From: Flavobacterium sp. N1736
Lineage (GTDB): Bacteria > Bacteroidota > Bacteroidia > Flavobacteriales > Flavobacteriaceae
Assembly (NCBI RefSeq): GCF_025947065.1
Contig: NZ_CP109994.1
Coordinates: 372,001-436,000, forward strand
Direction of reading: 5' to 3'
DNA length: 64,000 nt
Position numbers and translations under genes: made by a program. Below are positions 1-64,000 of this stretch, in pieces (the first letter of the stretch is position 1; each line of letters opens with the position of its first letter). Under the pieces are notes generated by a model. It did no database searches. It saw nothing but the letters and a program-made list of their open reading frames with translations, and was not told the origin of the DNA.

Positions 1-907
1 CTTTTGGCATAGATTCCGGTAAAACAACTGTTGTAGCCGTTGGATGCTCTAACGCACCAAAACCGTGTGCGTCATCTTTTGCCATGCTTGACAAATACAA
101 TAAAACAGTGTATTTTTTAGTCGCGTTTACTTTTCCTAAAAAGTTTTTTTGCGCCGTCATCATTGTTTTCATTTCCGGTGTAATACTTTCGGCAGTAAAT
201 TTTCCTGTTGGAGAATAAACAGCAATCAAAATATCCATTCCGTTTACGTTGAATGTAGTATAATCCGGTTTAGAATACATAATTGGATTTTCGACCAAAA
301 CTGCATAACGCGGTGTTGTAAAAACATCGCTTGTTTTGCTTGCATCTTCATCTGTCATCGAAGTTGCTCCCCAAAGTGTTTCAGGATGTGTGATGGTAAC
401 TTTATACGGAACATCTAATTTATCCTGAAAATACCCCACAAACCCGTGTGTATTTACCATGAAATTAATTCCTGCGTTGATATTAGTTCCTGCTGGCGAA
501 AAAACATCGTCATTTCCAAAACCTGTTCCTTTTTCAGTATCAAAAGTATCGCCAACTAAATAACTTACTTTTTTTAATGTTTTAGCATTTGAAATAGACC
601 ATGAATTATCGTCGATTCTTTTTACCGTTAAAGGGTTTCCTTTAGCATCAAAAGCTCTAAAATCATCTGAATATTTACCGTAATTATCTGTAGAATAAGT
701 TCCCGGCACTGTTTTAGGAATGCTGTAAATTACTTCGTCTGTTTTTATTGCCGGAGGCGTAACAGTTACCAAAACTTTATCGTCTTTTACATCGACAAGG
801 TTAATGTTAACTTCTACTGTATTGCTTTTTGCAGCTCCGGAAGTAGCACCGGTTTTACAGCTCCAAAACGTTACCGCAAGAGCTAATGTGTAAAGTATTT
901 TTTTCAT
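1..907 (-). CDS. M61 family metallopeptidase, N-terminal part (truncated by window edge)
   Basis: Starts at an ATG at 907 on the minus strand and stays open to the window edge, giving about 302 residues of the N-terminal half. It begins MKKILYTLALAVTFWSC, a lipoprotein signal with Cys17 as the predicted lipidation site. The rest matches the beta-rich N-terminal domain of M61 glycyl-aminopeptidase-like enzymes, including a GFVGYF stretch and the GFGALEHPTAT segment that in this family sits just ahead of the catalytic domain. The zinc-binding HExxH motif would lie beyond position 1, so catalytic competence cannot be judged. It is probably an envelope-anchored aminopeptidase. The family call is firm; the substrate is unknown. 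Confidence 0.82.
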   Translation of the reverse strand, partial: MKKILYTLALAVTFWSCKTGATSGAAKSNTVEVNINLVDVKDDKVLVTVTPPAIKTDEVIYSIPKTVPGTYSTDNYGKYSDDFRAFDAKGNPLTVKRIDDNSWSISNAKTLKKVSYLVGDTFDTEKGTGFGNDDVFSPAGTNINAGINFMVNTHGFVGYFQDKLDVPYKVTITHPETLWGATSMTDEDASKTSDVFTTPRYAVLVENPIMYSKPDYTTFNVNGMDILIAVYSPTGKFTAESITPEMKTMMTAQKNFLGKVNATKKYTVLLYLSSMAKDDAHGFGALEHPTATTVVLPESMPK

Positions 908-973
908 TTGTTTATGTTTAGTTATGTGTATTGGACTTACAAAATGTAATAATGTTACACGAATTTGAAAATA

Positions 974-1004
974 TAAAAAAAAACTCCTGATTCACAGGAG
1001 TTTT
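974..1004 (-). terminator. Rho-independent terminator of the TIGR03643 gene
   Basis: A 10-bp stem (980-989 with 995-1004, core CTCCTG/CAGGAG, 5-nt loop) lies directly after the stop codon at 1008 on the minus strand and is followed by a U-rich run in that direction. Confidence 0.8.
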
Positions 1005-1007
1005 ATG

Positions 1008-1286
1008 TTAGTCAAGTTTGTTCTTTATATAATATTTTCCATCCAAATCTTCATCAAAATCATCTATTTTAACGGGTTTTGGTTTTGGTTTATTTGCAAT
1101 TGCCTTCTTTTTCCACATTTCAAATTTTTCGAGTGGCATTTTCTTTTTCATGATTTCCAGAACTTCTTTTTCTGCCAATCCAAATTCTTTTTTTATAATT
1201 TCAAATGGATTTCTTTCTTCCAAGGCTAACGAAACAAGTTTTTCCGTTTGTTCCCAGCTCAACTCTTTGCGGTTACTCTTTTTCAT
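1008..1286 (-). CDS. TIGR03643 / DUF2805 family small basic protein
   Basis: About 92 residues. The N-terminal half (SWEQTEKLVSLALEERNPFE, then a helix with EVLEIMKKKM and FEMWKKK) matches the DUF2805/TIGR03643 family, small helical proteins with a helix-turn-helix look; their function is not established. The tail is charged (KPKPKPVKIDD...). A GTG at 1289 directly precedes the ATG at 1286; I chose the ATG. It is monocistronic, with its own terminator, and is separated by about 110 bp from the upstream hydroxylase gene. Family assignment is good, role unknown. Confidence 0.8.
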   Translation of the reverse strand: MKKSNRKELSWEQTEKLVSLALEERNPFEIIKKEFGLAEKEVLEIMKKKMPLEKFEMWKKKAIANKPKPKPVKIDDFDEDLDGKYYIKNKLD

Positions 1287-1397
1287 CACGTGAAAATTAA
1301 TTCAAAATAGGGGTTAATGATTAATAGATTGATTTTCAATTTAAGTATCAATATTAATAAAAAAAATAATTAGTTGGTTCGATCCGGTGCACTTTTT

Positions 1398-2243
1398 TTA
1401 ATGATTTTGCTTGTTTTTTCCGGATCTTGATTTTTGAAACGGAATTTGCAATAAATTTTTCAGTTTGTTATGTTCTTCGGGAGCCATATGTGTGTCTACT
1501 CCATAAATTAATTTTTCTTTTGGCAAAGTTGTAAAAGTTCCAAAAAGACGATCCCAAACAGAAAAAATGTTGCCATAATTACTGTCTGTATACGGTAAAA
1601 CATAATGATGATGCACTTTATGCATATTAGGAGATACGATCAAATAACTTAGGATATTGTCTAATTTATTGGGTAAAGATATATTGGCATGATTAAATTG
1701 CGACGCTACAACCGATAAACTCTGATATAAAAATACCATCCACATTGGGCTTCCTACAATTAAAACACCAAGAGTTGTAAATACAAAACGTATTATGCTT
1801 TCTCCCGGATGATGACGATTTGCTGTTGTAGTATCAATCCAGGTATCTGTATGATGAATGAGGTGAAAACGCCATAGAAATTTTACTTTATGTTCAATAA
1901 AATGGACTAAATAAGCGCCTATTAAATCTAATAGAAGCAATCCAATAATGGTATAAAGCCAAATAGGAATTTGGGGCAGCCATTGCAGTATTCCAAAATG
2001 ATTTTCGGTAGTCCAGCTTGCGGTTTTTATGAGAATAAAAGCCAGAATAAAATTTACAATTATAGTGGTGATCGTAAAAAAGATATTAATTCCTGCGTGC
2101 TGCCATTTTCTGTATTGCAGCTGAAACAACGGAAACGTATTTTCAATTAACCAAAAAAGTGTTATTCCTCCAACCAAAATTAAACTTCGGTGTGAAGATG
2201 GAATCGTACTGAAATAAGCAATGATTTCATTCATGATAAACAT
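1398..2243 (-). CDS. Sterol desaturase / fatty acid hydroxylase family membrane protein
   Basis: 281 residues with about five hydrophobic segments and the histidine clusters of the fatty-acid-hydroxylase superfamily: HFIEH, FHLIHHTD, NRHHP and KVHHHY. These ligate a di-iron centre in the inner membrane that oxidises or desaturates a lipid acyl chain or isoprenoid. The substrate cannot be read from sequence. An alternative start is the internal Met at residue 4 (MNEI). It sits alone between the terminator at 2301-2344 and the small TIGR03643 gene. Members of this family are common in Flavobacteria and usually annotated only to family level. Confidence 0.85.
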   Translation of the reverse strand: MFIMNEIIAYFSTIPSSHRSLILVGGITLFWLIENTFPLFQLQYRKWQHAGINIFFTITTIIVNFILAFILIKTASWTTENHFGILQWLPQIPIWLYTIIGLLLLDLIGAYLVHFIEHKVKFLWRFHLIHHTDTWIDTTTANRHHPGESIIRFVFTTLGVLIVGSPMWMVFLYQSLSVVASQFNHANISLPNKLDNILSYLIVSPNMHKVHHHYVLPYTDSNYGNIFSVWDRLFGTFTTLPKEKLIYGVDTHMAPEEHNKLKNLLQIPFQKSRSGKNKQNH

Positions 2244-2300
2244 CGATTTAGGTAGAATATTTGCCGCTTTTAAAAGTAATTAAAGTTAGTAATATTTGAC

Positions 2301-2344
2301 AAAAAAAGAGAAAATCAAATATAAAATATATGATTTTCTCTTTT
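2301..2344 (-). terminator. Terminator of the DoxX-aqpZ-GlsB operon
   Basis: Perfect 14-bp inverted repeat (2304-2317 and 2331-2344, AAAAGAGAAAATCA) with a 13-nt AT-rich loop. In the minus direction it is followed by a run of seven U (complement of 2301-2307). It lies 25 bp past the stop of the GlsB-like gene. Confidence 0.85.
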
Positions 2345-2368
2345 GAAATAGAGTATGTTATAAGAGCT

Positions 2369-2611
2369 TTATGATTTTTTGATAAGGCTAATTATAAATA
2401 ATAATACCCAGGCACCTCCGGCAGCGATTACAATTTGCCAAAGCAAACCTCCGCCTCCAATACCAAGTTTACCGGCAAGCCATCCACCGAAGAATCCACC
2501 GATAATTCCAACAACGATATTACCAATTAATCCAAAACCTGCACCTTTCCAAACCTGACCAGCTAACCACCCAGAAATTGCTCCAATAAGTAAGAAATAA
2601 ATAAATTCCAT
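2369..2611 (-). CDS. GlsB/YeaQ/YmgE family stress-response membrane protein
   Basis: 80 residues, nearly all hydrophobic and glycine-rich, with three predicted membrane helices and the family pattern GAISGWLAGQVWKG...GNIVVGIIGGFFGGWLAG (shown in pieces). This is the transglycosylase-associated/GlsB family of small inner-membrane proteins induced in envelope or general stress; no enzymatic activity is established. It lies 38 bp downstream of the aquaporin gene and before a strong terminator, so it is probably the last gene of a three-gene membrane operon. Confidence 0.9.
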   Translation of the reverse strand: MEFIYFLLIGAISGWLAGQVWKGAGFGLIGNIVVGIIGGFFGGWLAGKLGIGGGGLLWQIVIAAGGAWVLLFIISLIKKS

Positions 2612-2649
2612 ATTTTAAATTTTAATTATGTTATGTTATGAAGTGTTCT

Positions 2650-3357
2650 TTACGCTTCGTTATGATTTTGTAAAAGTGTTTTGTATATAAATCCTGCCAC
2701 TATTGCTCCAAGAATAGGTGCTGCCCAAAATAACCAAACCTGAGATAATGGTTCTCCACCAACAAATACAGCCTGAGATAATGATCTTGCCGGATTTACC
2801 GATGTATTTGTGATAGGAATACTAATAAGATGAATTAAAGTTAATGCTAAACCAATGGCAATACCTGCAAATCTTCCATTTGCAAACTTATCTGTAGCTC
2901 CTAAAATAATCAATAAGAAAAATAATGTCAGTACAAATTCAGCGATAAAAGCGGCTGCTAAAGAATATCCATCGGGAGAAAAAGCACCAAAACCGTTTGA
3001 AGCAAAAGCTCCTGCTTTTGTAGCATCAATAACAAAACCTGCTTTTCCTGATGCAATTGTGTATAATGTTCCTGCAGCAGCTATAGCACCAATACACTGC
3101 GCTATAATATAGGGTGCAAGATCTTTAGCAGGGAATCTTCCTCCTGCCCATAAACCAAACGAAACAGCAGGATTAAAGTGCCCGCCTGAAATATGACCAA
3201 CAGCATACGCCATTGTTAAAACAGTTAAACCAAATGCTAATGCAACGCCTGCAAATCCAATTCCCAATTCTGGAAATCCGGCTGCAAAAATTGCACTTCC
3301 GCAACCACCAAAAACCAGCCAATAAGTTCCGAAGAACTCTGCAAATAATTTTTTCAT
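2650..3357 (-). CDS. aqpZ: Aquaporin Z-type water channel
   Basis: 235 residues, six membrane helices plus two half-helices carrying the twin NPA motifs: HFNPAVS (Asn62) and SVNPARS (Asn188). Phe42, His176 and Arg191 fit the narrow selectivity filter of water-specific AqpZ rather than a glycerol facilitator. The protein passes water across the inner membrane under osmotic shock. It lies 29 bp after the DoxX-family gene and 38 bp before the GlsB-family gene, so the three are probably co-transcribed as an osmotic/envelope-stress unit. Length is normal for the family. Confidence 0.95.
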
Positions 3358-3386
3358 AATAAATAATTTAAATTAAAGATTGTTTG

Positions 3387-3743
3387 TTAAAGGGTATATT
3401 GGTATGCCCAAAAAATCAATACAATTTGTAAAGGCAAACGTATTAATAAAATTACTTTTAACAAAGAAAAACTCCTTTTTTTCTTACAAAACATATAAAC
3501 ATTTGCAGGAAAAACAGCAATTAGTAATGCTATAATTCCCCAAGCGGCAAAATGTGTTGTAAAAGGAACAATTAAGAGAATACCTAAAATGATTTCGGCA
3601 GCTCCACTTAAAATATTTAATAATTTGGGGTTTGGCAGATAGGGCGGAATGATTCTGATATACATTCCGGGATTTTTGAAATGATTGATTCCAGCAATTA
3701 TGTAAAGAAAAGCCATCAGATATAAATGCCAGGGTAAATTCAT
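3387..3743 (-). CDS. DoxX family membrane protein
   Basis: 118 residues with four predicted membrane helices and the DoxX/DoxD-like pattern (LYIIAGINHFKNPGMY, then ILSGAAEIILGILL). Proteins of this group are small quinone-associated or uncharacterised membrane proteins. It is first in the probable operon with aqpZ and the GlsB-like gene. Its specific role is unknown. Confidence 0.85.
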   Translation of the reverse strand: MNLPWHLYLMAFLYIIAGINHFKNPGMYIRIIPPYLPNPKLLNILSGAAEIILGILLIVPFTTHFAAWGIIALLIAVFPANVYMFCKKKRSFSLLKVILLIRLPLQIVLIFWAYQYTL

Positions 3744-3831
3744 GATATATAATTGTTTACCACGAAAGTAGGAAAAAAATTAACAAATATTGAATTATAA
3801 GTATGTTATTTTTAACAGAATATAATTTGTG

Positions 3832-4728
3832 TTAATTTTTTCGTTTGAAATTTATGTTCATTATAATAATAGCCAGAATAATCAGAACAATTCCAACCCA
3901 TTGTAAAAAGATAACTTTTTCGTTCAATAAGATATATGCCATCATAACAGAAACTGGTAATTCAAGTGCCGAAACGATACTTCCCAAACCAATTCCGGTA
4001 AGAGGAAATCCGGCATTCATAAGCATTGGCGGAATTATAGTTCCAAATAATGCCAGAATAATTCCCCACTTCATGAAAATGGTAAGATCAAAAGTGGTTG
4101 TCTGAGTAGAAAATGCGAAAGAAAATACGATTATTGCGCCTCCCAAAAGCATGTATAAACTACGTTGAGCAGATGAAATTTCTGTAGCTACACGATTTGC
4201 TGTAAACATTGTAGTCGTAAAAGATGCTGCTGCCATTATTCCCCAGGCAATTCCTCGCCAATCCAGTTTGATATCGTTATTGATAATATTGGTTGCCAAA
4301 ACAGTTCCAATCAAAACAATAAATACGGCAATCACTTTTTGTTTGGATGGTAATTTTTTTTCCAGAATCATTTCTAGTAAAACACCCATCCAAACGGTTT
4401 GCATTAATAGAACAATACCAATTGAAACAGGAATATATTTTACTGCCAGATAATAGAATAAACTTGTCATTCCTAATGAAGTTCCGGCAAGCATTAAACT
4501 AAATATGTTTTTTGAAGTTGCTTTTACAACATTGTCTTTATGTTTTATTTTTTGAAATACATTAATTAATAAAACACCAATAATTCCTAATACAAATTGA
4601 GATGTAGTTACTTCGGCAGTTGTATATCCTTCTGAATAAGCCATTTTTACAAAAGTGGCCAACATTCCGTAAGTTGTAGCTCCAATTGCAACTAAAAATA
4701 CTCCCTTTAATACGTTGTTTTGTGACAT
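3832..4728 (-). CDS. DMT-superfamily (EamA) transporter
   Basis: 298 residues with ten predicted membrane helices arranged as two EamA repeats (roughly residues 10-145 and 155-292), typical in length for drug/metabolite exporters. It starts MSQNNVLKGVFLVAIGATTYG and has a helix-4 motif region with LLMQTVWMGVLLEM. It is probably an inner-membrane exporter of a small metabolite or amino acid; substrate unknown. It stands alone, about 90 bp before the DoxX operon on the same strand. Confidence 0.88.
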   Translation of the reverse strand: MSQNNVLKGVFLVAIGATTYGMLATFVKMAYSEGYTTAEVTTSQFVLGIIGVLLINVFQKIKHKDNVVKATSKNIFSLMLAGTSLGMTSLFYYLAVKYIPVSIGIVLLMQTVWMGVLLEMILEKKLPSKQKVIAVFIVLIGTVLATNIINNDIKLDWRGIAWGIMAAASFTTTMFTANRVATEISSAQRSLYMLLGGAIIVFSFAFSTQTTTFDLTIFMKWGIILALFGTIIPPMLMNAGFPLTGIGLGSIVSALELPVSVMMAYILLNEKVIFLQWVGIVLIILAIIIMNINFKRKN

Positions 4729-4885
4729 CTTAATTTGTTTAGATTAAAAAATAAAAGCCGGCAAAGGTAAGCTATTTTATTTGGGATTTAATAGTAAACC
4801 ACTATAAACATTAATAGAGTTATTGTTTTAGGTGTTATTTAAAATCTAAAATTGTGAATTTGACAGAATTGGGTTGTTTCTTAAA

Positions 4886-4922
4886 AATAAAAAACCCGTC
4901 AAAAAAAATAATTTGACGGGTT
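4886..4922 (-). terminator. Terminator downstream of the foldase operon
   Basis: Perfect 11-bp stem (4893-4903 with 4912-4922, AACCCGTCAAA) with an 8-nt loop. In the minus direction a U-rich tract follows. It sits just past the stop of the last peptidyl-prolyl isomerase gene at 4945. Confidence 0.85.
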
Positions 4923-4944
4923 GAAATTTTATCTGCTGAAAAAA

Positions 4945-6075
4945 TTATTTTACAACAGGCTGATTTTTATAAGTTTCTATTTCGAAAACTAAAGTTGCGT
5001 TTGGCGGAATTACTCCTCCGGCACCTTTTTCTCCATAAGCCAGGTTTGCAGGAAGAAAGAATATTGCTTTTTCGCCATCTGTCATCATATCTAATGCTTC
5101 TAAAAAGCCGGGAATCATACCGTCTTTTTTACCAACAGTAAAAGGAAAAGCCTGATATCCTTTTTGAGCATCACGGTTTGCATCATATTTACCATATGCT
5201 TTTGCTACACTTGCCATGCTGCTGTCAAAAAGATTTCCGTCTTCAAAATATCCTGCGTAATGGAAAAAAATTGCAGATCCTTCAGCTCCTTTTACACCGG
5301 TTCCTTTTTGTGTTATAACATATTTTAAACCGGAAGCAGTTGCAGTTGCTTTGGCTTTTGTTGCAGCAAAATAAGCCGCTTTTGCCGTAATTACTTTTTT
5401 AGCTTCTTCTTTTTTAGCTTCTTCTTTTTTTACATCATCAGCTAAAACTTTTACGGCATCGAATTTTTTAGCCGCTGCACCTTTACGCGTAATGGTAATT
5501 TTTGTCATGATATCATCCTGAACAATTTTATTCACATTGTCCATTCCTGAAACTACATGACCAAAAATGGTGTGTTTTCCGTTTAACCAAGGTGTTTCTT
5601 TATGCGTGATAAAGAATTGACTTCCGTTTGTTGCAGGACCTGAATTTGCCATTGCCAAAACGCCGCCTTTCTCAAATTTTAATTCTTCTACAAATTCATC
5701 TTTAAATGAAAATCCCGGACCTCCGGAACCGTTTCCGTCAGGATCTCCACCCTGAATCATGAAATCATTGATAACTCTGTGAAATTTTAATCCGTCGTAA
5801 AAAGGTTTTCCTTTCAGTCTTTCCACTTTTACATTCGGGTTTGTACCTTCTGCCAAAGAAATAAAGTTAGCTACAGTAACGGGAGCTTTTACATATTCTA
5901 AAGACAAAACGATATCGCCTTTAGTTGTAGAAATAGTAGCAAAAATTCCTTCGTTAGGATTTGATTGCGCCACTGCTTTTGTTGTAGTTGGTTTTTTAGC
6001 AACTGGTTTTTTCGTTGTTTGTGCCTGAATATTGATTATTGCAAGGCAAAATAAAAATAGAAATTTAAATTTCAT
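4945..6075 (-). CDS. Secreted dual peptidyl-prolyl isomerase (cyclophilin-FKBP fusion)
   Basis: 376 residues. A Sec signal peptide (MKFKFLFLFCLAIINIQA) is followed by a Lys/Thr-rich linker. A cyclophilin domain (about 40-205) has FHRVI, GGDPDGNGSG, MANSGPATNGSQFFI and LNGKHTIFGHV. A Lys/Glu repeat (KKEEAKKEEAKK) then leads to an FKBP domain (about 245-372) with GMIPGFLEAL and AYGEKGAGGVIPPN. Both catalytic units look intact. It should catalyse proline isomerisation in the periplasm. It is the last gene of the NrnA-gldI-PPIase-PPIase block, 51 bp after a closely related paralogue, so a tandem duplication is likely. Unlike the paralogue it lacks a lipobox. Confidence 0.92.
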   Translation of the reverse strand: MKFKFLFLFCLAIINIQAQTTKKPVAKKPTTTKAVAQSNPNEGIFATISTTKGDIVLSLEYVKAPVTVANFISLAEGTNPNVKVERLKGKPFYDGLKFHRVINDFMIQGGDPDGNGSGGPGFSFKDEFVEELKFEKGGVLAMANSGPATNGSQFFITHKETPWLNGKHTIFGHVVSGMDNVNKIVQDDIMTKITITRKGAAAKKFDAVKVLADDVKKEEAKKEEAKKVITAKAAYFAATKAKATATASGLKYVITQKGTGVKGAEGSAIFFHYAGYFEDGNLFDSSMASVAKAYGKYDANRDAQKGYQAFPFTVGKKDGMIPGFLEALDMMTDGEKAIFFLPANLAYGEKGAGGVIPPNATLVFEIETYKNQPVVK

Positions 6076-6126
6076 TGTGTATAGAATTTTAGGTCTGTAA
6101 TAATATCGCCAAAAATAGGAATATTA

Positions 6127-7200
6127 TTACGGTTTTTCTAATAATTGTACTTCAAAAATAATATTAGCATTTGGTGGGATAACTCCTCCGGCTCCTGTTG
6201 CGCCATAAGCTAAATGCGATGGAATAAAAAGAACGGCTTTATCTCCAAAAGAAAGTTTTTCGATTCCTTCAATAAATCCCGGAATCATACCGTCTTTTTT
6301 ACCTGCCTGAAAAGGAATTGGTGTGTATGCTTTTGCTTCGGCTCTTGCAGGATCAAATTTTCCAAACGTTTTTGCTACATCTTCAAGGCTTGTATCAAAC
6401 AAAGTTCCGTTTTCTAAAAATCCTGCGTAATGAATGTATAATTGCGTTCCAATGGCAGGTTTTTTTCCTGTTCCTTTTTCAGTAATCACATATTCTAAAC
6501 CAGTTGAAGTTTTAGTTGCTTTTGCTTTTTGAGCGGCATAATACTCTATTTTTTCTTTTTGAACTCCGGCAAATTTGCTTTGTTCTTTAGCTATATCCGA
6601 AAAATAATCATGAAATACTTTTCCGGCATCAAACTTTTTAGCAGCTTCACCATTTCTGATAATAGTAACGGTAACAATTTTATCGTCTTGTTTTACCTGA
6701 TTTACAACTTCTTGTCCTTTTTCGACCACATGTCCAAAAATGGTATGTTTTCCGTTTAACCAAGGTGTTTCAACATGTGTGATAAAAAACTGACTGCTGT
6801 TTGTTCCCGGACCATTATTGGCCATTGCCAAAACACCTGCTTTGTCAAATTTTAAATCTGTAAATTCATCTTTAAATTTATATCCTGCATCTCCAGAACC
6901 TGTTCCTTCCGGATCTCCGGTCTGAATCATGAAATCTTCGATAACTCTGTGAAACTTTAATCCATCAAAAAAAGGCTTGCCTTTAAGGTATTCTTTTGTA
7001 ACAAATTCATTTTTTCCTTCGGCTAGAGTTACAAAATTGGCAACAGTTATTGGTGCTTTTTTATAATCTAATTCAACAATAATATGCCCTTTATTGGTTT
7101 CAATATCAGCATATAAACCATCAGGTAAATTGCTGTGCTCGTCTTTACAAGAATATAATGAAGAAACGGCTAATAGTAATAGTACAATACTTTTTTTCAT
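6127..7200 (-). CDS. Lipoprotein dual peptidyl-prolyl isomerase (cyclophilin-FKBP fusion)
   Basis: 357 residues beginning MKKSIVLLLLAVSSLYSCKD, a lipoprotein signal with Cys18 as the lipidation site. The cyclophilin domain (about 28-185) has FHRVIEDFMIQTGDPEG, MANNGPGTNSSQFFI and LNGKHTIFGHV. The FKBP domain (about 230-355) has LYIHYAGFLENG and AYGATGAGGVIPPN. Domain order and motifs match the downstream gene, so the two are paralogues, one membrane-anchored and one soluble. The gene lies 16 bp downstream of gldI and is surely co-transcribed with it, suggesting service to envelope or gliding/secretion proteins; that link is inference. Confidence 0.92.
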   Translation of the reverse strand: MKKSIVLLLLAVSSLYSCKDEHSNLPDGLYADIETNKGHIIVELDYKKAPITVANFVTLAEGKNEFVTKEYLKGKPFFDGLKFHRVIEDFMIQTGDPEGTGSGDAGYKFKDEFTDLKFDKAGVLAMANNGPGTNSSQFFITHVETPWLNGKHTIFGHVVEKGQEVVNQVKQDDKIVTVTIIRNGEAAKKFDAGKVFHDYFSDIAKEQSKFAGVQKEKIEYYAAQKAKATKTSTGLEYVITEKGTGKKPAIGTQLYIHYAGFLENGTLFDTSLEDVAKTFGKFDPARAEAKAYTPIPFQAGKKDGMIPGFIEGIEKLSFGDKAVLFIPSHLAYGATGAGGVIPPNANIIFEVQLLEKP

Positions 7201-7216
7201 TTTTTAAATGTTGTTT

Positions 7217-7906
7217 TTATGGTTTTACAGTATCTTTTTTAATTTCAGCTGCAGCTTTTTTAACTACAGGTTTTGTTGGTTGAACCGATGGATTTTTTGT
7301 TGCAGCTGCAGTTGTGCCTGTAGTAGCAGGAGTTGTTGTTGTAGTTGTAGCAGCAGCCGGATCTGGTACAAAATTGCGAAGTGTAACAGTACAAATCAGC
7401 GATTCGTTTGTTCCAATTTTTTTGTTATCTCCGTGATATCCGTATGCAATATGTGACGGAAACAAGAAAGTCACAGTTTCGTTTTTGTGCATCAATTTAA
7501 TACCGTCGCGCAATCCCATCATGATATCCTGTTTGTCTACATAATAAGTCTGTGGACCAAGTTCTGCTTCAGAATAAATTATTTTACCTTCAATATCTTT
7601 TACTTCTAAATTAAAATAAGCAATATCTCCTTTTCTTGGGGTTTTAGTATCGGTTGTATTTTTTTCATCATACGAAAGCCAATATCCTTTTCTGGTGGCA
7701 TAATATTTTACTTTCGGATTGCTTTTGATGATTTTTTTAATAACATCTTCTTCACTGGCAACCAGTTTTTTATTTCGATCAGCTGATTTTTTCATGAAAG
7801 ATCCCGAAGATCTCGAAATAGGTCTTCTGGCTTCTTCATGTTGTTTGCAGCTAACCAATAAAACAGCAAAAAGTAGGGTGTAAATGCTTAGTTTTAAGTA
7901 GTTCAT
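7217..7906 (-). CDS. gldI: Gliding-motility-associated FKBP-type isomerase GldI
   Basis: 229 residues beginning MNYLKLSIYTLLFAVLLVSC; Cys20 is the predicted lipidation site. An FKBP-like domain covers about residues 85-190, with DIMMGLRDGIKLMHKNETVT and FPSHIAYGYHG, and a low-complexity Ala/Thr/Lys tail follows. This matches GldI, a lipoprotein isomerase required for gliding in F. johnsoniae, which presumably helps fold envelope proteins of the gliding/type IX secretion machinery. It lies 5 bp after the phosphoesterase gene and 16 bp before a second isomerase gene. The FKBP active site is less canonical than in its two neighbours. Confidence 0.88.
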   Translation of the reverse strand: MNYLKLSIYTLLFAVLLVSCKQHEEARRPISRSSGSFMKKSADRNKKLVASEEDVIKKIIKSNPKVKYYATRKGYWLSYDEKNTTDTKTPRKGDIAYFNLEVKDIEGKIIYSEAELGPQTYYVDKQDIMMGLRDGIKLMHKNETVTFLFPSHIAYGYHGDNKKIGTNESLICTVTLRNFVPDPAAATTTTTTPATTGTTAAATKNPSVQPTKPVVKKAAAEIKKDTVKP

Positions 7907-7911
7907 TTGGG

Positions 7912-8916
7912 TTATATTTTTAGTTTTGTTACTAGATCTTCAAATTTTCTCACCGTTTCTTCCATAGAAACGTCAGATCTTCCGCCAGCAGCATTGCTGT
8001 GACCTCCGCCATTAAAATGATCTCTTGCAAATTGATTTACATCAAATCCACCTTGCGAACGGAAAGATATTTTGATAATATTTTCGTCTCTATTTTCTAT
8101 AAAAATAGCAGTAAAACAGATTCCTTTTATACTTAATCCATAATTAACAATTCCTTCGGTATCGCCTTTTACGTAATGAAAAGAATCTAACTCTGCCTGT
8201 GTAAGTGTCGTATAAGAGGTTTTATATTCGTCAAAAACCTTCATGTTTTGTAACGCGCGACCTAATAATTGCAAACGGCTGTAAGAACTATTGTCAAATA
8301 ACAGCACCGGAATTTGGGTATTTTCAACGCCAAGATCTATCAATTCTGCAATAATACGATGTGTGTTTCCTGTTGTTCCCGGAAAACGAAATGAACCTGA
8401 ATCAGTCAATATTCCGGTATAAATACAAGTTGCAATAGTTTTGTCTAAATCTTGTTTTTTGTCTAAAAATGAAATGAAGTTATAAACCATTTCACAAGTT
8501 GACCCAAAAGAAGTATCAGAGTACATATACATGGCATAATCATCAGGTTTTTGATGATGATCGATCATGATAAACGGAGCTTTTAGTTTTGCTAAAGTAT
8601 GTTCCATTTCGCCTGTACGATGAAAAGCATTAAAGTCAAGTGTGAAAATTATCTCTGCTTCTTCTAATATTTTCGTGCAGTTTTCAGTGTCTTTTTCAAA
8701 TATTTTTACGGTTTCAGAACCTGGTAACCAAGCTAAGAAATCAGGAAAATCATTAGGAGCAATCACCGTTGGCTGATGATTGTTTTTTAATAAAAAGTGG
8801 TACAAACCTAACGTAGAACCCATGGCGTCACCATCAGGACCTCTGTGCGGAATTATGGCGATTTTCTTTGGGGTTGCGAGCAACAATTGTATCGCTTGAA
8901 TATCTTGTATTTTCAT
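7912..8916 (-). CDS. DHH/DHHA1 phosphoesterase, NrnA-like oligoribonuclease / pAp phosphatase
   Basis: 334 residues. The N-terminal DHH domain carries PHRGPDGDAMGS (metal-binding Asp residues near 28-30), LDFNAF and IDHHQKP. The C-terminal DHHA1 domain carries GGGHSNAAGG. This is the NrnA-like architecture that degrades nano-RNAs and 3',5'-phosphoadenosine with manganese. It heads a four-gene minus-strand unit with gldI and the two foldase genes, an arrangement I recall as conserved in Flavobacteria. The functional link to gliding is unknown. Confidence 0.9.
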   Translation of the reverse strand: MKIQDIQAIQLLLATPKKIAIIPHRGPDGDAMGSTLGLYHFLLKNNHQPTVIAPNDFPDFLAWLPGSETVKIFEKDTENCTKILEEAEIIFTLDFNAFHRTGEMEHTLAKLKAPFIMIDHHQKPDDYAMYMYSDTSFGSTCEMVYNFISFLDKKQDLDKTIATCIYTGILTDSGSFRFPGTTGNTHRIIAELIDLGVENTQIPVLLFDNSSYSRLQLLGRALQNMKVFDEYKTSYTTLTQAELDSFHYVKGDTEGIVNYGLSIKGICFTAIFIENRDENIIKISFRSQGGFDVNQFARDHFNGGGHSNAAGGRSDVSMEETVRKFEDLVTKLKI

Positions 8917-9080
8917 AGTGTGCGAATTTACATTTTTTTAATGTAATGTTGAAATCATTTTTCAGATTAACACACTTTTATAAGTTGTTAGTTTTTAGTT
9001 ATGGCTTTCAGTTTTCAGTCTTAGTTTTTGATTGCGGTTTTAGTATTTGAAATTGTATTGACTTTGAAAATAAAAAATAT

Positions 9081-9540
9081 GCGTGGATGAAACGGATTCG
9101 CTAAAGCGAAAACGCGGATTTATATGTTTTTTTTATTTGGATATTAGCTAATCGGTGGTTTGTAATTCCGGAGGAACGATATATTTTGTAGCGATGTTCC
9201 GAAGCTTCGGGATTAATCCGTTGATATGAATTATGGATTTGAAATTTGTTATTTGATGATTTGAATTGTGAAATAATGACGCGGATGAAACGGATTCGCT
9301 AAAGCGAAAACGCGGATTTAAACGGATTTTTTATTTTGGATATTAGCTAATCGGTGGTTTGTAATTCCGGAGGAACGATTTATTTTGTAGCGATGTTCCG
9401 AAGCTTCGGGATTAATCCATTGATATGAATTATGGATTTGAAATTTTTTATTTGATGATTTGAATTGTGAAATAATTACGCGGATGAAACGGATTCGCTA
9501 AAGCGAAAACGCGGATTTAAACGGATTTTTTCTTTTTGGA
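9081..9540. repeat. 200-bp tandem direct repeat, about 2.3 copies
   Basis: Near-identical units start at about 9081, 9281 and 9480 (period 199-200). The third is cut off after about 60 bp. Each full unit contains a small hairpin (TTCGCTAAAGCGAA), a nearby GGATGAAACGGATT/AACGCGGATTT pair, and the palindrome CCGAAGCTTCGG (9199-9210 and 9398-9409). The 741-bp gap 8917-9657 otherwise shows only ACTGAAAACTG-type degenerate repeats near both ends and no plausible gene. It resembles a flavobacterial REP-like intergenic element that has expanded. Confidence 0.85.
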
Positions 9541-9657
9541 ATTTAGAATTTAAAATTGTGATTGGAATTACCGTTTAAAGCTGAAAACTGTGACTGCGAT
9601 TGTGACTGTGACTGCCACTGAAAACTGCGACTGAAAACTGCGACTAAAAACTAAAAA

Positions 9658-10911
9658 CTAACTTAAAGGCCATTTTTGGTATAACTTAAATTTAGCTCCT
9701 TTTACTATTTGTGATTTATAGATTCCAACAGAACCTGATGAAAAATAGGCTATTGTACAGGCTATTGCAATAAAAATTCCGGGTTGAAATCCGAATAATT
9801 CCATTCCCATAACAGTGCAGGCGATAGGAGTGTGGGTTGCGCCCGAAAATACAGCTACAAAACCTAAACCTGCCAAAAGTGCAATTGGCATTGGAATAAT
9901 TAAGGATAATGCGCTTCCTAAAGTAGCACCTACAAAAAATAACGGAGTAACTTCTCCACCTTTAAAACCGGCGCCTAAAGTAAATCCGGTAAATAATATT
10001 TTAAGTAAAAAATCATACCAAGGATTTGCATTTGAGAATGAATCGACAATTACAGGAACGCCTAATCCTGAGAATTTTGTAAAGCCAAAACCTGCAATCG
10101 CAATTGCTAAAATGATTCCGCCAATAAATGGTCGTAAAGGCGGATATTTAATTTTTGAAAAAAGGGAACCCCAAAAATGTGTACTTCTTGAGAATAATAA
10201 AGCGGAAAAACCAGATAAAATTCCAACAATAATGGTATAAACTATAGTTTGTAAACTGATTTCAGGAATTTCAGGAATGCTGTAATGTGTGTGTTTTACC
10301 TGCCAGAATTCTACCGTAAAATAAGCTGCGTATGCCACTAAAAACGATAAAATAATACTACTTGTCCTGAAGCTTCGGGATTTATTTTCACTAAAATATA
10401 AAACTTCTAAAGCAAAAATAGCGCCTGCTAAAGGAGTTCCAAAAACCGATGCAAAACCGGCACTGATTCCGAGGATAATGAGAATTTTTCTTTCGGAATT
10501 ATCTAATTTGAAAATTCTTGTAAATTGATCTGCAATTGCGCCGCCCATTTGTACTGCCGTTCCTTCGCGGCCTGCCGAACCTCCAAATAAATGGGTAATT
10601 AAAGTCCCGAAAAGAACCAAAGGTGCCATTTTAAACGGAATTACTTTTTTAGGATTTTCGTATTCTTCGAGCAATAAATTATTGCCTTTTACAACAGATT
10701 CTCCCCAATAATAGTAACTAAACCCAATTAACAATCCGCCGAAAGGCAAAAGCCAGATAATCCATTCGTGATGAATTCTAAATTGTGTAACAAATTCAAG
10801 CGAAACTAAAAAAAAAGCAGACGCTGATCCGGACAAAATACCAATCAAAACACAGATCAAAATCCATTTGAAAGTTGTAAGGAATATTTTTTTTAATTTT
10901 TGAGAAGTCAT
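9658..10911 (-). CDS. ClC-family chloride channel / transporter
   Basis: 417 residues with ten or more membrane helices. It has the ClC core motif GSAGREGTAVQMG, where Glu116 matches the gating glutamate, and a second pore motif GFKGGEVTPLFFVGA. Lengths and motifs place it in the bacterial voltage-gated chloride channel group, inner membrane, moving chloride or possibly fluoride; no CBS domains are present. Residues from SRSFRT near the middle are encoded by a copy of the genome-dispersed palindrome (10365-10380). Its stop abuts the repeat-rich gap 8917-9657. Confidence 0.88.
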   Translation of the reverse strand: MTSQKLKKIFLTTFKWILICVLIGILSGSASAFFLVSLEFVTQFRIHHEWIIWLLPFGGLLIGFSYYYWGESVVKGNNLLLEEYENPKKVIPFKMAPLVLFGTLITHLFGGSAGREGTAVQMGGAIADQFTRIFKLDNSERKILIILGISAGFASVFGTPLAGAIFALEVLYFSENKSRSFRTSSIILSFLVAYAAYFTVEFWQVKHTHYSIPEIPEISLQTIVYTIIVGILSGFSALLFSRSTHFWGSLFSKIKYPPLRPFIGGIILAIAIAGFGFTKFSGLGVPVIVDSFSNANPWYDFLLKILFTGFTLGAGFKGGEVTPLFFVGATLGSALSLIIPMPIALLAGLGFVAVFSGATHTPIACTVMGMELFGFQPGIFIAIACTIAYFSSGSVGIYKSQIVKGAKFKLYQKWPLS

Positions 10912-10992
10912 TAATTATAAAAAGTTTTTTTGCCACGAATTACACTGATGTATCAAATACAATTATAATCAAATGTAGTTAAACATTGATAA

Positions 10993-11367
10993 TTATTTAA
11001 TTTTGATCATTTCAAGATCTAATGATTTGTCATTCATCTTTGATAAACAATTTATTTTATTGTTTTCAATTTTATTAATTGTAACAAATACCTTTTGCCC
11101 AATTAAATTTTTTAATGTAGGTAAATTAATTTTTGTATAAGTTAGAATGTATTGGCATTCTGAGACCCATTGTACAGAACCTTCAAGTAATAATTTTCTT
11201 GATTTATCTTCTTCTGTTTGTAAATTACCATTTCTAATTACAATAAAATTTTTATAAGCAGGATTTTTATACTTAAATGTTCCGTTTTTAAAATCGGAAC
11301 ATTTTTTTTCTTGTGAATAACTACTTACTTTTATAAGTAAGAAAAGTAAAAATATAATATTTCTCAT
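10993..11367 (-). CDS. Small secreted protein of unknown function
   Basis: 124 residues with a signal peptide (MRNIIFLLFLLIKVSSYSQ) and a small mature domain, rich in Lys and beta-type residues, containing CSDFKNGTFKY and one further Cys (SECQYILTY). The pattern FKNGTFKYKNP resembles small secreted proteins often seen in Flavobacteria, but I recognise no defined family. The periplasm or cell surface is the likely location. Confidence 0.65.
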   Translation of the reverse strand: MRNIIFLLFLLIKVSSYSQEKKCSDFKNGTFKYKNPAYKNFIVIRNGNLQTEEDKSRKLLLEGSVQWVSECQYILTYTKINLPTLKNLIGQKVFVTINKIENNKINCLSKMNDKSLDLEMIKIK

Positions 11368-11450
11368 TATGTTTGTTTCACAAGTTGTGAAAAGCTTTTA
11401 ATAATTAGATTTGACTTTTTTGATTTAAAGCAAATTTGTGGCTAAAAAAA

Positions 11451-11834
11451 TTATTGTACAACAGCTGTAAATTCAATTTCAACTAAATATTCAGGAGCGA
11501 CAAGTTTGCTTATTTCATAGAAACCGGTTGTAGGTTTTACATCTTTAAAAAAGGCAGAATGTGCTCTTGCAACATCTTCAAAAGTGGAAATATTAGTGGT
11601 AAAAATACGGGTTCTGATTACATCTTTCATTGCTACATTTAAATCTTCTAAAACTTTTTCAACACGTTCAAGAATATTATAAGTCTGAGCATACGCATCA
11701 TCGGCTTTTACTTTTTCGCCATCAACAATTGCCACAGTTCCAGAAACTTCGATGATATTACCAATTCTTACGGCACGGCAATATCCCATTTTATCTTCCC
11801 ATGGTGATCCTGTCAGAATGTTTTCTCTTTTCAT
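11451..11834 (-). CDS. RidA family protein (enamine/imine deaminase)
   Basis: 127 residues covering the whole YjgF/RidA fold: GSPWEDKMGYCRAVRIGN at the start, then QTYNILERVEKVLEDLN, DVIRTRIFTTNIS and the C-terminal YLVEIEFTAVV. The conserved arginine in VIRTRIF is the substrate-carboxylate ligand of the family. RidA proteins hydrolyse reactive enamine/imine intermediates from PLP enzymes. It is the distant subgroup often annotated only as RidA family. It is monocistronic. Confidence 0.88.
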   Translation of the reverse strand: MKRENILTGSPWEDKMGYCRAVRIGNIIEVSGTVAIVDGEKVKADDAYAQTYNILERVEKVLEDLNVAMKDVIRTRIFTTNISTFEDVARAHSAFFKDVKPTTGFYEISKLVAPEYLVEIEFTAVVQ

Positions 11835-12005
11835 TTTATTGTGTTTTTTTGAATTGTTTTATCATTTTAAAAACAAATTCAGGTTAGTTAAATTCTGTTG
11901 CAATTTATAAAATATGTAACTGAAAAAGAGGAAATTTTATTTGAAATCATACTGCAAATGATTCTTTTTTGTGATATTTTGAATCGTTGAGTTTGTTTTT
12001 TTTGC

Positions 12006-12085
12006 CACAGATTAAAATGATTTTAAGGATTATTATTTGGAAAATTGTAGCAAAAAAAGTTACAGCAAAATCATTTTAATCTGTG
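12006..12085. repeat. Long inverted repeat in the RidA-cbpM gap
   Basis: Perfect 19-bp arms (12006-12024 and 12067-12085, CACAGATTAAAATGATTTT and its complement) around a 42-nt AT-rich spacer. The same GCCACAGATTAA-type sequence recurs in degraded form near 10932, 40200 and 42020, so it is a dispersed element rather than a dedicated terminator. The rest of the 298-bp gap 11835-12132 shows nothing else recognisable. Confidence 0.75.
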
Positions 12086-12132
12086 AGATCTATGGCAAGT
12101 TTTTTTCAATAAAGAATTAAAATTTTAGCTTC

Positions 12133-12438
12133 TTATTCAATTTGATGCTGTTCAAAAAGACGCAGTTTATTTTGCGTTGCCGTTAAATTTTGCTGTAAAG
12201 TTTCAATTTTATTCAGCAAATGATAAATGGCGTCAATTCCTTCTAAATTTATTTTAAGATCATAATGCAAACGAATCATTTTTTCGATCGCAGGCAATTG
12301 TTCCGGCTGTAAATATTGATCTTCTTCCTGAATAATAATTTCAACCAAACCATAATTATTCAACTCTGTTATAAACGTATTTTCAATTTCGTGATAGATA
12401 CAAAATTGTTTTATCTGGATTAAATTTTTACTGCTCAT
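12133..12438 (-). CDS. cbpM: Chaperone modulator CbpM
   Basis: 101 residues. A MerR-like helical N-terminal half ([20 protein letters not shown]) is followed by [19 protein letters not shown] and a C-terminal coiled coil (about 75-100). This is the CbpM pattern, a protein that binds the J domain of CbpA and inhibits it. It begins inside the end of the cbpA gene (11-bp overlap), the usual cbpA-cbpM arrangement, so the two are translationally coupled. Confidence 0.88.
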
Positions 12439-13351
12439 GATTTCTAATTTTAGCTAATTCTGCAAATAAATCTTTTTCTTTTTGAGATAATTTTGTTGGC
12501 GTTTTTACCTTATAAGTAATGTATAAATCACCAAATTGATTCTCTTTTTTATAGATTGGAAATCCTTTTCCTTTCAGTTTAACCTTTGTTCCGGTTTGGG
12601 TTTCTTCGGGAACTTTAATTTTTACTTTTCCATCAAAAGTGTTTACATAAATTTCTCCGCCTAAAATCGCAGTATACAAATCAAGATCAACATCTGAATA
12701 CAGATTATTTCCTTCTCGTTTAAAATCAGAATTATTTTCGATATTAAAAGTAATATACAAATCACCATTTGGACCGCCATTTGCGCCGGGTCCGCCATGT
12801 CCGGGAATTTTTATAATTTGTCCGTTTTCGACACCGGCAGGAATCGTAATACGAATATTTTTTCCGTTTACAGCAAGATTTTGTTTTTGGGTCGTGTAAG
12901 CCGAAGCAAGATCTAATTGCAATTCGGCATTAAAATCCTGACCTCTGTATTTTGCCTGACTTCTGGAACTTCTTCCTGCAGATCCATACATCGAATTGAA
13001 GAAATCAGAAAAGTCACTTCCTGAGAAATCGCCTCCGCCAAAACCAGAAAAGTCTTGATTGCCTTGTTGTTGTCTTGAATATTGCTGTTGGTTTGGGTCG
13101 TAATCTGCTTTCTCGAATTCGTCGGCGTGTTTCCAGTCTTTTCCGTATTTATCGTATTTTTTTCGATTTTCAGGATTGCTCAAAACTTCATTGGCTTCGT
13201 TGATTTCCTTGAATTTTTTCTCTGCTTCTTTATCATTCGGATTCAAATCAGGATGGTATTTTCTTGCCAGTTTTCGATATGCTTTCTTGATCTCAGCTTC
13301 AGTGGCTGATTTTGTAACATCTAATGTTTTATAATAGTCGATATAATCCAT
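12428..13351 (-). CDS. cbpA: DnaJ-class co-chaperone CbpA
   Basis: 307 residues. The J domain (about 3-70) has the HPD motif in [10 protein letters not shown] Gly/Phe/Ser/Gln-rich linker covers about 80-135. The C-terminal DnaJ substrate-binding domains (about 140-300) have [10 protein letters not shown] and [18 protein letters not shown]. There is no Cys zinc finger, which separates it from DnaJ and fits CbpA. It recruits DnaK (Hsp70) to clients in the cytoplasm. It is followed by overlapping cbpM. Confidence 0.92.
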
Positions 13352-13653
13352 TTTCTATGTTTTTAATGAAGTAAATTAAAACCTTGAAGTTAGTGAATAA
13401 GTTGGTAATTATCAAAAGGATGTCGGTTTTTTAAATGGGAAAATAGTTGTGTTTAGATAAGTTCTTGAAATTTTTATTGTTTTTTATTGCAATTTATTTG
13501 ATAATTGGCAGGTTTTTTGTTTTCCAAAAATTAGCCTAATATATTGTTATAAAAGTCTTAAAGTTGTAGAGCCAAACTAAATTATGTTATTTTTGCTTTG
13601 CTATACTTTTGATTTCATAAAATTTTCAAAGCCGATTCGATAATACTTTTTCA
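13352..13653. other. Divergent intergenic region upstream of cbpA and the 235-aa secreted protein
   Basis: About 300 bp, AT-rich. A -7-like box TACTTTTG lies at 13604-13611, about 40 bp ahead of the plus-strand gene, but I see no well-spaced -33 TTTG. Nothing else is recognisable. Confidence 0.5.
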
Positions 13654-14361
13654 ATGAAGCATATTTTATTTTTCATATTATTTTTCACTGCTGCAACTGT
13701 ATCAGCACAAACTGAATTTAGTACTAAATTCAAGAGTATTCCCGCACCAAAGTTTAGTGCAAAACCAAAGAAAATTCCAGAAGTAAAAGATCCGCAGGGC
13801 GAGAATGCAGATATGCCGGGTATAAAAACACCTAACGTTTTTGACAATACAAGTATAACTCCAAAATCAAAACTTCAGATTGGAGAAGAAAAAAGCAAAT
13901 TCACAATGTCAACAGAAACTGATTTTGCCAATCCGGGTGATCGTTATGTGCCAAAAATGGAGAAAGAATTGGATAAAGCTTTAAGAGACGCAGGTCTTAA
14001 AGAAGGAAGGGGAGAGTTGGTTAAGAAAAATATTTCGCTTGGAGATTTTAAAACAAAGTCAGAATATTTTATTGTAAAATTCAGGGATTTTGGCGCCATC
14101 GATGGCGATTTGGTTAGAGTTTCATGTAATGATAAAATTATTGTAAATGAATTATTTTTGGATGCGAACTTTAAGCAGGTAAAAATTAATCTGGCGAATG
14201 GTTTTAATAAATTAGATTTTGAGGCTTTAAACATCGGAACTTTAGGCGGAAATACTGCCGAAATTCAGGTTTATGATGATAAAGGGGCATTAATAACCAA
14301 TGACTATTGGAACAATCTTGCAGCAGGTTTTAAGGCTTCGATTGTTGTTACGAAAGAGTAG
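13654..14361 (+). CDS. Secreted protein of unknown function (possible envelope protein)
   Basis: 235 residues with a clear signal peptide (MKHILFFILFFTAATVSA, cleavage near QTEF). The mature part is a Lys/Pro-rich segment followed by a beta-rich C-terminal half (FREFGAIDGD-like strands: VKFRDFGAIDGDLVRVSCND and INLANGFNKLDFEALNIGT). The latter recalls flavobacterial secreted proteins with a small beta-sandwich. I do not recognise a named family. It is monocistronic and faces the repeat array at 14391. Confidence 0.65.
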   Translation: MKHILFFILFFTAATVSAQTEFSTKFKSIPAPKFSAKPKKIPEVKDPQGENADMPGIKTPNVFDNTSITPKSKLQIGEEKSKFTMSTETDFANPGDRYVPKMEKELDKALRDAGLKEGRGELVKKNISLGDFKTKSEYFIVKFRDFGAIDGDLVRVSCNDKIIVNELFLDANFKQVKINLANGFNKLDFEALNIGTLGGNTAEIQVYDDKGALITNDYWNNLAAGFKASIVVTKE

Positions 14362-14390
14362 TTTTTAGGTTCAAAGAGGCAAAGGTTCAA

Positions 14391-14822
14391 AGGAACAAAG
14401 CCCAAAAGCCACAACACTTTTTAAAACTCTGAACCTTTGTCGCTTTGTAACTCTATATCTTTTAATAAAGCTTAAAGGAACAAAGCCCAAAAAGCCACAA
14501 CACTTTTAGAACTCTGAACCTTTGTCGCTTTGAATCTTTGTACCTTATTAAAGAAAAGTTTCAAAGGAACAAAGCCTAAAAAGCCACAACACTTTTTAAA
14601 ACTCTGAACCTTTGTCGCTTTGTAACTCTATATCTTTTAATAAAGCTTAAAGGAACAAAGTCCCAAAAGCCACAACACTTTTAGAACTCTGAACCTTTGT
14701 CGCTTTGAATCTTTGTACCTTATTAAAGAAAAGTTTCAAAGGAACAAAATCCAAAAAGCCACAACACTTTTTAAAACTCTGAACCTTTGTCACTTTGAAT
14801 CTTTGTACCTTTTAAAGAAAGT
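14391..14822. repeat. Five-copy alternating tandem array of about 87 bp
   Basis: Units begin with AGGAACAAAG at 14391, 14476, 14565, 14651 and 14740 (spacings 85, 89, 86, 89). Copies 1 and 3 share one downstream variant (GTAACTCTATATC then AAAGCTTAA) and copies 2 and 4 another (GAATCTTTGTACC then AAGTTTCAA). The array is therefore a higher-order repeat of a dimer of about 175 bp plus one more copy that is a mosaic. Each unit pairs AAAGGAACAAAG-like and CTGAACCTTTG-like segments. There is no open reading frame across it. Related single copies occur near 15413-15500 and 38950-39010. Confidence 0.9.
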
Positions 14823-14827
14823 ATCTT

Positions 14828-15355
14828 TTAAAAAGGATCCGCTGTAACCTTAAACTTCATATCTGCTTTTACTGTTACATCCTGAGTAAGGGTTTCTTTT
14901 AGGGTAACCTGCGTTCTGATTTTATATTTATCTGCTTTAATATATTTATCCAGTCTTGCATCAGTACTAATTAAATCAAGCGTATTAGTTGTCTCGTTAA
15001 TATTATCCTGATATGCCAATTCTATTTCGTCAGAATCAGTTGTAGAAATATATAAATGAATTGATTTTAAAAACGCAAAAGTCTTTCCGTCGGGATTTGT
15101 AATGGAAAGTCGAAGCGATTTTAATTTTACATCTTTCACCAAACTAGCTTTTGTTTTATTGTTGCTAAATTCAGCCGATGAATTTGTGGTAACATCCGGT
15201 GTAATTATTTCCGAAGGTAAATTAATTGGAGAGTTGCTTTTTATTTTGATCGATGCTTCGTTTGAAATTGTAAATGACAATAAATCATCAACAGCATCAC
15301 AAGAAGTTAAAAATAGAGATAATAAAAGGGTAATGGCAATTAATTTTGATTTCAT
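14828..15355 (-). CDS. Hypothetical lipoprotein
   Basis: 175 residues beginning MKSKLIAITLLLSLFLTSCD, a lipoprotein signal with Cys19. The mature domain is all-beta in character, rich in Ser, Thr, Asp and Lys, with IKSNSPINLPSEIITPD, LRLSITNPDGKTF and a final TQDVTVKADMKFKVTADPF. It looks like a small beta-sandwich surface lipoprotein. I recognise no family with a known function. The stop lies only 6 bp from the end of the repeat array. Confidence 0.65.
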   Translation of the reverse strand: MKSKLIAITLLLSLFLTSCDAVDDLLSFTISNEASIKIKSNSPINLPSEIITPDVTTNSSAEFSNNKTKASLVKDVKLKSLRLSITNPDGKTFAFLKSIHLYISTTDSDEIELAYQDNINETTNTLDLISTDARLDKYIKADKYKIRTQVTLKETLTQDVTVKADMKFKVTADPF

Positions 15356-15529
15356 GTTTTAATGTTTTTTTCTTAGATACGTTTTTTTTTGAAGGTTGGA
15401 TTTTTTTTTTTGAGGTTCAAAGGTTCAAAGGCTCAGAGGTTCAAAGAAATAAAAAAGAACTTTCAAATCAACAATTTTCAAACCTTTGAACCTTTGCAAC
15501 TCAGTCCCGAAACTTCGGGATTTTACCTA

Positions 15530-15580
15530 AAAAATTGGAACAATGAAAAAAAAATATTTTTTTTCATTGTTCCAATTTTT
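15530..15580. repeat. Perfect 24-bp-stem hairpin in the divergent region before guaA
   Basis: Positions 15530-15553 pair exactly with 15557-15580 around a 3-nt centre. The outer part is AAAAATTGGAACAATG and the inner part is a pure A/T run. It lies between divergently transcribed genes, so it is not an obvious terminator of either. Its right end is 31 bp ahead of the guaA ATG. Confidence 0.8.
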
Positions 15581-15599
15581 CAATTTCGAATATAAAAAG

Positions 15600-15607
15600 T
15601 ATTTTTG
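15600..15607 (+). promoter_or_regulatory. Probable -7 box of guaA
   Basis: TATTTTTG matches the Bacteroidetes TAnnTTTG element. Only 3 bp separate it from the guaA ATG at 15611, so the mRNA would start at or near the initiation codon. A matching -33 box at the expected spacing is not evident. Confidence 0.5.
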
Positions 15608-15610
15608 CGC

Positions 15611-17140
15611 ATGCAACACAACGTACTTATTTTAGATTTCGGATCGCAATATACACAGCTTATTGCGCGTAGAGTTCGCGAATTAAATATATTCTGCGAA
15701 ATTTTTCCTTACAATCACTTCCCTAGTGATTTATCACCTTATAAAGCCGTAATTTTAGGCGGAAGCCCATTTTCTGTTCGTGCAGAAGACGCTCCACATC
15801 CTGATTTATCCCAAATTCGAGGCAAGCTTCCAATGTTGGCAGTTTGTTATGGAGCGCAATATTTAGCCCACTTTAGCGGAGGCGAAGTAGCAGCTTCGAA
15901 CACCAGAGAATACGGAAGAGCTAATTTGTCTTATATTAAAGAAGGTGAAACTTTCTTTGACGGAGTTTCAGAAAACAGTCAGGTTTGGATGAGCCACAGT
16001 GATAGTATCAAAGCTTTGCCAACAAATGCTGTAAAACTTGCCAGTACTCATGATGTAGAATATGCTGCTTATAAAATTGATGGCGAAACTACTTATGCTA
16101 TTCAATATCATCCGGAAGTTTTCCATTCTACAGATGGATCAAAAATGCTGGAAAACTTTTTAGTAAAAATTGCCGAAGTTCCTCAAAACTTTACACCAAA
16201 CGCTTTTGTTGAAGAAATGGTGGGAGAATTAAAAGAGAAACTAGGAAATGATAAGGTTGTTTTAGGACTTTCAGGCGGAGTAGATTCTACTGTTGCTGCA
16301 GTTTTATTACATCAGGCAATTGGTAAAAACCTGTACTGTATTTTCGTAAATAACGGTTTACTTCGTAAAAATGAATTCCAAAATGTATTAGATCAATACA
16401 AAGGAATGGGATTGAACGTAAAAGGAGTAGATGCCGGAGATCGTTTCTTAGGCGAATTAGCCGGAATCAGCGATCCTGAAACCAAACGTAAAACTATTGG
16501 TCGTGTATTTATCGAAGTTTTTGATGATGAATCGCACTTAATCGAAGACGTAAAATGGCTGGCGCAGGGAACTATTTATCCTGACGTAATCGAATCGGTT
16601 TCTGTAAAAGGACCATCGGCAACCATTAAATCGCACCATAATGTGGGCGGTTTGCCGGATTATATGAAATTAAAAATTGTAGAACCGCTTAGAATGTTGT
16701 TTAAAGACGAAGTTCGCAGAGTTGGTGCTACTTTAGGAATAGATCCTGAATTACTAGGAAGACACCCATTTCCGGGACCAGGATTATCAATTAGAATTTT
16801 AGGAGATATTACTCCGGAGAAAGTTCAAATTTTACAGGATGTTGATGCTGTTTTTATCGACGGATTAAAATCCTGGGGATTATATGACAAAGTTTGGCAG
16901 GCTGGAGCAATTTTGCTTCCTGTAAATTCTGTTGGAGTGATGGGCGATGAACGTACTTACGAAAAAGTAGTTGCGCTTAGAGCTGTTGAATCTACAGACG
17001 GAATGACTGCTGACTGGGTTCATTTGCCTTATGAATTCTTAATGAAAGTGTCTAATGACATTATCAATAAGGTAAAAGGCGTGAATCGTGTCGTTTACGA
17101 TATAAGTTCAAAACCACCTGCAACAATTGAGTGGGAATAG
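15611..17140 (+). CDS. guaA: GMP synthase (glutamine-hydrolysing)
   Basis: 509 residues. The class I amidotransferase domain (1-195) has the triad Cys79 (LAVCYGAQ), His167 and Glu169 (YHPEV). The ATP pyrophosphatase domain has its P-loop SGGVDST at 221-227. The dimerisation domain has HPFPGPGLS and ends KPPATIEWE. It converts XMP to GMP in the cytoplasm. I chose ATG 15611; an upstream in-frame TTG at 15605 falls inside the -7 box. It is monocistronic with a strong terminator. Confidence 0.97.
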
Positions 17141-17152
17141 TACTATTTTTCA

Positions 17153-17188
17153 AATTAAGGCGTTACATTTGTAACGCCTTAATTTTTT
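17153..17188 (+). terminator. guaA terminator
   Basis: 14-bp stem (17153-17166 with 17171-17184, core AAGGCGTTAC) with a 4-nt loop, followed by a T run. It lies 13 bp after the guaA stop. Confidence 0.9.
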
Positions 17189-17200
17189 AACCTACTATTT

Positions 17201-19123
17201 ATGAGAGAACTTTTAACAATTTCTCTTGTGTTTATTTTGTCTTTTAACAAAATAACTGCGCAAGATTCAATTATTGAACACAAAATTCAAAAAGGAGAAA
17301 CTGCTTATTTTATTGCCCAAAAATATAAGGTTTCTGTTGATGAAATTTACAAACTCAACCCAGAATCGCAAAGCGGAATCAAAGACAATCAAGTTCTTAA
17401 AATCCCTGTTCATTCCGCAGAAAAGCAAAATCAAAACCACCAGACAACTCATATTGTTGGTGCAAAAGAAACCCTTTATGGTTTATCTAAACAATATAAT
17501 GTTTCTGTAGAATCACTTCAAAATGCGAATCCGGTTCTTGCCAACGGACTTCAGATTGGTCAGGAATTAGTTATTCCGCAAAATACTTCAAATACTTCAA
17601 ATACTTCAAAACCTGAAATTACTGCTTATTCAAAAGCAACACATTTAGTTGTGGCTAAAGAATCGCTGTTTAGCATTGCCAGACAATATAATGTTTCGGT
17701 TCAGGATTTAGAAAATTTAAATAAAGATTTACTTTTAAACGGTTTACAGATTGGTCAGACAATTGCAATTCCAAACAAAAGAAAAACGCTTGATGGCAGG
17801 GTTCGCGTAATTAATCAGGAAACTGTTTTTCATGTGGTTGAACCAAAAGAAACCAAATTTTCGATTGCTAAAAAATACGGAATTTCGATTGATCAGTTAG
17901 AATCTCAAAATCCTGAAATTGTAAACGGATTGGTTGTTGGCAACAAATTAGCCATCAATACAAAAGAAATAAAACCGGCAAACGAAAGCGAAGAATTGAT
18001 GCTGGCTCTTGCCGAAAAACAGGTTGTGGTTGAAAAAACAAAAGCAAAAACCGTTGAACTGGAAGATTTAAAAGATCGATTGGTTGTTCAGAAAGAAATG
18101 AATCAAAAAATTATAAAAATTAATGATCTGAAACTTAACCTGGATGATATGAATGGCTCGAAAGATAATTCTGTTGAGAAACTGAGATTGGTTTTAGAAG
18201 CCAATAAAAATGTGCAGGAAATTTTAATGGCAAAATTAGATTCATTAGTCAATACGATGAATAATGATTTGGTGGAATTAAAAAGAATGGATGTTTTAAA
18301 TGTTGACGAATCAAAACGATTAGAAAAACAATCATACGAAAGTATCGGAAAAACGAGTGAATTATCGTCTCAACTAAAAAAAGAACTGGCTGAAAACCGA
18401 AAAGCATACGCCGGTTTAATGAATAAAGTAGAGCGAATTACTGTTGAGGAAAATCAGGAATACAAGAAGAAAATCCGCGAAAGCGAAAAAAACAACAACA
18501 AAACCGGATTGCAGCAACGACTTTCGCTTGACGAAATAAAAAGATATAAAATTGAGCAGGAAAAAGGCGATGCACAAAATCAATTGCTGATTTCTAAAAT
18601 TGATTCGTTGGATACTCAAAAAACAATCGAGATAAAACGTCACATTAGCAAAGCTTCTTATTATAGTATGGAAGCCAGAAAATTTGATGATAAAGTGGCT
18701 TTGATAAAACTGAAAAAATATCAGGATGAAGCGATTAAAAATCAAGTCAAAGAAAATTCAGAAGCGGTTTCGAAATCAGTTTCATTAGAAGAAATGAGAC
18801 AGGAATTGAAGGAAAATCCGCTTAAAAATGAAAAAAATGTCAAGATTGAAGTTTTTGATAATCTTAAAGAAGTTTCAAATGGCTATTACTTAGTTTTAGG
18901 TATATTTACGGATGCAATGCCAAGAGATAAGTTTATTATGAAACTTATCGATTCTGGTAATTTTAACGCTAGTTTTTTCTTTAATATAAACAGTCTTTCT
19001 TATTATGTGTACGCTGATAAGTTCGAAAATATGGAAGAAGTTTTATATCAATGCAAGAAAAAGGAAGAAGATGAGTTATATAAAAACATCATTATTGCTA
19101 AGGCTGAAATTGATCTTAGATAA
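17201..19123 (+). CDS. Multi-LysM protein with coiled-coil and SPOR-like tail
   Basis: 640 residues with a signal peptide (MRELLTISLVFILSFNKITA). Four LysM modules lie at about 25-70, 84-128, 147-192 and 209-252, with repeating KETLYGLSKQYNVS-type cores and GLQIGQ turns, and bind peptidoglycan. Residues 260-540 are a long charged coiled coil. The last 80 residues (GYYLVLGIFTDAMPRDKF, then YYVYADKFENMEE) resemble a SPOR-like module. It is probably a periplasmic cell-wall scaffold. It is followed 98 bp later by a second LysM protein; co-transcription is possible. Exact role unknown. Confidence 0.85.
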   Translation: MRELLTISLVFILSFNKITAQDSIIEHKIQKGETAYFIAQKYKVSVDEIYKLNPESQSGIKDNQVLKIPVHSAEKQNQNHQTTHIVGAKETLYGLSKQYNVSVESLQNANPVLANGLQIGQELVIPQNTSNTSNTSKPEITAYSKATHLVVAKESLFSIARQYNVSVQDLENLNKDLLLNGLQIGQTIAIPNKRKTLDGRVRVINQETVFHVVEPKETKFSIAKKYGISIDQLESQNPEIVNGLVVGNKLAINTKEIKPANESEELMLALAEKQVVVEKTKAKTVELEDLKDRLVVQKEMNQKIIKINDLKLNLDDMNGSKDNSVEKLRLVLEANKNVQEILMAKLDSLVNTMNNDLVELKRMDVLNVDESKRLEKQSYESIGKTSELSSQLKKELAENRKAYAGLMNKVERITVEENQEYKKKIRESEKNNNKTGLQQRLSLDEIKRYKIEQEKGDAQNQLLISKIDSLDTQKTIEIKRHISKASYYSMEARKFDDKVALIKLKKYQDEAIKNQVKENSEAVSKSVSLEEMRQELKENPLKNEKNVKIEVFDNLKEVSNGYYLVLGIFTDAMPRDKFIMKLIDSGNFNASFFFNINSLSYYVYADKFENMEEVLYQCKKKEEDELYKNIIIAKAEIDLR

Positions 19124-19220
19124 TAATTAGATAAAAATTAACAACTGGCCTGAATCTTGCTTTAGCCAAAATTAGTATCTTGTTTTTTTGAATTAAAAAT
19201 TAAATTGTTTAAGCCTCATT

Positions 19221-21326
19221 ATGAAATATTATTTAGCACTATTATCTCTCATTTTTTTTATTACTTGTTCGGCATTTTCGCAGGAAAAAGTGGTAAAATA
19301 CAAAGTTTTAAGTGGAGAAACCGTTAACCAGATTGCTGAGAAATTTAAGGTTACGCCTTATGATATTTATTCATTAAATCCTGATGCGCGTGCCGGAATT
19401 TCGCCAAATTCTGTTTTGTTGATTCCAACAGTTGCCGGAAAATCAGTAGCAAAAGCAGATAAAAGCAATGTTTCAGGAAAAGAGAAAACGCACGAAGTAC
19501 AGCCAAAAGAAACTTTATTTGGAATTGAAAAAAAATACGGTGTTTCTGATGAAGCTTTAAAAGCAGCAAATCCGTTTTTGGTTGCCAATGGTTTGCAAAT
19601 TGGTCAAACACTAGTTATTCCTTCAAAAGGATCGATGCCAAAAACTGATAAACCGGCTAAAACTTCTGGTCCTGAAAAGTATGTATATCATGATGTTGTA
19701 GCAAAAGAAACTAAATATTCGATTGCAAAACAATATAAAACTACGATTGAAGATTTAGAAAAACGTAATCCTGAAATTGTAACAAGTTTGCCGGTTGGTT
19801 ACAGATTAACTATAAAAGGTACGGCTCCTAAAACAGAAACTTCAACACAAGTTGTTGAAAATACTGTTAAAGCGGAATCTAAAAAACCTGTTGAAACTAC
19901 TAAAAAAGTGACAACATATATGGATTATCAGGTAAAACCAAAAGAGACTTTTTATAGTTTGACACATACGTTTCATGTAACTCAGGAAGAATTGACAGAA
20001 CTAAATCCATCACTTTCTGAAGGCGTAAAAGAAGGAATGGTTTTAAAAGTTCCGTCCGGATATGTAGCGGCAGTTCCTATTGTGGCACAACAACAACCAG
20101 TGGTTGAAAAAACAATTGAGAAACCGATTGAAAAGCCCGCTGATAAACCTGCAGATAAGCCAGTTGAAAATACAGGAGGAGGAATCAGGATTCTTGAAAA
20201 AGTAAAATCTGAAGAGGTTTCTGTTAATCCGGAAGTTGTTGAGTTAACTAAGAAAAGAGGACAAACAGAACGTAAAAAAGTAGTTTTGTTGCTGCCTTTT
20301 AATATTGCTAAAATGCAAAATGATACAACAAGTACGGCAACCCGCTTAAAAAAGGATAAGTTTTTGAATATGACCCTTGATTTTTATTCAGGAGCTATGA
20401 TGGCGATCGATTCGGCAAAAGTTCTAAAATTGCCAATTGATGTTGCTATTTACGATTCGCAGGAAACGAAAAATACATCGAATGTGTCGAGCTTAATTGC
20501 ACAGAATAAATTGCAGACTGCAAATGCGGTTATCGGACCATTTTATCAAAGCAATGCCGAAGCTGCGGCAAATTCATTGCGTTTGTATAATGTGCCTGTA
20601 ATTTCGCCATTATCAAAAGATACAGCAAATCCAATCGATAATTTATACCAGTCAATACCAACAAATGATGTCGTTAGAAATGCAATTTTTGATTATATGC
20701 GTGCTAAAAACGGAAATATTGTTGCCGTTGTAGATAAGAAAAAAGAGTCGGTTATAAATTATATCAAGCAAAATCAAAAAGGTGTTGTTTTTGCAGCTTT
20801 GTCTGAAACCGGAGGTTTAGATGTAGCAAATTTAAAAAGTTTGTTATTGCCAAACAGACAAAATTATGTGGTAATGGAAACGGCAAATACGGCAATGATC
20901 AAAACGACTATAAAAGCTTTGATTGATGCGCAAAAATCGTGTCAGGTTCAACTGGTAATTTTAGAGCCAAACAGTACGCTTGATACAGACGAAATTAGTT
21001 TTGATAATCTGGTAAAATTAAATTTAATGTATCCTTCGGTAACGCGTGAAAGTGATGAACAGCCGGTTTTAATCTTTGAAAAAGAATACAGATTGAAAAA
21101 TAAAGTGAATCCTAATTCGTATGCAACTCGTGGTTTTGATGTTACTTTTGATACTATGATGCGTTTGGTACAAGGAAAAACCTATCAGGAAACGACAGAT
21201 TTAATGACAACAGAACAAGTTGACAATAAATTTCAATATTACAAAAAAGATGATGGAGGACACGCAAATAAAGGTGTTTACATTTTATATTACGATTCAG
21301 ACTTAACTTTAAAAGTAGCAAATTAA
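19221..21326 (+). CDS. LysM protein with periplasmic-binding-protein (PBP1-like) C-terminal domain
   Basis: 701 residues with a signal peptide (MKYYLALLSLIFFITCSAFS). Four LysM modules cover about 25-70, 90-135, 155-195 and 238-282, then a Pro/Lys/Glu linker (about 290-335). A type 1 periplasmic-binding-protein-like domain runs about 350-700, with KKVVLLLPFNIAKMQ, GAMMAIDSAK and IGPFYQSNAEAAANSL. This layout is common in Bacteroidetes and resembles regulators of wall synthesis such as LpoA in domain content only. Its stop overlaps the start of the OsmC gene (TAATG). Ligand and partner are unknown. Confidence 0.85.
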   Translation: MKYYLALLSLIFFITCSAFSQEKVVKYKVLSGETVNQIAEKFKVTPYDIYSLNPDARAGISPNSVLLIPTVAGKSVAKADKSNVSGKEKTHEVQPKETLFGIEKKYGVSDEALKAANPFLVANGLQIGQTLVIPSKGSMPKTDKPAKTSGPEKYVYHDVVAKETKYSIAKQYKTTIEDLEKRNPEIVTSLPVGYRLTIKGTAPKTETSTQVVENTVKAESKKPVETTKKVTTYMDYQVKPKETFYSLTHTFHVTQEELTELNPSLSEGVKEGMVLKVPSGYVAAVPIVAQQQPVVEKTIEKPIEKPADKPADKPVENTGGGIRILEKVKSEEVSVNPEVVELTKKRGQTERKKVVLLLPFNIAKMQNDTTSTATRLKKDKFLNMTLDFYSGAMMAIDSAKVLKLPIDVAIYDSQETKNTSNVSSLIAQNKLQTANAVIGPFYQSNAEAAANSLRLYNVPVISPLSKDTANPIDNLYQSIPTNDVVRNAIFDYMRAKNGNIVAVVDKKKESVINYIKQNQKGVVFAALSETGGLDVANLKSLLLPNRQNYVVMETANTAMIKTTIKALIDAQKSCQVQLVILEPNSTLDTDEISFDNLVKLNLMYPSVTRESDEQPVLIFEKEYRLKNKVNPNSYATRGFDVTFDTMMRLVQGKTYQETTDLMTTEQVDNKFQYYKKDDGGHANKGVYILYYDSDLTLKVAN

Positions 21327-21727
21327 TGACATCAAAAGTAACCTATTTAGGCGATTTAAGAACAAAATCAATTCATGTGCAATCAGGAAGTGAAATCATT
21401 TCGGATGCACCATTAGATAATAATGGAAAAGACGAAGCTTTTTCTCCAACAGATACAGTTGCCAATGCTTTAGCCAGTTGTATGTTTACAATTATGGGAA
21501 TTAAAGCTCGCGATATGAACATAGATTTAAGTGATTCGACAGCGGAAGTGACTAAAATAATGAATGCTGAACCAAGACGAATTGGTGCAATTGAAGTTGT
21601 TTTTGAAATGCACGGAACTGACGATGAAAAGAATAAAACAATTCTGGAACGCGCGGCAATGACTTGTCCCGTGTTTTTAAGTTTAAATTCGGAGATTGAA
21701 AAACGAATTACTTTTAACTGGAAATAG
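21326..21727 (+). CDS. OsmC family peroxiredoxin-like protein
   Basis: 133 residues spanning the OsmC/Ohr fold. The two catalytic cysteines are in ALASCMFTIMGIKARD and MTCPVFLSLN. The family reduces organic hydroperoxides using these cysteines. It shares a TAATG stop/start overlap with the LysM-PBP gene upstream, so it is translationally coupled. That pairing is a genome habit and need not mean a common pathway. A terminator follows. Confidence 0.92.
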   Translation: MTSKVTYLGDLRTKSIHVQSGSEIISDAPLDNNGKDEAFSPTDTVANALASCMFTIMGIKARDMNIDLSDSTAEVTKIMNAEPRRIGAIEVVFEMHGTDDEKNKTILERAAMTCPVFLSLNSEIEKRITFNWK

Positions 21728-21742
21728 TTTATAATTTATATT

Positions 21743-21772
21743 AAAAACCATCATGAAAGTGATGGTTTTTTT
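21743..21772 (+). terminator. Terminator of the LysM/OsmC unit
   Basis: 11-bp perfect stem (21743-21753 with 21760-21770, AAAAACCATCA) and 6-nt loop followed by T residues, 16 bp past the OsmC stop. Confidence 0.85.
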
Positions 21773-21870
21773 ATGTCTTGAAGTTTTTGTTTTCCGATTA
21801 GAAATTAAAAATTAACAAAAATTTCATAGCCGGATATTAGTTATAAAGAACTAATTGGGTTAAATTTGTT

Positions 21871-21930
21871 TGCAAAAAAAATGCATGATTTTGCATAAAA
21901 AATGCATGATTTTGCATAAAAAATGCAAAA
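21871..21930. repeat. 21-bp direct repeats with TGCAAAA/TTTTGCA symmetry upstream of nagB
   Basis: ATGCATGATTTTGCAT recurs exactly at 21881 and 21902 (period 21). It is flanked by TGCAAAA at 21871 and ATGCAAAA at 21923, giving alternating TTTTGCA/TGCAAAA half-sites about two helical turns apart. This looks like a multimeric operator about 180 bp ahead of nagB. A -7-like TAAATTTG lies just upstream at 21861-21868. The rest of the 376-bp gap holds nothing else clear. Confidence 0.6.
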
Positions 21931-22103
21931 TATACACTTATTAATTTTTGAGTGTAACAATCTCTCTTATAGGTTTTTATGTAAAAAGTCGGGTGGTAAA
22001 TCTTTCTATAATTCCATTTAAAGATGTTATCTTTATATGGGATTGATTACTAAGGTTTTATGTTTTGTTAAGAGATTAAAAAAATCAAAAAAAAATATAT
22101 ATC

Positions 22104-24032
22104 ATGTTAAAAAGTAAAATCGACAAAGCAACGGGATTCGAGAAACGATTCGAAAACATCAATACGGTTGTTTTTGAAAATTCGTCTGACGCTTCAAAAG
22201 CTGTTGCTCAGGAAATTGCCGCTTTAATTCAGTTAAAACAAAAAGAAAACAAACCTTGTGTTTTAGGTTTGGCAACGGGTTCTTCGCCAAAAGGATTGTA
22301 CGCCGAATTGGTACGTCTGCATAAAGAAGAAGGCTTGAGTTTTAAAAACGTAATCAGTTTTAATCTGGATGAATATTATCCGATGCAGCCCAACTCAATC
22401 AACAGTTATGTTCGTTTTATGAAAGAACTTTTGTTTGACCATGTTGATATTTTACCTGAAAATGCGCATGTTCCCGACGGGCTTTTAACGAAAGAACAAA
22501 TCGCGGATTATTGCCATGATTATGAAACAAAAATCGAAGCTTTGGGCGGAATCGATCTTCAGATTCTGGGAATTGGAGGAAACGGACATATTGGTTTTAA
22601 TGAATCGGGTTCGCTGCAAAACTCAAAAACAAGATTGGTCGCTTTAGATCATATTACAAGAGTGGCAGCAAGCAAAGATTTCTTCGGACTGAGCAATACG
22701 CCAAGAACCGCAATCACGCTTGGCGTTAAAAAAATCATGGAAGCCAAACAGGTTATTCTACTCGCTTGGGGAGAAGGAAAAGCCAATATTGTAAAAAAAT
22801 CGGTAGAAGATGAAGTGACCAATCGCGTGCCGGCTTCGTTTTTACAGGAACACAATAATGCTGTTTTTATTCTGGATAAGGAAGCATCTTCAAAACTAAC
22901 AAGAATCAACAAACCGTGGCTGGTAGAAAAAGTAATCTGGACAGACAAACTAAGCCGTAAAGCGGTTTTAGGATTGGCGCTTCAGCTTAAAAAGCCAATT
23001 TTAATGCTAACTGATGCCGATTATATCGAACATGGAATGAGCGATTTACTGGCAGATTCAGGTCCGGCGTATGACATTAACATCAAAATATTCAATAAAC
23101 TGCAAAACACGATTACAGGCTGGCCGGGCGGAAAACCAAATGCAGAGGATTCCAACCGTCCGGAAAGGGCAGAACCTGCCAAAAAACGTGTATTGATTTT
23201 TAGTCCGCATCCTGATGATGATATTATCAGTATGGGAGGCACTTTTATGCGTTTGCAGGAACAGGGGCACGAAGTGCATGTTGCGTATCAAACCTCCGGA
23301 AACATCGCTGTTGCGGATGATGAAGCACTAAGATTCGCAAGATTTGTAATTGATTATAACGAGAAATTCGGAATAAAAAGTGAAGAAGCGGATAATATTT
23401 ACCAAAAAGCACAAACGTTTTTAGAGAATAAAAAGAACAGTGAAATTGATATTCCCGAAGTGCGTTACATCAAGGGCTTAATCCGAAAAGGCGAGGCGAG
23501 GGCAACGAGTCATTTTGTTGGATTGAGTGATGATCAGATTCATTTTATGGAACTGCCTTTTTATGAAACCGGAACAATCGAGAAAAAACCAATCGGACAG
23601 GAAGATATTCAACTGACGATGGATTTAATAGAGAAAATAAAACCACATCAAATCTATGCTGCGGGAGATTTGGCAGATCCGCACGGAACACACAAAGTTT
23701 GTCTGGACGCTATTTTTGAAGCTGTAAAAGCATTAAAATCAAAGCCTTTTATGGATGACTGCTGGCTTTGGCTGTATCGTGGTGCATGGCAGGAATGGGG
23801 AATTGACGAGGTTGAAATGGCGGTACCAATGAGTCCGGATCAGGTTTTGGCAAAACGCCACGGAATCTTCAAACACCAATCTCAAAAAGACGGCGTTGTT
23901 TTTCAGGGAACTGATGCAAGGGAGTTTTGGCAAAGAGCCGAAGACAGAAATGCAGAAACGGCAGCTTTATACCAACAATTAGGTCTGGCAACTTATGCGG
24001 CAATGGAAGCTTTCGTGAGATGGCATTATTAG
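22104..24032 (+). CDS. nagB: Glucosamine-6-phosphate deaminase with fused PIG-L domain
   Basis: 642 residues. The NagB domain (about 20-290) has LGLATGSSPKGLY, FNLDEYYPMQ (catalytic Asp89) and GIGGNGHIGFNE (His162). After a linker, a PIG-L/LmbE-type domain begins near residue 362 with SPHPDDDIISMGG (zinc-binding His-x-Asp-Asp) and continues to the end with DPHGTHKVC. NagB turns glucosamine-6-phosphate into fructose-6-phosphate and ammonia. This long fused form is normal in Bacteroidetes. The C-terminal domain could deacetylate an amino sugar derivative, but that is inference. It stands alone, with a repeat-rich leader. Confidence 0.93.
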   Translation: MLKSKIDKATGFEKRFENINTVVFENSSDASKAVAQEIAALIQLKQKENKPCVLGLATGSSPKGLYAELVRLHKEEGLSFKNVISFNLDEYYPMQPNSINSYVRFMKELLFDHVDILPENAHVPDGLLTKEQIADYCHDYETKIEALGGIDLQILGIGGNGHIGFNESGSLQNSKTRLVALDHITRVAASKDFFGLSNTPRTAITLGVKKIMEAKQVILLAWGEGKANIVKKSVEDEVTNRVPASFLQEHNNAVFILDKEASSKLTRINKPWLVEKVIWTDKLSRKAVLGLALQLKKPILMLTDADYIEHGMSDLLADSGPAYDINIKIFNKLQNTITGWPGGKPNAEDSNRPERAEPAKKRVLIFSPHPDDDIISMGGTFMRLQEQGHEVHVAYQTSGNIAVADDEALRFARFVIDYNEKFGIKSEEADNIYQKAQTFLENKKNSEIDIPEVRYIKGLIRKGEARATSHFVGLSDDQIHFMELPFYETGTIEKKPIGQEDIQLTMDLIEKIKPHQIYAAGDLADPHGTHKVCLDAIFEAVKALKSKPFMDDCWLWLYRGAWQEWGIDEVEMAVPMSPDQVLAKRHGIFKHQSQKDGVVFQGTDAREFWQRAEDRNAETAALYQQLGLATYAAMEAFVRWHY

Positions 24033-24163
24033 TTTTCAGTTTTCAGTGCCAGTAGGCAGTTATTGTAAACTGAAAACTGCGACAGCAAACTGCGATTACG
24101 ACTGTAAACTATTTTAAAATTCGTGGCAAAAAAAATAAAAAATAGCAATAGCTTTGCATGAAC

Positions 24164-24211
24164 AAGAAGCAAGAAAAAAGAATAAGTCAATATTCTATTT
24201 TCTTGCTTCTT
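24164..24211. repeat. Imperfect 21-bp hairpin between nagB and the DUF3820 gene
   Basis: Arms 24164-24184 and 24191-24211 (core AAGAAGCAAGAAAA) pair at 20 of 21 positions with a 6-nt loop. It lies 13 bp before the DUF3820 start and has no strong U tract, so it may be a structured leader rather than a terminator. Confidence 0.6.
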
Positions 24212-24224
24212 TCTTCTTAAAAAA

Positions 24225-24455
24225 ATGGAACCAGACAAAAAACTTCTCATAAAATTAGCTCATACCAAAATGCCTTTCGGGAAATACGAGGGAAAATTTC
24301 TAATTGATTTACCTGAATATTATGTCGTTTGGTATCACAATAAAGGTTTTCCAAACGGAGAATTGGGGCAGCAATTAGCGCTTGTTTACGAATTAAAACT
24401 TAATGGTTTGGAGGAATTGATTCGCAATATTAAAAAGCAATATCCAAAACCTTAA
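24225..24455 (+). CDS. DUF3820 family protein
   Basis: 76 residues: MPFGKYEGKFLIDLPEYYVV followed by WYHNKGFPNGELGQQLALV and LNGLEELIRNIKKQY. This matches DUF3820, small putative nucleic-acid-associated proteins (one subgroup was labelled quorum-sensing-regulated virulence factor, which is not informative here). It is preceded by the hairpin at 24164-24211. Function unknown. Confidence 0.85.
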   Translation: MEPDKKLLIKLAHTKMPFGKYEGKFLIDLPEYYVVWYHNKGFPNGELGQQLALVYELKLNGLEELIRNIKKQYPKP

Positions 24456-24510
24456 AAATAGTAAGAAAAATCTTTTGCTATATCGTTTTTTTTATTTAAG
24501 TTTGGTATGT

Positions 24511-24724
24511 AAAAATATTACAATTCTTAAAACAAAGTGATACCACAGAATTCCAGACTGAATTTATATATGTGTACAAGTCAGTGTTTTAAATGAATAA
24601 TGTTTTTATTTATATTAGATATAAAAAATATTATAATTTTTAGAAACATATTGACACCACTGAATTCGAGCCTGAATTTTTAAATGTGTACAAGTCAATG
24701 TTTTAAAATTATAATATTTTTTTT
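24511..24724. repeat. Duplicated element of about 100 bp (two diverged direct copies)
   Basis: Copy 1 (about 24511-24608) and copy 2 (about 24624-24724) start AAAAATATTA and share GATACCAC/GACACCAC, GAATTC, CTGAATTT and ATGTGTACAAGTCA, ending TGTTTTAAA, with about 75-80 percent identity by eye and a period of 113 bp. They fill the 346-bp gap between the DUF3820 and DUF4190 genes. No gene is evident, though a short common reading frame ends both copies. Confidence 0.7.
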
Positions 24725-24801
24725 ATGTTAAAAACTTACCTCCACTACCATTAAATTATATTAACTGTTTTTTTATTTTTATAAAATAAATTAGTAGTTA
24801 T

Positions 24802-25194
24802 ATGGAAAACAATTTGATACCGCCTAATGCGGGAGAAAATAAAGGTCAAACAGCATTAATCTTAGCAATACTTGCATTTATTTTCTTTTTTATTCCTTAT
24901 TGTTCTTTACTTTCTATACCTCTTGGAATTGCTTCAATAATTTTTGGAAGTATTGGATTATCACAGGCAAAAAAGGCAAATGCTCCTGTTTCTAAACCAA
25001 AAACAGGATTAATAGCAGGAGTTGCAGTAACATCTTTTATAATTCTTTGCGTAGTAGGTGTGATAAGTTTTATGGCAATAAAAAATATAGGTCGTAAAGA
25101 AAAAATGGAAAACACTATCAGATTGGAAATCTCTCGCAAGCGTGATTCAGTTAACGCAAAAATCGACACTACTAAAATCAAAAAAAATCAATAA
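24802..25194 (+). CDS. DUF4190 domain-containing membrane protein
   Basis: 130 residues. A short polar N-terminus is followed by two membrane helices (about 17-50 and 70-95) with the DUF4190 pattern GIASIIFGSIGLSQAKK and GLIAGVAVTSFIIL. A charged Lys-rich tail follows. The family is uncharacterised. It is monocistronic, downstream of the duplicated element at 24511-24724. Confidence 0.82.
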   Translation: MENNLIPPNAGENKGQTALILAILAFIFFFIPYCSLLSIPLGIASIIFGSIGLSQAKKANAPVSKPKTGLIAGVAVTSFIILCVVGVISFMAIKNIGRKEKMENTIRLEISRKRDSVNAKIDTTKIKKNQ

Positions 25195-25327
25195 GTAATA
25201 ACTTGCTCTTAAATTTCTTTGTCCTCTGGATTTCAAGAAAGGCACATAAATAAGCGGAATGTTGTAAAAAAGGACTAATTAAAAGTTAAAATTATTGAAT
25301 TAGAAAAGAAGTTATAGTTCTGTTTAA

Positions 25328-27040
<1,713 letters not shown>

Positions 27041-27122
27041 TAATTAATATTCTAAAGGACTGTAACTTTTGGGTAAAACGCATTACTAATAGCCTTTAAC
27101 GAATAACTTTTTTAAAATTATA

Positions 27123-29027
27123 ATGGAAGAAAAAAAATTTGACCTTAATTCAATCATTGGTTTTGTATTGATATTTGGAATTTTGATTTGGATAATGTAT
27201 CAAAATCAACCTTCTGACAAGGAAATTGCTGCTGAAAAAGCCAAGAAAGAATTAGTTGCGAAGCAAGAAGCTCAGGCTAAAACTGCTACCGCGAAAACTG
27301 CCGTTGTGGCTCCTGTTGCTGTAACTCCCGGAGATACAGTTCAATTAGCACAATTACAAAAAACGTTAGGTGGTTTTGCTTATTCTGCTACACTTCCTTC
27401 TGCAAAAGAGTCTTTTACTACAATTGAAAACGAAAAAATCAGACTTAAAATCGCTAATAAAGGTGGTTATATAGTTGAGGCTACGCTTAAAGAATTTGAG
27501 AAATTTGAAAAAGGTTCAAAACAATTAGTAGAGTTGATTAAAGACAATAATGCTAATTTGAACATTCAGCTGCAAACTACTGACAACAGAACTTTAAATT
27601 CTAAAGATTTGTTTTTTGAACCAACATTAACAAAAGTTGGTGCTGATCAAATTCTGTCAATGCGTTTAAAAGCCGGTGCAAACGAGTTCCTGGAATATAA
27701 ATATATTTTAAAACCAAACGATTATTTAGTTGGTTTTGATATTCGTTCCCAAGGTTTAAATAAAGTATTAAACTCAGCTAAACCATTAGATTTAGTTTGG
27801 GATTTAAAAACATACAGAAACGAGAAAAGTATTTCTTATGAAAATCGTTATGCAGAAATTTATTATAGCTACGAAGATGGGAAAGAAAGTTATGTAGGAC
27901 AAGGTACTCTTAAAGAAGAAAATCCTGAAAAAGTTGATTATGTTGCTTTTAAACAACACTTTTTTACAACAATTCTACAAACTAATACATCTTTTGAGAA
28001 AGCACATTTAGTTTCTGAAAATCTGGTTAAAGACGAAAAAATTGATACTGTTTATACAAAACAATTCAAAGCTACCGTTCCTTTGGCTTTTACAAACGGA
28101 GAAGTTGATTATAAAATGAGTTGGTATTTTGGACCATCTGATTATAAAGTTTTAAAATCATACGATAAAAATTTTGAAAAAATTATTCCATTAGGTTGGG
28201 GAATTTTTGGTTGGATTAACAAATGGATTTTTATTCCATTATTCGGATTTCTAAGTTCATATATTGCTTATGGAATTGCGATTATCGTCTTTACAATTCT
28301 TATCAAATTGGCAATGTCGCCAATTACTTATAAGTCATTCCTGTCTCAGGCTAAAATGAAAGTTTTGCGTCCTGAAATTACAGAGTTGGGAGAAAAATTC
28401 AAAAAAGACCCAATGAAAAAACAACAGGAAACAATGAAACTGTACAACAAGGCAGGAGTAAACCCAATGGCAGGATGTATTCCGGCATTGATTCAGCTAC
28501 CTTTTATGTATGCATCGTTTCAATTTTTCCCGTCGGCTTTTGAGTTAAGACAAAAAAGTTTCCTTTGGGCAAACGATTTATCATCTTTTGATGCAGTTGT
28601 AAAATTACCGTTCCATATTCCATTATATGGAGATCATATTAGTTTGTTCCCAATTTTGGCTGCAATTGCAATTTTCTTCTATATGAAAATGACTTCAGGA
28701 GATCAGCAAATGGCTGCTCCTCAACAAGAAGGTATGCCGGATATGGCAAAAATGATGAAAATCATGATTTATGTTTCACCATTAATGATGTTAATTTTCT
28801 TCAATAGCTACGGTGCAGGTTTGAGTTTGTATAACTTCATCTCGAACTTAATTACGATTGGAATTATGTTTGTAATTAAAAACTATATTGTTGATACAGA
28901 TAAAATTCACGCTCAAATTCAGGAGAATAAATTGAAAGAGCCCAAAAAGCCAAGTAAATTTCAACAACGTCTTCAAGATGTAATGGAGCAGCAAGAAGCT
29001 GCGAAAGCACAGAATAAAAAGAAATAA
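27123..29027 (+). CDS. yidC: Membrane protein insertase YidC
   Basis: 634 residues. An N-terminal membrane anchor (about 10-28) is followed by a large periplasmic beta domain (about 70-370). Five C-terminal membrane helices have the YidC/Oxa1 core (LIKLAMSPITYKSFLSQAKM, then NPMAGCIPALIQLPFMYASF). A basic Lys-rich tail follows. It inserts and folds inner-membrane proteins with or without Sec. Length is normal for Bacteroidetes. A terminator follows. Confidence 0.96.
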   Translation: MEEKKFDLNSIIGFVLIFGILIWIMYQNQPSDKEIAAEKAKKELVAKQEAQAKTATAKTAVVAPVAVTPGDTVQLAQLQKTLGGFAYSATLPSAKESFTTIENEKIRLKIANKGGYIVEATLKEFEKFEKGSKQLVELIKDNNANLNIQLQTTDNRTLNSKDLFFEPTLTKVGADQILSMRLKAGANEFLEYKYILKPNDYLVGFDIRSQGLNKVLNSAKPLDLVWDLKTYRNEKSISYENRYAEIYYSYEDGKESYVGQGTLKEENPEKVDYVAFKQHFFTTILQTNTSFEKAHLVSENLVKDEKIDTVYTKQFKATVPLAFTNGEVDYKMSWYFGPSDYKVLKSYDKNFEKIIPLGWGIFGWINKWIFIPLFGFLSSYIAYGIAIIVFTILIKLAMSPITYKSFLSQAKMKVLRPEITELGEKFKKDPMKKQQETMKLYNKAGVNPMAGCIPALIQLPFMYASFQFFPSAFELRQKSFLWANDLSSFDAVVKLPFHIPLYGDHISLFPILAAIAIFFYMKMTSGDQQMAAPQQEGMPDMAKMMKIMIYVSPLMMLIFFNSYGAGLSLYNFISNLITIGIMFVIKNYIVDTDKIHAQIQENKLKEPKKPSKFQQRLQDVMEQQEAAKAQNKKK

Positions 29028-29035
29028 GAAATAAA

Positions 29036-29062
29036 AAAATCTCGATTTATCGGGATTTTTTT
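29036..29062 (+). terminator. yidC terminator
   Basis: Short 8-bp stem (AAATCTCG with CGGGATTT, one G-T pair) with a 6-nt loop, followed by seven T, beginning about 9 bp past the yidC stop. Confidence 0.75.
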
Positions 29063-29120
29063 ATACCCTTCAATATAATTTATAAAGGACAATTTCGTTT
29101 AAATTTAAAATTGAAACTAT

Positions 29121-29840
29121 ATGATTTTAAAAAAAATATTATTTGGATTCGCATTGCTGAATGCACTTTTTATAAACGCTCAAACTGACATTAATAAACT
29201 GGATTCTAACGGAAAAAAAGACGGTTTATGGAAGGGAATTTACGAAGTTTCTAAACGTCCGCGTTACGAAGGGAATTTTAACCACGGAAAAGAAAGCGGA
29301 GTATTTAAATTTTTTGACGACACTAAAAAAGGCGATATAATTGCAACACGTGATTTTAGCGCCAATGACGGAAGTGCTTATAATATTTTTTATGATCAGA
29401 ATAAAAATAAAGTAAGCGAAGGTAAAGTGATTGGAAAAAATTATGAAGGGCAATGGAAGTATTACCATAAAGCTTCGAAGATTGTAATGACAGTCGAAAA
29501 TTACAAAAACGGAACACTCGATGGCGCGAGAACTGTTTTTTATCCAAATGAAAAAGTTGCTGAAGAAATGACTTATGTAAATGGAAAAAAGGAAGGCATT
29601 TATAAAAAATTCGGTCAAAACGGAATCATTTTAGAACAAACTACATATAAGAATAATGAATATAACGGCGATGCTGTTTTTTATGATTCTGATGGAGTTG
29701 TAGCATCTAAAGGAAAATTTTTGAACGGAAAGAAAGTAGGAATGTGGCAATTTTATCTAAAAGGAAAATTAACCAAAGAGGTAAATATGAGTGATCCGAA
29801 AAGTAATTATCAGGCAGATTCAAAACCTAAAACAGAATAG
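29121..29840 (+). CDS. Secreted MORN-variant / YwqK-type repeat protein
   Basis: 239 residues with a signal peptide (MILKKILFGFALLNALFINA). The mature part is made of about seven MORN-like/YwqK repeats of the type GLWKGIYE, YEGNFNHGKESGVFKFF and GKKVGMWQFYLKG. The automatic label antitoxin for such proteins is not supported by context: no toxin gene lies nearby. It is probably a periplasmic or surface beta-repeat protein of unknown role. Confidence 0.8.
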   Translation: MILKKILFGFALLNALFINAQTDINKLDSNGKKDGLWKGIYEVSKRPRYEGNFNHGKESGVFKFFDDTKKGDIIATRDFSANDGSAYNIFYDQNKNKVSEGKVIGKNYEGQWKYYHKASKIVMTVENYKNGTLDGARTVFYPNEKVAEEMTYVNGKKEGIYKKFGQNGIILEQTTYKNNEYNGDAVFYDSDGVVASKGKFLNGKKVGMWQFYLKGKLTKEVNMSDPKSNYQADSKPKTE

Positions 29841-29905
29841 ATTATTAGTCATTAGTCCGCTTTGCAAACTTTTTTCTAAATTTGATTCGCTAAACACTTA
29901 ATTAA

Positions 29906-30463
29906 ATGGATTTAAACGAGCTTTCCGGAAGATTTTTATTGTTGTTTTTTTCGATCCTGATTTTATATTTTTTCTCAAACAGAAAAGATAATGAAACCAT
30001 AAATCCGTTGATGGTTATTGTGGGTCTTTGTACTTTTTCGCTTTGTTATTTGTTTACAAAAATCGAAATTGGAGTAGGAATAGGGTTTGGATTATTTGCT
30101 ATTTTTTCTATTTTGAGATTTCGCACGCAATCTTTTACCGTTAATGCGATTATCTTTCTTTTTGCTACGATTACACTTTCTATTCTGGATATTTTATATC
30201 CGTATGAAAAGATCGAAATTCTGCTCTTTTTTCAAATTATTATAATTGGTTTTTATGTCATTGCTTCCGTTATAGTGAATAAGAAAACGTCTAAGTATTT
30301 AAATACTGTTGGTGTCAAAATTACATTAGACAGTAATTTTTCTTTAAACAATCAAAGTATCAGAAAGGCGATTCAGGATAAAATTAACATTGAAAATTTC
30401 GACTTTAAAATCGTTACTATAAATACGGTTTCAAACGAAATTGATCTTTTGGTTTTATACTAA
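29906..30463 (+). CDS. DUF4956 domain-containing membrane protein
   Basis: 185 residues with four membrane helices (about 8-24, 35-50, 55-75 and 85-135) and a soluble C-terminal domain. The core GFGLFAIFSILRFRTQS matches DUF4956, a family often next to polyphosphate polymerases or CotH, though none is present here. Its stop (30463) abuts the stop of the convergent minus-strand gene with no gap between them. Confidence 0.75.
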   Translation: MDLNELSGRFLLLFFSILILYFFSNRKDNETINPLMVIVGLCTFSLCYLFTKIEIGVGIGFGLFAIFSILRFRTQSFTVNAIIFLFATITLSILDILYPYEKIEILLFFQIIIIGFYVIASVIVNKKTSKYLNTVGVKITLDSNFSLNNQSIRKAIQDKINIENFDFKIVTINTVSNEIDLLVLY

Positions 30464-32341
30464 TTAATCATTAAAAGGTCTGACTTGTTTGATGTATAAA
30501 TCTCTGTTTTCTCCAACAATTTTGAATTCAATATCTATGGGATGAAAGGTGTTTTTTCGCCAATAGCGATACATTTTTTCTTCTATTTTTTTGCTGGCGA
30601 GAAAAAGATTGCTGATTTCCTTCATATTCAATAAAGGCTCATTATTGTTGAGATTAGAGTTTGAAGTATAATCAACATCAAAATCAGTTTCTTTTGTTCC
30701 TTCTGTAAAATGATATACAATAAACTGCTCGCAAATTTCTCCTTTTTCGGGTTTTACAACTGAATTTTCCCCTTTTTGAACATTCACCGTAATTCCTGAA
30801 AAATTTTCCCTGAATATATTTTTTGTAATCACAACGCCATTAGCCAATTCATCCGGGAACGAACGATGAACTAAAACGCCCATTGCAATATTTTGCTGAT
30901 CAATACCAAAAAGTTCTCTTTCGGTAAAAGAACTTTCATTCCAGGCGCTTGCCCAAACCTGTTTAATCGCTTTTTCAAAAGTTTTAATACTATCACCTAA
31001 AATCCCTGTTTTAGAATCATAAAGTCCTGCGCCATTAAAATCATCCATATCTTCAGCATTTGTCGAAGATCTAAATCTGAAGTTTTTGAAAGCTGCATTT
31101 TTAAAAGTCTGATTTAATTTGGTAATTAATGCAGGATCAATTGGTTCTTTTTTTATGGCATCACGTATTTTTTTTAATTGTTTATTTACCCATATTGTTG
31201 AATCTTTATGCGAATAAGCGAGAAGTTCATTAATTAAGGGTGAAATCGATTTTTTTTGAATGTGTTTGGTATAAAAATAAAACGGAATAGCATGCGCATC
31301 TTCTGGTGTTTTAAACGGAGTTTCTTTTGAAATGGCTATTAAGTATGCCATATTTTGCGCTTTCGAACCTATATAATTTACTCCATTTTTTGGAATAGCA
31401 GCTAAATTGACCAATTCAGTAACACCATTATCAATAATTAGCTTTTTCTTCTTTTTAATAACTTTTTGCGTTATTTTTTTATCCGTTTCTTTGATGTAAA
31501 AAGTATCAATTGCAATTTTTAATTCTACTTTTTTAGAAATTAATCTTTTAATATTAGGATCTTTAAAAACCGTTGTATACGCCATAATCGGAATTTTTCT
31601 GTTCTTGCCCAATAATACTAAATGGCTCAGCGGAGTTTGTAATTCATTTACGATAATTCCGCGCACATTGGGTAGAATATCCGGCGTTCCGTCCAGAATA
31701 ATAATTTCGTCAGGATTAGGCTTAATACTTTCTAATTCTTTGATTTTATATTGTTTTAAAATACCCACATTTTTGCCGGGAACAACTTCCTGATAACTTA
31801 GTTCATTAAAAATATAATCTGATTTTACACAGGGAATTTTAAATTTTTGCTGCTGAAACCATTCAATCTGCTCAGGATTATTCAGATAAAATTTTAAATC
31901 CTTACCAATAAAAGAAGAACTTACGATTAGATTATAAAAACGTTCCAATAATACAATTGGCATATGATCTGAAGCCGCCAGTTCAAAAATCCATTTGTCG
32001 GTTCCTTTAATATGATTCAGATTTCCCAGCAAAAATTCCCTGTTTTTTTCGGTATTGCTATAATTGTTCTCATTAAAAATATCAAGTTCTTTATTGTATC
32101 CCAAATAATTTGTTACAAAGTCAAAATGCAAACGAATAAGACTGCTGTTGAAGTAATACATTTTTTGTTTTTTCAAATCATAAATCACTTTTACCGATTC
32201 GATGTTCGAAAATTTATCGGATAAAGGTTTGCCTTTAAATGCTTTATAAGCGGCATAATTTTTTAATGTCGCACTATAATTTTGTGCACTTAAAGTGGTG
32301 AAAATGATAAAGAAAATAAAAGTAAAAATCTGTTTTAACAT
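30464..32341 (-). CDS. Secreted PEP/pyruvate-binding domain protein
   Basis: 625 residues with a signal peptide (MLKQIFTFIFFIIFTTLSAQ). The middle region (about 200-280) resembles the swivelling phosphohistidine domain, with LSHLVLLGKN in place of a clear TSHAAI motif. The C-terminal half (about 315-620) is a PPDK/PEP-synthase ATP-grasp-type domain with FRSSTNAEDMDDFNGAGLY and IDIEFKI. Such cytosolic-type domains behind a signal peptide are a Bacteroidetes peculiarity; the substrate is unknown. It converges tail-to-tail with the DUF4956 gene. Confidence 0.78.
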   Translation of the reverse strand: MLKQIFTFIFFIIFTTLSAQNYSATLKNYAAYKAFKGKPLSDKFSNIESVKVIYDLKKQKMYYFNSSLIRLHFDFVTNYLGYNKELDIFNENNYSNTEKNREFLLGNLNHIKGTDKWIFELAASDHMPIVLLERFYNLIVSSSFIGKDLKFYLNNPEQIEWFQQQKFKIPCVKSDYIFNELSYQEVVPGKNVGILKQYKIKELESIKPNPDEIIILDGTPDILPNVRGIIVNELQTPLSHLVLLGKNRKIPIMAYTTVFKDPNIKRLISKKVELKIAIDTFYIKETDKKITQKVIKKKKKLIIDNGVTELVNLAAIPKNGVNYIGSKAQNMAYLIAISKETPFKTPEDAHAIPFYFYTKHIQKKSISPLINELLAYSHKDSTIWVNKQLKKIRDAIKKEPIDPALITKLNQTFKNAAFKNFRFRSSTNAEDMDDFNGAGLYDSKTGILGDSIKTFEKAIKQVWASAWNESSFTERELFGIDQQNIAMGVLVHRSFPDELANGVVITKNIFRENFSGITVNVQKGENSVVKPEKGEICEQFIVYHFTEGTKETDFDVDYTSNSNLNNNEPLLNMKEISNLFLASKKIEEKMYRYWRKNTFHPIDIEFKIVGENRDLYIKQVRPFND

Positions 32342-32447
32342 GACATTTTTATTGATGATTAAAAGTAATTAAAAAAAGCAATAAGTTTTATCTACACTTG
32401 CATTATATAAACTAATTAAAACCAATATAATTTTCTAAAATATGACT

Positions 32448-32455
32448 TACCTTTG
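32448..32455 (+). promoter_or_regulatory. Probable -7 box of mnmA
   Basis: TACCTTTG, followed by CACCC, lies 29 bp ahead of the mnmA ATG. The same TTTGCACCC context recurs before the 60005 gene. No -33 box at clean spacing is visible. Confidence 0.5.
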
Positions 32456-32484
32456 CACCCTTATAAAAACATAAAGGAGTTAAA

Positions 32485-33672
32485 ATGAAACGTGTAGTTG
32501 TTGGACTTTCCGGTGGTGTAGATTCTAGTGTTGCTGCTTATTTATTGCAACAACAAGGATATGAGGTTATTGGGCTTTTTATGAAAAACTGGCATGATGA
32601 TTCGGTAACAATTTCTAATGAATGCCCTTGGTTAGAGGACAGTAACGACGCTTTATTAGTTGCAGAAAAACTCGGAATACCGTTTCAAACTGTTGATTTG
32701 AGCGAAGAATACAAAGAAAAAATCGTTGATTATATGTTCAACGAATACGAAAAAGGGAGAACTCCAAACCCTGATGTGCTTTGTAATCGCGAAATCAAAT
32801 TTGATGTTTTTATGAAAATTGCTTTAAGTCTTGGTGCTGATTATGTGGCAACGGGACATTATTGTCAAAAAAACGAAATTGAAGTTGACGGAAAACCGGT
32901 TTATCAATTAATTGCCGGAGCAGATAACAATAAAGATCAATCATATTTTTTATGTCAATTATCACAAGATCAATTGGCAAAATCCTTGTTTCCTATAGGC
33001 GCTTTAACCAAACCGGAAGTACGCGAAATCGCTGCTGAAATGGATTTGGTAACAGCAGAAAAGAAAGATTCTCAAGGTTTGTGTTTTATTGGAAAAGTAC
33101 GTTTACCGGAATTTTTGCAGCAAAAATTACAGCCTAAAGAAGGTAAAATTGTTCAGATTGATAAAAATGATCCTATTTATGCTGTCGAAAAAGATGCTGG
33201 TTTATCATTAGGTTCTGCACTAAAATTAGAAGCTCAAAAGCGAGATTATCTTCCAACAATGGGAAAAGTTGTGGGCAAACATCAGGGAGCTCATTATTTT
33301 ACGATTGGACAAAGAAAAGGGTTGAATGTTGGCGGAACTACAGATCCGTTATTTATCATTGCGACTGATGTTGAAACCAATACTATTTATACAGGTTTAA
33401 CAAGCAATCATCCTGGATTGTTTAAAAAAGCTTTATTTATCGAAAAATCTGAAGTGCACTGGATTCGTACTGATCTTAGTTTGAAAGTTGGAGAAACTAT
33501 GGAAGTTATGGCAAGAATCAGATACCGTCAGCCTTTGCAAAAAGCAACTTTACACCAATTTGAAGATGGAATGTATGTTGACTTTGATGAACCGCAATCT
33601 GCTATCACAGAAGGACAATTTGCAGCTTGGTATTTCGGTAATGAATTAGTTGGTTCGGGAGTAATTTCTTAG
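32485..33672 (+). CDS. mnmA: tRNA-specific 2-thiouridylase MnmA
   Basis: 395 residues. The N-terminal PP-loop ([14 protein letters not shown]) activates U34 with ATP. The catalytic cysteines are Cys100 (LCNREIKFD) and Cys200 (SQGLCFIG). A C-terminal beta-barrel contains QYHR-type tRNA contacts (RIRYRQPL). It installs the 2-thio group on wobble uridine of tRNA-Lys, Glu and Gln. Length is slightly above average for the family but normal in Bacteroidetes. It is followed 44 bp later by the subtilase gene. Confidence 0.96.
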
Positions 33673-33716
33673 ATTTATACTTTTTTACAAAGGTTTTGCC
33701 TTTAAAAAAGTAAACT

Positions 33717-35321
33717 ATGAGATATAACTTTACATTTCTTCTATTACTTCTTTCGTTCGCGGTATTTTCGCAACAAGAAGCCTGGGTTTATTTCAATACT
33801 AAGCCTAACGCTCAATTGTTCTTTAATAATCCGTTGACAGAACTTTCTCAAAAAGCTTTAGATCGAAGAACGAATCAAAACATAGCTTTAGATGTTACAG
33901 ATGCGCCTGTAGAAACTTCCTTTATAGATCAAATAAAAGCCAGTACCGGAATAACGGTAGTGGCACAGTCTAAATGGTTAAATGCACTTCATATTCGCGG
34001 TACGCAGGTAGATATCAATGCTTTGAAATTATTATCTTTTGTACAAAAAGTAGATTTTGCAGATAAAACTTTAAATATTACCGGAAAAAAAGTTTCAGAA
34101 ACCAGTACAAGTCAAACGCTTAATAAACTAAAAACAGCAATTGATTATTCATACGGTAATTCTGCAAACCAAATTCAGATGCTGAACGGACAAGTTTTAC
34201 ATCAGCAGAATTTTACCGGAGAAGGAAAAATTATTGCGGTTTTAGATGCAGGGTTTCCTGGTGTTAATACGGCTCAGCCCTTTGAAAATCTTAGAAATAA
34301 TAACCGAATTCTGGGCGGTTATGATTTTACCACAAGAAATGCTAATTTTTATACAGGAGGAAGTCATGGAACTTTAGTACTTTCTGCTATGGGCGGTTAC
34401 AAAGTAAATTCTTTGGTAGGAACAGCTCCAAATGCATCTTATTATCTTTTTATTACAGAAATTGATGCTTTAGAAAACCCTCTGGAAGAATCACTTTGGG
34501 TTGAAGCTGCCGAAAAAGCAGATGCTTTAGGCGTTGATATAATTACTACTTCATTAGGATATTTTGGTGAGCGTGACGAAGCGAGGTATAATCATACCTA
34601 TAGTGATATGAACGGAACCACAACTTTTATTTCGCGTGGAGCAGAAATAGCTTTTAGTAAAGGAATGATAATTTTGGCTTCGGCGGGAAATGAAGGAGCT
34701 AAAACTGAACCACATATTGGTTCTCCGGCTGATGCAGTTTCGGTATTAGCAATTGGATCAGTAACGGCTTCTAAGGTAAAATCTGGTTTTAGTTCAATCG
34801 GCCCAAGTTATGATGGCAGAACTAAGCCCGATATTATGGCGCAAGGATCTGCTTCTGTACTTTCTGATGTCAATGGAACTATAATAACTTCGAATGGGAC
34901 TTCGTTTTCATGTCCGATTATGGCAGGAATGGTCGCTTGTTTGTGGCAGGCTTTTCCATCAAAAACGAATCAGGAAATTAGGCAGATGATTTTAGAATCT
35001 TCAGATCGATACACAAACCCGAATAACAATTATGGATATGGAATTCCTAATTTTGGATTGACTTTAGGAGTAGAAAATTTTGAGACTCCTGCTTTTTCAG
35101 TATTTCCAAATCCTGCAAAAACAACTATTTCTTTTTCTTTCTCTCAACAAAATGATAAAGCTTCGGTTGTTATTTATTCTGTTTTAGGACAAAAACTTAT
35201 TGAGAGAGAAGTCACTAACGAAAATCCTGTTCTTTCTGTTCAGCCTTTAAAAAGCGGACTTTATTTTTATACTTTTGATGCCGAAGGTTTACATAAAACC
35301 GGAAAGTTTATCAAGCAATAA
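33717..35321 (+). CDS. S8 family serine peptidase with T9SS sorting domain
   Basis: 534 residues: signal peptide (MRYNFTFLLLLLSFAVFS), a prodomain-like segment (about 20-125), then a subtilisin catalytic domain with Asp177 (AVLDAGFPG), His217 (GGSHGTLV) and Ser396 (NGTSFSCPIMAG). The last 70 residues (about 460-534, SVFPNPAKTTISFSF ... GLYFYTF) form a type A T9SS sorting domain, so it is exported through the type IX system and probably surface-attached or released. It is the only T9SS cargo visible in this window. Substrate unknown. Confidence 0.92.
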   Translation: MRYNFTFLLLLLSFAVFSQQEAWVYFNTKPNAQLFFNNPLTELSQKALDRRTNQNIALDVTDAPVETSFIDQIKASTGITVVAQSKWLNALHIRGTQVDINALKLLSFVQKVDFADKTLNITGKKVSETSTSQTLNKLKTAIDYSYGNSANQIQMLNGQVLHQQNFTGEGKIIAVLDAGFPGVNTAQPFENLRNNNRILGGYDFTTRNANFYTGGSHGTLVLSAMGGYKVNSLVGTAPNASYYLFITEIDALENPLEESLWVEAAEKADALGVDIITTSLGYFGERDEARYNHTYSDMNGTTTFISRGAEIAFSKGMIILASAGNEGAKTEPHIGSPADAVSVLAIGSVTASKVKSGFSSIGPSYDGRTKPDIMAQGSASVLSDVNGTIITSNGTSFSCPIMAGMVACLWQAFPSKTNQEIRQMILESSDRYTNPNNNYGYGIPNFGLTLGVENFETPAFSVFPNPAKTTISFSFSQQNDKASVVIYSVLGQKLIEREVTNENPVLSVQPLKSGLYFYTFDAEGLHKTGKFIKQ

Positions 35322-35331
35322 TATTTTTTTA

Positions 35332-36276
35332 ATGAATAAAATTACCCAACTTTTCAATATAAAATATCCAATAATTCAGGGAGGAATGATTTGGAACAGC
35401 GGATATAAATTAGCATCGGCAGTAAGTAATTCCGGAGGTTTAGGTTTAATTGGTGCCGGTTCGATGTATCCGGAAGTTTTACGTGAACACATTCAAAAAT
35501 GTAAAAAAGCGACTGATAAACCTTTTGGTGTCAATATTCCGATGTTATATCCAAACATCGAAGAAATTATGAATATTGTTGTCGAAGAAGGCGTGAAAAT
35601 CGTTTTTACTTCGGCAGGAAATCCCAAAACATGGACTTCTTTTCTTAAAGAAAAAGGAGTTACAGTCGTGCATGTAGTAAGCAGCAGCGTATTTGCACTT
35701 AAAGCCCAAGAAGCCGGAGTAGACGCAATTGTTGCTGAAGGTTTTGAAGCCGGAGGACATAACGGACGTGATGAAACGACAACGTTAACATTAATTCCGA
35801 TGGTGAAAGAAAAAATCCAAATTCCGATAATTGCTGCCGGCGGAATTGCAACCGGCAGAGGAATGCTGGCCGCCATGATTTTGGGTGCAGACGGAGTTCA
35901 GGTTGGAAGCCGTTTTGCAGCATCAATAGAATCATCATCACACAATAATTTTAAGCAAAAGATAGTTGATATAAAAGAAGGCGATACTCAATTGACATTG
36001 AAAGAATTAGCGCCTGTAAGACTGATTAAAAATAAGTTCTATCAGGACGTTCAGGATTTATATGAAAAATGTCCGTCAAAAGAAGAATTAATTGAATTAT
36101 TGGGCAGAGCAAGGGCTAAAAAAGGAATGTTTGAAGGTGATCTTGATGAAGGAGAACTTGAAATAGGTCAGATATCAGGATTAATTCATGAAATTTTACC
36201 TGTTGAGCAAATTATTCAGCAAATGATAGCAGATTTTGAAATTGCGTGCGTGGAAAAGGCTAAATTTGAGTTTTAA
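35332..36276 (+). CDS. Nitronate monooxygenase / FabK-like flavin oxidoreductase
   Basis: 314 residues forming an FMN-binding TIM barrel: IIQGGMIWNSG, then AEGFEAGGHNG, IIAAGGIATGRGM and GADGVQVGSRF. The family oxidises nitronates with FMN and oxygen. Related 2-nitropropane-dioxygenase-like proteins include FabK enoyl-ACP reductases, so the substrate is uncertain. I chose the ATG at 35332 after the subtilase stop; an earlier in-frame start at 35275 lies within the subtilase tail and gives no family match. The two genes are 10 bp apart, so are probably co-transcribed. Confidence 0.88.
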   Translation: MNKITQLFNIKYPIIQGGMIWNSGYKLASAVSNSGGLGLIGAGSMYPEVLREHIQKCKKATDKPFGVNIPMLYPNIEEIMNIVVEEGVKIVFTSAGNPKTWTSFLKEKGVTVVHVVSSSVFALKAQEAGVDAIVAEGFEAGGHNGRDETTTLTLIPMVKEKIQIPIIAAGGIATGRGMLAAMILGADGVQVGSRFAASIESSSHNNFKQKIVDIKEGDTQLTLKELAPVRLIKNKFYQDVQDLYEKCPSKEELIELLGRARAKKGMFEGDLDEGELEIGQISGLIHEILPVEQIIQQMIADFEIACVEKAKFEF

Positions 36277-36296
36277 TTATCTGCAAGAATTATTTT

Positions 36297-36701
36297 ATGA
36301 AAACCGCATACATTTATATAGTATTACTTTTTTTTGGACTTGGTTTACAGCAAACATATAGTCAGTCGTATCAATTTAAAACGTCAGGCTTTAGTGTTTT
36401 AGAAAAAAATGAAAGAGGGAAATGGGGCGAATGGTCCAATCTTGATTTAGTAAATCTTTCGGTCGTATTAGATACAAATAAGCATCGAATTGTAGTTTAT
36501 TCACAAGAAATTCAGCTTTTTAGAATCATGGATTATATAGAACGAGAAGAAAATGATACTGATATTACGTATTCTTTTCTGTGCAAAGACAATAACGGAA
36601 TAGATTGTAAACTTTCTATCATTACCCGCAAAAAACAAGATTATCGAAAGCAACTTTACATTAACTACGAGGATCGTATTATTGTTTATAATATATCTTA
36701 A
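36297..36701 (+). CDS. Small secreted protein of unknown function
   Basis: 134 residues with a signal peptide (MKTAYIYIVLLFFGLGLQQTYS) and a beta-rich mature part: YQFKTSGFSVLEKNERGKWG, DTNKHRIVVYSQEIQLF, LSIITRKKQDYRKQLYI. It lies 20 bp after the nitronate monooxygenase gene and is likely the last gene of that transcript. No family recognised. It may be a lipocalin-like small beta domain, but this is only a guess. Confidence 0.65.
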   Translation: MKTAYIYIVLLFFGLGLQQTYSQSYQFKTSGFSVLEKNERGKWGEWSNLDLVNLSVVLDTNKHRIVVYSQEIQLFRIMDYIEREENDTDITYSFLCKDNNGIDCKLSIITRKKQDYRKQLYINYEDRIIVYNIS

Positions 36702-36706
36702 TTTTT

Positions 36707-36753
36707 AAACATCAAACCCGCCAGGTTTTTAAAACCTGGCGGGTTTGATGTTT
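36707..36753. repeat. 23-bp perfect palindrome, possible bidirectional terminator
   Basis: Arms 36707-36729 and 36731-36753 pair exactly (AAACATCAAACCCG then CCAGGTTTT). It sits between convergent genes (stops at 36701 and 36797) and could terminate both. The core AAACCCGCCAGGTTTT is the same family as the palindrome at 49870-49902, so it is a dispersed element adopted here. Confidence 0.75.
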
Positions 36754-36796
36754 TTAATAGTATCTTAGATACTCAGAAACTCAGAAGCTTTCTCCT

Positions 36797-37231
36797 CTAA
36801 GAAATATCTTTTATAAACTCATCATACTCTAAATAAAACATTTCAAGAGCATGCATTTTTTCAAAAAAGAAATCAAAAATAGCATCCCAATTATTGCGGT
36901 TACTAAAACCGACACCTTGTTTTTCAATCCAAATTCGGCTAATGGTTTTACCACTTTCCAGCGTATAGTTTTTTTCGTAAACCAAATCTTTGATGAATTC
37001 CTCTTCGAGAATGTTTTTTAAAGCTTCTATTTTTTCAAAATAAGCAGTTCGTTTTTCATCGCTTCGAGGTTCTATGTCAATTAGAACTTGTGCTTTTTTA
37101 TTATCTACAAAAAACTTAAAAGAAAAGTCTTTGATTTTGGTATCATAAAGAACCCATTTTCGTGGATATTTTTCGGCGAAAGCCACCCAAAACTCTCTTT
37201 TTAACTTTTGTGATTCTTCTCTGCTGTACAT
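36797..37231 (-). CDS. DUF4268 domain-containing protein
   Basis: 144 residues: EFWVAFAEKYPRKWVLYDTK, then FSFKFFVDNKKAQVLIDI and a helical C-terminal half (IFDFFFEKMHALEMFYLEYDE). This is the DUF4268 family, related to uncharacterised proteins often near restriction-modification or nuclease genes. No such neighbours are present. It is monocistronic. Function unknown. Confidence 0.8.
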   Translation of the reverse strand: MYSREESQKLKREFWVAFAEKYPRKWVLYDTKIKDFSFKFFVDNKKAQVLIDIEPRSDEKRTAYFEKIEALKNILEEEFIKDLVYEKNYTLESGKTISRIWIEKQGVGFSNRNNWDAIFDFFFEKMHALEMFYLEYDEFIKDIS

Positions 37232-37322
37232 TTTTATGGCTTTGGTTTTAGAAAACTTGTAGAACCGCGTTTTCTGGACTATATTTATATTTTATTTGAA
37301 AGTACAAAAATAAACTTTGAAT

Positions 37323-37982
37323 ATGGATTTTCAAGATTTTTTGCAATATGTTCCTAATTTAATCCCAATTGAACTTCCGGGAGAAGCTGCGCATATAAAA
37401 ATGGCACCAAAAGAACGTACAGAAGCTTTAAAAAATCTTGACCTGCAAGCTGTAAACCCCAGAATTGCAGCTGTAATGATGCTTTTTTATCCCAAAAAAG
37501 ACAATACGCATTTAGTTTTAATAGTTAGAAATGCCTATAATGGCGTTCATTCGTCGCAAATTGCTTTTCCGGGAGGAAAATATGAGACTTTTGATGTCAA
37601 TTACGAAGCAACTGCTTTGCGTGAAACACAGGAAGAAGTTGGGGTTTTATCTGAAAAAATAGAAATTATAAAGGAATTTTCCCCAATGTATATTCCGCCA
37701 AGTAATTTTTTGGTGCATCCATTTTTAGGAATTTCCCATGATGAGCTTTCCTTTTTTCCGGATGTTAGAGAGGTTGCCGATATTATAGAGTTGCCGCTTT
37801 CGGTTTTTCTGGATGATGAAATAATCATCGAAGCCACGTTGTCAACTTCTTACGGATCTAATATTGTAGTGCCGGCATTCAATATTCAAAATCATATTGT
37901 ATGGGGAGCGACAGCCATGATTTTAAGTGAATTGCGAGATGTCTTGAAAATTAGTTTTGGAGAAAAATCTGAGAAACAATAA
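37323..37982 (+). CDS. CoA pyrophosphatase (Nudix hydrolase)
   Basis: 219 residues. The Nudix box covers about 80-105 with FPGGKYE then ATALRETQEEVGV, containing the REx2EE catalytic core. A segment immediately before it, VRNAYNGVHSSQIAFPGG, fits the CoA-specific UPF0035 signature. It cleaves CoA to 3',5'-ADP and 4'-phosphopantetheine in the cytoplasm. I chose ATG 37323; a TTG six bases upstream is less likely. It is followed about 110 bp later by the acyltransferase. Confidence 0.9.
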   Translation: MDFQDFLQYVPNLIPIELPGEAAHIKMAPKERTEALKNLDLQAVNPRIAAVMMLFYPKKDNTHLVLIVRNAYNGVHSSQIAFPGGKYETFDVNYEATALRETQEEVGVLSEKIEIIKEFSPMYIPPSNFLVHPFLGISHDELSFFPDVREVADIIELPLSVFLDDEIIIEATLSTSYGSNIVVPAFNIQNHIVWGATAMILSELRDVLKISFGEKSEKQ

Positions 37983-38039
37983 TTTAACAATTTGATATTC
38001 ATAAGAATAACATTTTTTTTCTGAAATTGCTTATTACTA

Positions 38040-38068
38040 TTGCTGAAAGAATAATTTTTGTATGTTTG
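38040..38068 (+). promoter_or_regulatory. Probable promoter of the acyltransferase gene
   Basis: TTG at 38040-38042 and TATGTTTG at 38061-38068, 18 bp apart, fit the Bacteroidetes promoter pattern. The start codon is 26 bp downstream. Confidence 0.5.
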
Positions 38069-38094
38069 CGACTTAAAAAAAACAATAAACTGCT

Positions 38095-38904
38095 ATGGGA
38101 TTGTTTAAACGAAATCCTTTCGGACATATATTATTCATCAAGAAATGGTTAATCCGTATTTTGGGTGCCATGACGCACCGAAGATATAGAGGATTTAATG
38201 ATTTACAGATCGAAGGTTCTGAAATTATAAAAACGCTTCCTGATACGAATGTTTTGTTTATATCCAATCACCAGACTTATTTTGCCGATGTTGTAGCGAT
38301 GTTTCACGTTTTTAACGCAAGTTTAAGCGGACGTCAGGATAACATTAAGAATATTGGTTATTTGTGGCAGCCTAAAATGAATTTGTATTACGTGGCAGCT
38401 AAAGAAACGATGCAAGCCGGCTTGCTGCCAAGAATTTTATCTTATGTAGGCGCTATTACTGTCGAAAGAACCTGGCGTGCAAAAGGCGTCGATGTTACCG
38501 AAAAACGTGATGTGAATCCAAATGATACTGAAAATATCAGAATTGCGCTTGAAGATGGATGGGTAATTACGTTTCCGCAAGGCACAACAAAATCGTTTAA
38601 ACCTGTTCGTAAAGGAACTGCGCATATTATAAAACAGCATAAACCTATTGTTATTCCAATAGTAATTGATGGTTTTCGTCGTTCGTTTGATAAAAAAGGG
38701 CTGCGAATGAAAAAGAAAGGAATTCTGCAATCTTTCATCATCAAAGAACCTCTTGATATTGATTATGAAAACGATACAATCGATGAAATCGTTGAAAAAG
38801 TAGAATATGCAATAGAACAGCATCCATCATTTTTAAAAGTTATTCCTGCAGAAGAATTAAAAATACAGGAAGAATTAAATCAAATGAGAAGATGGGATTA
38901 TTAA
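38095..38904 (+). CDS. 1-acyl-sn-glycerol-3-phosphate acyltransferase (PlsC-like)
   Basis: 269 residues with the acyltransferase motifs: motif I SNHQTYFAD (His-x4-Asp), motif III FPQGTTKS (usually FPEGTR; Gln replaces Glu), and IVIPIVIDGF. Probable membrane association is through an N-terminal helix. The family transfers acyl groups to lysophosphatidic acid or related lipids. The Gln in place of Glu in the FPEG motif is a modest oddity. Monocistronic. Confidence 0.85.
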   Translation: MGLFKRNPFGHILFIKKWLIRILGAMTHRRYRGFNDLQIEGSEIIKTLPDTNVLFISNHQTYFADVVAMFHVFNASLSGRQDNIKNIGYLWQPKMNLYYVAAKETMQAGLLPRILSYVGAITVERTWRAKGVDVTEKRDVNPNDTENIRIALEDGWVITFPQGTTKSFKPVRKGTAHIIKQHKPIVIPIVIDGFRRSFDKKGLRMKKKGILQSFIIKEPLDIDYENDTIDEIVEKVEYAIEQHPSFLKVIPAEELKIQEELNQMRRWDY

Positions 38905-39011
38905 CGATTTTAGATTTCTGAGTTTAGATTTTAGATTTAAAAAAGTCCCATTTCAGGTTTCAAGTTGAAAAAACTTTGAACCTTTGCAACTCTGAACCTT
39001 TGTACCTTTTT

Positions 39012-39644
39012 CTAAAAATCTATCTTCTTCAACTCTTTATAATTAGCATATAATCTGCGTAATAACGTTCCGTACAACAATCTGTAGAAACACCAGAATA
39101 TACCTAAAAAAGCAAGAGTTACCAGAAATAAAATACCTATAGTCATCATCATTGCTTTGCCGTTTGTGGCTAGTTTATCCCTTAAAAACTCCATTTCCGG
39201 ATTGTATACAAAAGCAATGAAAAAGCTAATGATAGAGCTTAAAACAGCCATTCCTAAGTTATACCAAACGTAATACTGAACTGTTTTTCGGGTTTTTAAA
39301 ATACTGCCCATTAATAATTTGGTAGATTCTGTCGTAGAAATTGTTTTATAGTTTTTGTAAAAGAAATATACAAATATCAGTACTACAACATAATTGAAAT
39401 AGGTTAAAAGCTCAAGATAAAATATCATTTCGGCATGTTTTATCTTAATCAGCATTTCATCAGTACTGAAAAAGAAGTTTGAAACTGTCCAAAATAAAAT
39501 TTCCAAAATACTGATAATCAAAATCCACTTCACAATTGAAGATGATTTTTTATGAATCATTTTGTAGATTTCATTTTCTGAAATTTGTTCAAAAGAATCC
39601 GAGTTCTTTTTCCAGTCTTTTTTTAATAAATCCAGTTCTTTCAT
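39012..39644 (-). CDS. Membrane protein encoded with an ECF sigma factor (possible anti-sigma factor)
   Basis: 210 residues. A short soluble N-terminus (LKKDWKKNSDSFEQISENEI) is followed by four membrane helices (about 36-55, 72-95, 128-150 and 165-190) and a basic tail. It lies 8 bp after the sigma-factor stop. The position and the soluble N-terminus before helices suggest a sigma-factor regulator. No zinc-binding anti-sigma motif is seen, so this is inference. The flanking 38930-39010 contains AACCTTTG repeats. Confidence 0.7.
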   Translation of the reverse strand: MKELDLLKKDWKKNSDSFEQISENEIYKMIHKKSSSIVKWILIISILEILFWTVSNFFFSTDEMLIKIKHAEMIFYLELLTYFNYVVVLIFVYFFYKNYKTISTTESTKLLMGSILKTRKTVQYYVWYNLGMAVLSSIISFFIAFVYNPEMEFLRDKLATNGKAMMMTIGILFLVTLAFLGIFWCFYRLLYGTLLRRLYANYKELKKIDF

Positions 39645-39652
39645 AATAATTT

Positions 39653-40147
39653 TTAAGGATTTAGTATTTTTTTAAGTTTCCCTTTAATTCTATTCATTTT
39701 CACGCGTGCATTCACTTCACTTATTCCGAGAGTTTCGGCTATTTCTTGATAATCTTTGTCTTCTAAATACATAAAAACTAATGCTTTTTCGATGTCATTA
39801 AGCTGGTAAACAGCTTTGTACATCAATTTAATTTGTTCTTCCTCTTCATAATTGTAATCAACATCTTTTACAAAATGCTGATGACTTTCATATTCTACTG
39901 TCGATACGGTTCTTTTGGTTTTGCGGTATAAGGTAATGGCGGTATTTAAAGCAACGCGGTACGTCCAGGTCGAAAACTTGCTGTCGCCTCTAAATTTTGG
40001 ATACGCTTTCCAAAGCTGAATGGTTATTTCCTGAAACAAATCTTTATGTGCATCTTCGCCGGCAGTATATAATCTACAAATCTTGTGGATTATATTCTGA
40101 TTTGCCTGCAATTGCGCAACAAATGATTGTTCTAGGTTTTCGGTCAT
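39653..40147 (-). CDS. ECF-family RNA polymerase sigma factor
   Basis: 164 residues. Sigma region 2 (about 20-90) has FQEITIQLWKAYPKFRGDSK and FSTWTYRVALNTAI. Sigma region 4 (about 110-160) has the helix-turn-helix DYQEIAETLGISEVNARVKM. The size is typical of ECF sigma-70 factors. The companion membrane protein is encoded 8 bp downstream on the same strand and is presumably its regulator. Upstream DNA (40148-40312) contains a degraded GCCACAGATTAA dispersed repeat, not a clear autoregulated promoter. Target genes unknown. Confidence 0.92.
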   Translation of the reverse strand: MTENLEQSFVAQLQANQNIIHKICRLYTAGEDAHKDLFQEITIQLWKAYPKFRGDSKFSTWTYRVALNTAITLYRKTKRTVSTVEYESHQHFVKDVDYNYEEEEQIKLMYKAVYQLNDIEKALVFMYLEDKDYQEIAETLGISEVNARVKMNRIKGKLKKILNP

Positions 40148-40312
40148 AATGTATTAGTAGTATTTAAATCAATTTTGTTACAGCGTGTTTTTATTTTTTT
40201 GCCACAGATTAATAGATTTTAATGATTTTATATCTGTGTAAAATTTTGGTTCTGAATTTAAGAATTTCAAAGTTAAATCTTTTTAATCCTTCAATCTGTC
40301 GCAAAAAAAAAA

Positions 40313-41374
40313 CTATAATTTTCTGGTTTTATAATAATTGACCATCAAATCTATAAATTTACTGTAGCTGTCCATGCCATCTTTTTGATTATTTGTTTTT
40401 AAGAAATTGTCATACAGAATATGAAAACCTTTATCAATAAAAGTGTCATACTGCCTCCAGAAATCCTCACTTTCCTGATAGTTTTTTAAAATTCCAATAT
40501 TGACGGTTTTCTTTAATTGATTAAAAATTTTCTCGTTTTTAAATTTCCAGATTCCCAAACAATATCGCAAAACAAAACTATAGCCGGAATACTGATAGTA
40601 TAAATTTTTATTTTTTACTGAGGCTAAAACGCCAATAAAATTACATTCACTTTCGCTTGCAAACCCCATTTGATGTGCCATTTCATGACAAGTCGTTAAA
40701 GGAAAATTGTACATTGGCAACAAGTCATTAACCTGAGCTTCATTTGTAAAAGGATTCAAATATCCACCAAAACCCATATAAGTTAATGGCAGGCTAAAGA
40801 GGGATTTTTTAACACTTAAAATGTCATATTTGAAATAAGGGTATTCTTTTGCAAGATTTTCATATCCGTTTAAATTCATTAAAAAGGCTTCTTTCTGTGA
40901 ATATGGAAAAACGATTTTTGCACTATCAATTTTAGTTATCTGTAATTGAATTTCATTTGTTTTTGCAATTAATTTTTTTGTAAAAGCCAATAATTCAGCA
41001 TCCGTATATTCTCTTTGAATTTTCATTTTTTCAAAAAGAGGTTCTCTGTAATAATTGAATGCCCAGAGAAAATGAAAGAAAAAATAGAATATCGAAATAC
41101 AGCTTAGTGCTTTTAGAAGATTATCTTTCCATTGAAGCTTCCATGTTTTACGAGTTTTCCAAAGCCATCTTATAAAAAGTAAAATCAAAATAGTATAAAT
41201 ACAATCGCCAACAGAAAACGGAATTTTGCCTAAAAGTATTCTTGAAAAATGAGACATTTTTATATACAATCCGTTGCTGTAGAACCTTTCGATAAACTCT
41301 GGAAAAAAGGGGAGTATCTTTAAAATGATAATTTGAATTAACAGGAACAAAGGAAGGATATATTTTCTTCTCAC
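40313..41374 (-). CDS. DUF3810 domain-containing membrane protein with HExxH metal motif
   Basis: 353 residues. An N-terminal region has three membrane helices (about 8-25, 50-70 and 85-110). The soluble C-terminal domain has TTCHEMAHQMGFASESECNF, a zincin-like HExxH followed by a downstream Glu-containing ligand region. This is DUF3810, uncharacterised, plausibly a membrane metallopeptidase acting on the periplasmic side. It is monocistronic, divergent from the toxin-antitoxin pair. Confidence 0.82.
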   Translation of the reverse strand: MRRKYILPLFLLIQIIILKILPFFPEFIERFYSNGLYIKMSHFSRILLGKIPFSVGDCIYTILILLFIRWLWKTRKTWKLQWKDNLLKALSCISIFYFFFHFLWAFNYYREPLFEKMKIQREYTDAELLAFTKKLIAKTNEIQLQITKIDSAKIVFPYSQKEAFLMNLNGYENLAKEYPYFKYDILSVKKSLFSLPLTYMGFGGYLNPFTNEAQVNDLLPMYNFPLTTCHEMAHQMGFASESECNFIGVLASVKNKNLYYQYSGYSFVLRYCLGIWKFKNEKIFNQLKKTVNIGILKNYQESEDFWRQYDTFIDKGFHILYDNFLKTNNQKDGMDSYSKFIDLMVNYYKTRKL

Positions 41375-41457
41375 GGTTTTACTTTTGGGTTAAAAATAAT
41401 AATTAAAACACTAGTTCACTTTCTTTTTTGTAAATTTGTTATTCATAAAAGTAAAAA

Positions 41458-41670
41458 ATGACACAAATAACTTTAAATATTCCGGATAATGAATTGTCAT
41501 TCTTTATGCAATTAATAGAAAAATTTAATTACGAAACTGTAATTAATGAATTTTCTGTTACTGAAGAAATGAAAAATTTATTAAATGAAAGAAGATCAAC
41601 TTCAAAAGTAGAAGACTTCCTTCCTTGGAATGAAGCAAAGAAACAATTCCGTTTTAAGTCCGGTAAATGA
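41458..41670 (+). CDS. Antitoxin of a type II toxin-antitoxin pair
   Basis: 70 residues: MTQITLNIPDNELSFFMQLI, then a helix, EEMKNLLNERRSTSKVEDFL and a basic tail FRFKSGK. A beta-strand start followed by helices fits small RHH/Phd-like antitoxins found before RelE/ParE toxins in Bacteroidetes. Its TGA stop overlaps the ATG of the toxin frame (ATGA). A -7-like TAAATTTG is at 41431-41438. The cognate toxin frame is disrupted. Confidence 0.75.
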   Translation: MTQITLNIPDNELSFFMQLIEKFNYETVINEFSVTEEMKNLLNERRSTSKVEDFLPWNEAKKQFRFKSGK

Positions 41671-41960
41671 TTTTTGAAGTTGTAATTGAACCAAGAGCAA
41701 TTCTTGATATTTAAAATGCAATTGATTATTATGAATCTAAGCAAAGCGACCTGGGTGAATATTTTTATCAGGTAGTTAATGATCATATAGAAACGTTGAC
41801 AATAAATCCCTTCTTTCAAATTAGATATAAAGATTATCACGGTTTCCCCACTAAAAAATTCCCCTTTATTATCTTTTATTTCATTGATGAAAAGTTGAAA
41901 ACAATTTATATTTTATCTGTTTTTAATACATCGCTGAATCCTTCAAAATATCCCAAATAA
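41667..41960 (+). pseudogene. RelE/ParE-family toxin interrupted by a nonsense codon
   Basis: From the ATG at 41667, which overlaps the antitoxin stop, the frame reads MIFEVVIEPRAILDI, then TAA at 41712-41714, and continues uninterrupted for 81 more codons to a second TAA at 41958-41960. The post-stop part has NAIDYYESKQSDLGEYFYQ, TKKFPFIIFYFID and TIYILSVFNTSLNPSKYP, the RelE/ParE pattern in which the RYK...KFPF core and the final strand carry the ribosome- or gyrase-active surface. One base change (CAA to TAA) would explain it. No in-frame ATG restarts the gene, so the toxin is probably dead. Confidence 0.85.
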
Positions 41961-42117
41961 AAAATAAAACCTTAATTTTCTTATTCTGCTTAAATATTAT
42001 CCAAATCTAATTTTAGAGTCATTTTAATTTGTGCTAATTCGTGAAATTTGTGGCGAAAAAAGAGTTTAAACTTTGTAACTTTGAAACTCATAATTGTTAA
42101 ACTTCAAACAAAATATA

Positions 42118-43578
42118 ATGAGTCAGGAAATAAGAAATCTGGAACCAAAAGCACTTTGGAATAAATTCGCCGATTTAAACGCAGTTCCGCGTCCGTCAAA
42201 GAAAGAAGAACGCGTAATAGAGTTTATGAAAAATTTTGGAAACAGCTTAGGTTTAGAAACTTTTGAAGACGAAATTCGAAATGTAATCATCAGAAAACCT
42301 GCGACTCCGGGAATGGAAAATCGCAAAGCAATTGTAATGCAGGGACATCTTGACATGGTTCATCAAAAAAATGCAGATACCGTTTTTGATTTTGATACTC
42401 AGGGAATTGACATGTATGTTGATGGCGACTGGGTTCGTGCGCGTGGTACAACGCTCGGCGCTGATAATGGACTTGGAGTAGCGACAATTATGGCTATTTT
42501 AGAAAGTAAAGATATTCCGCATCCTGCAATTGAAGCTTTGTTTACAATTGATGAAGAAACAGGAATGACTGGCGCTTTAAATCTAAAAGGCGGAATCCTG
42601 CAAGGGCAGATTTTATTGAATTTAGATACTGAAGAAGATGATGAAATTGATATAGGCTGTGCCGGAGGAATTGATGTAACAGCGACAAGAACATATCATG
42701 AAGAGGAGGTTCCGGAAGGTTCTGTTGGACATATAATTACTGTAAAAGGCTTAAATGGAGGACATTCAGGAATGGATATTCATAAAGGTCTTGGAAATGC
42801 CAATAAGATCATGAATCGTTTGTTATTTGATGGTTTTGAAAACTTCGGATTGCAAGTTGTAGAAATTAATGGTGGAAGTTTACGAAATGCGATTCCGAGA
42901 GAAAGTGTTGCAAAAGTAATTATTTCTGAAATGTTTGATGAAGCCTATATTTTTGATATGCAGGAAATCATCAACGATATAAAAGCAGAATATAAAACTA
43001 CTGAACCAAACCTTTCAATTGAAATCGTAAAATGTGATTTACCTGAAAAAGTAATGGATTTAGGTGTTCAGGAAGGAATTATAAGAGCAATTTATGCTGC
43101 TCATAATGGCGTTTACAGAATGAGCCCTGACATGGCTGATTTAGTTGAAACTTCAAACAATATTGCCAGAGTTATCATAAAAGATGGTGAAATTCTGGTA
43201 GGATGTTTAACCCGTTCTTCTGTTGAAAGTTCAAAATTTGATTTAGCAAATTCATTACGTTCAGCTTTTGAATTAGTGGGTTGCGAGGTAGAACTTTCTG
43301 GTTCTTACCCGGGCTGGACACCAAATGTTAATTCTGAAATATTAGATACTCTGGTTGGAATTTATGAAAAACAAAACGGAGATAAACCAAAAGTGGTAGC
43401 TTGTCATGCTGGTCTTGAATGTGGAATTTTAGGCACAAATTATCCTGATATGGATATGATTTCTTTTGGACCAACAATTCATGGTGCACATTCGCCAGAT
43501 GAAAGAGCAAGTATTTCATCTGCTCAAAAATATTGGAAATTTGTATTGGAAATTCTTTCGAATATTCCGGTAAAATAG
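42118..43578 (+). CDS. pepD: Aminoacyl-histidine dipeptidase (PepD, M20)
   Basis: 486 residues. Zinc-peptidase motifs are GHLDMVHQ (metal His, catalytic Asp), TTLGADNGLGVA (bridging Asp), TIDEETGMTGA (Glu-Glu) and the C-terminal HAGLECGI with GPTIHGAHSPDE. It matches cytosolic beta-Ala-His/Xaa-His dipeptidases. I chose ATG 42118, which gives MSQEIRNLEPKALW like family members; an upstream TTG start is rejected. A -7-like TAACTTTG lies shortly upstream near 42076. Confidence 0.95.
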   Translation: MSQEIRNLEPKALWNKFADLNAVPRPSKKEERVIEFMKNFGNSLGLETFEDEIRNVIIRKPATPGMENRKAIVMQGHLDMVHQKNADTVFDFDTQGIDMYVDGDWVRARGTTLGADNGLGVATIMAILESKDIPHPAIEALFTIDEETGMTGALNLKGGILQGQILLNLDTEEDDEIDIGCAGGIDVTATRTYHEEEVPEGSVGHIITVKGLNGGHSGMDIHKGLGNANKIMNRLLFDGFENFGLQVVEINGGSLRNAIPRESVAKVIISEMFDEAYIFDMQEIINDIKAEYKTTEPNLSIEIVKCDLPEKVMDLGVQEGIIRAIYAAHNGVYRMSPDMADLVETSNNIARVIIKDGEILVGCLTRSSVESSKFDLANSLRSAFELVGCEVELSGSYPGWTPNVNSEILDTLVGIYEKQNGDKPKVVACHAGLECGILGTNYPDMDMISFGPTIHGAHSPDERASISSAQKYWKFVLEILSNIPVK

Positions 43579-43653
43579 TAATAGTATTCAGTCACAGTCT
43601 CAGTATTCAGTTTTAAAGAACTGCAAACTGAGACTGTAAACTGAGACTGAAAA

Positions 43654-43764
43654 CTAATCCCTTTTAGGACTATTTTTCTTTTCTCTTTTTTCTTCTTTTT
43701 TCTCTTTAGCCGTTTTTAACGGTTCTTTTTTTGCTGTTTTTTTAGCATCCTGACTCTTTGCCAT
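43654..43764 (-). CDS. Small lysine-rich protein (36 aa)
   Basis: Short frame from ATG at 43764 to TAG at 43654. It begins MAKSQDAKKTAKKEPLKTA and ends KKNSPKRD, with about 40 percent Lys. It has no hydrophobic part and is almost pure low complexity. I recall similar tiny basic proteins being predicted in other Flavobacteria at such positions, but expression cannot be shown from sequence. A role in nucleic-acid binding would be only a guess. Confidence 0.5.
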   Translation of the reverse strand: MAKSQDAKKTAKKEPLKTAKEKKEEKREKKNSPKRD

Positions 43765-43839
43765 AATATTTAAATTTAATTAATTTCTTTTTTTGATTGT
43801 AAGTAAATATAGCTATAATATTCTGATTTGTTTACAATA

Positions 43840-44178
43840 TTACCTTAGAAAGTCTCCATCGATTATTAATAACTCGACACCTTTTGTTGTTACAGAGCGG
43901 TGAGAACTGACTTCATCAGACACAATATAAGTGATTCCTTTTGAAAGTTTAAACTTTTGTCCGTTCTCTAATTCACTAATAAATTCGCCTTCAAGACAAT
44001 GTACAATATGTCCTTTTTGGCACCAGTGATCAGCAATATATTTTTCAGAATAAGTAACTTTTCGAATCCGTAAACCTCCTAATTGTAAGGTTTGCCAATA
44101 AGCTGTTCCGCTTTCTCCCGAATGTTCTGTTTTTTCAATGAGATTCCAATCAATGGTTTGAAAAGGTATTGAAGTCAT
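43840..44178 (-). CDS. DHCW-motif cupin-fold protein
   Basis: 112 residues from ATG 44178 (MTSIPFQTIDW). The core is a single cupin barrel with YIADHWCQKGHIVHCLEG, the DHxC...KGH signature of the so-called DHCW motif cupin group, then a second strand block with HRSVTTKGVELLIIDGDF. The His and Cys of the motif probably bind a metal. Function unknown. An upstream in-frame start at 44223 is possible but yields a poorly conserved extension that runs into the terminator hairpin. Confidence 0.82.
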   Translation of the reverse strand: MTSIPFQTIDWNLIEKTEHSGESGTAYWQTLQLGGLRIRKVTYSEKYIADHWCQKGHIVHCLEGEFISELENGQKFKLSKGITYIVSDEVSSHRSVTTKGVELLIIDGDFLR

Positions 44179-44211
44179 GGTTTTCGTTTTTTTTGTTATT
44201 GATTCTAAACA

Positions 44212-44248
44212 AAAAATCCTCAATTACTACTGGTAAATGAGGATTTTT
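44212..44248 (-). terminator. Terminator of the carboxypeptidase-regulatory-domain gene
   Basis: 11-bp stem (44212-44222 with 44238-44248, AAAAATCCTCA) extended by a TTAC/GTAA pair and an internal loop, followed by U residues in the minus direction. It lies 21 bp past the stop at 44269. Confidence 0.8.
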
Positions 44249-44268
44249 AATTTTATTTAAAAGTAAAA

Positions 44269-45042
44269 TTAATTACGTTTTAATACTTTATATTGTTCAT
44301 AACAGGCGCTAATTGCGTCCATAATCTGTAAATCGTTTGCTGTTTGAATAAAAGAGTCAGAGTAATTACAACGCTGTAAAATTTCAGGTATTTCATCTTT
44401 ACTAACGCCTAAAAGTACCGATACCGTTTCACGATCATATTTTGATTCTAAAAGATTTCTAACCGTATCATCTTTCTTCATTTCCTTTAGTTTCTTGAGT
44501 TCTTTTCCGTTTTTTCCAAAGAAACCATACAAAACGTCAGCGGGGTTAAAAATAGATCCTAATACCTTGCCAAAAGCATTTGGAGAATATTCACCTGCTT
44601 CATAACCTTGTGTAAGACCAGAAATACTGTAACGATAATTTTCTTTCGTAGGAATTAATTTTGAATCGACTTCAAGATAGCCCGTTAAGTTAAAAGGAGC
44701 AATAACCACTTCTTCAAGCGCAATTGCTTTTTCAGTAAGCTGAATTCGCGTTACTTTATTTTTTATCCAGTCATTGGTAACTCTGATTCTTAAAGACTGA
44801 AAACCTAAAATCGAAAAGTGGATGGTGTCATTTGGCTGTACATCAATTTCAAAGTATCCTTTAGCGTCAGATTTTGCACCACGGACTTTGTTGGTATTGA
44901 TGATGTTAACATTAGAAAGTGGTTGTTTACTATTGTCATTGATAATGTATCCTGATACTCTTTGCGGAACATTAGATTCTGTGTCTTGCGCAAAACCAAA
45001 AGTTGAGAATAGTGTAAAAAAGAAAACTGCGAAATATTTCAT
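44269..45042 (-). CDS. Secreted protein with carboxypeptidase-regulatory-like (CarboxypepD_reg) domain
   Basis: 257 residues with a signal peptide (MKYFAVFFFTLFSTFGFA). A CarboxypepD_reg-like beta-sandwich (about 28-105) contains VSGYIINDNSKQPLSNVNI and GYFEIDVQPNDTIHFSILGF. A downstream helical domain has DRETVSVLLGVSKDEIPEIL. The first domain resembles the plug-side module of SusC-like proteins, but no beta-barrel follows here. It is probably a periplasmic/outer-membrane accessory protein. Family known, role unknown. Confidence 0.8.
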   Translation of the reverse strand: MKYFAVFFFTLFSTFGFAQDTESNVPQRVSGYIINDNSKQPLSNVNIINTNKVRGAKSDAKGYFEIDVQPNDTIHFSILGFQSLRIRVTNDWIKNKVTRIQLTEKAIALEEVVIAPFNLTGYLEVDSKLIPTKENYRYSISGLTQGYEAGEYSPNAFGKVLGSIFNPADVLYGFFGKNGKELKKLKEMKKDDTVRNLLESKYDRETVSVLLGVSKDEIPEILQRCNYSDSFIQTANDLQIMDAISACYEQYKVLKRN

Positions 45043-45130
45043 ATCCTGATTTAAAGCACTAAAAGTACTAAATAGGGATTAAATATTTCGCAGTCTTCGA
45101 ATATAATTATAAGAAAATTAACAAAGAGAA

Positions 45131-47062
45131 TTAATCTCTTCTTGGTCTTCTTGGTCTTGGCGAATCACCAAAGCTTTCAGAACGTCTTGGGGCTCTGTCT
45201 GAACCACCTTCTGTTCTTGGAGTTGAGCTTCTAAAACCACCTTCTCTTTTTGGAGCAGATGAACTTCTGTCGCTTCTGAAACCGCCACCTTCTCTTGGAG
45301 CTGAGTTTCTGTCGCTTCTAAAACCTCCGCCACCAGAACCACCTTCACGTCTGGGACCGAAGCTTCCTCCGCCTTCACGTCTTGGACCTCCAGAAGAACG
45401 TCCACCGCCGCTGCGTCCATTATGGTCACGTCTTCCGCCACCATCATTTTTAGAAATTTCAACATTAATACGACGTCCTTCTAATTGTACGTTGTTTAAT
45501 ACTTCCATTACTTTATCAGTGTGTTCAGGATCAGTGTTAAAGAAAGAAAAACCTTCTTTTACATCTACTTTGAAAACGTCATCACGACCTAAGTCTAATG
45601 TTTCTTTCAAGTAATCTTTTAGCGTCATCCAGTCGAAATTGTCTCTTGAACCAATGTTTACAAAATAACGAACTGCTCCGTTATTATTAAATTCTCTTGG
45701 TTCAGAATCAGTTCTTTCGCGTCTTTCAGAACCTGAAGACTGATTAGAAATATCTCTGTTCTTTTTGTAGTAAGCAATGAAACGGTTAAATTCTACTGAA
45801 ACCATTTTCTTAATCAATTCTTCTTTAGATAAACCTTCAAGAACATTGTTGATTGCCGGTAAATAGTTGTCAATTTCGTGATCAACCTCAGTATCTTTAA
45901 TTTTATTTGCTAAGTGCAATAATTGAATTTCGCAAATTTCGATTCCTGATGGAATAGCTTTTTCTTCAAACTTTTGTTTGATGATTCTTTCGATAGAAGA
46001 AATTTTACGCAACTCACTTTTTGTAACAATTACAATAGAAGTTCCTAATTTTCCGGCTCTACCGGTACGTCCTGAACGGTGATTGTAAGTTTCAATTTCG
46101 TCAGGAAGCTGGTAATTTACTACGTGAGTAATATTATCAACGTCAATACCACGTGCAGCAACGTCAGTAGCAACAAGCATCTGAATTTGTCTTCCACGGA
46201 AAGATTTCATTACACCATCACGTTGCGCCTGAGATAAATCTCCGTGCAATGCAGCAGCGCTGTATCCATCTTCAATTAATTTTTCAGCTACAGCTTGTGT
46301 ATCTCTTTTAGTACGACAGAAAACCACAGAGAAAATATCCGGATTTGCATCGGCTAAACGTTTTAAAGCTTCGTAACGATCACGTGCATTTACTAAGTAA
46401 AATTCGTGAGAAACTGTTGCAGAACCTGAGTTCTTAGCTCCAACAGTAATTTCTACAGGATCGCTCATGAATTGTTTTGCAATTCTTGCAACCTCTTGTG
46501 GCATAGTTGCAGAGAACAACCATGTACTTTTTTGATCTGGAGTATCGGATAAAATAGATACGATATCCTCATAAAATCCCATGTTTAACATTTCGTCAGC
46601 CTCATCAAGAATACAGTAATCTATATTTTTAATGTTTACTAAACCTCTGTTAATCATGTCTTGCATTCTTCCCGGAGTTGCCACAATAATTTGTGCTCCT
46701 CTTTTAATGTCCCTAGCTTGCTCTGTAATACTAGCCCCGCCGTAAACTGCTACCACATTAATACCTTTCTCGTATTTTGAGTAGTTTTTAAGTTCGTTGG
46801 TAATCTGTAAACAAAGTTCTCGTGTTGGCGATAAAACTAATGCTTGTGTATTCCTGTTGTCAGCATCAATTTTTTGAATTAGCGGAAAACCGAAAGCTGC
46901 CGTTTTCCCTGTCCCTGTCTGAGCCAACGCAACCATATCTGTGTCTTTTTCCAATAATAGGGGAATCGCCTTTTCCTGTACCTCTGACGGATTTTCAAAT
47001 CCTAGATCTAAAATCGCCTTCAGTAACGATTCATTCAATCCTAATTGTTCAAATTTATTCAT
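45131..47062 (-). CDS. DEAD-box RNA helicase with C-terminal RNA-binding and RGG-rich tail
   Basis: 643 residues. Helicase core (1-375) motifs: ALAQTGTGKTAAF (I), PTREL (Ia), TPGR, DEAD (II), SAT (III) and HRSGRTGRAG (VI). A DbpA-type RNA-binding domain covers about 460-545. A Gly/Arg/Ser tail, roughly 550-643, has repeated REGG, FRSD and APRR units. It unwinds or remodels RNA, probably in ribosome assembly or cold response. I chose the ATG at 47062 (MNKFEQLGLN); an earlier start at 47086 gives eight poorly conserved residues. Monocistronic. Confidence 0.93.
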   Translation of the reverse strand: MNKFEQLGLNESLLKAILDLGFENPSEVQEKAIPLLLEKDTDMVALAQTGTGKTAAFGFPLIQKIDADNRNTQALVLSPTRELCLQITNELKNYSKYEKGINVVAVYGGASITEQARDIKRGAQIIVATPGRMQDMINRGLVNIKNIDYCILDEADEMLNMGFYEDIVSILSDTPDQKSTWLFSATMPQEVARIAKQFMSDPVEITVGAKNSGSATVSHEFYLVNARDRYEALKRLADANPDIFSVVFCRTKRDTQAVAEKLIEDGYSAAALHGDLSQAQRDGVMKSFRGRQIQMLVATDVAARGIDVDNITHVVNYQLPDEIETYNHRSGRTGRAGKLGTSIVIVTKSELRKISSIERIIKQKFEEKAIPSGIEICEIQLLHLANKIKDTEVDHEIDNYLPAINNVLEGLSKEELIKKMVSVEFNRFIAYYKKNRDISNQSSGSERRERTDSEPREFNNNGAVRYFVNIGSRDNFDWMTLKDYLKETLDLGRDDVFKVDVKEGFSFFNTDPEHTDKVMEVLNNVQLEGRRINVEISKNDGGGRRDHNGRSGGGRSSGGPRREGGGSFGPRREGGSGGGGFRSDRNSAPREGGGFRSDRSSSAPKREGGFRSSTPRTEGGSDRAPRRSESFGDSPRPRRPRRD

Positions 47063-47266
47063 ATGTATTTTTAAAATAGGGTGCAAAATTACTGTTAATT
47101 ATTCAGATAAACTAATGCTATTTTAAGAATTATGTATTTGTTATGATTTGATTATCAAAAAGTTATGTTTAATGTAAAATGATTTTTACTGCGAATCGAA
47201 GAAAATAGCAAAAAATTTCGTCGTGAAATTTAAAATTTCGACTTTAAAATGTTTTATTTGGAACAA

Positions 47267-47845
47267 TTATTTTGTGGAGTTCAGAAAATCAATTAGTTGC
47301 TGAGTTGCTTTTGCACGATGGCTGATTTTATTCTTAATTTCAGAAGATAATTCGGCAAAAGTCTCCTTATAGTTTTCAGGCTGAAATATCGGGTCATATC
47401 CAAAACCATGATTTCCGGTTTTATTCAAAGTAATTTCGCCTTTTGCAATTCCTGTAAAAAGATGTTGTTTTCCTTTTAAGTTTAAAGCTATAACAGTTTT
47501 GAATTGAGCGCTGCGATCTTCTTTATCTGATAAAGCTTCTAAAAGTTTATTCATATTATCATCAGCATTACGCTGTTCGCCGGCATATCTTGCTGAGTAA
47601 ACACCCGGCTCACCATTTAAAGCTATAACTTCCAGACCGGTATCATCAGCAAAACAATCATAATCATATTTTTCGGTAACATAATTGGCTTTCAAAATCG
47701 CGTTTCCTTCAATAGTTTCAGCAGTTTCAGGAATATCTTCGTGACAGCCAATATCCTCAAGACTTAATAATTGTATCGATCCGTTTAAGATACTTTGAAT
47801 TTCTTTAATTTTATTTTGATTGTTTGAAGCGAAAACAAGTTGCAT
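47267..47845 (-). CDS. rdgB: Non-canonical purine NTP diphosphatase (RdgB/HAM1)
   Basis: 192 residues: [17 protein letters not shown] (substrate/metal site start), [39 protein letters not shown] and a final [12 protein letters not shown]. It matches the HAM1/RdgB family that hydrolyses dITP, XTP and similar damaged purine triphosphates to monophosphates. Length is normal. It lies 110 bp from the divergent ABC transporter gene. Confidence 0.94.
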
Positions 47846-47955
47846 AATAAGGAGTTTAGTTGTATGAATATTTCAAACACAAATTTAGAATTCTTATATT
47901 TGATAAGTTGCCTAAAAATAAAATAAATGCAGATATCCGCACTCTATAAAAAATA

Positions 47956-49704
47956 ATGCCTTTTGTGAAACCGTATCGAAAAATGGTAATCGCAACTTTA
48001 TTACTTACTTTTTTAGGTTCATTTGCAGCACAGGTAAATGCTTTAATATTAAAGTATACCGTTGATACAATCAGTAATTTAATGGTGGCGCATGAACCAT
48101 TATCAAAAGGATTTCATTTATTGGGCATTATAAGTATTGTTTTGCTTTCTAAAGAGTTAATTTATTCAGTCGTGCAATTTGGACAGAAATTTTATGGAGA
48201 AAAACTACGCATATTTATAACCCGCGATATTTCGCAGACAATCGTAGAGAAAATTTTAAGCTACAGAATGGAGTTTTACACGTCAGGCGAAAATGAAAGT
48301 GGAAAACTTCAAACCAGAATCGATTTAGGAATCAGCAGTTTAACACGATTGGTACAAAACTTTTTTATTGATATTCTGCCCTTGTTTGCTAATGCTTTTG
48401 TGGCTTTGATCTTGATGTTTTATGCCAATGTTTATGTTGGTTTGGTAAGTTTATGTATTATTCCAATTTACTTTTATGTCAGTCAGTTGCAAGCCAGTAA
48501 ATTAAGTGGCTTTCGCCGAAGAATGCGTAATTATCGTGAAACAAAGAATAACGGGATCATAAGTTTAATTGAATCCATAACGGTAATTAAATCTTTTGTT
48601 CGCGAACCAATGGAAGCAGATCGGCATCAGAAAATTCAGTTTGAAATGACCGAAAATCAATTGGCTACCAGAAAAACCAGTTTCATTTTTGAAAGTATTA
48701 AAGGATTTATAGAACAAATAGGAGTAGTCATAATCATTATTCTTACCGCTTATTTTGTTTTGAATAATACGATGACGATTGGTGCAATCATGTTTCATAT
48801 TATGTTATTTAATAATGTTTCGTCTCCAATCAGGCAGTTACACCGAATTTATGATGAAGTAAATGATGCTTTAATTTATTCAGAAGGTTTCTTCGATATT
48901 TTAGAATCTGAAAATGAAAAAGAAATCAGCGGGAATTATATTCCTGAAAAAATAGTGGGTTTAATTGAAGTTAAAAATGTTGATTTTGCTTATCCAAATG
49001 GAACCAAAGCACTTTCGGATATTAATTTTACCATAAAACCAAATGAAACAACTGCTTTGGTGGGTTTAAGCGGAGCCGGAAAAAGTACTATTATTAATTT
49101 GCTGGATAAGTTTTATTTGCCTTCTTCCGGAAAAATTTATCTGGATGGAGTTGATTTAAATGATTATAATACTGATTTTCTGCGAAAAAACATTGGATTG
49201 GTTTTGCAGAAGAACCACATTTTTAAAGGTACAATTGCTGAGAATATTCTTTACGGAAATCCCGAAGCTTCAAAATCAGAAGTTATAGATGCGGCTAAAC
49301 AAGCTTATATTCATGAACAAGTGATGCAATTGCCTAAAGGATACGATTCTGATGCGCATTTGCTTTCTGGCGGACAACAACAACGAATCGCAATTGCGAG
49401 GTTGTTTTTAAAAAATCCGCCCATTATTTTTTTAGACGAACCTACGGCAAGTCTCGATGCAATTGCGACTGAGCAAATAAAGAAATCATTAGACGCCATA
49501 AAAAAAGACAGAACAGTGATTATTATTTCGCATAGTATTTCTCAAATTATTGATGCATCACATATTATTGTTTTAGAAAAAGGAAGATGTATAGAACAAG
49601 GTGCACATGATGAACTGTATGATAACAAATCAGTGTATTATGAGATATTTACGGCAATGGCGAATAGTTTAAATATTGATAAAATTACGCAGACGCTTGA
49701 GTAA
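47956..49704 (+). CDS. ABC exporter (membrane and ATPase domains fused)
   Basis: 582 residues. A six-helix membrane domain (about 10-300) is followed by an ATPase domain (about 335-575) with Walker A GLSGAGKST, signature LSGGQQQR, Walker B PPIIFLDEPTAS and the H-loop VIIISHS. It matches type IV half-transporter exporters of lipids, peptides or drugs; the substrate is unknown. The N-terminus MPFVKPYRK looks trimmed: 30 bp upstream, an ATG (47926, MQISALYKK) runs out of frame after a six-A run. Adding one A there would give a longer, family-like start (MQISALYKKIMPFVKPYRK), so a frameshift is possible. Confidence 0.88.
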   Translation: MPFVKPYRKMVIATLLLTFLGSFAAQVNALILKYTVDTISNLMVAHEPLSKGFHLLGIISIVLLSKELIYSVVQFGQKFYGEKLRIFITRDISQTIVEKILSYRMEFYTSGENESGKLQTRIDLGISSLTRLVQNFFIDILPLFANAFVALILMFYANVYVGLVSLCIIPIYFYVSQLQASKLSGFRRRMRNYRETKNNGIISLIESITVIKSFVREPMEADRHQKIQFEMTENQLATRKTSFIFESIKGFIEQIGVVIIIILTAYFVLNNTMTIGAIMFHIMLFNNVSSPIRQLHRIYDEVNDALIYSEGFFDILESENEKEISGNYIPEKIVGLIEVKNVDFAYPNGTKALSDINFTIKPNETTALVGLSGAGKSTIINLLDKFYLPSSGKIYLDGVDLNDYNTDFLRKNIGLVLQKNHIFKGTIAENILYGNPEASKSEVIDAAKQAYIHEQVMQLPKGYDSDAHLLSGGQQQRIAIARLFLKNPPIIFLDEPTASLDAIATEQIKKSLDAIKKDRTVIIISHSISQIIDASHIIVLEKGRCIEQGAHDELYDNKSVYYEIFTAMANSLNIDKITQTLE

Positions 49705-49723
49705 TTGATTACTACGCAGATAT

Positions 49724-49849
49724 AATCGTCAATCTTGTCATTCTGAGGAACGAAGAATCTCAGCAAGTAGCTCCGCACGCAAAATCGCCAATCTTTGTAG
49801 AGTTTTTTACGGAGATTCTTCGTTCCTCAGAATGACAAGATTGGCGATT
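49724..49849. repeat. 38-bp inverted repeat around a 50-bp spacer
   Basis: Arms 49724-49761 and 49812-49849 match at 37 of 38 bp, with core GTCATTCTGAGGAACGAAGA. The spacer contains a third, partial copy of the arm end (AATCGCCAATCTT). The core is a dispersed sequence common in flavobacterial genomes. Lying just past the ABC gene, it may also end transcription. Confidence 0.85.
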
Positions 49850-49869
49850 TTGATTGCGAGGTTTGCGCC

Positions 49870-49902
49870 AAACCCGACAGGTTTTTAAAACCTGTCGGGT
49901 TT
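49870..49902. repeat. 16-bp palindrome of the AAACCCG-N-CAGGTTTT family
   Basis: Arms 49870-49885 and 49887-49902 pair exactly around one central base. It differs from the palindrome at 36707-36753 only at the variable pair within CCCGNCAGG, showing a dispersed family. The rest of the 328-bp gap 49705-50032 up to the GH88 gene is plain AT-rich DNA. Confidence 0.75.
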
Positions 49903-50032
49903 ACAGGATTTCAAGTTTTAAGTTTGGTTGGTTTTAGTACTTTTTTAGGTAAACAAAAATACAAAGATTCGGATTGGTTCTACTTATTTTATAAATTTAT
50001 CAATTCTATAAACCTCTATCAAAAATAACCAC

Positions 50033-51211
50033 ATGAATACAAGATTTACAACGCTGATTTTGACTTTGTTTCTACTAGGAAATATAGGTTATTCTCAAAA
50101 AGACAAATCCTTTAATATTAAAAAACAGCTTGAATATTGTGCGAATCAGGCTTCTGAAACTTTAAAAGTAATTCCGAATGATGGAACTTCGCCAAGAACT
50201 ATTCCGTTAGGAAGCAAAGAATGGAAGTTTGTAAATTACAAAGATTGGACGAGTGGTTTCTGGCCTGGAGAATTGTGGTATTTATATGAAGCAACCGGAG
50301 ATAAAAAATGGGAAAAAGAAGCCGATAAATTCAGTCAGTTTTTAACACCATTGTCTGTAAACAAAGCAAATGATCATGATTTAGGATTTCAGGTTTTTAA
50401 TAGCTTTGGAAACGGATATCGATTAACCAAAAATCCGGCATACAAAACTATTATCTTGAAAACTGCTGATACGCTGGCTACGCTTTTTAATCCAAAAGTA
50501 GGAACAATTCAGTCTTGGCCTCATAATAAATTTGGCGGTCATAACACAATCATCGATAATATGATGAATTTAGAATTGCTTTTTTGGGCATCTAAAAATG
50601 GAGGAAACAAAAAGCTATATGATATTGCCGTAAAACATGCTGAAACTACAATGAATAATCATTTCAGACCAGATTACAGTTCGTATCACGTTATAATTTA
50701 TGATTATGAAACCGGCAAAAAGATAAAAGGAAGAACTGCACAAGGATATAGCGACGATAGTATGTGGGCGAGAGGTCAGGCTTGGGCAATTTATGGTTTT
50801 ACAATGGTTTACAGAGAAACAAAAGATCCTAAGTTTTTAGATTTTGCTCATAAAATAGCGCGTGTTTATTTGGACAGATTAACAACTGACGATTTAGTTC
50901 CGTATTGGGATTTTAATGCGCCTAACATTCCAAATGAACCCAGAGATGCATCTGCAGCAGCAATTGTATCTTCGGCATTAATTGAATTGAGTTCGTATAC
51001 AAAAGATAAAACACTGAAAAATGAATATCTTACCAAATCTAAAAAAATGATCGTTTCGCTTTCTGACCATTATCAGAGTCATGATGTTAATTCGGCATTT
51101 TTACTTCATTCAACCGGGCACAAACCAGCCGGAAGTGAAATTGATTGTTCTATAAATTATGCAGATTATTATTATCTTGAAGCACTTTTGAGACTTCAAA
51201 AACTAAAATAA
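50033..51211 (+). CDS. Glycoside hydrolase family 88 (unsaturated glucuronyl/galacturonyl hydrolase)
   Basis: 392 residues with a signal peptide (MNTRFTTLILTLFLLGNIGYS). The GH88 (alpha/alpha)6 barrel has DWTSGFWPGELWYLYEAT, HDLGFQVFNSFGNGYRL and GGHNTIIDNMMNLELLFW, where the Asp in IDNMMN matches the general acid, plus SMWARGQAWAIYGF. It cleaves delta-4,5-unsaturated uronic acids from products of polysaccharide lyases. There is no susCD or lyase neighbour, so the substrate polysaccharide is open. It is followed 12 bp later by the first small lipoprotein. Confidence 0.9.
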   Translation: MNTRFTTLILTLFLLGNIGYSQKDKSFNIKKQLEYCANQASETLKVIPNDGTSPRTIPLGSKEWKFVNYKDWTSGFWPGELWYLYEATGDKKWEKEADKFSQFLTPLSVNKANDHDLGFQVFNSFGNGYRLTKNPAYKTIILKTADTLATLFNPKVGTIQSWPHNKFGGHNTIIDNMMNLELLFWASKNGGNKKLYDIAVKHAETTMNNHFRPDYSSYHVIIYDYETGKKIKGRTAQGYSDDSMWARGQAWAIYGFTMVYRETKDPKFLDFAHKIARVYLDRLTTDDLVPYWDFNAPNIPNEPRDASAAAIVSSALIELSSYTKDKTLKNEYLTKSKKMIVSLSDHYQSHDVNSAFLLHSTGHKPAGSEIDCSINYADYYYLEALLRLQKLK

Positions 51212-51222
51212 AATTAAAGATT

Positions 51223-51630
51223 ATGATGAAGAAAATAAGCCAAATCTTGTTTGCTATTATTTTTGCAGTAATACTGTTAAGTTGTAAAAACACGAAACAA
51301 AAACTTCAGGAATATGTAGCTTCATACAATGCTGATGCTAAAAATTTTAAGAGTGATCACGTAACACTTACAACTGCAAGAGGTTACATTAATGACAATA
51401 AAATCGAATTGCGATTTGAAACCGATTTGAAGCAAAACGATTCTAATAAGTCGGAAGCTGTAAAGAAATTTCCTGATGTATTGAAAGAGATGCTAAACAA
51501 AGATCAAATTCCAAAAGAATTAGTAAACGAAGGAGTTCAGTTTGATGTTTATTTTTTGGCTGATGATAATACGGTGTTCGTAAAAGAGATTGTTAATACG
51601 GAAACAATGCCGGAATTAATAAAAAAATAA
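51223..51630 (+). CDS. Small lipoprotein, tandem paralogue 1
   Basis: 135 residues beginning MMKKISQILFAIIFAVILLSC, with Cys21 as lipidation site. It then reads KNTKQKLQEYVASYNADAKN, NDNKIELRFETDLKQNDSNK, KFPDVLKEML and a final VQFDVYFLADDNTVFV. It is about 45 percent identical by eye to the next gene. I recognise no family; it is a small alpha/beta lipoprotein. It lies close behind the GH88 gene and before a strong terminator. Confidence 0.75.
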   Translation: MMKKISQILFAIIFAVILLSCKNTKQKLQEYVASYNADAKNFKSDHVTLTTARGYINDNKIELRFETDLKQNDSNKSEAVKKFPDVLKEMLNKDQIPKELVNEGVQFDVYFLADDNTVFVKEIVNTETMPELIKK

Positions 51631-51660
51631 TCAATTTAAAATCGTATTTTTTAAAATAGT

Positions 51661-51694
51661 AAAGCCCTTTAAAATATTTTTAAAGGGCTTTTTT
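51661..51694 (+). terminator. Terminator between the two lipoprotein paralogues
   Basis: 14-bp perfect stem (51661-51674 with 51678-51691, AAAGCCCTTTAAAA) and a 3-nt loop, followed by T residues, 31 bp past the first lipoprotein stop. Confidence 0.9.
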
Positions 51695-51846
51695 GTAGCT
51701 GTATAAAAGTGAATTATGGCTTTTAATTTTGTAGTAATTTATTTGCAGTCAAACAATTACATTTTTATTTTTTAGTAATTGATATTGTTTTTCTGTGTAA
51801 ATTTTGCTATGTTTGAGTTAATATTTAACCATAAAACCAAAAAATT

Positions 51847-52287
51847 ATGAAAAAAATTACTCAAATCGCATTCGTGTTAATCACTGTTTTTTTGTTGGTG
51901 AGCTGTAAAAATACCAAGCAAAAAATACAGGAACATGTCAGTAACTATAATACTTCGTCTTCAATTAAAGGCAGCGGCATTACCAGTACAACAGCTAAAG
52001 CATTTTTAAACGACAATAAAATTGAGATTAGAATTGAAACAAATCTCGAAGAAAACGATGCAAACAAATTAGCCTACAAAGAATCTTTTCCGGCTTTGCT
52101 TAAAGAAATGATTAAAAACGATCAGATATCTACAGAATTAATTGAAGAAGGAGTAACTTTTGATGTGTACTTTTTAGCGTATAATAATATTATTCTTGCC
52201 AAACAATTAGTTGATAAAGAAGAATTAGCAGTTTTAGAAAATAAATCTACCGGTACTTCTGGAAATAAAGAAACTGCTAAACTTTAA
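51847..52287 (+). CDS. Small lipoprotein, tandem paralogue 2
   Basis: 146 residues beginning MKKITQIAFVLITVFLLVSC; Cys20 is the lipidation site. It shares CKNTKQK(L/I)QE, LNDNKIEIRIETNL, FPALLKEMIKNDQI and VTFDVYFLAYNN with the previous gene, showing a tandem duplication followed by divergence. The tail adds an extra TGTSGNKE segment. It has its own promoter region, since a terminator separates the two genes. Function unknown. Confidence 0.75.
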   Translation: MKKITQIAFVLITVFLLVSCKNTKQKIQEHVSNYNTSSSIKGSGITSTTAKAFLNDNKIEIRIETNLEENDANKLAYKESFPALLKEMIKNDQISTELIEEGVTFDVYFLAYNNIILAKQLVDKEELAVLENKSTGTSGNKETAKL

Positions 52288-52325
52288 TGCAAAATACCAA
52301 AAACATAAGTTATGCAAAAAAAATA

Positions 52326-52359
52326 AAAAAGCCTCTTTGTAATTTCAGAGAGGCTTTTT
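52326..52359. terminator. Bidirectional terminator between convergent genes
   Basis: 11-bp stem (52326-52336 with 52349-52359, AAAAAGCCTCT) with U/A runs on both sides, lying between the stops at 52287 (+) and 52363 (-). Confidence 0.85.
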
Positions 52360-52362
52360 CAT

Positions 52363-53877
52363 TTAATTTCTTTTGGTAACGTTTGTTAGATTATCAGGAA
52401 AATAACTGTCTGATAAATTGGCAAATTCATCGCCACGCATAAAGATATTAATGTCTACATCTGCAAATGATGTTTTTCCTGCTGCGGCAAGAAGTTCATT
52501 GGCAGAGTGAAGCGTATTTTTATGAAAATGATACACACGATCTGATTTATCGGTGACAACCAAACCTTTCATCAACATTTTATTTTGAGTTGCAACACCG
52601 GTTGGGCATTCGTTATTGTGACAACGAAGCGCCTGAATACAGCCTAGCGAAAACATGAATCCTCTTGCACTGTTACACATATCTGCGCCTAAAGCAACGG
52701 CATGTAAAATAGAATAACCCGAAATAATTTTCCCGCTGCCAATAATGCGTATTTTATCGCGAATATTTAGTCCGATCAGTGTTTTGTTTACAAAAATCAA
52801 AGCAGGTTCAAACGGCATTCCAACACCGTCAGCAAATTCTAAAGGAGCAGCTCCTGTTCCGCCTTCGGCGCCATCAACTGTTATAAAATCAGGATAAATA
52901 TCTTCAGAAATCATTTCATGGCAAATAGCTTCAAATTCGCCTGTATTACCAATGCACAATTTAAATCCAACAGGTTTTCCGTTTGATAATTCACGCAATT
53001 GTGCAATAAAATGAATAAGCCCTTTACTGTCTGAAAAAGCGCCATGACCAGGAGGAGAAAGAATCATTTTATTTGGTTCAACACCTCTGATTTTAGCAAT
53101 TTGCTCCGTATTTTTAGCAGCCGGAAGCACGCCTCCGTGACCTGGTTTTGCACCTTGAGAAAGTTTAATCTCAATCATTTTTACGTTTGGAAGATTAGCC
53201 TTTTCAGAGAATTTTTCAGGACTGAAATTTCCTTGGGCATCGCGGCATCCAAAATATCCTGTTCCAATTTGCCAGGTAATATCACCACCGCCCGCAAGAT
53301 GAAATTCGGTTAAACCGCCTTCTCCTGTATTTTGATAGAAATTTCCTTTTTTGGCACCAATATTTATGGCACGGACTGCATTTTCGCTTAGCGAACCAAA
53401 ACTCATGGCAGAAACATTAAATAAAGAAGCGAGATAAGGTTGTTTGCAATCTTTTCCGCCAACCAATACACGAGGTAATTCTTCGTTTACTTTTGCCGGA
53501 AAAATAGAATGTTTTATTCCTTCGTAACTATCATGATTTAAGTTTAGCTGAGTTCCAAAAGGCGTACTTGAATCAATGTTTTTGGCTCTTTGATATACTA
53601 ATGAACGCTGATTTCTTGAAAAAGGCTTTCCATCAGTAGATCTTTCGATAAAATATTGTTGAATTTCTGGCGCTATCATTTCAAATAAATACCTGAAATA
53701 GCCCAAAACAGGAAAGTTTCTTAAAATGGCGTGTTTTGTTTGTATCGCATTATAAATACCAACGACTAATAATATTGGCAAAATAATGACAAGCAAAAAG
53801 CCTCGGTTGGTATAATAATAAGTTGCTGCAACAATTAGAAACAATAAGAATCCGTAGATAAAGAATTTTTTTCTCAT
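52363..53877 (-). CDS. FMN-binding glutamate-synthase-family protein
   Basis: 504 residues. Two N-terminal membrane helices (about 5-45) are followed by an FMN-binding barrel of the glutamate synthase alpha family: NVSAMSFGSLSENAVRAI, GEGGLTEFHLAGGGD, QGAKPGHGGVLPA, TVDGAEGGTGAAP and CHNNECPTGVATQ near the C-terminus, an iron-sulfur Cys group. There is no amidotransferase domain, so it does not make glutamate as a stand-alone enzyme. Such membrane-anchored relatives are common in Bacteria with unknown substrate. It follows the NYN gene on the same strand with 35 bp between them. Confidence 0.85.
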   Translation of the reverse strand: MRKKFFIYGFLLFLIVAATYYYTNRGFLLVIILPILLVVGIYNAIQTKHAILRNFPVLGYFRYLFEMIAPEIQQYFIERSTDGKPFSRNQRSLVYQRAKNIDSSTPFGTQLNLNHDSYEGIKHSIFPAKVNEELPRVLVGGKDCKQPYLASLFNVSAMSFGSLSENAVRAINIGAKKGNFYQNTGEGGLTEFHLAGGGDITWQIGTGYFGCRDAQGNFSPEKFSEKANLPNVKMIEIKLSQGAKPGHGGVLPAAKNTEQIAKIRGVEPNKMILSPPGHGAFSDSKGLIHFIAQLRELSNGKPVGFKLCIGNTGEFEAICHEMISEDIYPDFITVDGAEGGTGAAPLEFADGVGMPFEPALIFVNKTLIGLNIRDKIRIIGSGKIISGYSILHAVALGADMCNSARGFMFSLGCIQALRCHNNECPTGVATQNKMLMKGLVVTDKSDRVYHFHKNTLHSANELLAAAGKTSFADVDINIFMRGDEFANLSDSYFPDNLTNVTKRN

Positions 53878-53912
53878 GTTTTCAAAAATTTAAAAGGGTA
53901 ATAAAGTAATAA

Positions 53913-54695
53913 TTAATTAAAGCGTAATCGAACGTAAACGTGCTTAATGCCTTTTTTATCTGATTCTCTTTCATCAATTTCAAGAATATCAGTTAAAGAT
54001 TTTAGCATTGGCGTAAGCTTAGAAAAACCATAATTTCTTGGGTCAAATTCGGGTTTTTTCTTTACAATTAAATTTCCAACATCGCCAAGAAATGCCCAGC
54101 CATCATCATCTTCAATATCTTCAATGGTAGCTTCGATAAGTTCTATGGTTTGTTTGTCGATTTTATGCAATGCTTTTTCGGCAGGTTTTTCAACAGGTTT
54201 TTTAGCGTCTGTGGCTGCGGTAACTTTTGGTTTTTTCTTCTGGATTGCGCCATCCAAAACCTCAATATAAATAAACCTGTCGCAGGCAACTATAAAAGAG
54301 TTTGGCGTTTTCTTTTCGCCAATACCAATTACTTTCATGCCGGATTCACGAAGACGAATTGCCAAACGGGTAAAATCGCTATCGCTTGAAACAATGCAAA
54401 AACCATCCAGTTTTCCTGAATAAAGTAAATCCATTGCATCGATAATTAAGGCAGAATCTGATGAGTTTTTTCCAACCGTATAGCTGTATTGTTGAATAGG
54501 AGTGATGGCATGTTCTAGTAAAACGCCTTTCCAGCCATTTGAGTTTGGCTTTGTCCAATCTGCATAAATACGTTTTGTGGTTGGTGTTCCAAATTTTGCA
54601 ATTTCTTCCATCATCCCTTTTACGTTGCTGTACGGAACATTATCGGCATCAATAAGAACGGCTAGTTTTAAATCTTTTGAGTTATTTAAAGGCAT
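53913..54695 (-). CDS. NYN-domain protein with C-terminal OST-HTH/LOTUS domain
   Basis: 260 residues. The NYN (PIN-like) nuclease domain (about 8-150) has LKLAVLIDADNVPYSNV, ALIIDAMDLL and FCIVSSDSDFTRLAIRL, giving a cluster of acidic residues that would bind metal. After a Lys-rich linker, an OST-HTH/LOTUS-type winged domain (about 185-255) has GWAFLGDVGNLIVKKKPEFD. It is probably an RNA-acting protein in the cytoplasm. It is transcribed with the glutamate-synthase-like gene and is divergent from the nitrite-respiration regulator. Confidence 0.88.
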   Translation of the reverse strand: MPLNNSKDLKLAVLIDADNVPYSNVKGMMEEIAKFGTPTTKRIYADWTKPNSNGWKGVLLEHAITPIQQYSYTVGKNSSDSALIIDAMDLLYSGKLDGFCIVSSDSDFTRLAIRLRESGMKVIGIGEKKTPNSFIVACDRFIYIEVLDGAIQKKKPKVTAATDAKKPVEKPAEKALHKIDKQTIELIEATIEDIEDDDGWAFLGDVGNLIVKKKPEFDPRNYGFSKLTPMLKSLTDILEIDERESDKKGIKHVYVRLRFN

Positions 54696-54832
54696 TAGTT
54701 ACGTGTTAGAAAAATTAGATACTTCCAAAGGTAAAACTAAAATTGGTTTTTTATAGAGTTGAACAGAAATAAGTCTTTTAAGAGTAATAAATTATTTTGG
54801 TTATAAATAAGATATTCTTTATTAAAATTAAT

Positions 54833-54874
54833 TAAGGATAAATTTGTCTTTTAATATTGATTTAAATATATTTG
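54833..54874 (+). promoter_or_regulatory. Promoter and overlapping operator of the Rrf2 regulator
   Basis: TTTG (54843-54846) and TATATTTG (54867-54874), 20 bp apart, form a textbook Bacteroidetes promoter. The -33 box lies inside an imperfect palindrome at 54833-54852 (TAAGGAT, AAATTT, GTCTTTT). The same 7-6-7 palindrome precedes ric and nirK. An Rrf2 protein bound here would block RNA polymerase, giving autoregulation. Confidence 0.7.
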
Positions 54875-54896
54875 TAAAGAATTTAATCCATTTTAT

Positions 54897-55346
54897 ATGT
54901 TTTCAAAAGCGTGCGAGTACGGCATTCGGGCTTCTATTTTTATTGCAACTAAATCTTCAAAAGGAATTAGGGTTGGAATAAAAGATGTGGCGAAAGAAAT
55001 CGATTCACCAGAACCATTTACGGCAAAAATTATGCAGATTCTTACCAGGAATGGTATTATAGCTTCTGCCAAAGGTGTGGGCGGTGGATTTGAGGTTTCT
55101 AATAAAGCTATAAAATCGATAAAACTCATTCAGATTGTAGACGCGATAGACGGAAATGCAATTTATAAAGGCTGCGGAATTGGCTTAAAAGAATGTTCTG
55201 AAACACATCCTTGTCCGGTTCATAATGAATTTAAAAAAATAAGAGAATTACTTCTGGATATGTTAACCAATACAACTTTAGAAGAGTTGGCTTTGGGGGT
55301 TAATTCAGGAGATTTTCATCTTAAAATATTTAATAAAAGCGAATAA
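54897..55346 (+). CDS. Rrf2-family regulator, candidate NO/iron-sulfur sensor (NsrR-like)
   Basis: 149 residues. The N-terminal winged helix (about 1-65) has ACEYGIRASIFIA and the recognition region SPEPFTAKIMQILTRNGIIASAKGVGGGF (in pieces). A three-cysteine cluster Cys93, Cys100 and Cys106 (KGCGIGLKEC, HPCPVHNEF) could bind an iron-sulfur cluster as in IscR and NsrR (here spacing C-x6-C-x5-C). The gene is first in a unit with azurin and next to ric and nirK. With the shared palindromes, a nitrosative-stress sensing role is likely. It could instead be an IscR-type regulator, but the neighbours argue for NsrR-like. Confidence 0.85.
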   Translation: MFSKACEYGIRASIFIATKSSKGIRVGIKDVAKEIDSPEPFTAKIMQILTRNGIIASAKGVGGGFEVSNKAIKSIKLIQIVDAIDGNAIYKGCGIGLKECSETHPCPVHNEFKKIRELLLDMLTNTTLEELALGVNSGDFHLKIFNKSE

Positions 55347-55370
55347 AAATTATAATTTAAATACTTAATA

Positions 55371-55892
55371 ATGAATAAAAAGATCAACATTTCGATGCTT
55401 ATGCTAATGGGATTTTTAGCCATAACTTCTTGTGGAAAAAAAGAAACTGCACCAACCGAAGAATCAACAGAAATAAATGATACAACAGATTCTGAAGGAG
55501 AAAAATCGGCAGAAGCAAGTAACACTTTAGTTATTGAAGGAAACGACCAAATGCAGTTTAATACAAACGAATTGAGAGCAACTGCGGGACAGCCAATTAC
55601 ATTAACCTTAAAGCACGTTGGAAAAATACCAAAAGAAGCTATGGGGCATAACTTGGTTATTTTGCAAGAAGGTACAGATGAAGCCGATTTTGCCACCAAA
55701 GCAATGAATGCAAAAGAGACAGATTATATTCCGACATCTGAAAAAACATCTATTATAGCGCATACTAAATTATTGGGTGGAGGCGAAGAAGATACGATTG
55801 AATTTACTATTGATAAAAAAGGAACATACAACTTTTTATGTACTTTCCCAGGGCATTTTGCTATGATGAAAGGTGTTCTAATTGTAGAATAA
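55371..55892 (+). CDS. azu: Azurin-type blue copper lipoprotein
   Basis: 173 residues with a lipobox (MNKKINISMLMLMGFLAITSC, Cys21) and an acidic Thr/Glu linker. The azurin fold has type 1 copper ligands His93 (AMGHNLVI), Cys157, His162 and Met166 (LCTFPGHFAMMKG, the Cys-x4-His-x3-Met order of azurin). It is an electron carrier in the periplasm, anchored to a membrane, and plausibly donates to NirK. It lies 24 bp after the Rrf2 gene and is likely co-transcribed with it. A terminator follows. Confidence 0.93.
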   Translation: MNKKINISMLMLMGFLAITSCGKKETAPTEESTEINDTTDSEGEKSAEASNTLVIEGNDQMQFNTNELRATAGQPITLTLKHVGKIPKEAMGHNLVILQEGTDEADFATKAMNAKETDYIPTSEKTSIIAHTKLLGGGEEDTIEFTIDKKGTYNFLCTFPGHFAMMKGVLIVE

Positions 55893-55900
55893 AAACTTTT

Positions 55901-55934
55901 AAACTCTAATACTGTTAATAGGTTAGAGTTTTTT
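55901..55934 (+). terminator. Terminator after azurin
   Basis: 9-bp stem (55901-55909 with 55923-55931, AAACTCTAA) and a 13-nt loop followed by T residues, 8 bp past the azurin stop. It separates the Rrf2-azurin unit from ric. Confidence 0.8.
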
Positions 55935-55941
55935 AATGAAT

Positions 55942-55969
55942 CAATAAAAGATAAAATTATCTTTTATTG
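55942..55969 (+). promoter_or_regulatory. Operator palindrome upstream of ric
   Basis: 28-bp near-perfect palindrome: arms CAATAAAAGATAA and TTATCTTTTATTG around a central AA. Its core is AAAAGAT-N6-ATCTTTT, the same 7-6-7 design as at 54833-54852 and 59751-59772. It lies about 40 bp ahead of the ric start codon. It is the best-symmetric of the three sites. Confidence 0.7.
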
Positions 55970-56007
55970 TAAATCAATGATAATTAATTAAATAATTAAA
56001 AGAAAAA

Positions 56008-56739
56008 ATGGAAAAGTTAAAGAATAAAACAGTTGGATCATTTGTAGCTCAGGATTTTAGAACGGCTGCAGTTTTTACAAAATATCAAATCGATTTTTGC
56101 TGTAAAGGAAACAGAACTATTACCGAAGTTTGTGACAAGCAAGATATTGACCCGGATGTATTAATACAAAATGTATATGATGTTTTGCAGTCTGAAAATG
56201 ATAATACTATAGATTTTAATTCATGGCCATTAGATTTAATGGTAGATTATATTGAAAAAACACACCATCGTTATGTTGAGGAAAAATCACCAATATTAGT
56301 ACAGTTTTTAGATAAATTATGCAAAGTTCATGGGGGAGGACATCCGGAATTGTTTAAAATAAATGAACTGTTTATTGCAGGAGCGGGAGAATTAGCACAA
56401 CACATGAAAAAGGAAGAATTAATGCTGTTTCCTTATATTAAACGAATGGTGAAAACGAAAGAATCTAACGGGATTTTATCTCAGCCTTCTTTTGGGACTG
56501 TATCAAATCCAATTGCGATGATGATGGAGGAGCATGAAACCGAAGGAGATCGTTTTAGTGAAATTGCAAAACTTACGAATAACTATAACGCACCAAGTGA
56601 CGGATGTACAACTTATAAAGTAACATTTGCGATGTTGAAAGAGTTTGAAGAGGATTTACACAAACACATTCACCTTGAAAATAATATCTTGTTTCCTAAA
56701 GCGGTTATTTTAGAAAAAGAATTTCCTGAAGTAGAATAA
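56008..56739 (+). CDS. ric: Iron-sulfur cluster repair di-iron protein (Ric/ScdA/YtfE)
   Basis: 243 residues. The N-terminal ScdA-type domain (about 5-60) has TVGSFVAQDFRTAAVF and Cys31-Cys32 (FCCKG). A hemerythrin-like four-helix bundle (about 75-235) carries scattered His ligands: HHRYVEE, HGGGHPE, HMKKEE, EEHETEGDRF and HKHIHLENN. It repairs iron-sulfur clusters damaged by NO and is a classic member of NO-responsive regulons. It has its own operator/promoter after the azurin terminator. A terminator follows at 56763. Confidence 0.94.
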   Translation: MEKLKNKTVGSFVAQDFRTAAVFTKYQIDFCCKGNRTITEVCDKQDIDPDVLIQNVYDVLQSENDNTIDFNSWPLDLMVDYIEKTHHRYVEEKSPILVQFLDKLCKVHGGGHPELFKINELFIAGAGELAQHMKKEELMLFPYIKRMVKTKESNGILSQPSFGTVSNPIAMMMEEHETEGDRFSEIAKLTNNYNAPSDGCTTYKVTFAMLKEFEEDLHKHIHLENNILFPKAVILEKEFPEVE

Positions 56740-56762
56740 AAATAAATTTTAATAGTGAGAAG

Positions 56763-56806
56763 AACACCGATAAATGGCAAATTGCTGCGTATTATTGGTG
56801 TTTTTT
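56763..56806 (+). terminator. ric terminator
   Basis: Stem AACACCGATAA (56763-56773) with TTATTGGTGTT (56792-56802), one G-T pair, 18-nt loop, followed by T residues. It lies between convergent ric and sco. Confidence 0.8.
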
Positions 56807-56863
56807 GTTGAAATTAAGTTTACAAAATCTATGTTTCTATCTGTTAAAAAAAACCTGCCTAAT

Positions 56864-57466
56864 TTAAATTTTATTAGCTTCATTGTTTATTGCTGTTACT
56901 GTTTTTTCATTGTTTACGCCCAAACCTTCTTGTTGAAATACCAATTCACCATCTGGATTAAAAACACTGATAATATTAGAATGCGTAAAATCCAACGGAG
57001 ATATTTTTTTATAATTTACGGCAAGTACGGCGGCAAATTCACGTGTATTTTCTTCTGTTGAACGTAAAAAAATCCACGGATCCTGATTCATTTTATTGGC
57101 AATAGCAAACGATTTTAATTTTTCAGGAGTATCTGTTTTAGGATCTATGCTTACCAAAATAAGTTTTACGTTTTCCTTGGTTTGTTTATCCAGTTTGGTT
57201 TCAATATTTCTCATATCGGCAACTAATCTGGGGCAAGCGGCTTTGCAGGAAGTATAAATCATGACCATAACCAGAACATTTCCTTTCAGGCTTTTTAGCT
57301 CAATATTTTTTCCATCCTGATTTGTCCATTGTGATGGTAAATTATAGATAGATAAATCTGTAATTTCTTTACTTTTCGAAGGTTTTTGAATTTCTTCTTT
57401 CGTATGATCTTTACAACTTTGCAATGTCACAAGAAACAGAAAGATTGTAATTATATTGTGTTTCAT
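56864..57466 (-). CDS. SCO-family copper chaperone/thioredoxin-like lipoprotein
   Basis: 200 residues from ATG 57466: lipoprotein signal MKHNIITIFLFLVTLQSC (Cys18). The thioredoxin-like SCO domain has the copper-binding pair Cys74-x3-Cys78 (YTSCKAACPRL) and the distal His162 (DFTHSNII). SCO proteins deliver copper to or reduce copper sites of oxidases and, in denitrifiers, nitrite or nitrous oxide reductases. It is the third gene of the nirK-nirV-sco operon (13 bp after nirV), so it is most likely dedicated to metallating NirK. Confidence 0.9.
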   Translation of the reverse strand: MKHNIITIFLFLVTLQSCKDHTKEEIQKPSKSKEITDLSIYNLPSQWTNQDGKNIELKSLKGNVLVMVMIYTSCKAACPRLVADMRNIETKLDKQTKENVKLILVSIDPKTDTPEKLKSFAIANKMNQDPWIFLRSTEENTREFAAVLAVNYKKISPLDFTHSNIISVFNPDGELVFQQEGLGVNNEKTVTAINNEANKI

Positions 57467-57479
57467 TTTAAGTTTTGAA

Positions 57480-58250
57480 TTAAAGTTGTGTTGTACTGGC
57501 ACATCGAAATCCTAAATTTCGGGTTGAATATTGTGCTTTAAGGCTTCCTCTAAATGCATATCGCATAAAAGCGGCATAATCCATTAAATCAGTTGCGTTT
57601 ACGGATGCTCCGCCACAAAAAAGATTTTTGTCTTCACTTTTGTCTTTTCTGGATTCTCCGGATAAAAAAATGCTGTTAAAATCAGCGGTCCATTCCCAGA
57701 CTAATCCATGCATATCATAAACTCCCCAGTAATTTTTGAAGGTTTTACCAATTGAATTTTCATATGTTTTTGATTTTTCATACCACGACAAAATGTATGT
57801 ATTAAATTCTGACTTGGTTCTGGCATCTGTTTTTCTTTCATCGGCCATAGCCACATATTCCCATTCATTCATTGTTGGCAGGCGTTTTCCTATACATTCG
57901 CAATATTTTTTTGCAGCAAACCATGAAATATTTGTTACGGGTGATTTTGGATTTACATTTCCAAAATCAAAATCACTTTTCCAATATTGCAGATAGCTTT
58001 TATCGCCAAAAATCCCTTTTATTCTGGATTTAGTAAAATTGGTATTTTTTTGAATAAAACTTAAATATTCATTATTTGTAACAGGATATACATCTATAAA
58101 AAAGGATTTTACAATTACGGGATTTTTTGAGGCAGTTCCGTAAAGAGGGACAAAAGAGCCCTCTTTTATTGGAACCATTTTCGATTCCTGCGCTCTTACG
58201 AACTCAATCTGAACCAGAAAAAGAAAAATAATTAAAATGCTTTTTTGCAT
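57480..58250 (-). CDS. nirV: NirV-like SUMF1/formylglycine-generating-enzyme-domain protein
   Basis: 256 residues with a signal peptide (MQKSILIIFLFLVQIEFVRA). The SUMF1/FGE domain (about 30-250) has PVTNNEYLSFI, SWFAAKKYCECIGKRLPTMN, WEYVAM, GLVWEWTADF and CGGASVNATD. It ends LGFRCAST. The paired copper-binding active-site cysteines of true FGE are not evident, so it may be a non-catalytic relative. A SUMF1-type gene beside nirK is known as nirV in some denitrifiers. It lies 14 bp after nirK. Its function in nitrite reduction is unsettled. Confidence 0.8.
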   Translation of the reverse strand: MQKSILIIFLFLVQIEFVRAQESKMVPIKEGSFVPLYGTASKNPVIVKSFFIDVYPVTNNEYLSFIQKNTNFTKSRIKGIFGDKSYLQYWKSDFDFGNVNPKSPVTNISWFAAKKYCECIGKRLPTMNEWEYVAMADERKTDARTKSEFNTYILSWYEKSKTYENSIGKTFKNYWGVYDMHGLVWEWTADFNSIFLSGESRKDKSEDKNLFCGGASVNATDLMDYAAFMRYAFRGSLKAQYSTRNLGFRCASTTQL

Positions 58251-58264
58251 GTTACTTTCTATGT

Positions 58265-59710
58265 TTATCGTTGTGCCTTAACCATTTCAGGAGTAACTTC
58301 TGTTTTATTATTGCCCCAGCTGTTATAGATATAGGTCATAACATTTGCAATTTCATCATCAGATAAATTTTGTTCCGGCATTATGCTATTGAATTTTTTG
58401 CCATTTACGGTAACTTCTCCGCTTAAACCATGCAAAATTGTTTTAATAGCTCTTTTAGAATCGGCATTTAGATAATCTGATTTTGCAAGCGGAGGGAAAG
58501 CGCTCGCAATACCTTCTCCGTTAGATTGATGACAGGCAAAACAGGTTGTTCCGTAAATTTCTTTTCCAATTTTTATTTTATCGGCTACAGATCTTTTTGG
58601 AGTAACTGTTGTCGCCGTTTTAGTTTCTGGCATTTTTTGAATCGTTCCGCCTTCGGGCAAATAAATTCCTTCCTGAATAGTTCCTGAATAAATGTTTTTA
58701 TTTTCAGCACCTTCAACTTTCAATATTCCTAAAGCACCTTTATTAAAAGCTCTAAAAATAGAATGATCTACTATAATGAAATTTCCGGGAGTTTCTACTT
58801 TAAAATCAACAATTGCAGATCCACCAGCCGGAATTAATGTTGTCTGAACATTTTTATTGATAAGAGCACCGCCTTCTACATGCACATTATCAAAGATTTC
58901 ACCAATAACATGAAACGACGAAACCAAATTTGGACCGCCATTACCAACAAACAAACGAACTGTTTCGCCAACTTTTGCGGTAAGTTCATTTCCGTTTGTC
59001 ATCGAACCCACTTTTCCGTTAAAAACAACATAATCAGGAGTTTCTTTAACTGCTTTATTCATATCAAAAGGCTGAAGTCCTTTAGCTCCATATTCACCCT
59101 GAGTATAAAAATCACCCTGCATTACATAGTATTCTTTGTCGACCGGAGGAAGTCCTCCTTCTGGTTCCACTAAAATTAAACCATACATTCCGTTAGCAAT
59201 ATGCATTCCAACCGGAGCGGTTGCACAATGGTAAACGTACAGCCCCGGATTTATTACCTTGAAGCTAAAGATTTTTTCGTGACCGGGCGCTACAAGCGAA
59301 GAAGTTGCGCCACCACCAGGACCAGTTACGGCGTGTAAATCAATATTATGAGGCAGTTTATTATCAGGATGGTTTTTTAAATGAAATTCTACTTCATCGC
59401 CTACACGGGTTCTGATGAAACTTCCGGGAACAGAACCCCCAAATGTCCAGTACGTATATTTTACGCCATCTGTCATTGTACCTTCCTGTTCTTTAATCTC
59501 CATGTTTACTTTTAATTTCATAGCCGTTCTGTTACCAACTGGTTTTGGTACCATTGGCGGAGCAGTGAGTTCAGCATCCATTTGTCCGTCAGTTTTAATT
59601 GTAGTATAATCCACGGACTCTTCATTTTTTTTACATGATGATAGCAAGATTACAACACTGGCAAAAAAAAAGAGTTTTGTAACAAGAAGAGTTGTTTTTA
59701 GCTTTTTCAT
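58265..59710 (-). CDS. nirK: Copper-containing nitrite reductase with fused cytochrome c domain
   Basis: 481 residues with a lipobox (SVVILLSSC, Cys26). Two cupredoxin domains follow. Type 1 copper ligands are His121, Cys162, His170 and Met175 (with His126 and His161 in the type 2 site, NIDLHAVTG and YHCATAP), and His267/His316 match the catalytic and type 2 His ([14 protein letters not shown]). The C-terminal cytochrome c domain (about 375-465) has CFACH (Cys390, Cys393, His394) and a probable axial Met444 (SIMPEQ). It reduces nitrite to NO outside the inner membrane. It heads the operon nirK-nirV-sco. Gene-fusion NirK forms are known in Bacteroidetes. Confidence 0.95.
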
Positions 59711-59750
59711 AACAATTGGTTTAATTTTAGTTTTAAATCTGAAGTAAATT

Positions 59751-59772
59751 TAAAAGACTAATTTGTCTTTTA
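59751..59772 (-). promoter_or_regulatory. Operator palindrome upstream of nirK
   Basis: AAAAGAC, six bases, GTCTTTT, extended by matching T/A outside, symmetric in 20 of 22 positions. It sits 41 bp upstream of the nirK start. It is the same 7-6-7 palindrome found before the Rrf2 gene and ric. The -7 box of nirK itself is not clearly recognisable. Confidence 0.7.
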
Positions 59773-59956
59773 TTATGATAAAAGTCATGTAATACTTACA
59801 AGTGATTGTGTTAATTTAATTGATATATCTTTAAATTTAATAATCTATTCTTGCAAAAAGCGCCTGAAAGCTTACAATTATTCAACTATATAATTCAATT
59901 TGTAATATTTTTTAATTAAAAATAAAAGGCTAACTCTATTTTAGAATAATAATCAT

Positions 59957-59964
59957 TATTTTTG
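59957..59964 (+). promoter_or_regulatory. Probable -7 box of the 60005 gene
   Basis: TATTTTTG followed by CACCC, 40 bp ahead of the ATG, matching the mnmA promoter context. The rest of the 294-bp gap to nirK holds the operator at 59751 and plain AT-rich DNA. Confidence 0.5.
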
Positions 59965-60004
59965 CACCCTGTATAAATAAAAATTATTACTTCAAAATAT
60001 ATTT

Positions 60005-61267
60005 ATGGTAAAAGATTTATTCGAAAGAATTCAGAACAATAAAGGACCATTAGGAAAATGGGCTTCGCAGGCTGAGGGTTATTTTGTTTTCCCGAAATTA
60101 GAAGGTGAACTTGGTCCTAGAATGCAATTTGGTGGAAAAAATATTTTAAATTGGAGTTTGAATGACTATTTAGGTCTTGCAAATCACCCGGAGGTTCGTC
60201 AGGCAGATATCGATGCAGCAACTCAATTTGGAGCAGCTTACCCGATGGGAGCCAGAATGATGTCCGGTCATACTAAATACCATGAACAATTAGAAAATGA
60301 ATTAGCTGAGTTTGTAATGAAACCAGCAGCTTATTTATTGAATTTTGGTTATCAGGGAATGGTATCTACGATTGATGCGCTTGTGACTAAAAATGATATT
60401 ATTGTATACGATGTAGATTCTCACGCTTGTATTATTGATGGTGTTCGTTTGCATATGGGTAAACGTTTTACCTATAAACACAATGATCTTGAAAGTATGG
60501 AGAAAAACCTGCAAAGAGCTACGAAAATGGCTGAAGAAACAGGTGGAGGTATTTTATTTATTACTGAAGGTGTTTTTGGAATGCGAGGACAACAAGGTAA
60601 ATTGAAAGAAATTGTTGCATTAAAAGAAAAATATAATTTCCGTTTATTGGTTGATGATGCACATGGTTTTGGTACACTTGGTAAAACAGGTGCCGGAGCA
60701 GGTGAAGAGCAGGGAGTTCAGGATGGTATTGACGTTTACTTTTCTACTTTTGCAAAATCAATGGCTAATATTGGTGCTTTTATAGCGGCTGATAAAGATA
60801 TTATCGATTATTTAAAATATAACTTACGTTCGCAAATGTTTGCAAAAGCATTGCCAATGATTCAAACTATTGGATCTTTAAAACGTTTGCAATTGTTACG
60901 TAATCACCCGGAATTAAAAGATAAACTTTGGGAAAATGTAAATGCGCTACAAAGCGGATTACGTTCAAGAAATTTTAATATTGGAGATACAAATACTTGT
61001 GTAACGCCAGTTTATTTAGAAGGAAGTGTGCCGGAAGCGATGGTGATGGTAAATGATTTAAGAGAAAACTACGGTATTTTCCTTTCGATTGTAATTTATC
61101 CTGTAATTCCAAAAGGAATTATTTTATTGAGAATGATTCCAACAACATCACATACTTTATCTGATATTGATGAAACACTTACTGCTTTTGAAGCAATTCG
61201 TGAAAAATTAGAAAACGGAACATATAAAGAAATTGCAAGTAGAACTACTGTTGATTTAGACGCTTAA
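60005..61267 (+). CDS. Alpha-oxoamine synthase family PLP enzyme (candidate cysteate acyltransferase for sulfonolipids)
   Basis: 420 residues of the KBL/AONS/SPT fold: NDYLGLANHPEV, GHTKYHEQLENELA, His140 in VDSHACIIDG (stacks on PLP), Asp217/His220 in VDDAHGFGTLG, and Lys251 in STFAKSMANIG (Schiff base). The family condenses an amino acid with an acyl thioester. In Bacteroidetes such enzymes are serine palmitoyltransferases or, as I recall for F. johnsoniae, cysteate-fatty acyl transferases that start capnine (sulfonolipid) synthesis. Its spacing from gldI, about 50 genes, is like the F. johnsoniae capnine gene. Substrate choice (serine or cysteate) is inference. Confidence 0.85.
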   Translation: MVKDLFERIQNNKGPLGKWASQAEGYFVFPKLEGELGPRMQFGGKNILNWSLNDYLGLANHPEVRQADIDAATQFGAAYPMGARMMSGHTKYHEQLENELAEFVMKPAAYLLNFGYQGMVSTIDALVTKNDIIVYDVDSHACIIDGVRLHMGKRFTYKHNDLESMEKNLQRATKMAEETGGGILFITEGVFGMRGQQGKLKEIVALKEKYNFRLLVDDAHGFGTLGKTGAGAGEEQGVQDGIDVYFSTFAKSMANIGAFIAADKDIIDYLKYNLRSQMFAKALPMIQTIGSLKRLQLLRNHPELKDKLWENVNALQSGLRSRNFNIGDTNTCVTPVYLEGSVPEAMVMVNDLRENYGIFLSIVIYPVIPKGIILLRMIPTTSHTLSDIDETLTAFEAIREKLENGTYKEIASRTTVDLDA

Positions 61268-61304
61268 TTTCTAGAAATAAATAGCCCAAATATGGGAATT
61301 ATGT

Positions 61305-61340
61305 AAAAAATCCATTCGTTTATACGAATGGATTTTTTTA
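61305..61340 (+). terminator. Terminator of the PLP enzyme gene
   Basis: 15-bp stem (61305-61319 with 61324-61338, AAAAAATCCATTCGT) with a 4-nt loop and a T run, 38 bp past the stop. Confidence 0.9.
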
Positions 61341-61383
61341 TTTTGGAGTAATTTTATAACACTAATTATAAAAAGAAAAGTTT

Positions 61384-61860
61384 ATGAAAAAAGCATTAGC
61401 ACTAACAATAATGATTTTAAGTGTTTTTATTTCCTGCAAAAAAGAAACACTTCCGCCTCCGCAAATTACACCAAGTGCTCCAAAAGAAGCAGAACTTGTT
61501 GAACCGGCAGGAGATCAATGTTATGCGTCAAGACTTAATGGTAATATAGTAGCGTTGAGTTTTAATGTAAATTCACATCAGGAAGTAAACGGAAAATTAA
61601 GTTACAACATAACAGGAAAAGATAAAAATGAAGGTACTTTAATAGGAAACATGAAAGGTGATACGCTTATTGCAGATTATACTTTTATATCTGAAGGAGT
61701 TTCTTCAGTAAGAGAAGTGGTATTTTTGCAAAGAGAAGGAACACTTATTGAAGGATATGGAGATGTAGTTGATGCAAATGATAAAGTAACTTTTAAAGAC
61801 AAAAAGAAATTAAAATTTGATGCAAAAAATACATTGACAAAAGTGGATTGTCCACAATAA
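61384..61860 (+). CDS. Hypothetical lipoprotein
   Basis: 158 residues beginning MKKALALTIMILSVFISC, Cys18 lipidated, followed by a Pro-rich linker (LPPPQITPSAPKEA). The mature domain has CYASRLNGNIVALSFNV, KLSYNITGKDKNEGTLIG and a final FKDKKKLKFDAKNTLTKVDC with two Cys (near 53 and 156) that could form a disulfide. It looks like a small beta-barrel lipoprotein. No functional family recognised. It sits between the PLP enzyme and the convergent GNAT-fold gene. Confidence 0.7.
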   Translation: MKKALALTIMILSVFISCKKETLPPPQITPSAPKEAELVEPAGDQCYASRLNGNIVALSFNVNSHQEVNGKLSYNITGKDKNEGTLIGNMKGDTLIADYTFISEGVSSVREVVFLQREGTLIEGYGDVVDANDKVTFKDKKKLKFDAKNTLTKVDCPQ

Positions 61861-61944
61861 TAAAGAATTGTTATCAGTTTTTCAGTCGCAGTTTTTAGTC
61901 TCAATATATGTAAAGAGAGATTGAAAACTGCGACTGTTAACTTT

Positions 61945-63063
61945 TTATAGATATTTCAAATATGTTTTTCTCTGACAATGAATCTTCGGGTCAAAGTTTT
62001 TCCAAAGTAAATGTATTGCTGTATTTTCGGCTAATTCTGGAGTTCTGATACAATTTTGAATTCCTTTTTCAGTGAAAGTCTTAAAATATTCATCAAAAAT
62101 AATTGCCGTAACACCTTTGTTTTGATAGTCAGGATGAACACCAATTAAGTAAAAAACAACATCTTTACTCTTTTTTCTGGCTCTTAATAAATGTAGAAAA
62201 CCAAACGGAAATAATTTACCTTTTGCTTTCTGTAATGCTTCAGAAAAGCTTGGCATTACAATACTAAAAGCAACTAAATTATCCTCTTTATCAACCACAA
62301 ATTTGATATATTCAGGATTAATAAAACTAATATATTTTTTCTTGAAATATTCCTTCTGAACATCTGAAATCGCTACAAACGAAGCTAAATTTGCATACGA
62401 AGTATTAAATAAATCAAACATTTTGTCGACATGCGGCATAATGTCTTTTGTTTTGGTAAAAGTCAAAGATCTTAAACCATATCTTTTTTTGATTAATTCC
62501 TGAGCTTTCAGGAAAAACTCCGGATGAACATTTGAAAACGGAAAAATACTTTCGATATATTCTTTTTCTATCTGAAAACCTAATTGCTCAAAATGAGTTA
62601 CATAATACGGATTATTATACCATGTAATCATAGTTCCCATTTGATCATAACCTTCCGTTAAAACTCCAACTTTATCTAAATTTGAAAATCCCATTGGACC
62701 TTCGGCATGCTCCAGATTATGCTGTCTTCCTAATTCATATACTTTTTCAAGCAGCGCTTTTGTAACTTCAATATCATCAATTACATCAAACCAGCCAAAA
62801 CGAACTTTTCTTTTATGCTGATTATTTACCTCAGACCAGTTGATAATTGCTGTAATTCTTCCAACAATTTCATCGTTTTTATACGCGAGATAAAAATAAG
62901 CTTCGGCACTATCAAAAGCAGGATTTTTTGTTTTATCAAACGATTCTAATTCATCTGCAATAATAGGCGGAACCCAATATGGATTGTCTTTATATAATGA
63001 AAACGGAAATTTGATATATTCTGTTAATTCTTTTTTTGTTTTAGCTTCTTTAATTGTAATCAT
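61945..63063 (-). CDS. GNAT-fold acyltransferase-like protein
   Basis: 372 residues. The N-terminal part has FPFSLYKDNPYWVPPIIADE and EIVGRITAIINWSEV. The C-terminal part has VVFYLIGVHPDYQNKGVTAI, the pattern of the acyl-CoA binding GNAT motif (R/Q-x-x-G-x-A region), and LLWKNFDPKIHCQRKTYLKYL. Two GNAT-like halves are likely. It resembles the acyltransferase-fold family that includes bacterial ceramide synthases, so N-acylation of a long-chain base is a possible role; annotators often leave it as hypothetical. It lies near the oxoamine synthase (separated by one lipoprotein gene). Confidence 0.65.
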   Translation of the reverse strand: MITIKEAKTKKELTEYIKFPFSLYKDNPYWVPPIIADELESFDKTKNPAFDSAEAYFYLAYKNDEIVGRITAIINWSEVNNQHKRKVRFGWFDVIDDIEVTKALLEKVYELGRQHNLEHAEGPMGFSNLDKVGVLTEGYDQMGTMITWYNNPYYVTHFEQLGFQIEKEYIESIFPFSNVHPEFFLKAQELIKKRYGLRSLTFTKTKDIMPHVDKMFDLFNTSYANLASFVAISDVQKEYFKKKYISFINPEYIKFVVDKEDNLVAFSIVMPSFSEALQKAKGKLFPFGFLHLLRARKKSKDVVFYLIGVHPDYQNKGVTAIIFDEYFKTFTEKGIQNCIRTPELAENTAIHLLWKNFDPKIHCQRKTYLKYL

Positions 63064-63116
63064 TAAGATCGTTTTGTAAAATCTCTTTTTATGCAGAGAA
63101 GTTGGTTATTAAATTC

Positions 63117-64000
63117 TTATTCGTATTTAGATTTACGCTTTCTTTCCTGTTCCTGAAAATCAATTTCTTTTTTTGATTTCTTTGATTTCGGGTCTTTAAC
63201 TTTTTTCTCTTTTCTGGATTCTCGTTTAAATTCCATTTGTTTCTCTTTGTACTTTCCGTCATAACGCCAGGAAACGCCGACGCCGCCATACATAACAGAA
63301 GGCGTATTTTTGAAATTTGTACTTACTGAGGCATCAACCTGCAGGTTTGGATTAATTAAATAAGCCGCTCCACCACGAAGAATTGCATCGCTGTAAAAAT
63401 CACTTTTATATCCCTGATTTTCAATAAAACCAGACCATTTGTCGTTAAATCCGTGCGTCAAAGTTAATACATATCCATAACTTGGATAGTCAGTTGTGAT
63501 ATAATCAGCAATAATATTGGTTACAAAAACCCATTTTCCGCCGCCAAAAACATTTTGGGTAATCAATACTACTTTTGGAGAAATGCTTGATTGTGGTGAA
63601 AATGAATACGGATTATCGGCGCCAACAAAATTAGCTCCTGCAAATACCGAAACAGCCGGAATTAAAGAGTGCCAGTCAAACCTGTGATTGGCCTTATAAC
63701 TGTAAATGTTTTTTGTTTTTTCGTAGTTTTTAAAAGGATCATAAATTAAATATTTAGCTCCTAAAACAGTTTGTCTGAAGTTGTTTTTTTTGTAGCTTGT
63801 ATACGGAGTATCAAAGTTTTCCATTTGATATTGCAAATCAAGAACAAACTCTAATTTTTCTAAAAATGCACCGTATCTAAAGGTTAAATCAGTTCCAAAA
63901 CCAGTTGCATCATAATCTAACAAATCGTGTTTCTCTTTGATGCCATAAATACCAATTTCGGCCTGAATCACTGATTTTCCAACCGCGTATGCAGACATAG
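63117..64000 (-). CDS. Outer-membrane beta-barrel/transporter-like protein (5' end outside window)
   Basis: About 294 residues are visible and no start is certain: the reading frame continues past 64000, and the first in-window Met is internal. Alternating strands (TDLTFRYGAFLEKLEFVLDL, GYVLTLTHGFNDKWSGFIEN, ILRGGAAYLINPNLQVDASV) suggest an outer-membrane beta barrel of the Phenol_MetA_deg/transporter-type group. The C-terminus is a long charged Lys/Arg/Glu tail (KRESRKEKKVKDPKSKKSK). It lies 53 bp from the GNAT-like gene on the same strand, so may be its upstream partner. Substrate unknown. Confidence 0.7.
   Translation of the reverse strand, partial: MSAYAVGKSVIQAEIGIYGIKEKHDLLDYDATGFGTDLTFRYGAFLEKLEFVLDLQYQMENFDTPYTSYKKNNFRQTVLGAKYLIYDPFKNYEKTKNIYSYKANHRFDWHSLIPAVSVFAGANFVGADNPYSFSPQSSISPKVVLITQNVFGGGKWVFVTNIIADYITTDYPSYGYVLTLTHGFNDKWSGFIENQGYKSDFYSDAILRGGAAYLINPNLQVDASVSTNFKNTPSVMYGGVGVSWRYDGKYKEKQMEFKRESRKEKKVKDPKSKKSKKEIDFQEQERKRKSKYE

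Follow-up and report, generated by a model that had tools for sequence, protein, structure and literature searches.

Three copies of a strict palindrome mark a compact locus in the window—the whole analysed stretch of 64,000 nucleotides from Flavobacterium sp. N1736—where they precede rrf2, which encodes an Rrf2-family regulator, ric, and nirK (Table 1). The same palindrome stands before the same nitrite/NO genes in many relatives; hence, the neighbouring regulator probably binds to it. We regard it as likely that this Rrf2 protein is an autoregulated repressor of nirK, ric, and nor genes, with the palindrome as its operator, and that NO releases it by damaging an iron–sulfur cluster.

Table 1. 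Features of the rrf2–ric–nirK locus (positions in the window)
Feature	Positions	Strand	Basis
Operator 1, upstream of rrf2 and of the azurin-type gene that follows	54833..54852	+	TAAGGATAAATTTGTCTTTT, pattern scan
Likely rrf2 promoter: TTTG in operator 1, 20 bp, then TATATTTG	54843..54874	+	Read from sequence
rrf2, Rrf2-family regulator, 149 aa; Cys93/Cys100/Cys106, Glu7, His109	54897..55346	+	PF02082, 81.1 bits
Azurin-type cupredoxin lipoprotein-like gene	55371..55892	+	TIGR02695, 112.9 bits, above cut-off
Hairpin then T-run 3' of azurin-type gene, probable terminator	55901..55934	+	Fold of -9.5 kcal/mol
Operator 2, upstream of ric	55946..55965	+	AAAAGATAAAATTATCTTTT, pattern scan
ric, ScdA/YtfE-type di-iron repair protein	56008..56739	+	TIGR03652, 240 bits, above cut-off
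SCO1/SenC-type gene, nirK group	56864..57469	-	PF02630
FGE-sulfatase-domain gene, nirK group	57480..58250	-	PF03781
nirK, copper nitrite reductase with C-terminal cytochrome c domain	58265..59710	-	TIGR02376, 347 bits, above cut-off; PF00034
Near -7 box of nirK, TAAATTTA, adjoining operator 3	59745..59752	-	Read from sequence
Operator 3, upstream of nirK	59752..59771	-	AAAAGACTAATTTGTCTTTT, pattern scan
FNR-type box (second palindrome, ATGACTTTTATCAT), 3 bp from operator 3 on its upstream side	59775..59788	-	Pattern ATGAY-N4-RTCAT

The operator palindrome and its placement

The operator pattern, WAARGAY-N6-RTCYTTW, spans 20 bp with 7-bp arms and a 6-bp spacer. Its only exact matches in the window are the three sites of rrf2, ric, and nirK—where the preliminary description had already placed them, with the arms at ric drawn longer (55942–55969, the same palindrome as 55946–55965). 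First-order Markov copies of the window (n = 300) hold 0.067 exact matches on average, and none of the 300 reaches three. The arm geometry that all three sites were said to share is perfect in operators 2 and 3 (7/7 pairing), whereas only 4/7 positions pair in the rrf2 copy.

The operator is special by its strict form and its placement, not by its number. With up to three mismatches, the excess in the window is gone (48 matches vs 61 expected), and genome-wide the pattern occurs 9 times exactly vs 19 times for the reversed pattern, or 667 vs 929 times at up to two mismatches. The genome scan that had been proposed as a check agrees for three of the nine exact copies, which lie at the locus; of the others, five fall within reading frames and one between genes.

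Around rrf2 in relatives, 81 stretches (1.6 Mb) contain 129 exact copies, 125 of which precede rrf2, ric, nirK, qNor, or norC; for the reversed pattern in the same stretches, this holds for 0/12. An origin as chance AT-rich palindromes would fit the loose scans (2–3 mismatches), which were uninformative and give matches no commoner than in controls. Against the Markov copies and this conservation in the related stretches, however, it is hardly conceivable and was dropped.

Conservation in relatives and the reader of the operator

Genes with less than 250 bp upstream and unnamed ORFs below 150 aa were excluded beforehand from the upstream counts. An operator with at most one mismatch then lies within 300 bp upstream of nirK in 34/43, norC in 9/12, qNor in 16/26, rrf2 in 32/84, and ric in 25/77 cases, and of other genes in 3/636. 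Close loci bear the operator at -62 to -66 upstream of rrf2 in 33/33 cases (1–2 mismatches) and upstream of nirK in 24/24 (at most one mismatch); among more distant loci (n = 47), 7 show an rrf2 site with at most one mismatch, and beyond Flavobacterium and Myroides the operator is patchy. The earlier proposal that rrf2, ric, and nirK form one regulon under a common operator is supported by this distribution, in which qNor and norC of relatives also take part.

It appears unlikely that another regulator—of the CRP/FNR type or another Rrf2 paralogue—reads the palindrome and that rrf2 is merely one target. Such a reader would account for one genome (G188) that carries the operator upstream of ric while any Rrf2 match is absent, and for the weak association of operator and Rrf2 presence: across family genomes, the relaxed operator is found at 37/89 nirK/ric upstreams from genomes that have Rrf2 vs 1/11 from genomes that lack it (p 0.048, computed on related rows). 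This co-occurrence is a weak test, since only 8 genomes are without Rrf2 at E ≤ 1e-15. Two further Rrf2-like genes in the genome of Flavobacterium sp. N1736 are potential readers, but they match the Rrf2 protein only at E values of 1.4e-6 and 5.3e-4. Also speaking for the neighbouring Rrf2 protein, rrf2 itself is preceded by a site in all close loci, sister genes have sites beside them too, and the FNR-type box is a distinct palindrome.

Family genomes with a strong Rrf2 match show the relaxed operator at 20/43 nirK and 2/16 ric. A weight-matrix scan covered 53 nirK upstreams, with the window's own and one at a contig end omitted, and, out of 129 ric places, 47 upstreams (31 in genomes without strong Rrf2, 16 with ric distant from rrf2). 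At first the scan suggested operators in genomes "without" Rrf2, but a weaker Rrf2 (E ≤ 1e-15) is present in most of these.

Promoter architecture and the FNR-type box

Promoter boxes were assigned by TAnnTTTG, which we take to be the Bacteroidetes promoter consensus. At rrf2, the TTTG of the -33 box lies inside operator 1, 20 bp upstream of TATATTTG—an overlap already pointed out in the preliminary description—and 33/40 rrf2 operators carry TAnnTTTG at the matching offset. The near -7 box of nirK is one base away from TAnnTTTG, which occurs at this offset in 19/33 nirK operators of relatives. At ric, TAnnTTTG was not found 3' of the operator, nor was a -7 box at most qNor operators of relatives. 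The broader claim that the palindrome covers all three transcription starts holds only in part: a predicted promoter box lies within the palindrome at rrf2 and adjoins it at nirK.

The lack of a recognised -7 box at ric and qNor might suit a protein that activates, or acts in both ways, at part of its promoters; passages on Thermus NsrR describe such a case, with repression of nirS but activation of nirJ and norC (PMC5748679). We consider this improbable for the Rrf2 protein, whose operator covers or abuts the promoter boxes at rrf2 and nirK in the manner of a repressor.

The fold of the hairpin behind the azurin-type gene is equalled by 5 of 200 shuffles, and a scan for consensus terminators did not pick it up.

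The nirK promoter carries two palindromes. The second, the FNR-type box, was overlooked in the preliminary description; its pattern is found in 35/43 nirK upstreams vs 27/636 other upstreams. Genome-wide it occurs at 35 places vs 28 for the reversed control, and among the 15 places inspected 6 are intergenic, including those at nirK, fnr-like/P-type ATPase, ccoNO-like, and hemN. Given the hemN, ccoNO-like, and fnr-like genes that share the box with it, nirK may likewise depend on low oxygen. With its own distribution, the box also means that a CRP/FNR protein need not read the operator; FNR as the operator's reader was dropped on the ground that the two palindromes are separate. DNR/FNR boxes in passages of Rodionov et al. 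2005 (PMC1274295) are likewise palindromes with a 4-bp spacer upstream of nir and nor genes, whereas the published TTGATnnnnATCAA differs from the Flavobacterium box. In passages of PMC8510549, the CRP/FNR homologues of a Flavobacteriales bin are assigned to a carbon response, and no control of denitrification by them is seen; this does not favour an FNR reading of the second box.

In the scheme that we propose, binding, repression, the cluster, the NO signal, and FNR reading of the second box are predicted from sequence. A dimer with an intact iron–sulfur cluster would occupy the -33 box at rrf2, lie at nirK with the FNR-type box on one side and the -7 box on the other, and bind directly upstream of ric, thereby holding all three promoters off. 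Upon damage of the cluster by NO, the protein would leave, and rrf2–azurin, ric, and nirK–fge–sco would be expressed; in relatives, this release might also turn on qNor and cNor, with nos following via a sister regulator. An FNR-type activator about 41 bp upstream of the start could give nirK its second input, for low oxygen.

Relation to NsrR and to denitrification

The regulator belongs to the Rrf2 family (PF02082, 81.1 bits vs a cut-off of 30; rrf2_super, 82.6 vs 73.3) and, as noted before, bears three cysteines, which align with columns common to E. coli NsrR. In a sample that takes in every second locus of L041–L120, the putative ligands C93, C100, C106, and H109 are conserved in 69/69 sampled clade members and 20/20 of the weaker group, and E7 in 69/69 clade members. 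Identity with NsrR itself finds no support: the protein scores 31.7 bits against the NsrR equivalog NF008240 (cut-off 182), shares 24% identity with E. coli NsrR, and matches the solved NsrR structure 5n07 only at E 0.098, 11th of 13 matches listed after CymR, IscR, and others. In a tree from the same sampling (145 columns), the branches of the E. coli sequences are very long, and NsrR finds no clear place. The published NsrR operator, gATGyAT-N5-ATrCATc in passages of PMC1274295, is unlike AAAAGAY-N6-RTCTTTT in Flavobacterium, and with up to three mismatches it gives 5 matches in the window vs 8.6 expected, none at 54–60 kb.

Its regulon is nevertheless NsrR-like, with nirK, ric, qNor, and norC behind conserved sites. 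The same passages describe NsrR of proteobacteria, Bacillus, and Streptomyces as an Rrf2 protein with three cysteines, with targets that in some species include nirK, norB, and dnrN/ytfE, and with an FNR-like site upstream of the NsrR site at enterobacterial hcp, comparable to the Flavobacterium nirK promoter. In passages on Thermus thermophilus NsrR (nic cluster; PMC5748679), Rrf2 also adjoins nir and nor genes, and a palindrome lies upstream of nir, nor, and its own gene; differences are the palindrome (CTTGACCNNGGTCATGG), NirS in place of NirK, and the dual activator/repressor role. The regulator probably works like the NO sensor NsrR, yet by sequence it appears to stand outside the NsrR family.

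Doubtful, in our view, is a regulator that binds the sites and senses chiefly iron–sulfur or iron status (IscR/RirA-like) or nitrite, in which case the genes would follow because Ric repairs clusters. E. coli IscR (25% identity) shares the three cysteines and a histidine in the His109 column, and the Rrf2 protein scores better to IscR than to NsrR models (46.6 vs 31.7 bits; 38.9 vs 34.3 bits), although the IscR model TIGR02010 with its cut-off of 207.55 is likewise missed. The targets, however, are nirK and NO reductases, and isc/suf genes are absent among the sites seen.

Searches of the Flavobacterium sp. N1736 genome found no NO reductase and no NosZ, which the preliminary description had overlooked. 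As NirK apparently makes NO and an NO reductase is apparently missing, Ric together with tight nirK control may be this genome's main protection from NO.

Genes of the nirK, nor, or nos type occur in many Flavobacteriaceae, and how these are switched is hardly known. With a defined operator and a target list the question becomes testable, and control of NO/N2O genes could be predicted from genomes. We lean, on balance, toward a Bacteroidota Rrf2 lineage apart from NsrR that switches all of denitrification in response to NO. One of its clades would serve nirK, NO reductases, and Ric, and a sister group nos, through a common operator (core ARGAY-N6-RTCYT); low oxygen would be added as a condition by the FNR-type boxes of nirK, norC, and nos. 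In titles and abstract openings of mainly open-access literature, no description of an Rrf2 operator in Bacteroidetes was recognised. The Rrf2 genes of flavobacterial clade II nos clusters are probably the nos-linked sister group found here; passages of the 2018 metagenome paper that reports them (PMC6264515) give the genes only, with operator and regulon unnamed and a role called difficult to predict. The palindrome is present in this sister group adjoining nosZ clusters too, and in the 20 stretches around weaker Rrf2 relatives it lies between rrf2 and the nos cluster in 7.

Operator placement in the genome and in relatives

The palindrome WAARGAY-N6-RTCYTTW, here termed operator, lies before rrf2, ric and nirK where the preliminary description had located it, and the window holds these three matches only; 300 first-order random copies of the window carry 0.067 matches on average, and none (0/300) gets to three. 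The window sits within a single-contig genome of 5.1 Mb, and in the genome-wide scan proposed in the same description, three of the nine exact copies belong to the locus; six lie elsewhere, five within reading frames and a lone intergenic one in an apparent longer inverted repeat. The reversed pattern, serving as control, has 19 exact places, and with up to two mismatches the pattern is rarer, too (667 vs 929 for the control, forward matches). What sets the sites apart is thus where they stand and not how many there are, the pattern being no more frequent than its control. The strict regulon in this genome is this locus alone.

Coordinates of the locus features and of one gene from a relative
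Feature	Position	Strand	Remark
rrf2 operator	54833..54852		
rrf2, azurin-type gene, ric	within 54.9-59.7 kb	+	in this order
Terminator-like hairpin, then ric operator	55901-55965		no promoter box recognised behind
ric operator	55946..55965		
SCO1-type gene, FGE-domain gene, nirK with cytochrome c tail	56864-59710	-	kept together in most nirK-bearing loci
nirK operator	59752..59771		
Second palindrome, ATGAY-N4-RTCAT	59775-59788		three bases upstream of nirK operator
Membrane-protein-like gene, ~400 aa	L045:14180-15403		adjoins ric in many relatives

The small FGE-domain and SCO1-type genes may serve maturation of the copper enzyme NirK. The membrane-protein-like gene, without a match in Pfam and NCBIfam searches, is not present after ric in the window.

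From the scan of named genomes, the best 80 of at least 586 confirmed stretches were retained. All 33 close loci (L041-L073) bear the operator 62-66 bp upstream of rrf2 with one or two mismatches. Among the more distant loci (L074-L120), 7 of 47 have a site with at most one mismatch within 250 bp upstream of rrf2—four Myroides, two named Aquimarina and one Bacteroidia bin; by this measure, the site is missing from another Aquimarina, which is uncultured (L091). At most one mismatch within 300 bp is found upstream of nirK in 34/43, norC in 9/12, qNor in 16/26, rrf2 in 32/84, ric in 25/77 and other genes in 3/636 cases; in the close loci only, the counts are 24/24 for nirK, 15/19 for qNor, 25/33 for rrf2 and 13/33 for ric. 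In many of these, the qNor gene (PF22085 and PF00115 matches in L045) stands between the azurin-type gene and ric and bears the operator.

The 81 stretches (1,602,004 bases) contain 129 exact copies, and 125 of them are found upstream of rrf2 (37), nirK (31), ric (23), qNor (20) or norC (14), vs none of the 12 copies of the reversed pattern; as these stretches were selected around rrf2, the count gauges placement there and not genome-wide precision. The observation is confirmed, and conservation across genera supports the proposed single regulon of rrf2, ric and nirK. The four exceptions are one copy in L065 and one place shared by the related L099, L100 and L106. The latter lies about +6790 from rrf2, near a gene that reads as a putative nadA, whose product is an iron-sulfur enzyme.

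The Rrf2 protein as probable reader of the operator

Flavobacterium provides the closest named relatives of the window's Rrf2 gene among the matches listed. Cys93, Cys100 and Cys106 of its product align with cysteines of E. coli NsrR and IscR, and C6, E7, C93, C100, C106 and H109 are invariant in 69/69 sampled clade members. Position 7 is Asp in E. coli NsrR and Arg in E. coli IscR; position 109 is Lys in the former and His in the latter. With Asp8 of NsrR and His107 of IscR as cluster ligands, the window's clade would have both fourth-ligand candidates. The label NsrR is not supported: model score, nearest solved structure and operator speak against it, and the tree, with E. coli rows on very long branches, speaks neither for nor against it.

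That this Rrf2 protein would itself bind the operator is probable from the sequence comparisons, as the rrf2 gene bears the operator in close loci and sister group alike and the target genes fit such a reader. On the other side, a relaxed operator occurs in 37/89 upstream regions with an Rrf2 protein in the genome vs 1/11 without (p 0.048, on related rows), and the sole exception, the genome G188 (L201), lacks any Rrf2 match, its ric being preceded by a well-formed operator. Genomes with a strong Rrf2 carry the relaxed operator before nirK in 20/43 and before ric in 2/16 cases, these 16 having been chosen for ric lying apart from rrf2.

Putative promoter elements and FNR-type box

TTTG and TAnnTTTG boxes are taken here to be Bacteroidetes promoter elements. 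The window's rrf2 operator includes TTTG, 20 bp upstream of TATATTTG, and 33/40 rrf2 operators have TAnnTTTG at this offset. The nirK operator is directly abutted by a -7 box—TAnnTTTG at offset +19 in 19/33; the window's version deviates from it at one base. In close loci, no -7 box was recognised behind the operators of ric and qNor.

The second palindrome, ATGAY-N4-RTCAT, reads as a putative FNR-type site. It occurs upstream of nirK (35/43), norC (8/12) and the nos-cytochrome gene (6/7), and elsewhere at ric in 12/77, rrf2 in 7/84, qNor in 0/26 and other genes in 27/636 cases; in 26 nirK pairs it starts 17 bp ahead of the operator, and in a wider family set, a relaxed form is found in 26/53 nirK stretches. 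Guessed from the -7 box, its centre would lie ~41 bp upstream of the nirK start. The window's genome has 35 places vs 28 for the reversed control; of 15 inspected, nine are within reading frames and six intergenic, including those at nirK, in the gap that separates a CRP/FNR-type gene from a P-type ATPase gene, 250 bp upstream of a ccoNO-like gene, and upstream of hemN. No control of denitrification by the CRP/FNR proteins of a Flavobacteriales bin was seen in one study (PMC8510549). The whole mechanism, an NO switch of Rrf2 and operator plus FNR-type input, appears reasonably likely, judged from sequence.

Nitrogen physiology and nos clusters

The genome's only COX1-family matches are two proteins of 600 and 729 aa, which read as CtaD and CcoNO; hence, the family search found no NO reductase of this type. 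A search with the NosZ model gave one match only, weak and inside nirK. Nitrite reduction in this organism probably ends at NO.

For the sister group, 20 stretches carrying more weakly related Rrf2 genes (32-42% identity) were compared. Their Rrf2 proteins conserve the three cysteines and H109, with Lys at position 7 in 17/20. A scan of these stretches at a more permissive cut and without control gave at least one site in 17/20 and zero in L246, L252 and L253. In seven (L238, L239, L249, L250, L251, L254, L255), rrf2 is divergent from an adjoining cytochrome c-(fasciclin)-nosZ cluster (nosZ reference: TIGR04246, 949 bits) with the palindrome in the gap. L247 has the same gene order, but with its site inside a predicted reading frame. 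L242 has rrf2 and a nos-type cytochrome gene in divergent orientation, and there the palindrome precedes ric; in L236, L237 and L243, it is upstream of a ric-rrf2 group. Putative anaerobic ribonucleotide reductase genes are near ric or rrf2 in L074, L238 and L248, and stand behind a palindrome in the latter two.
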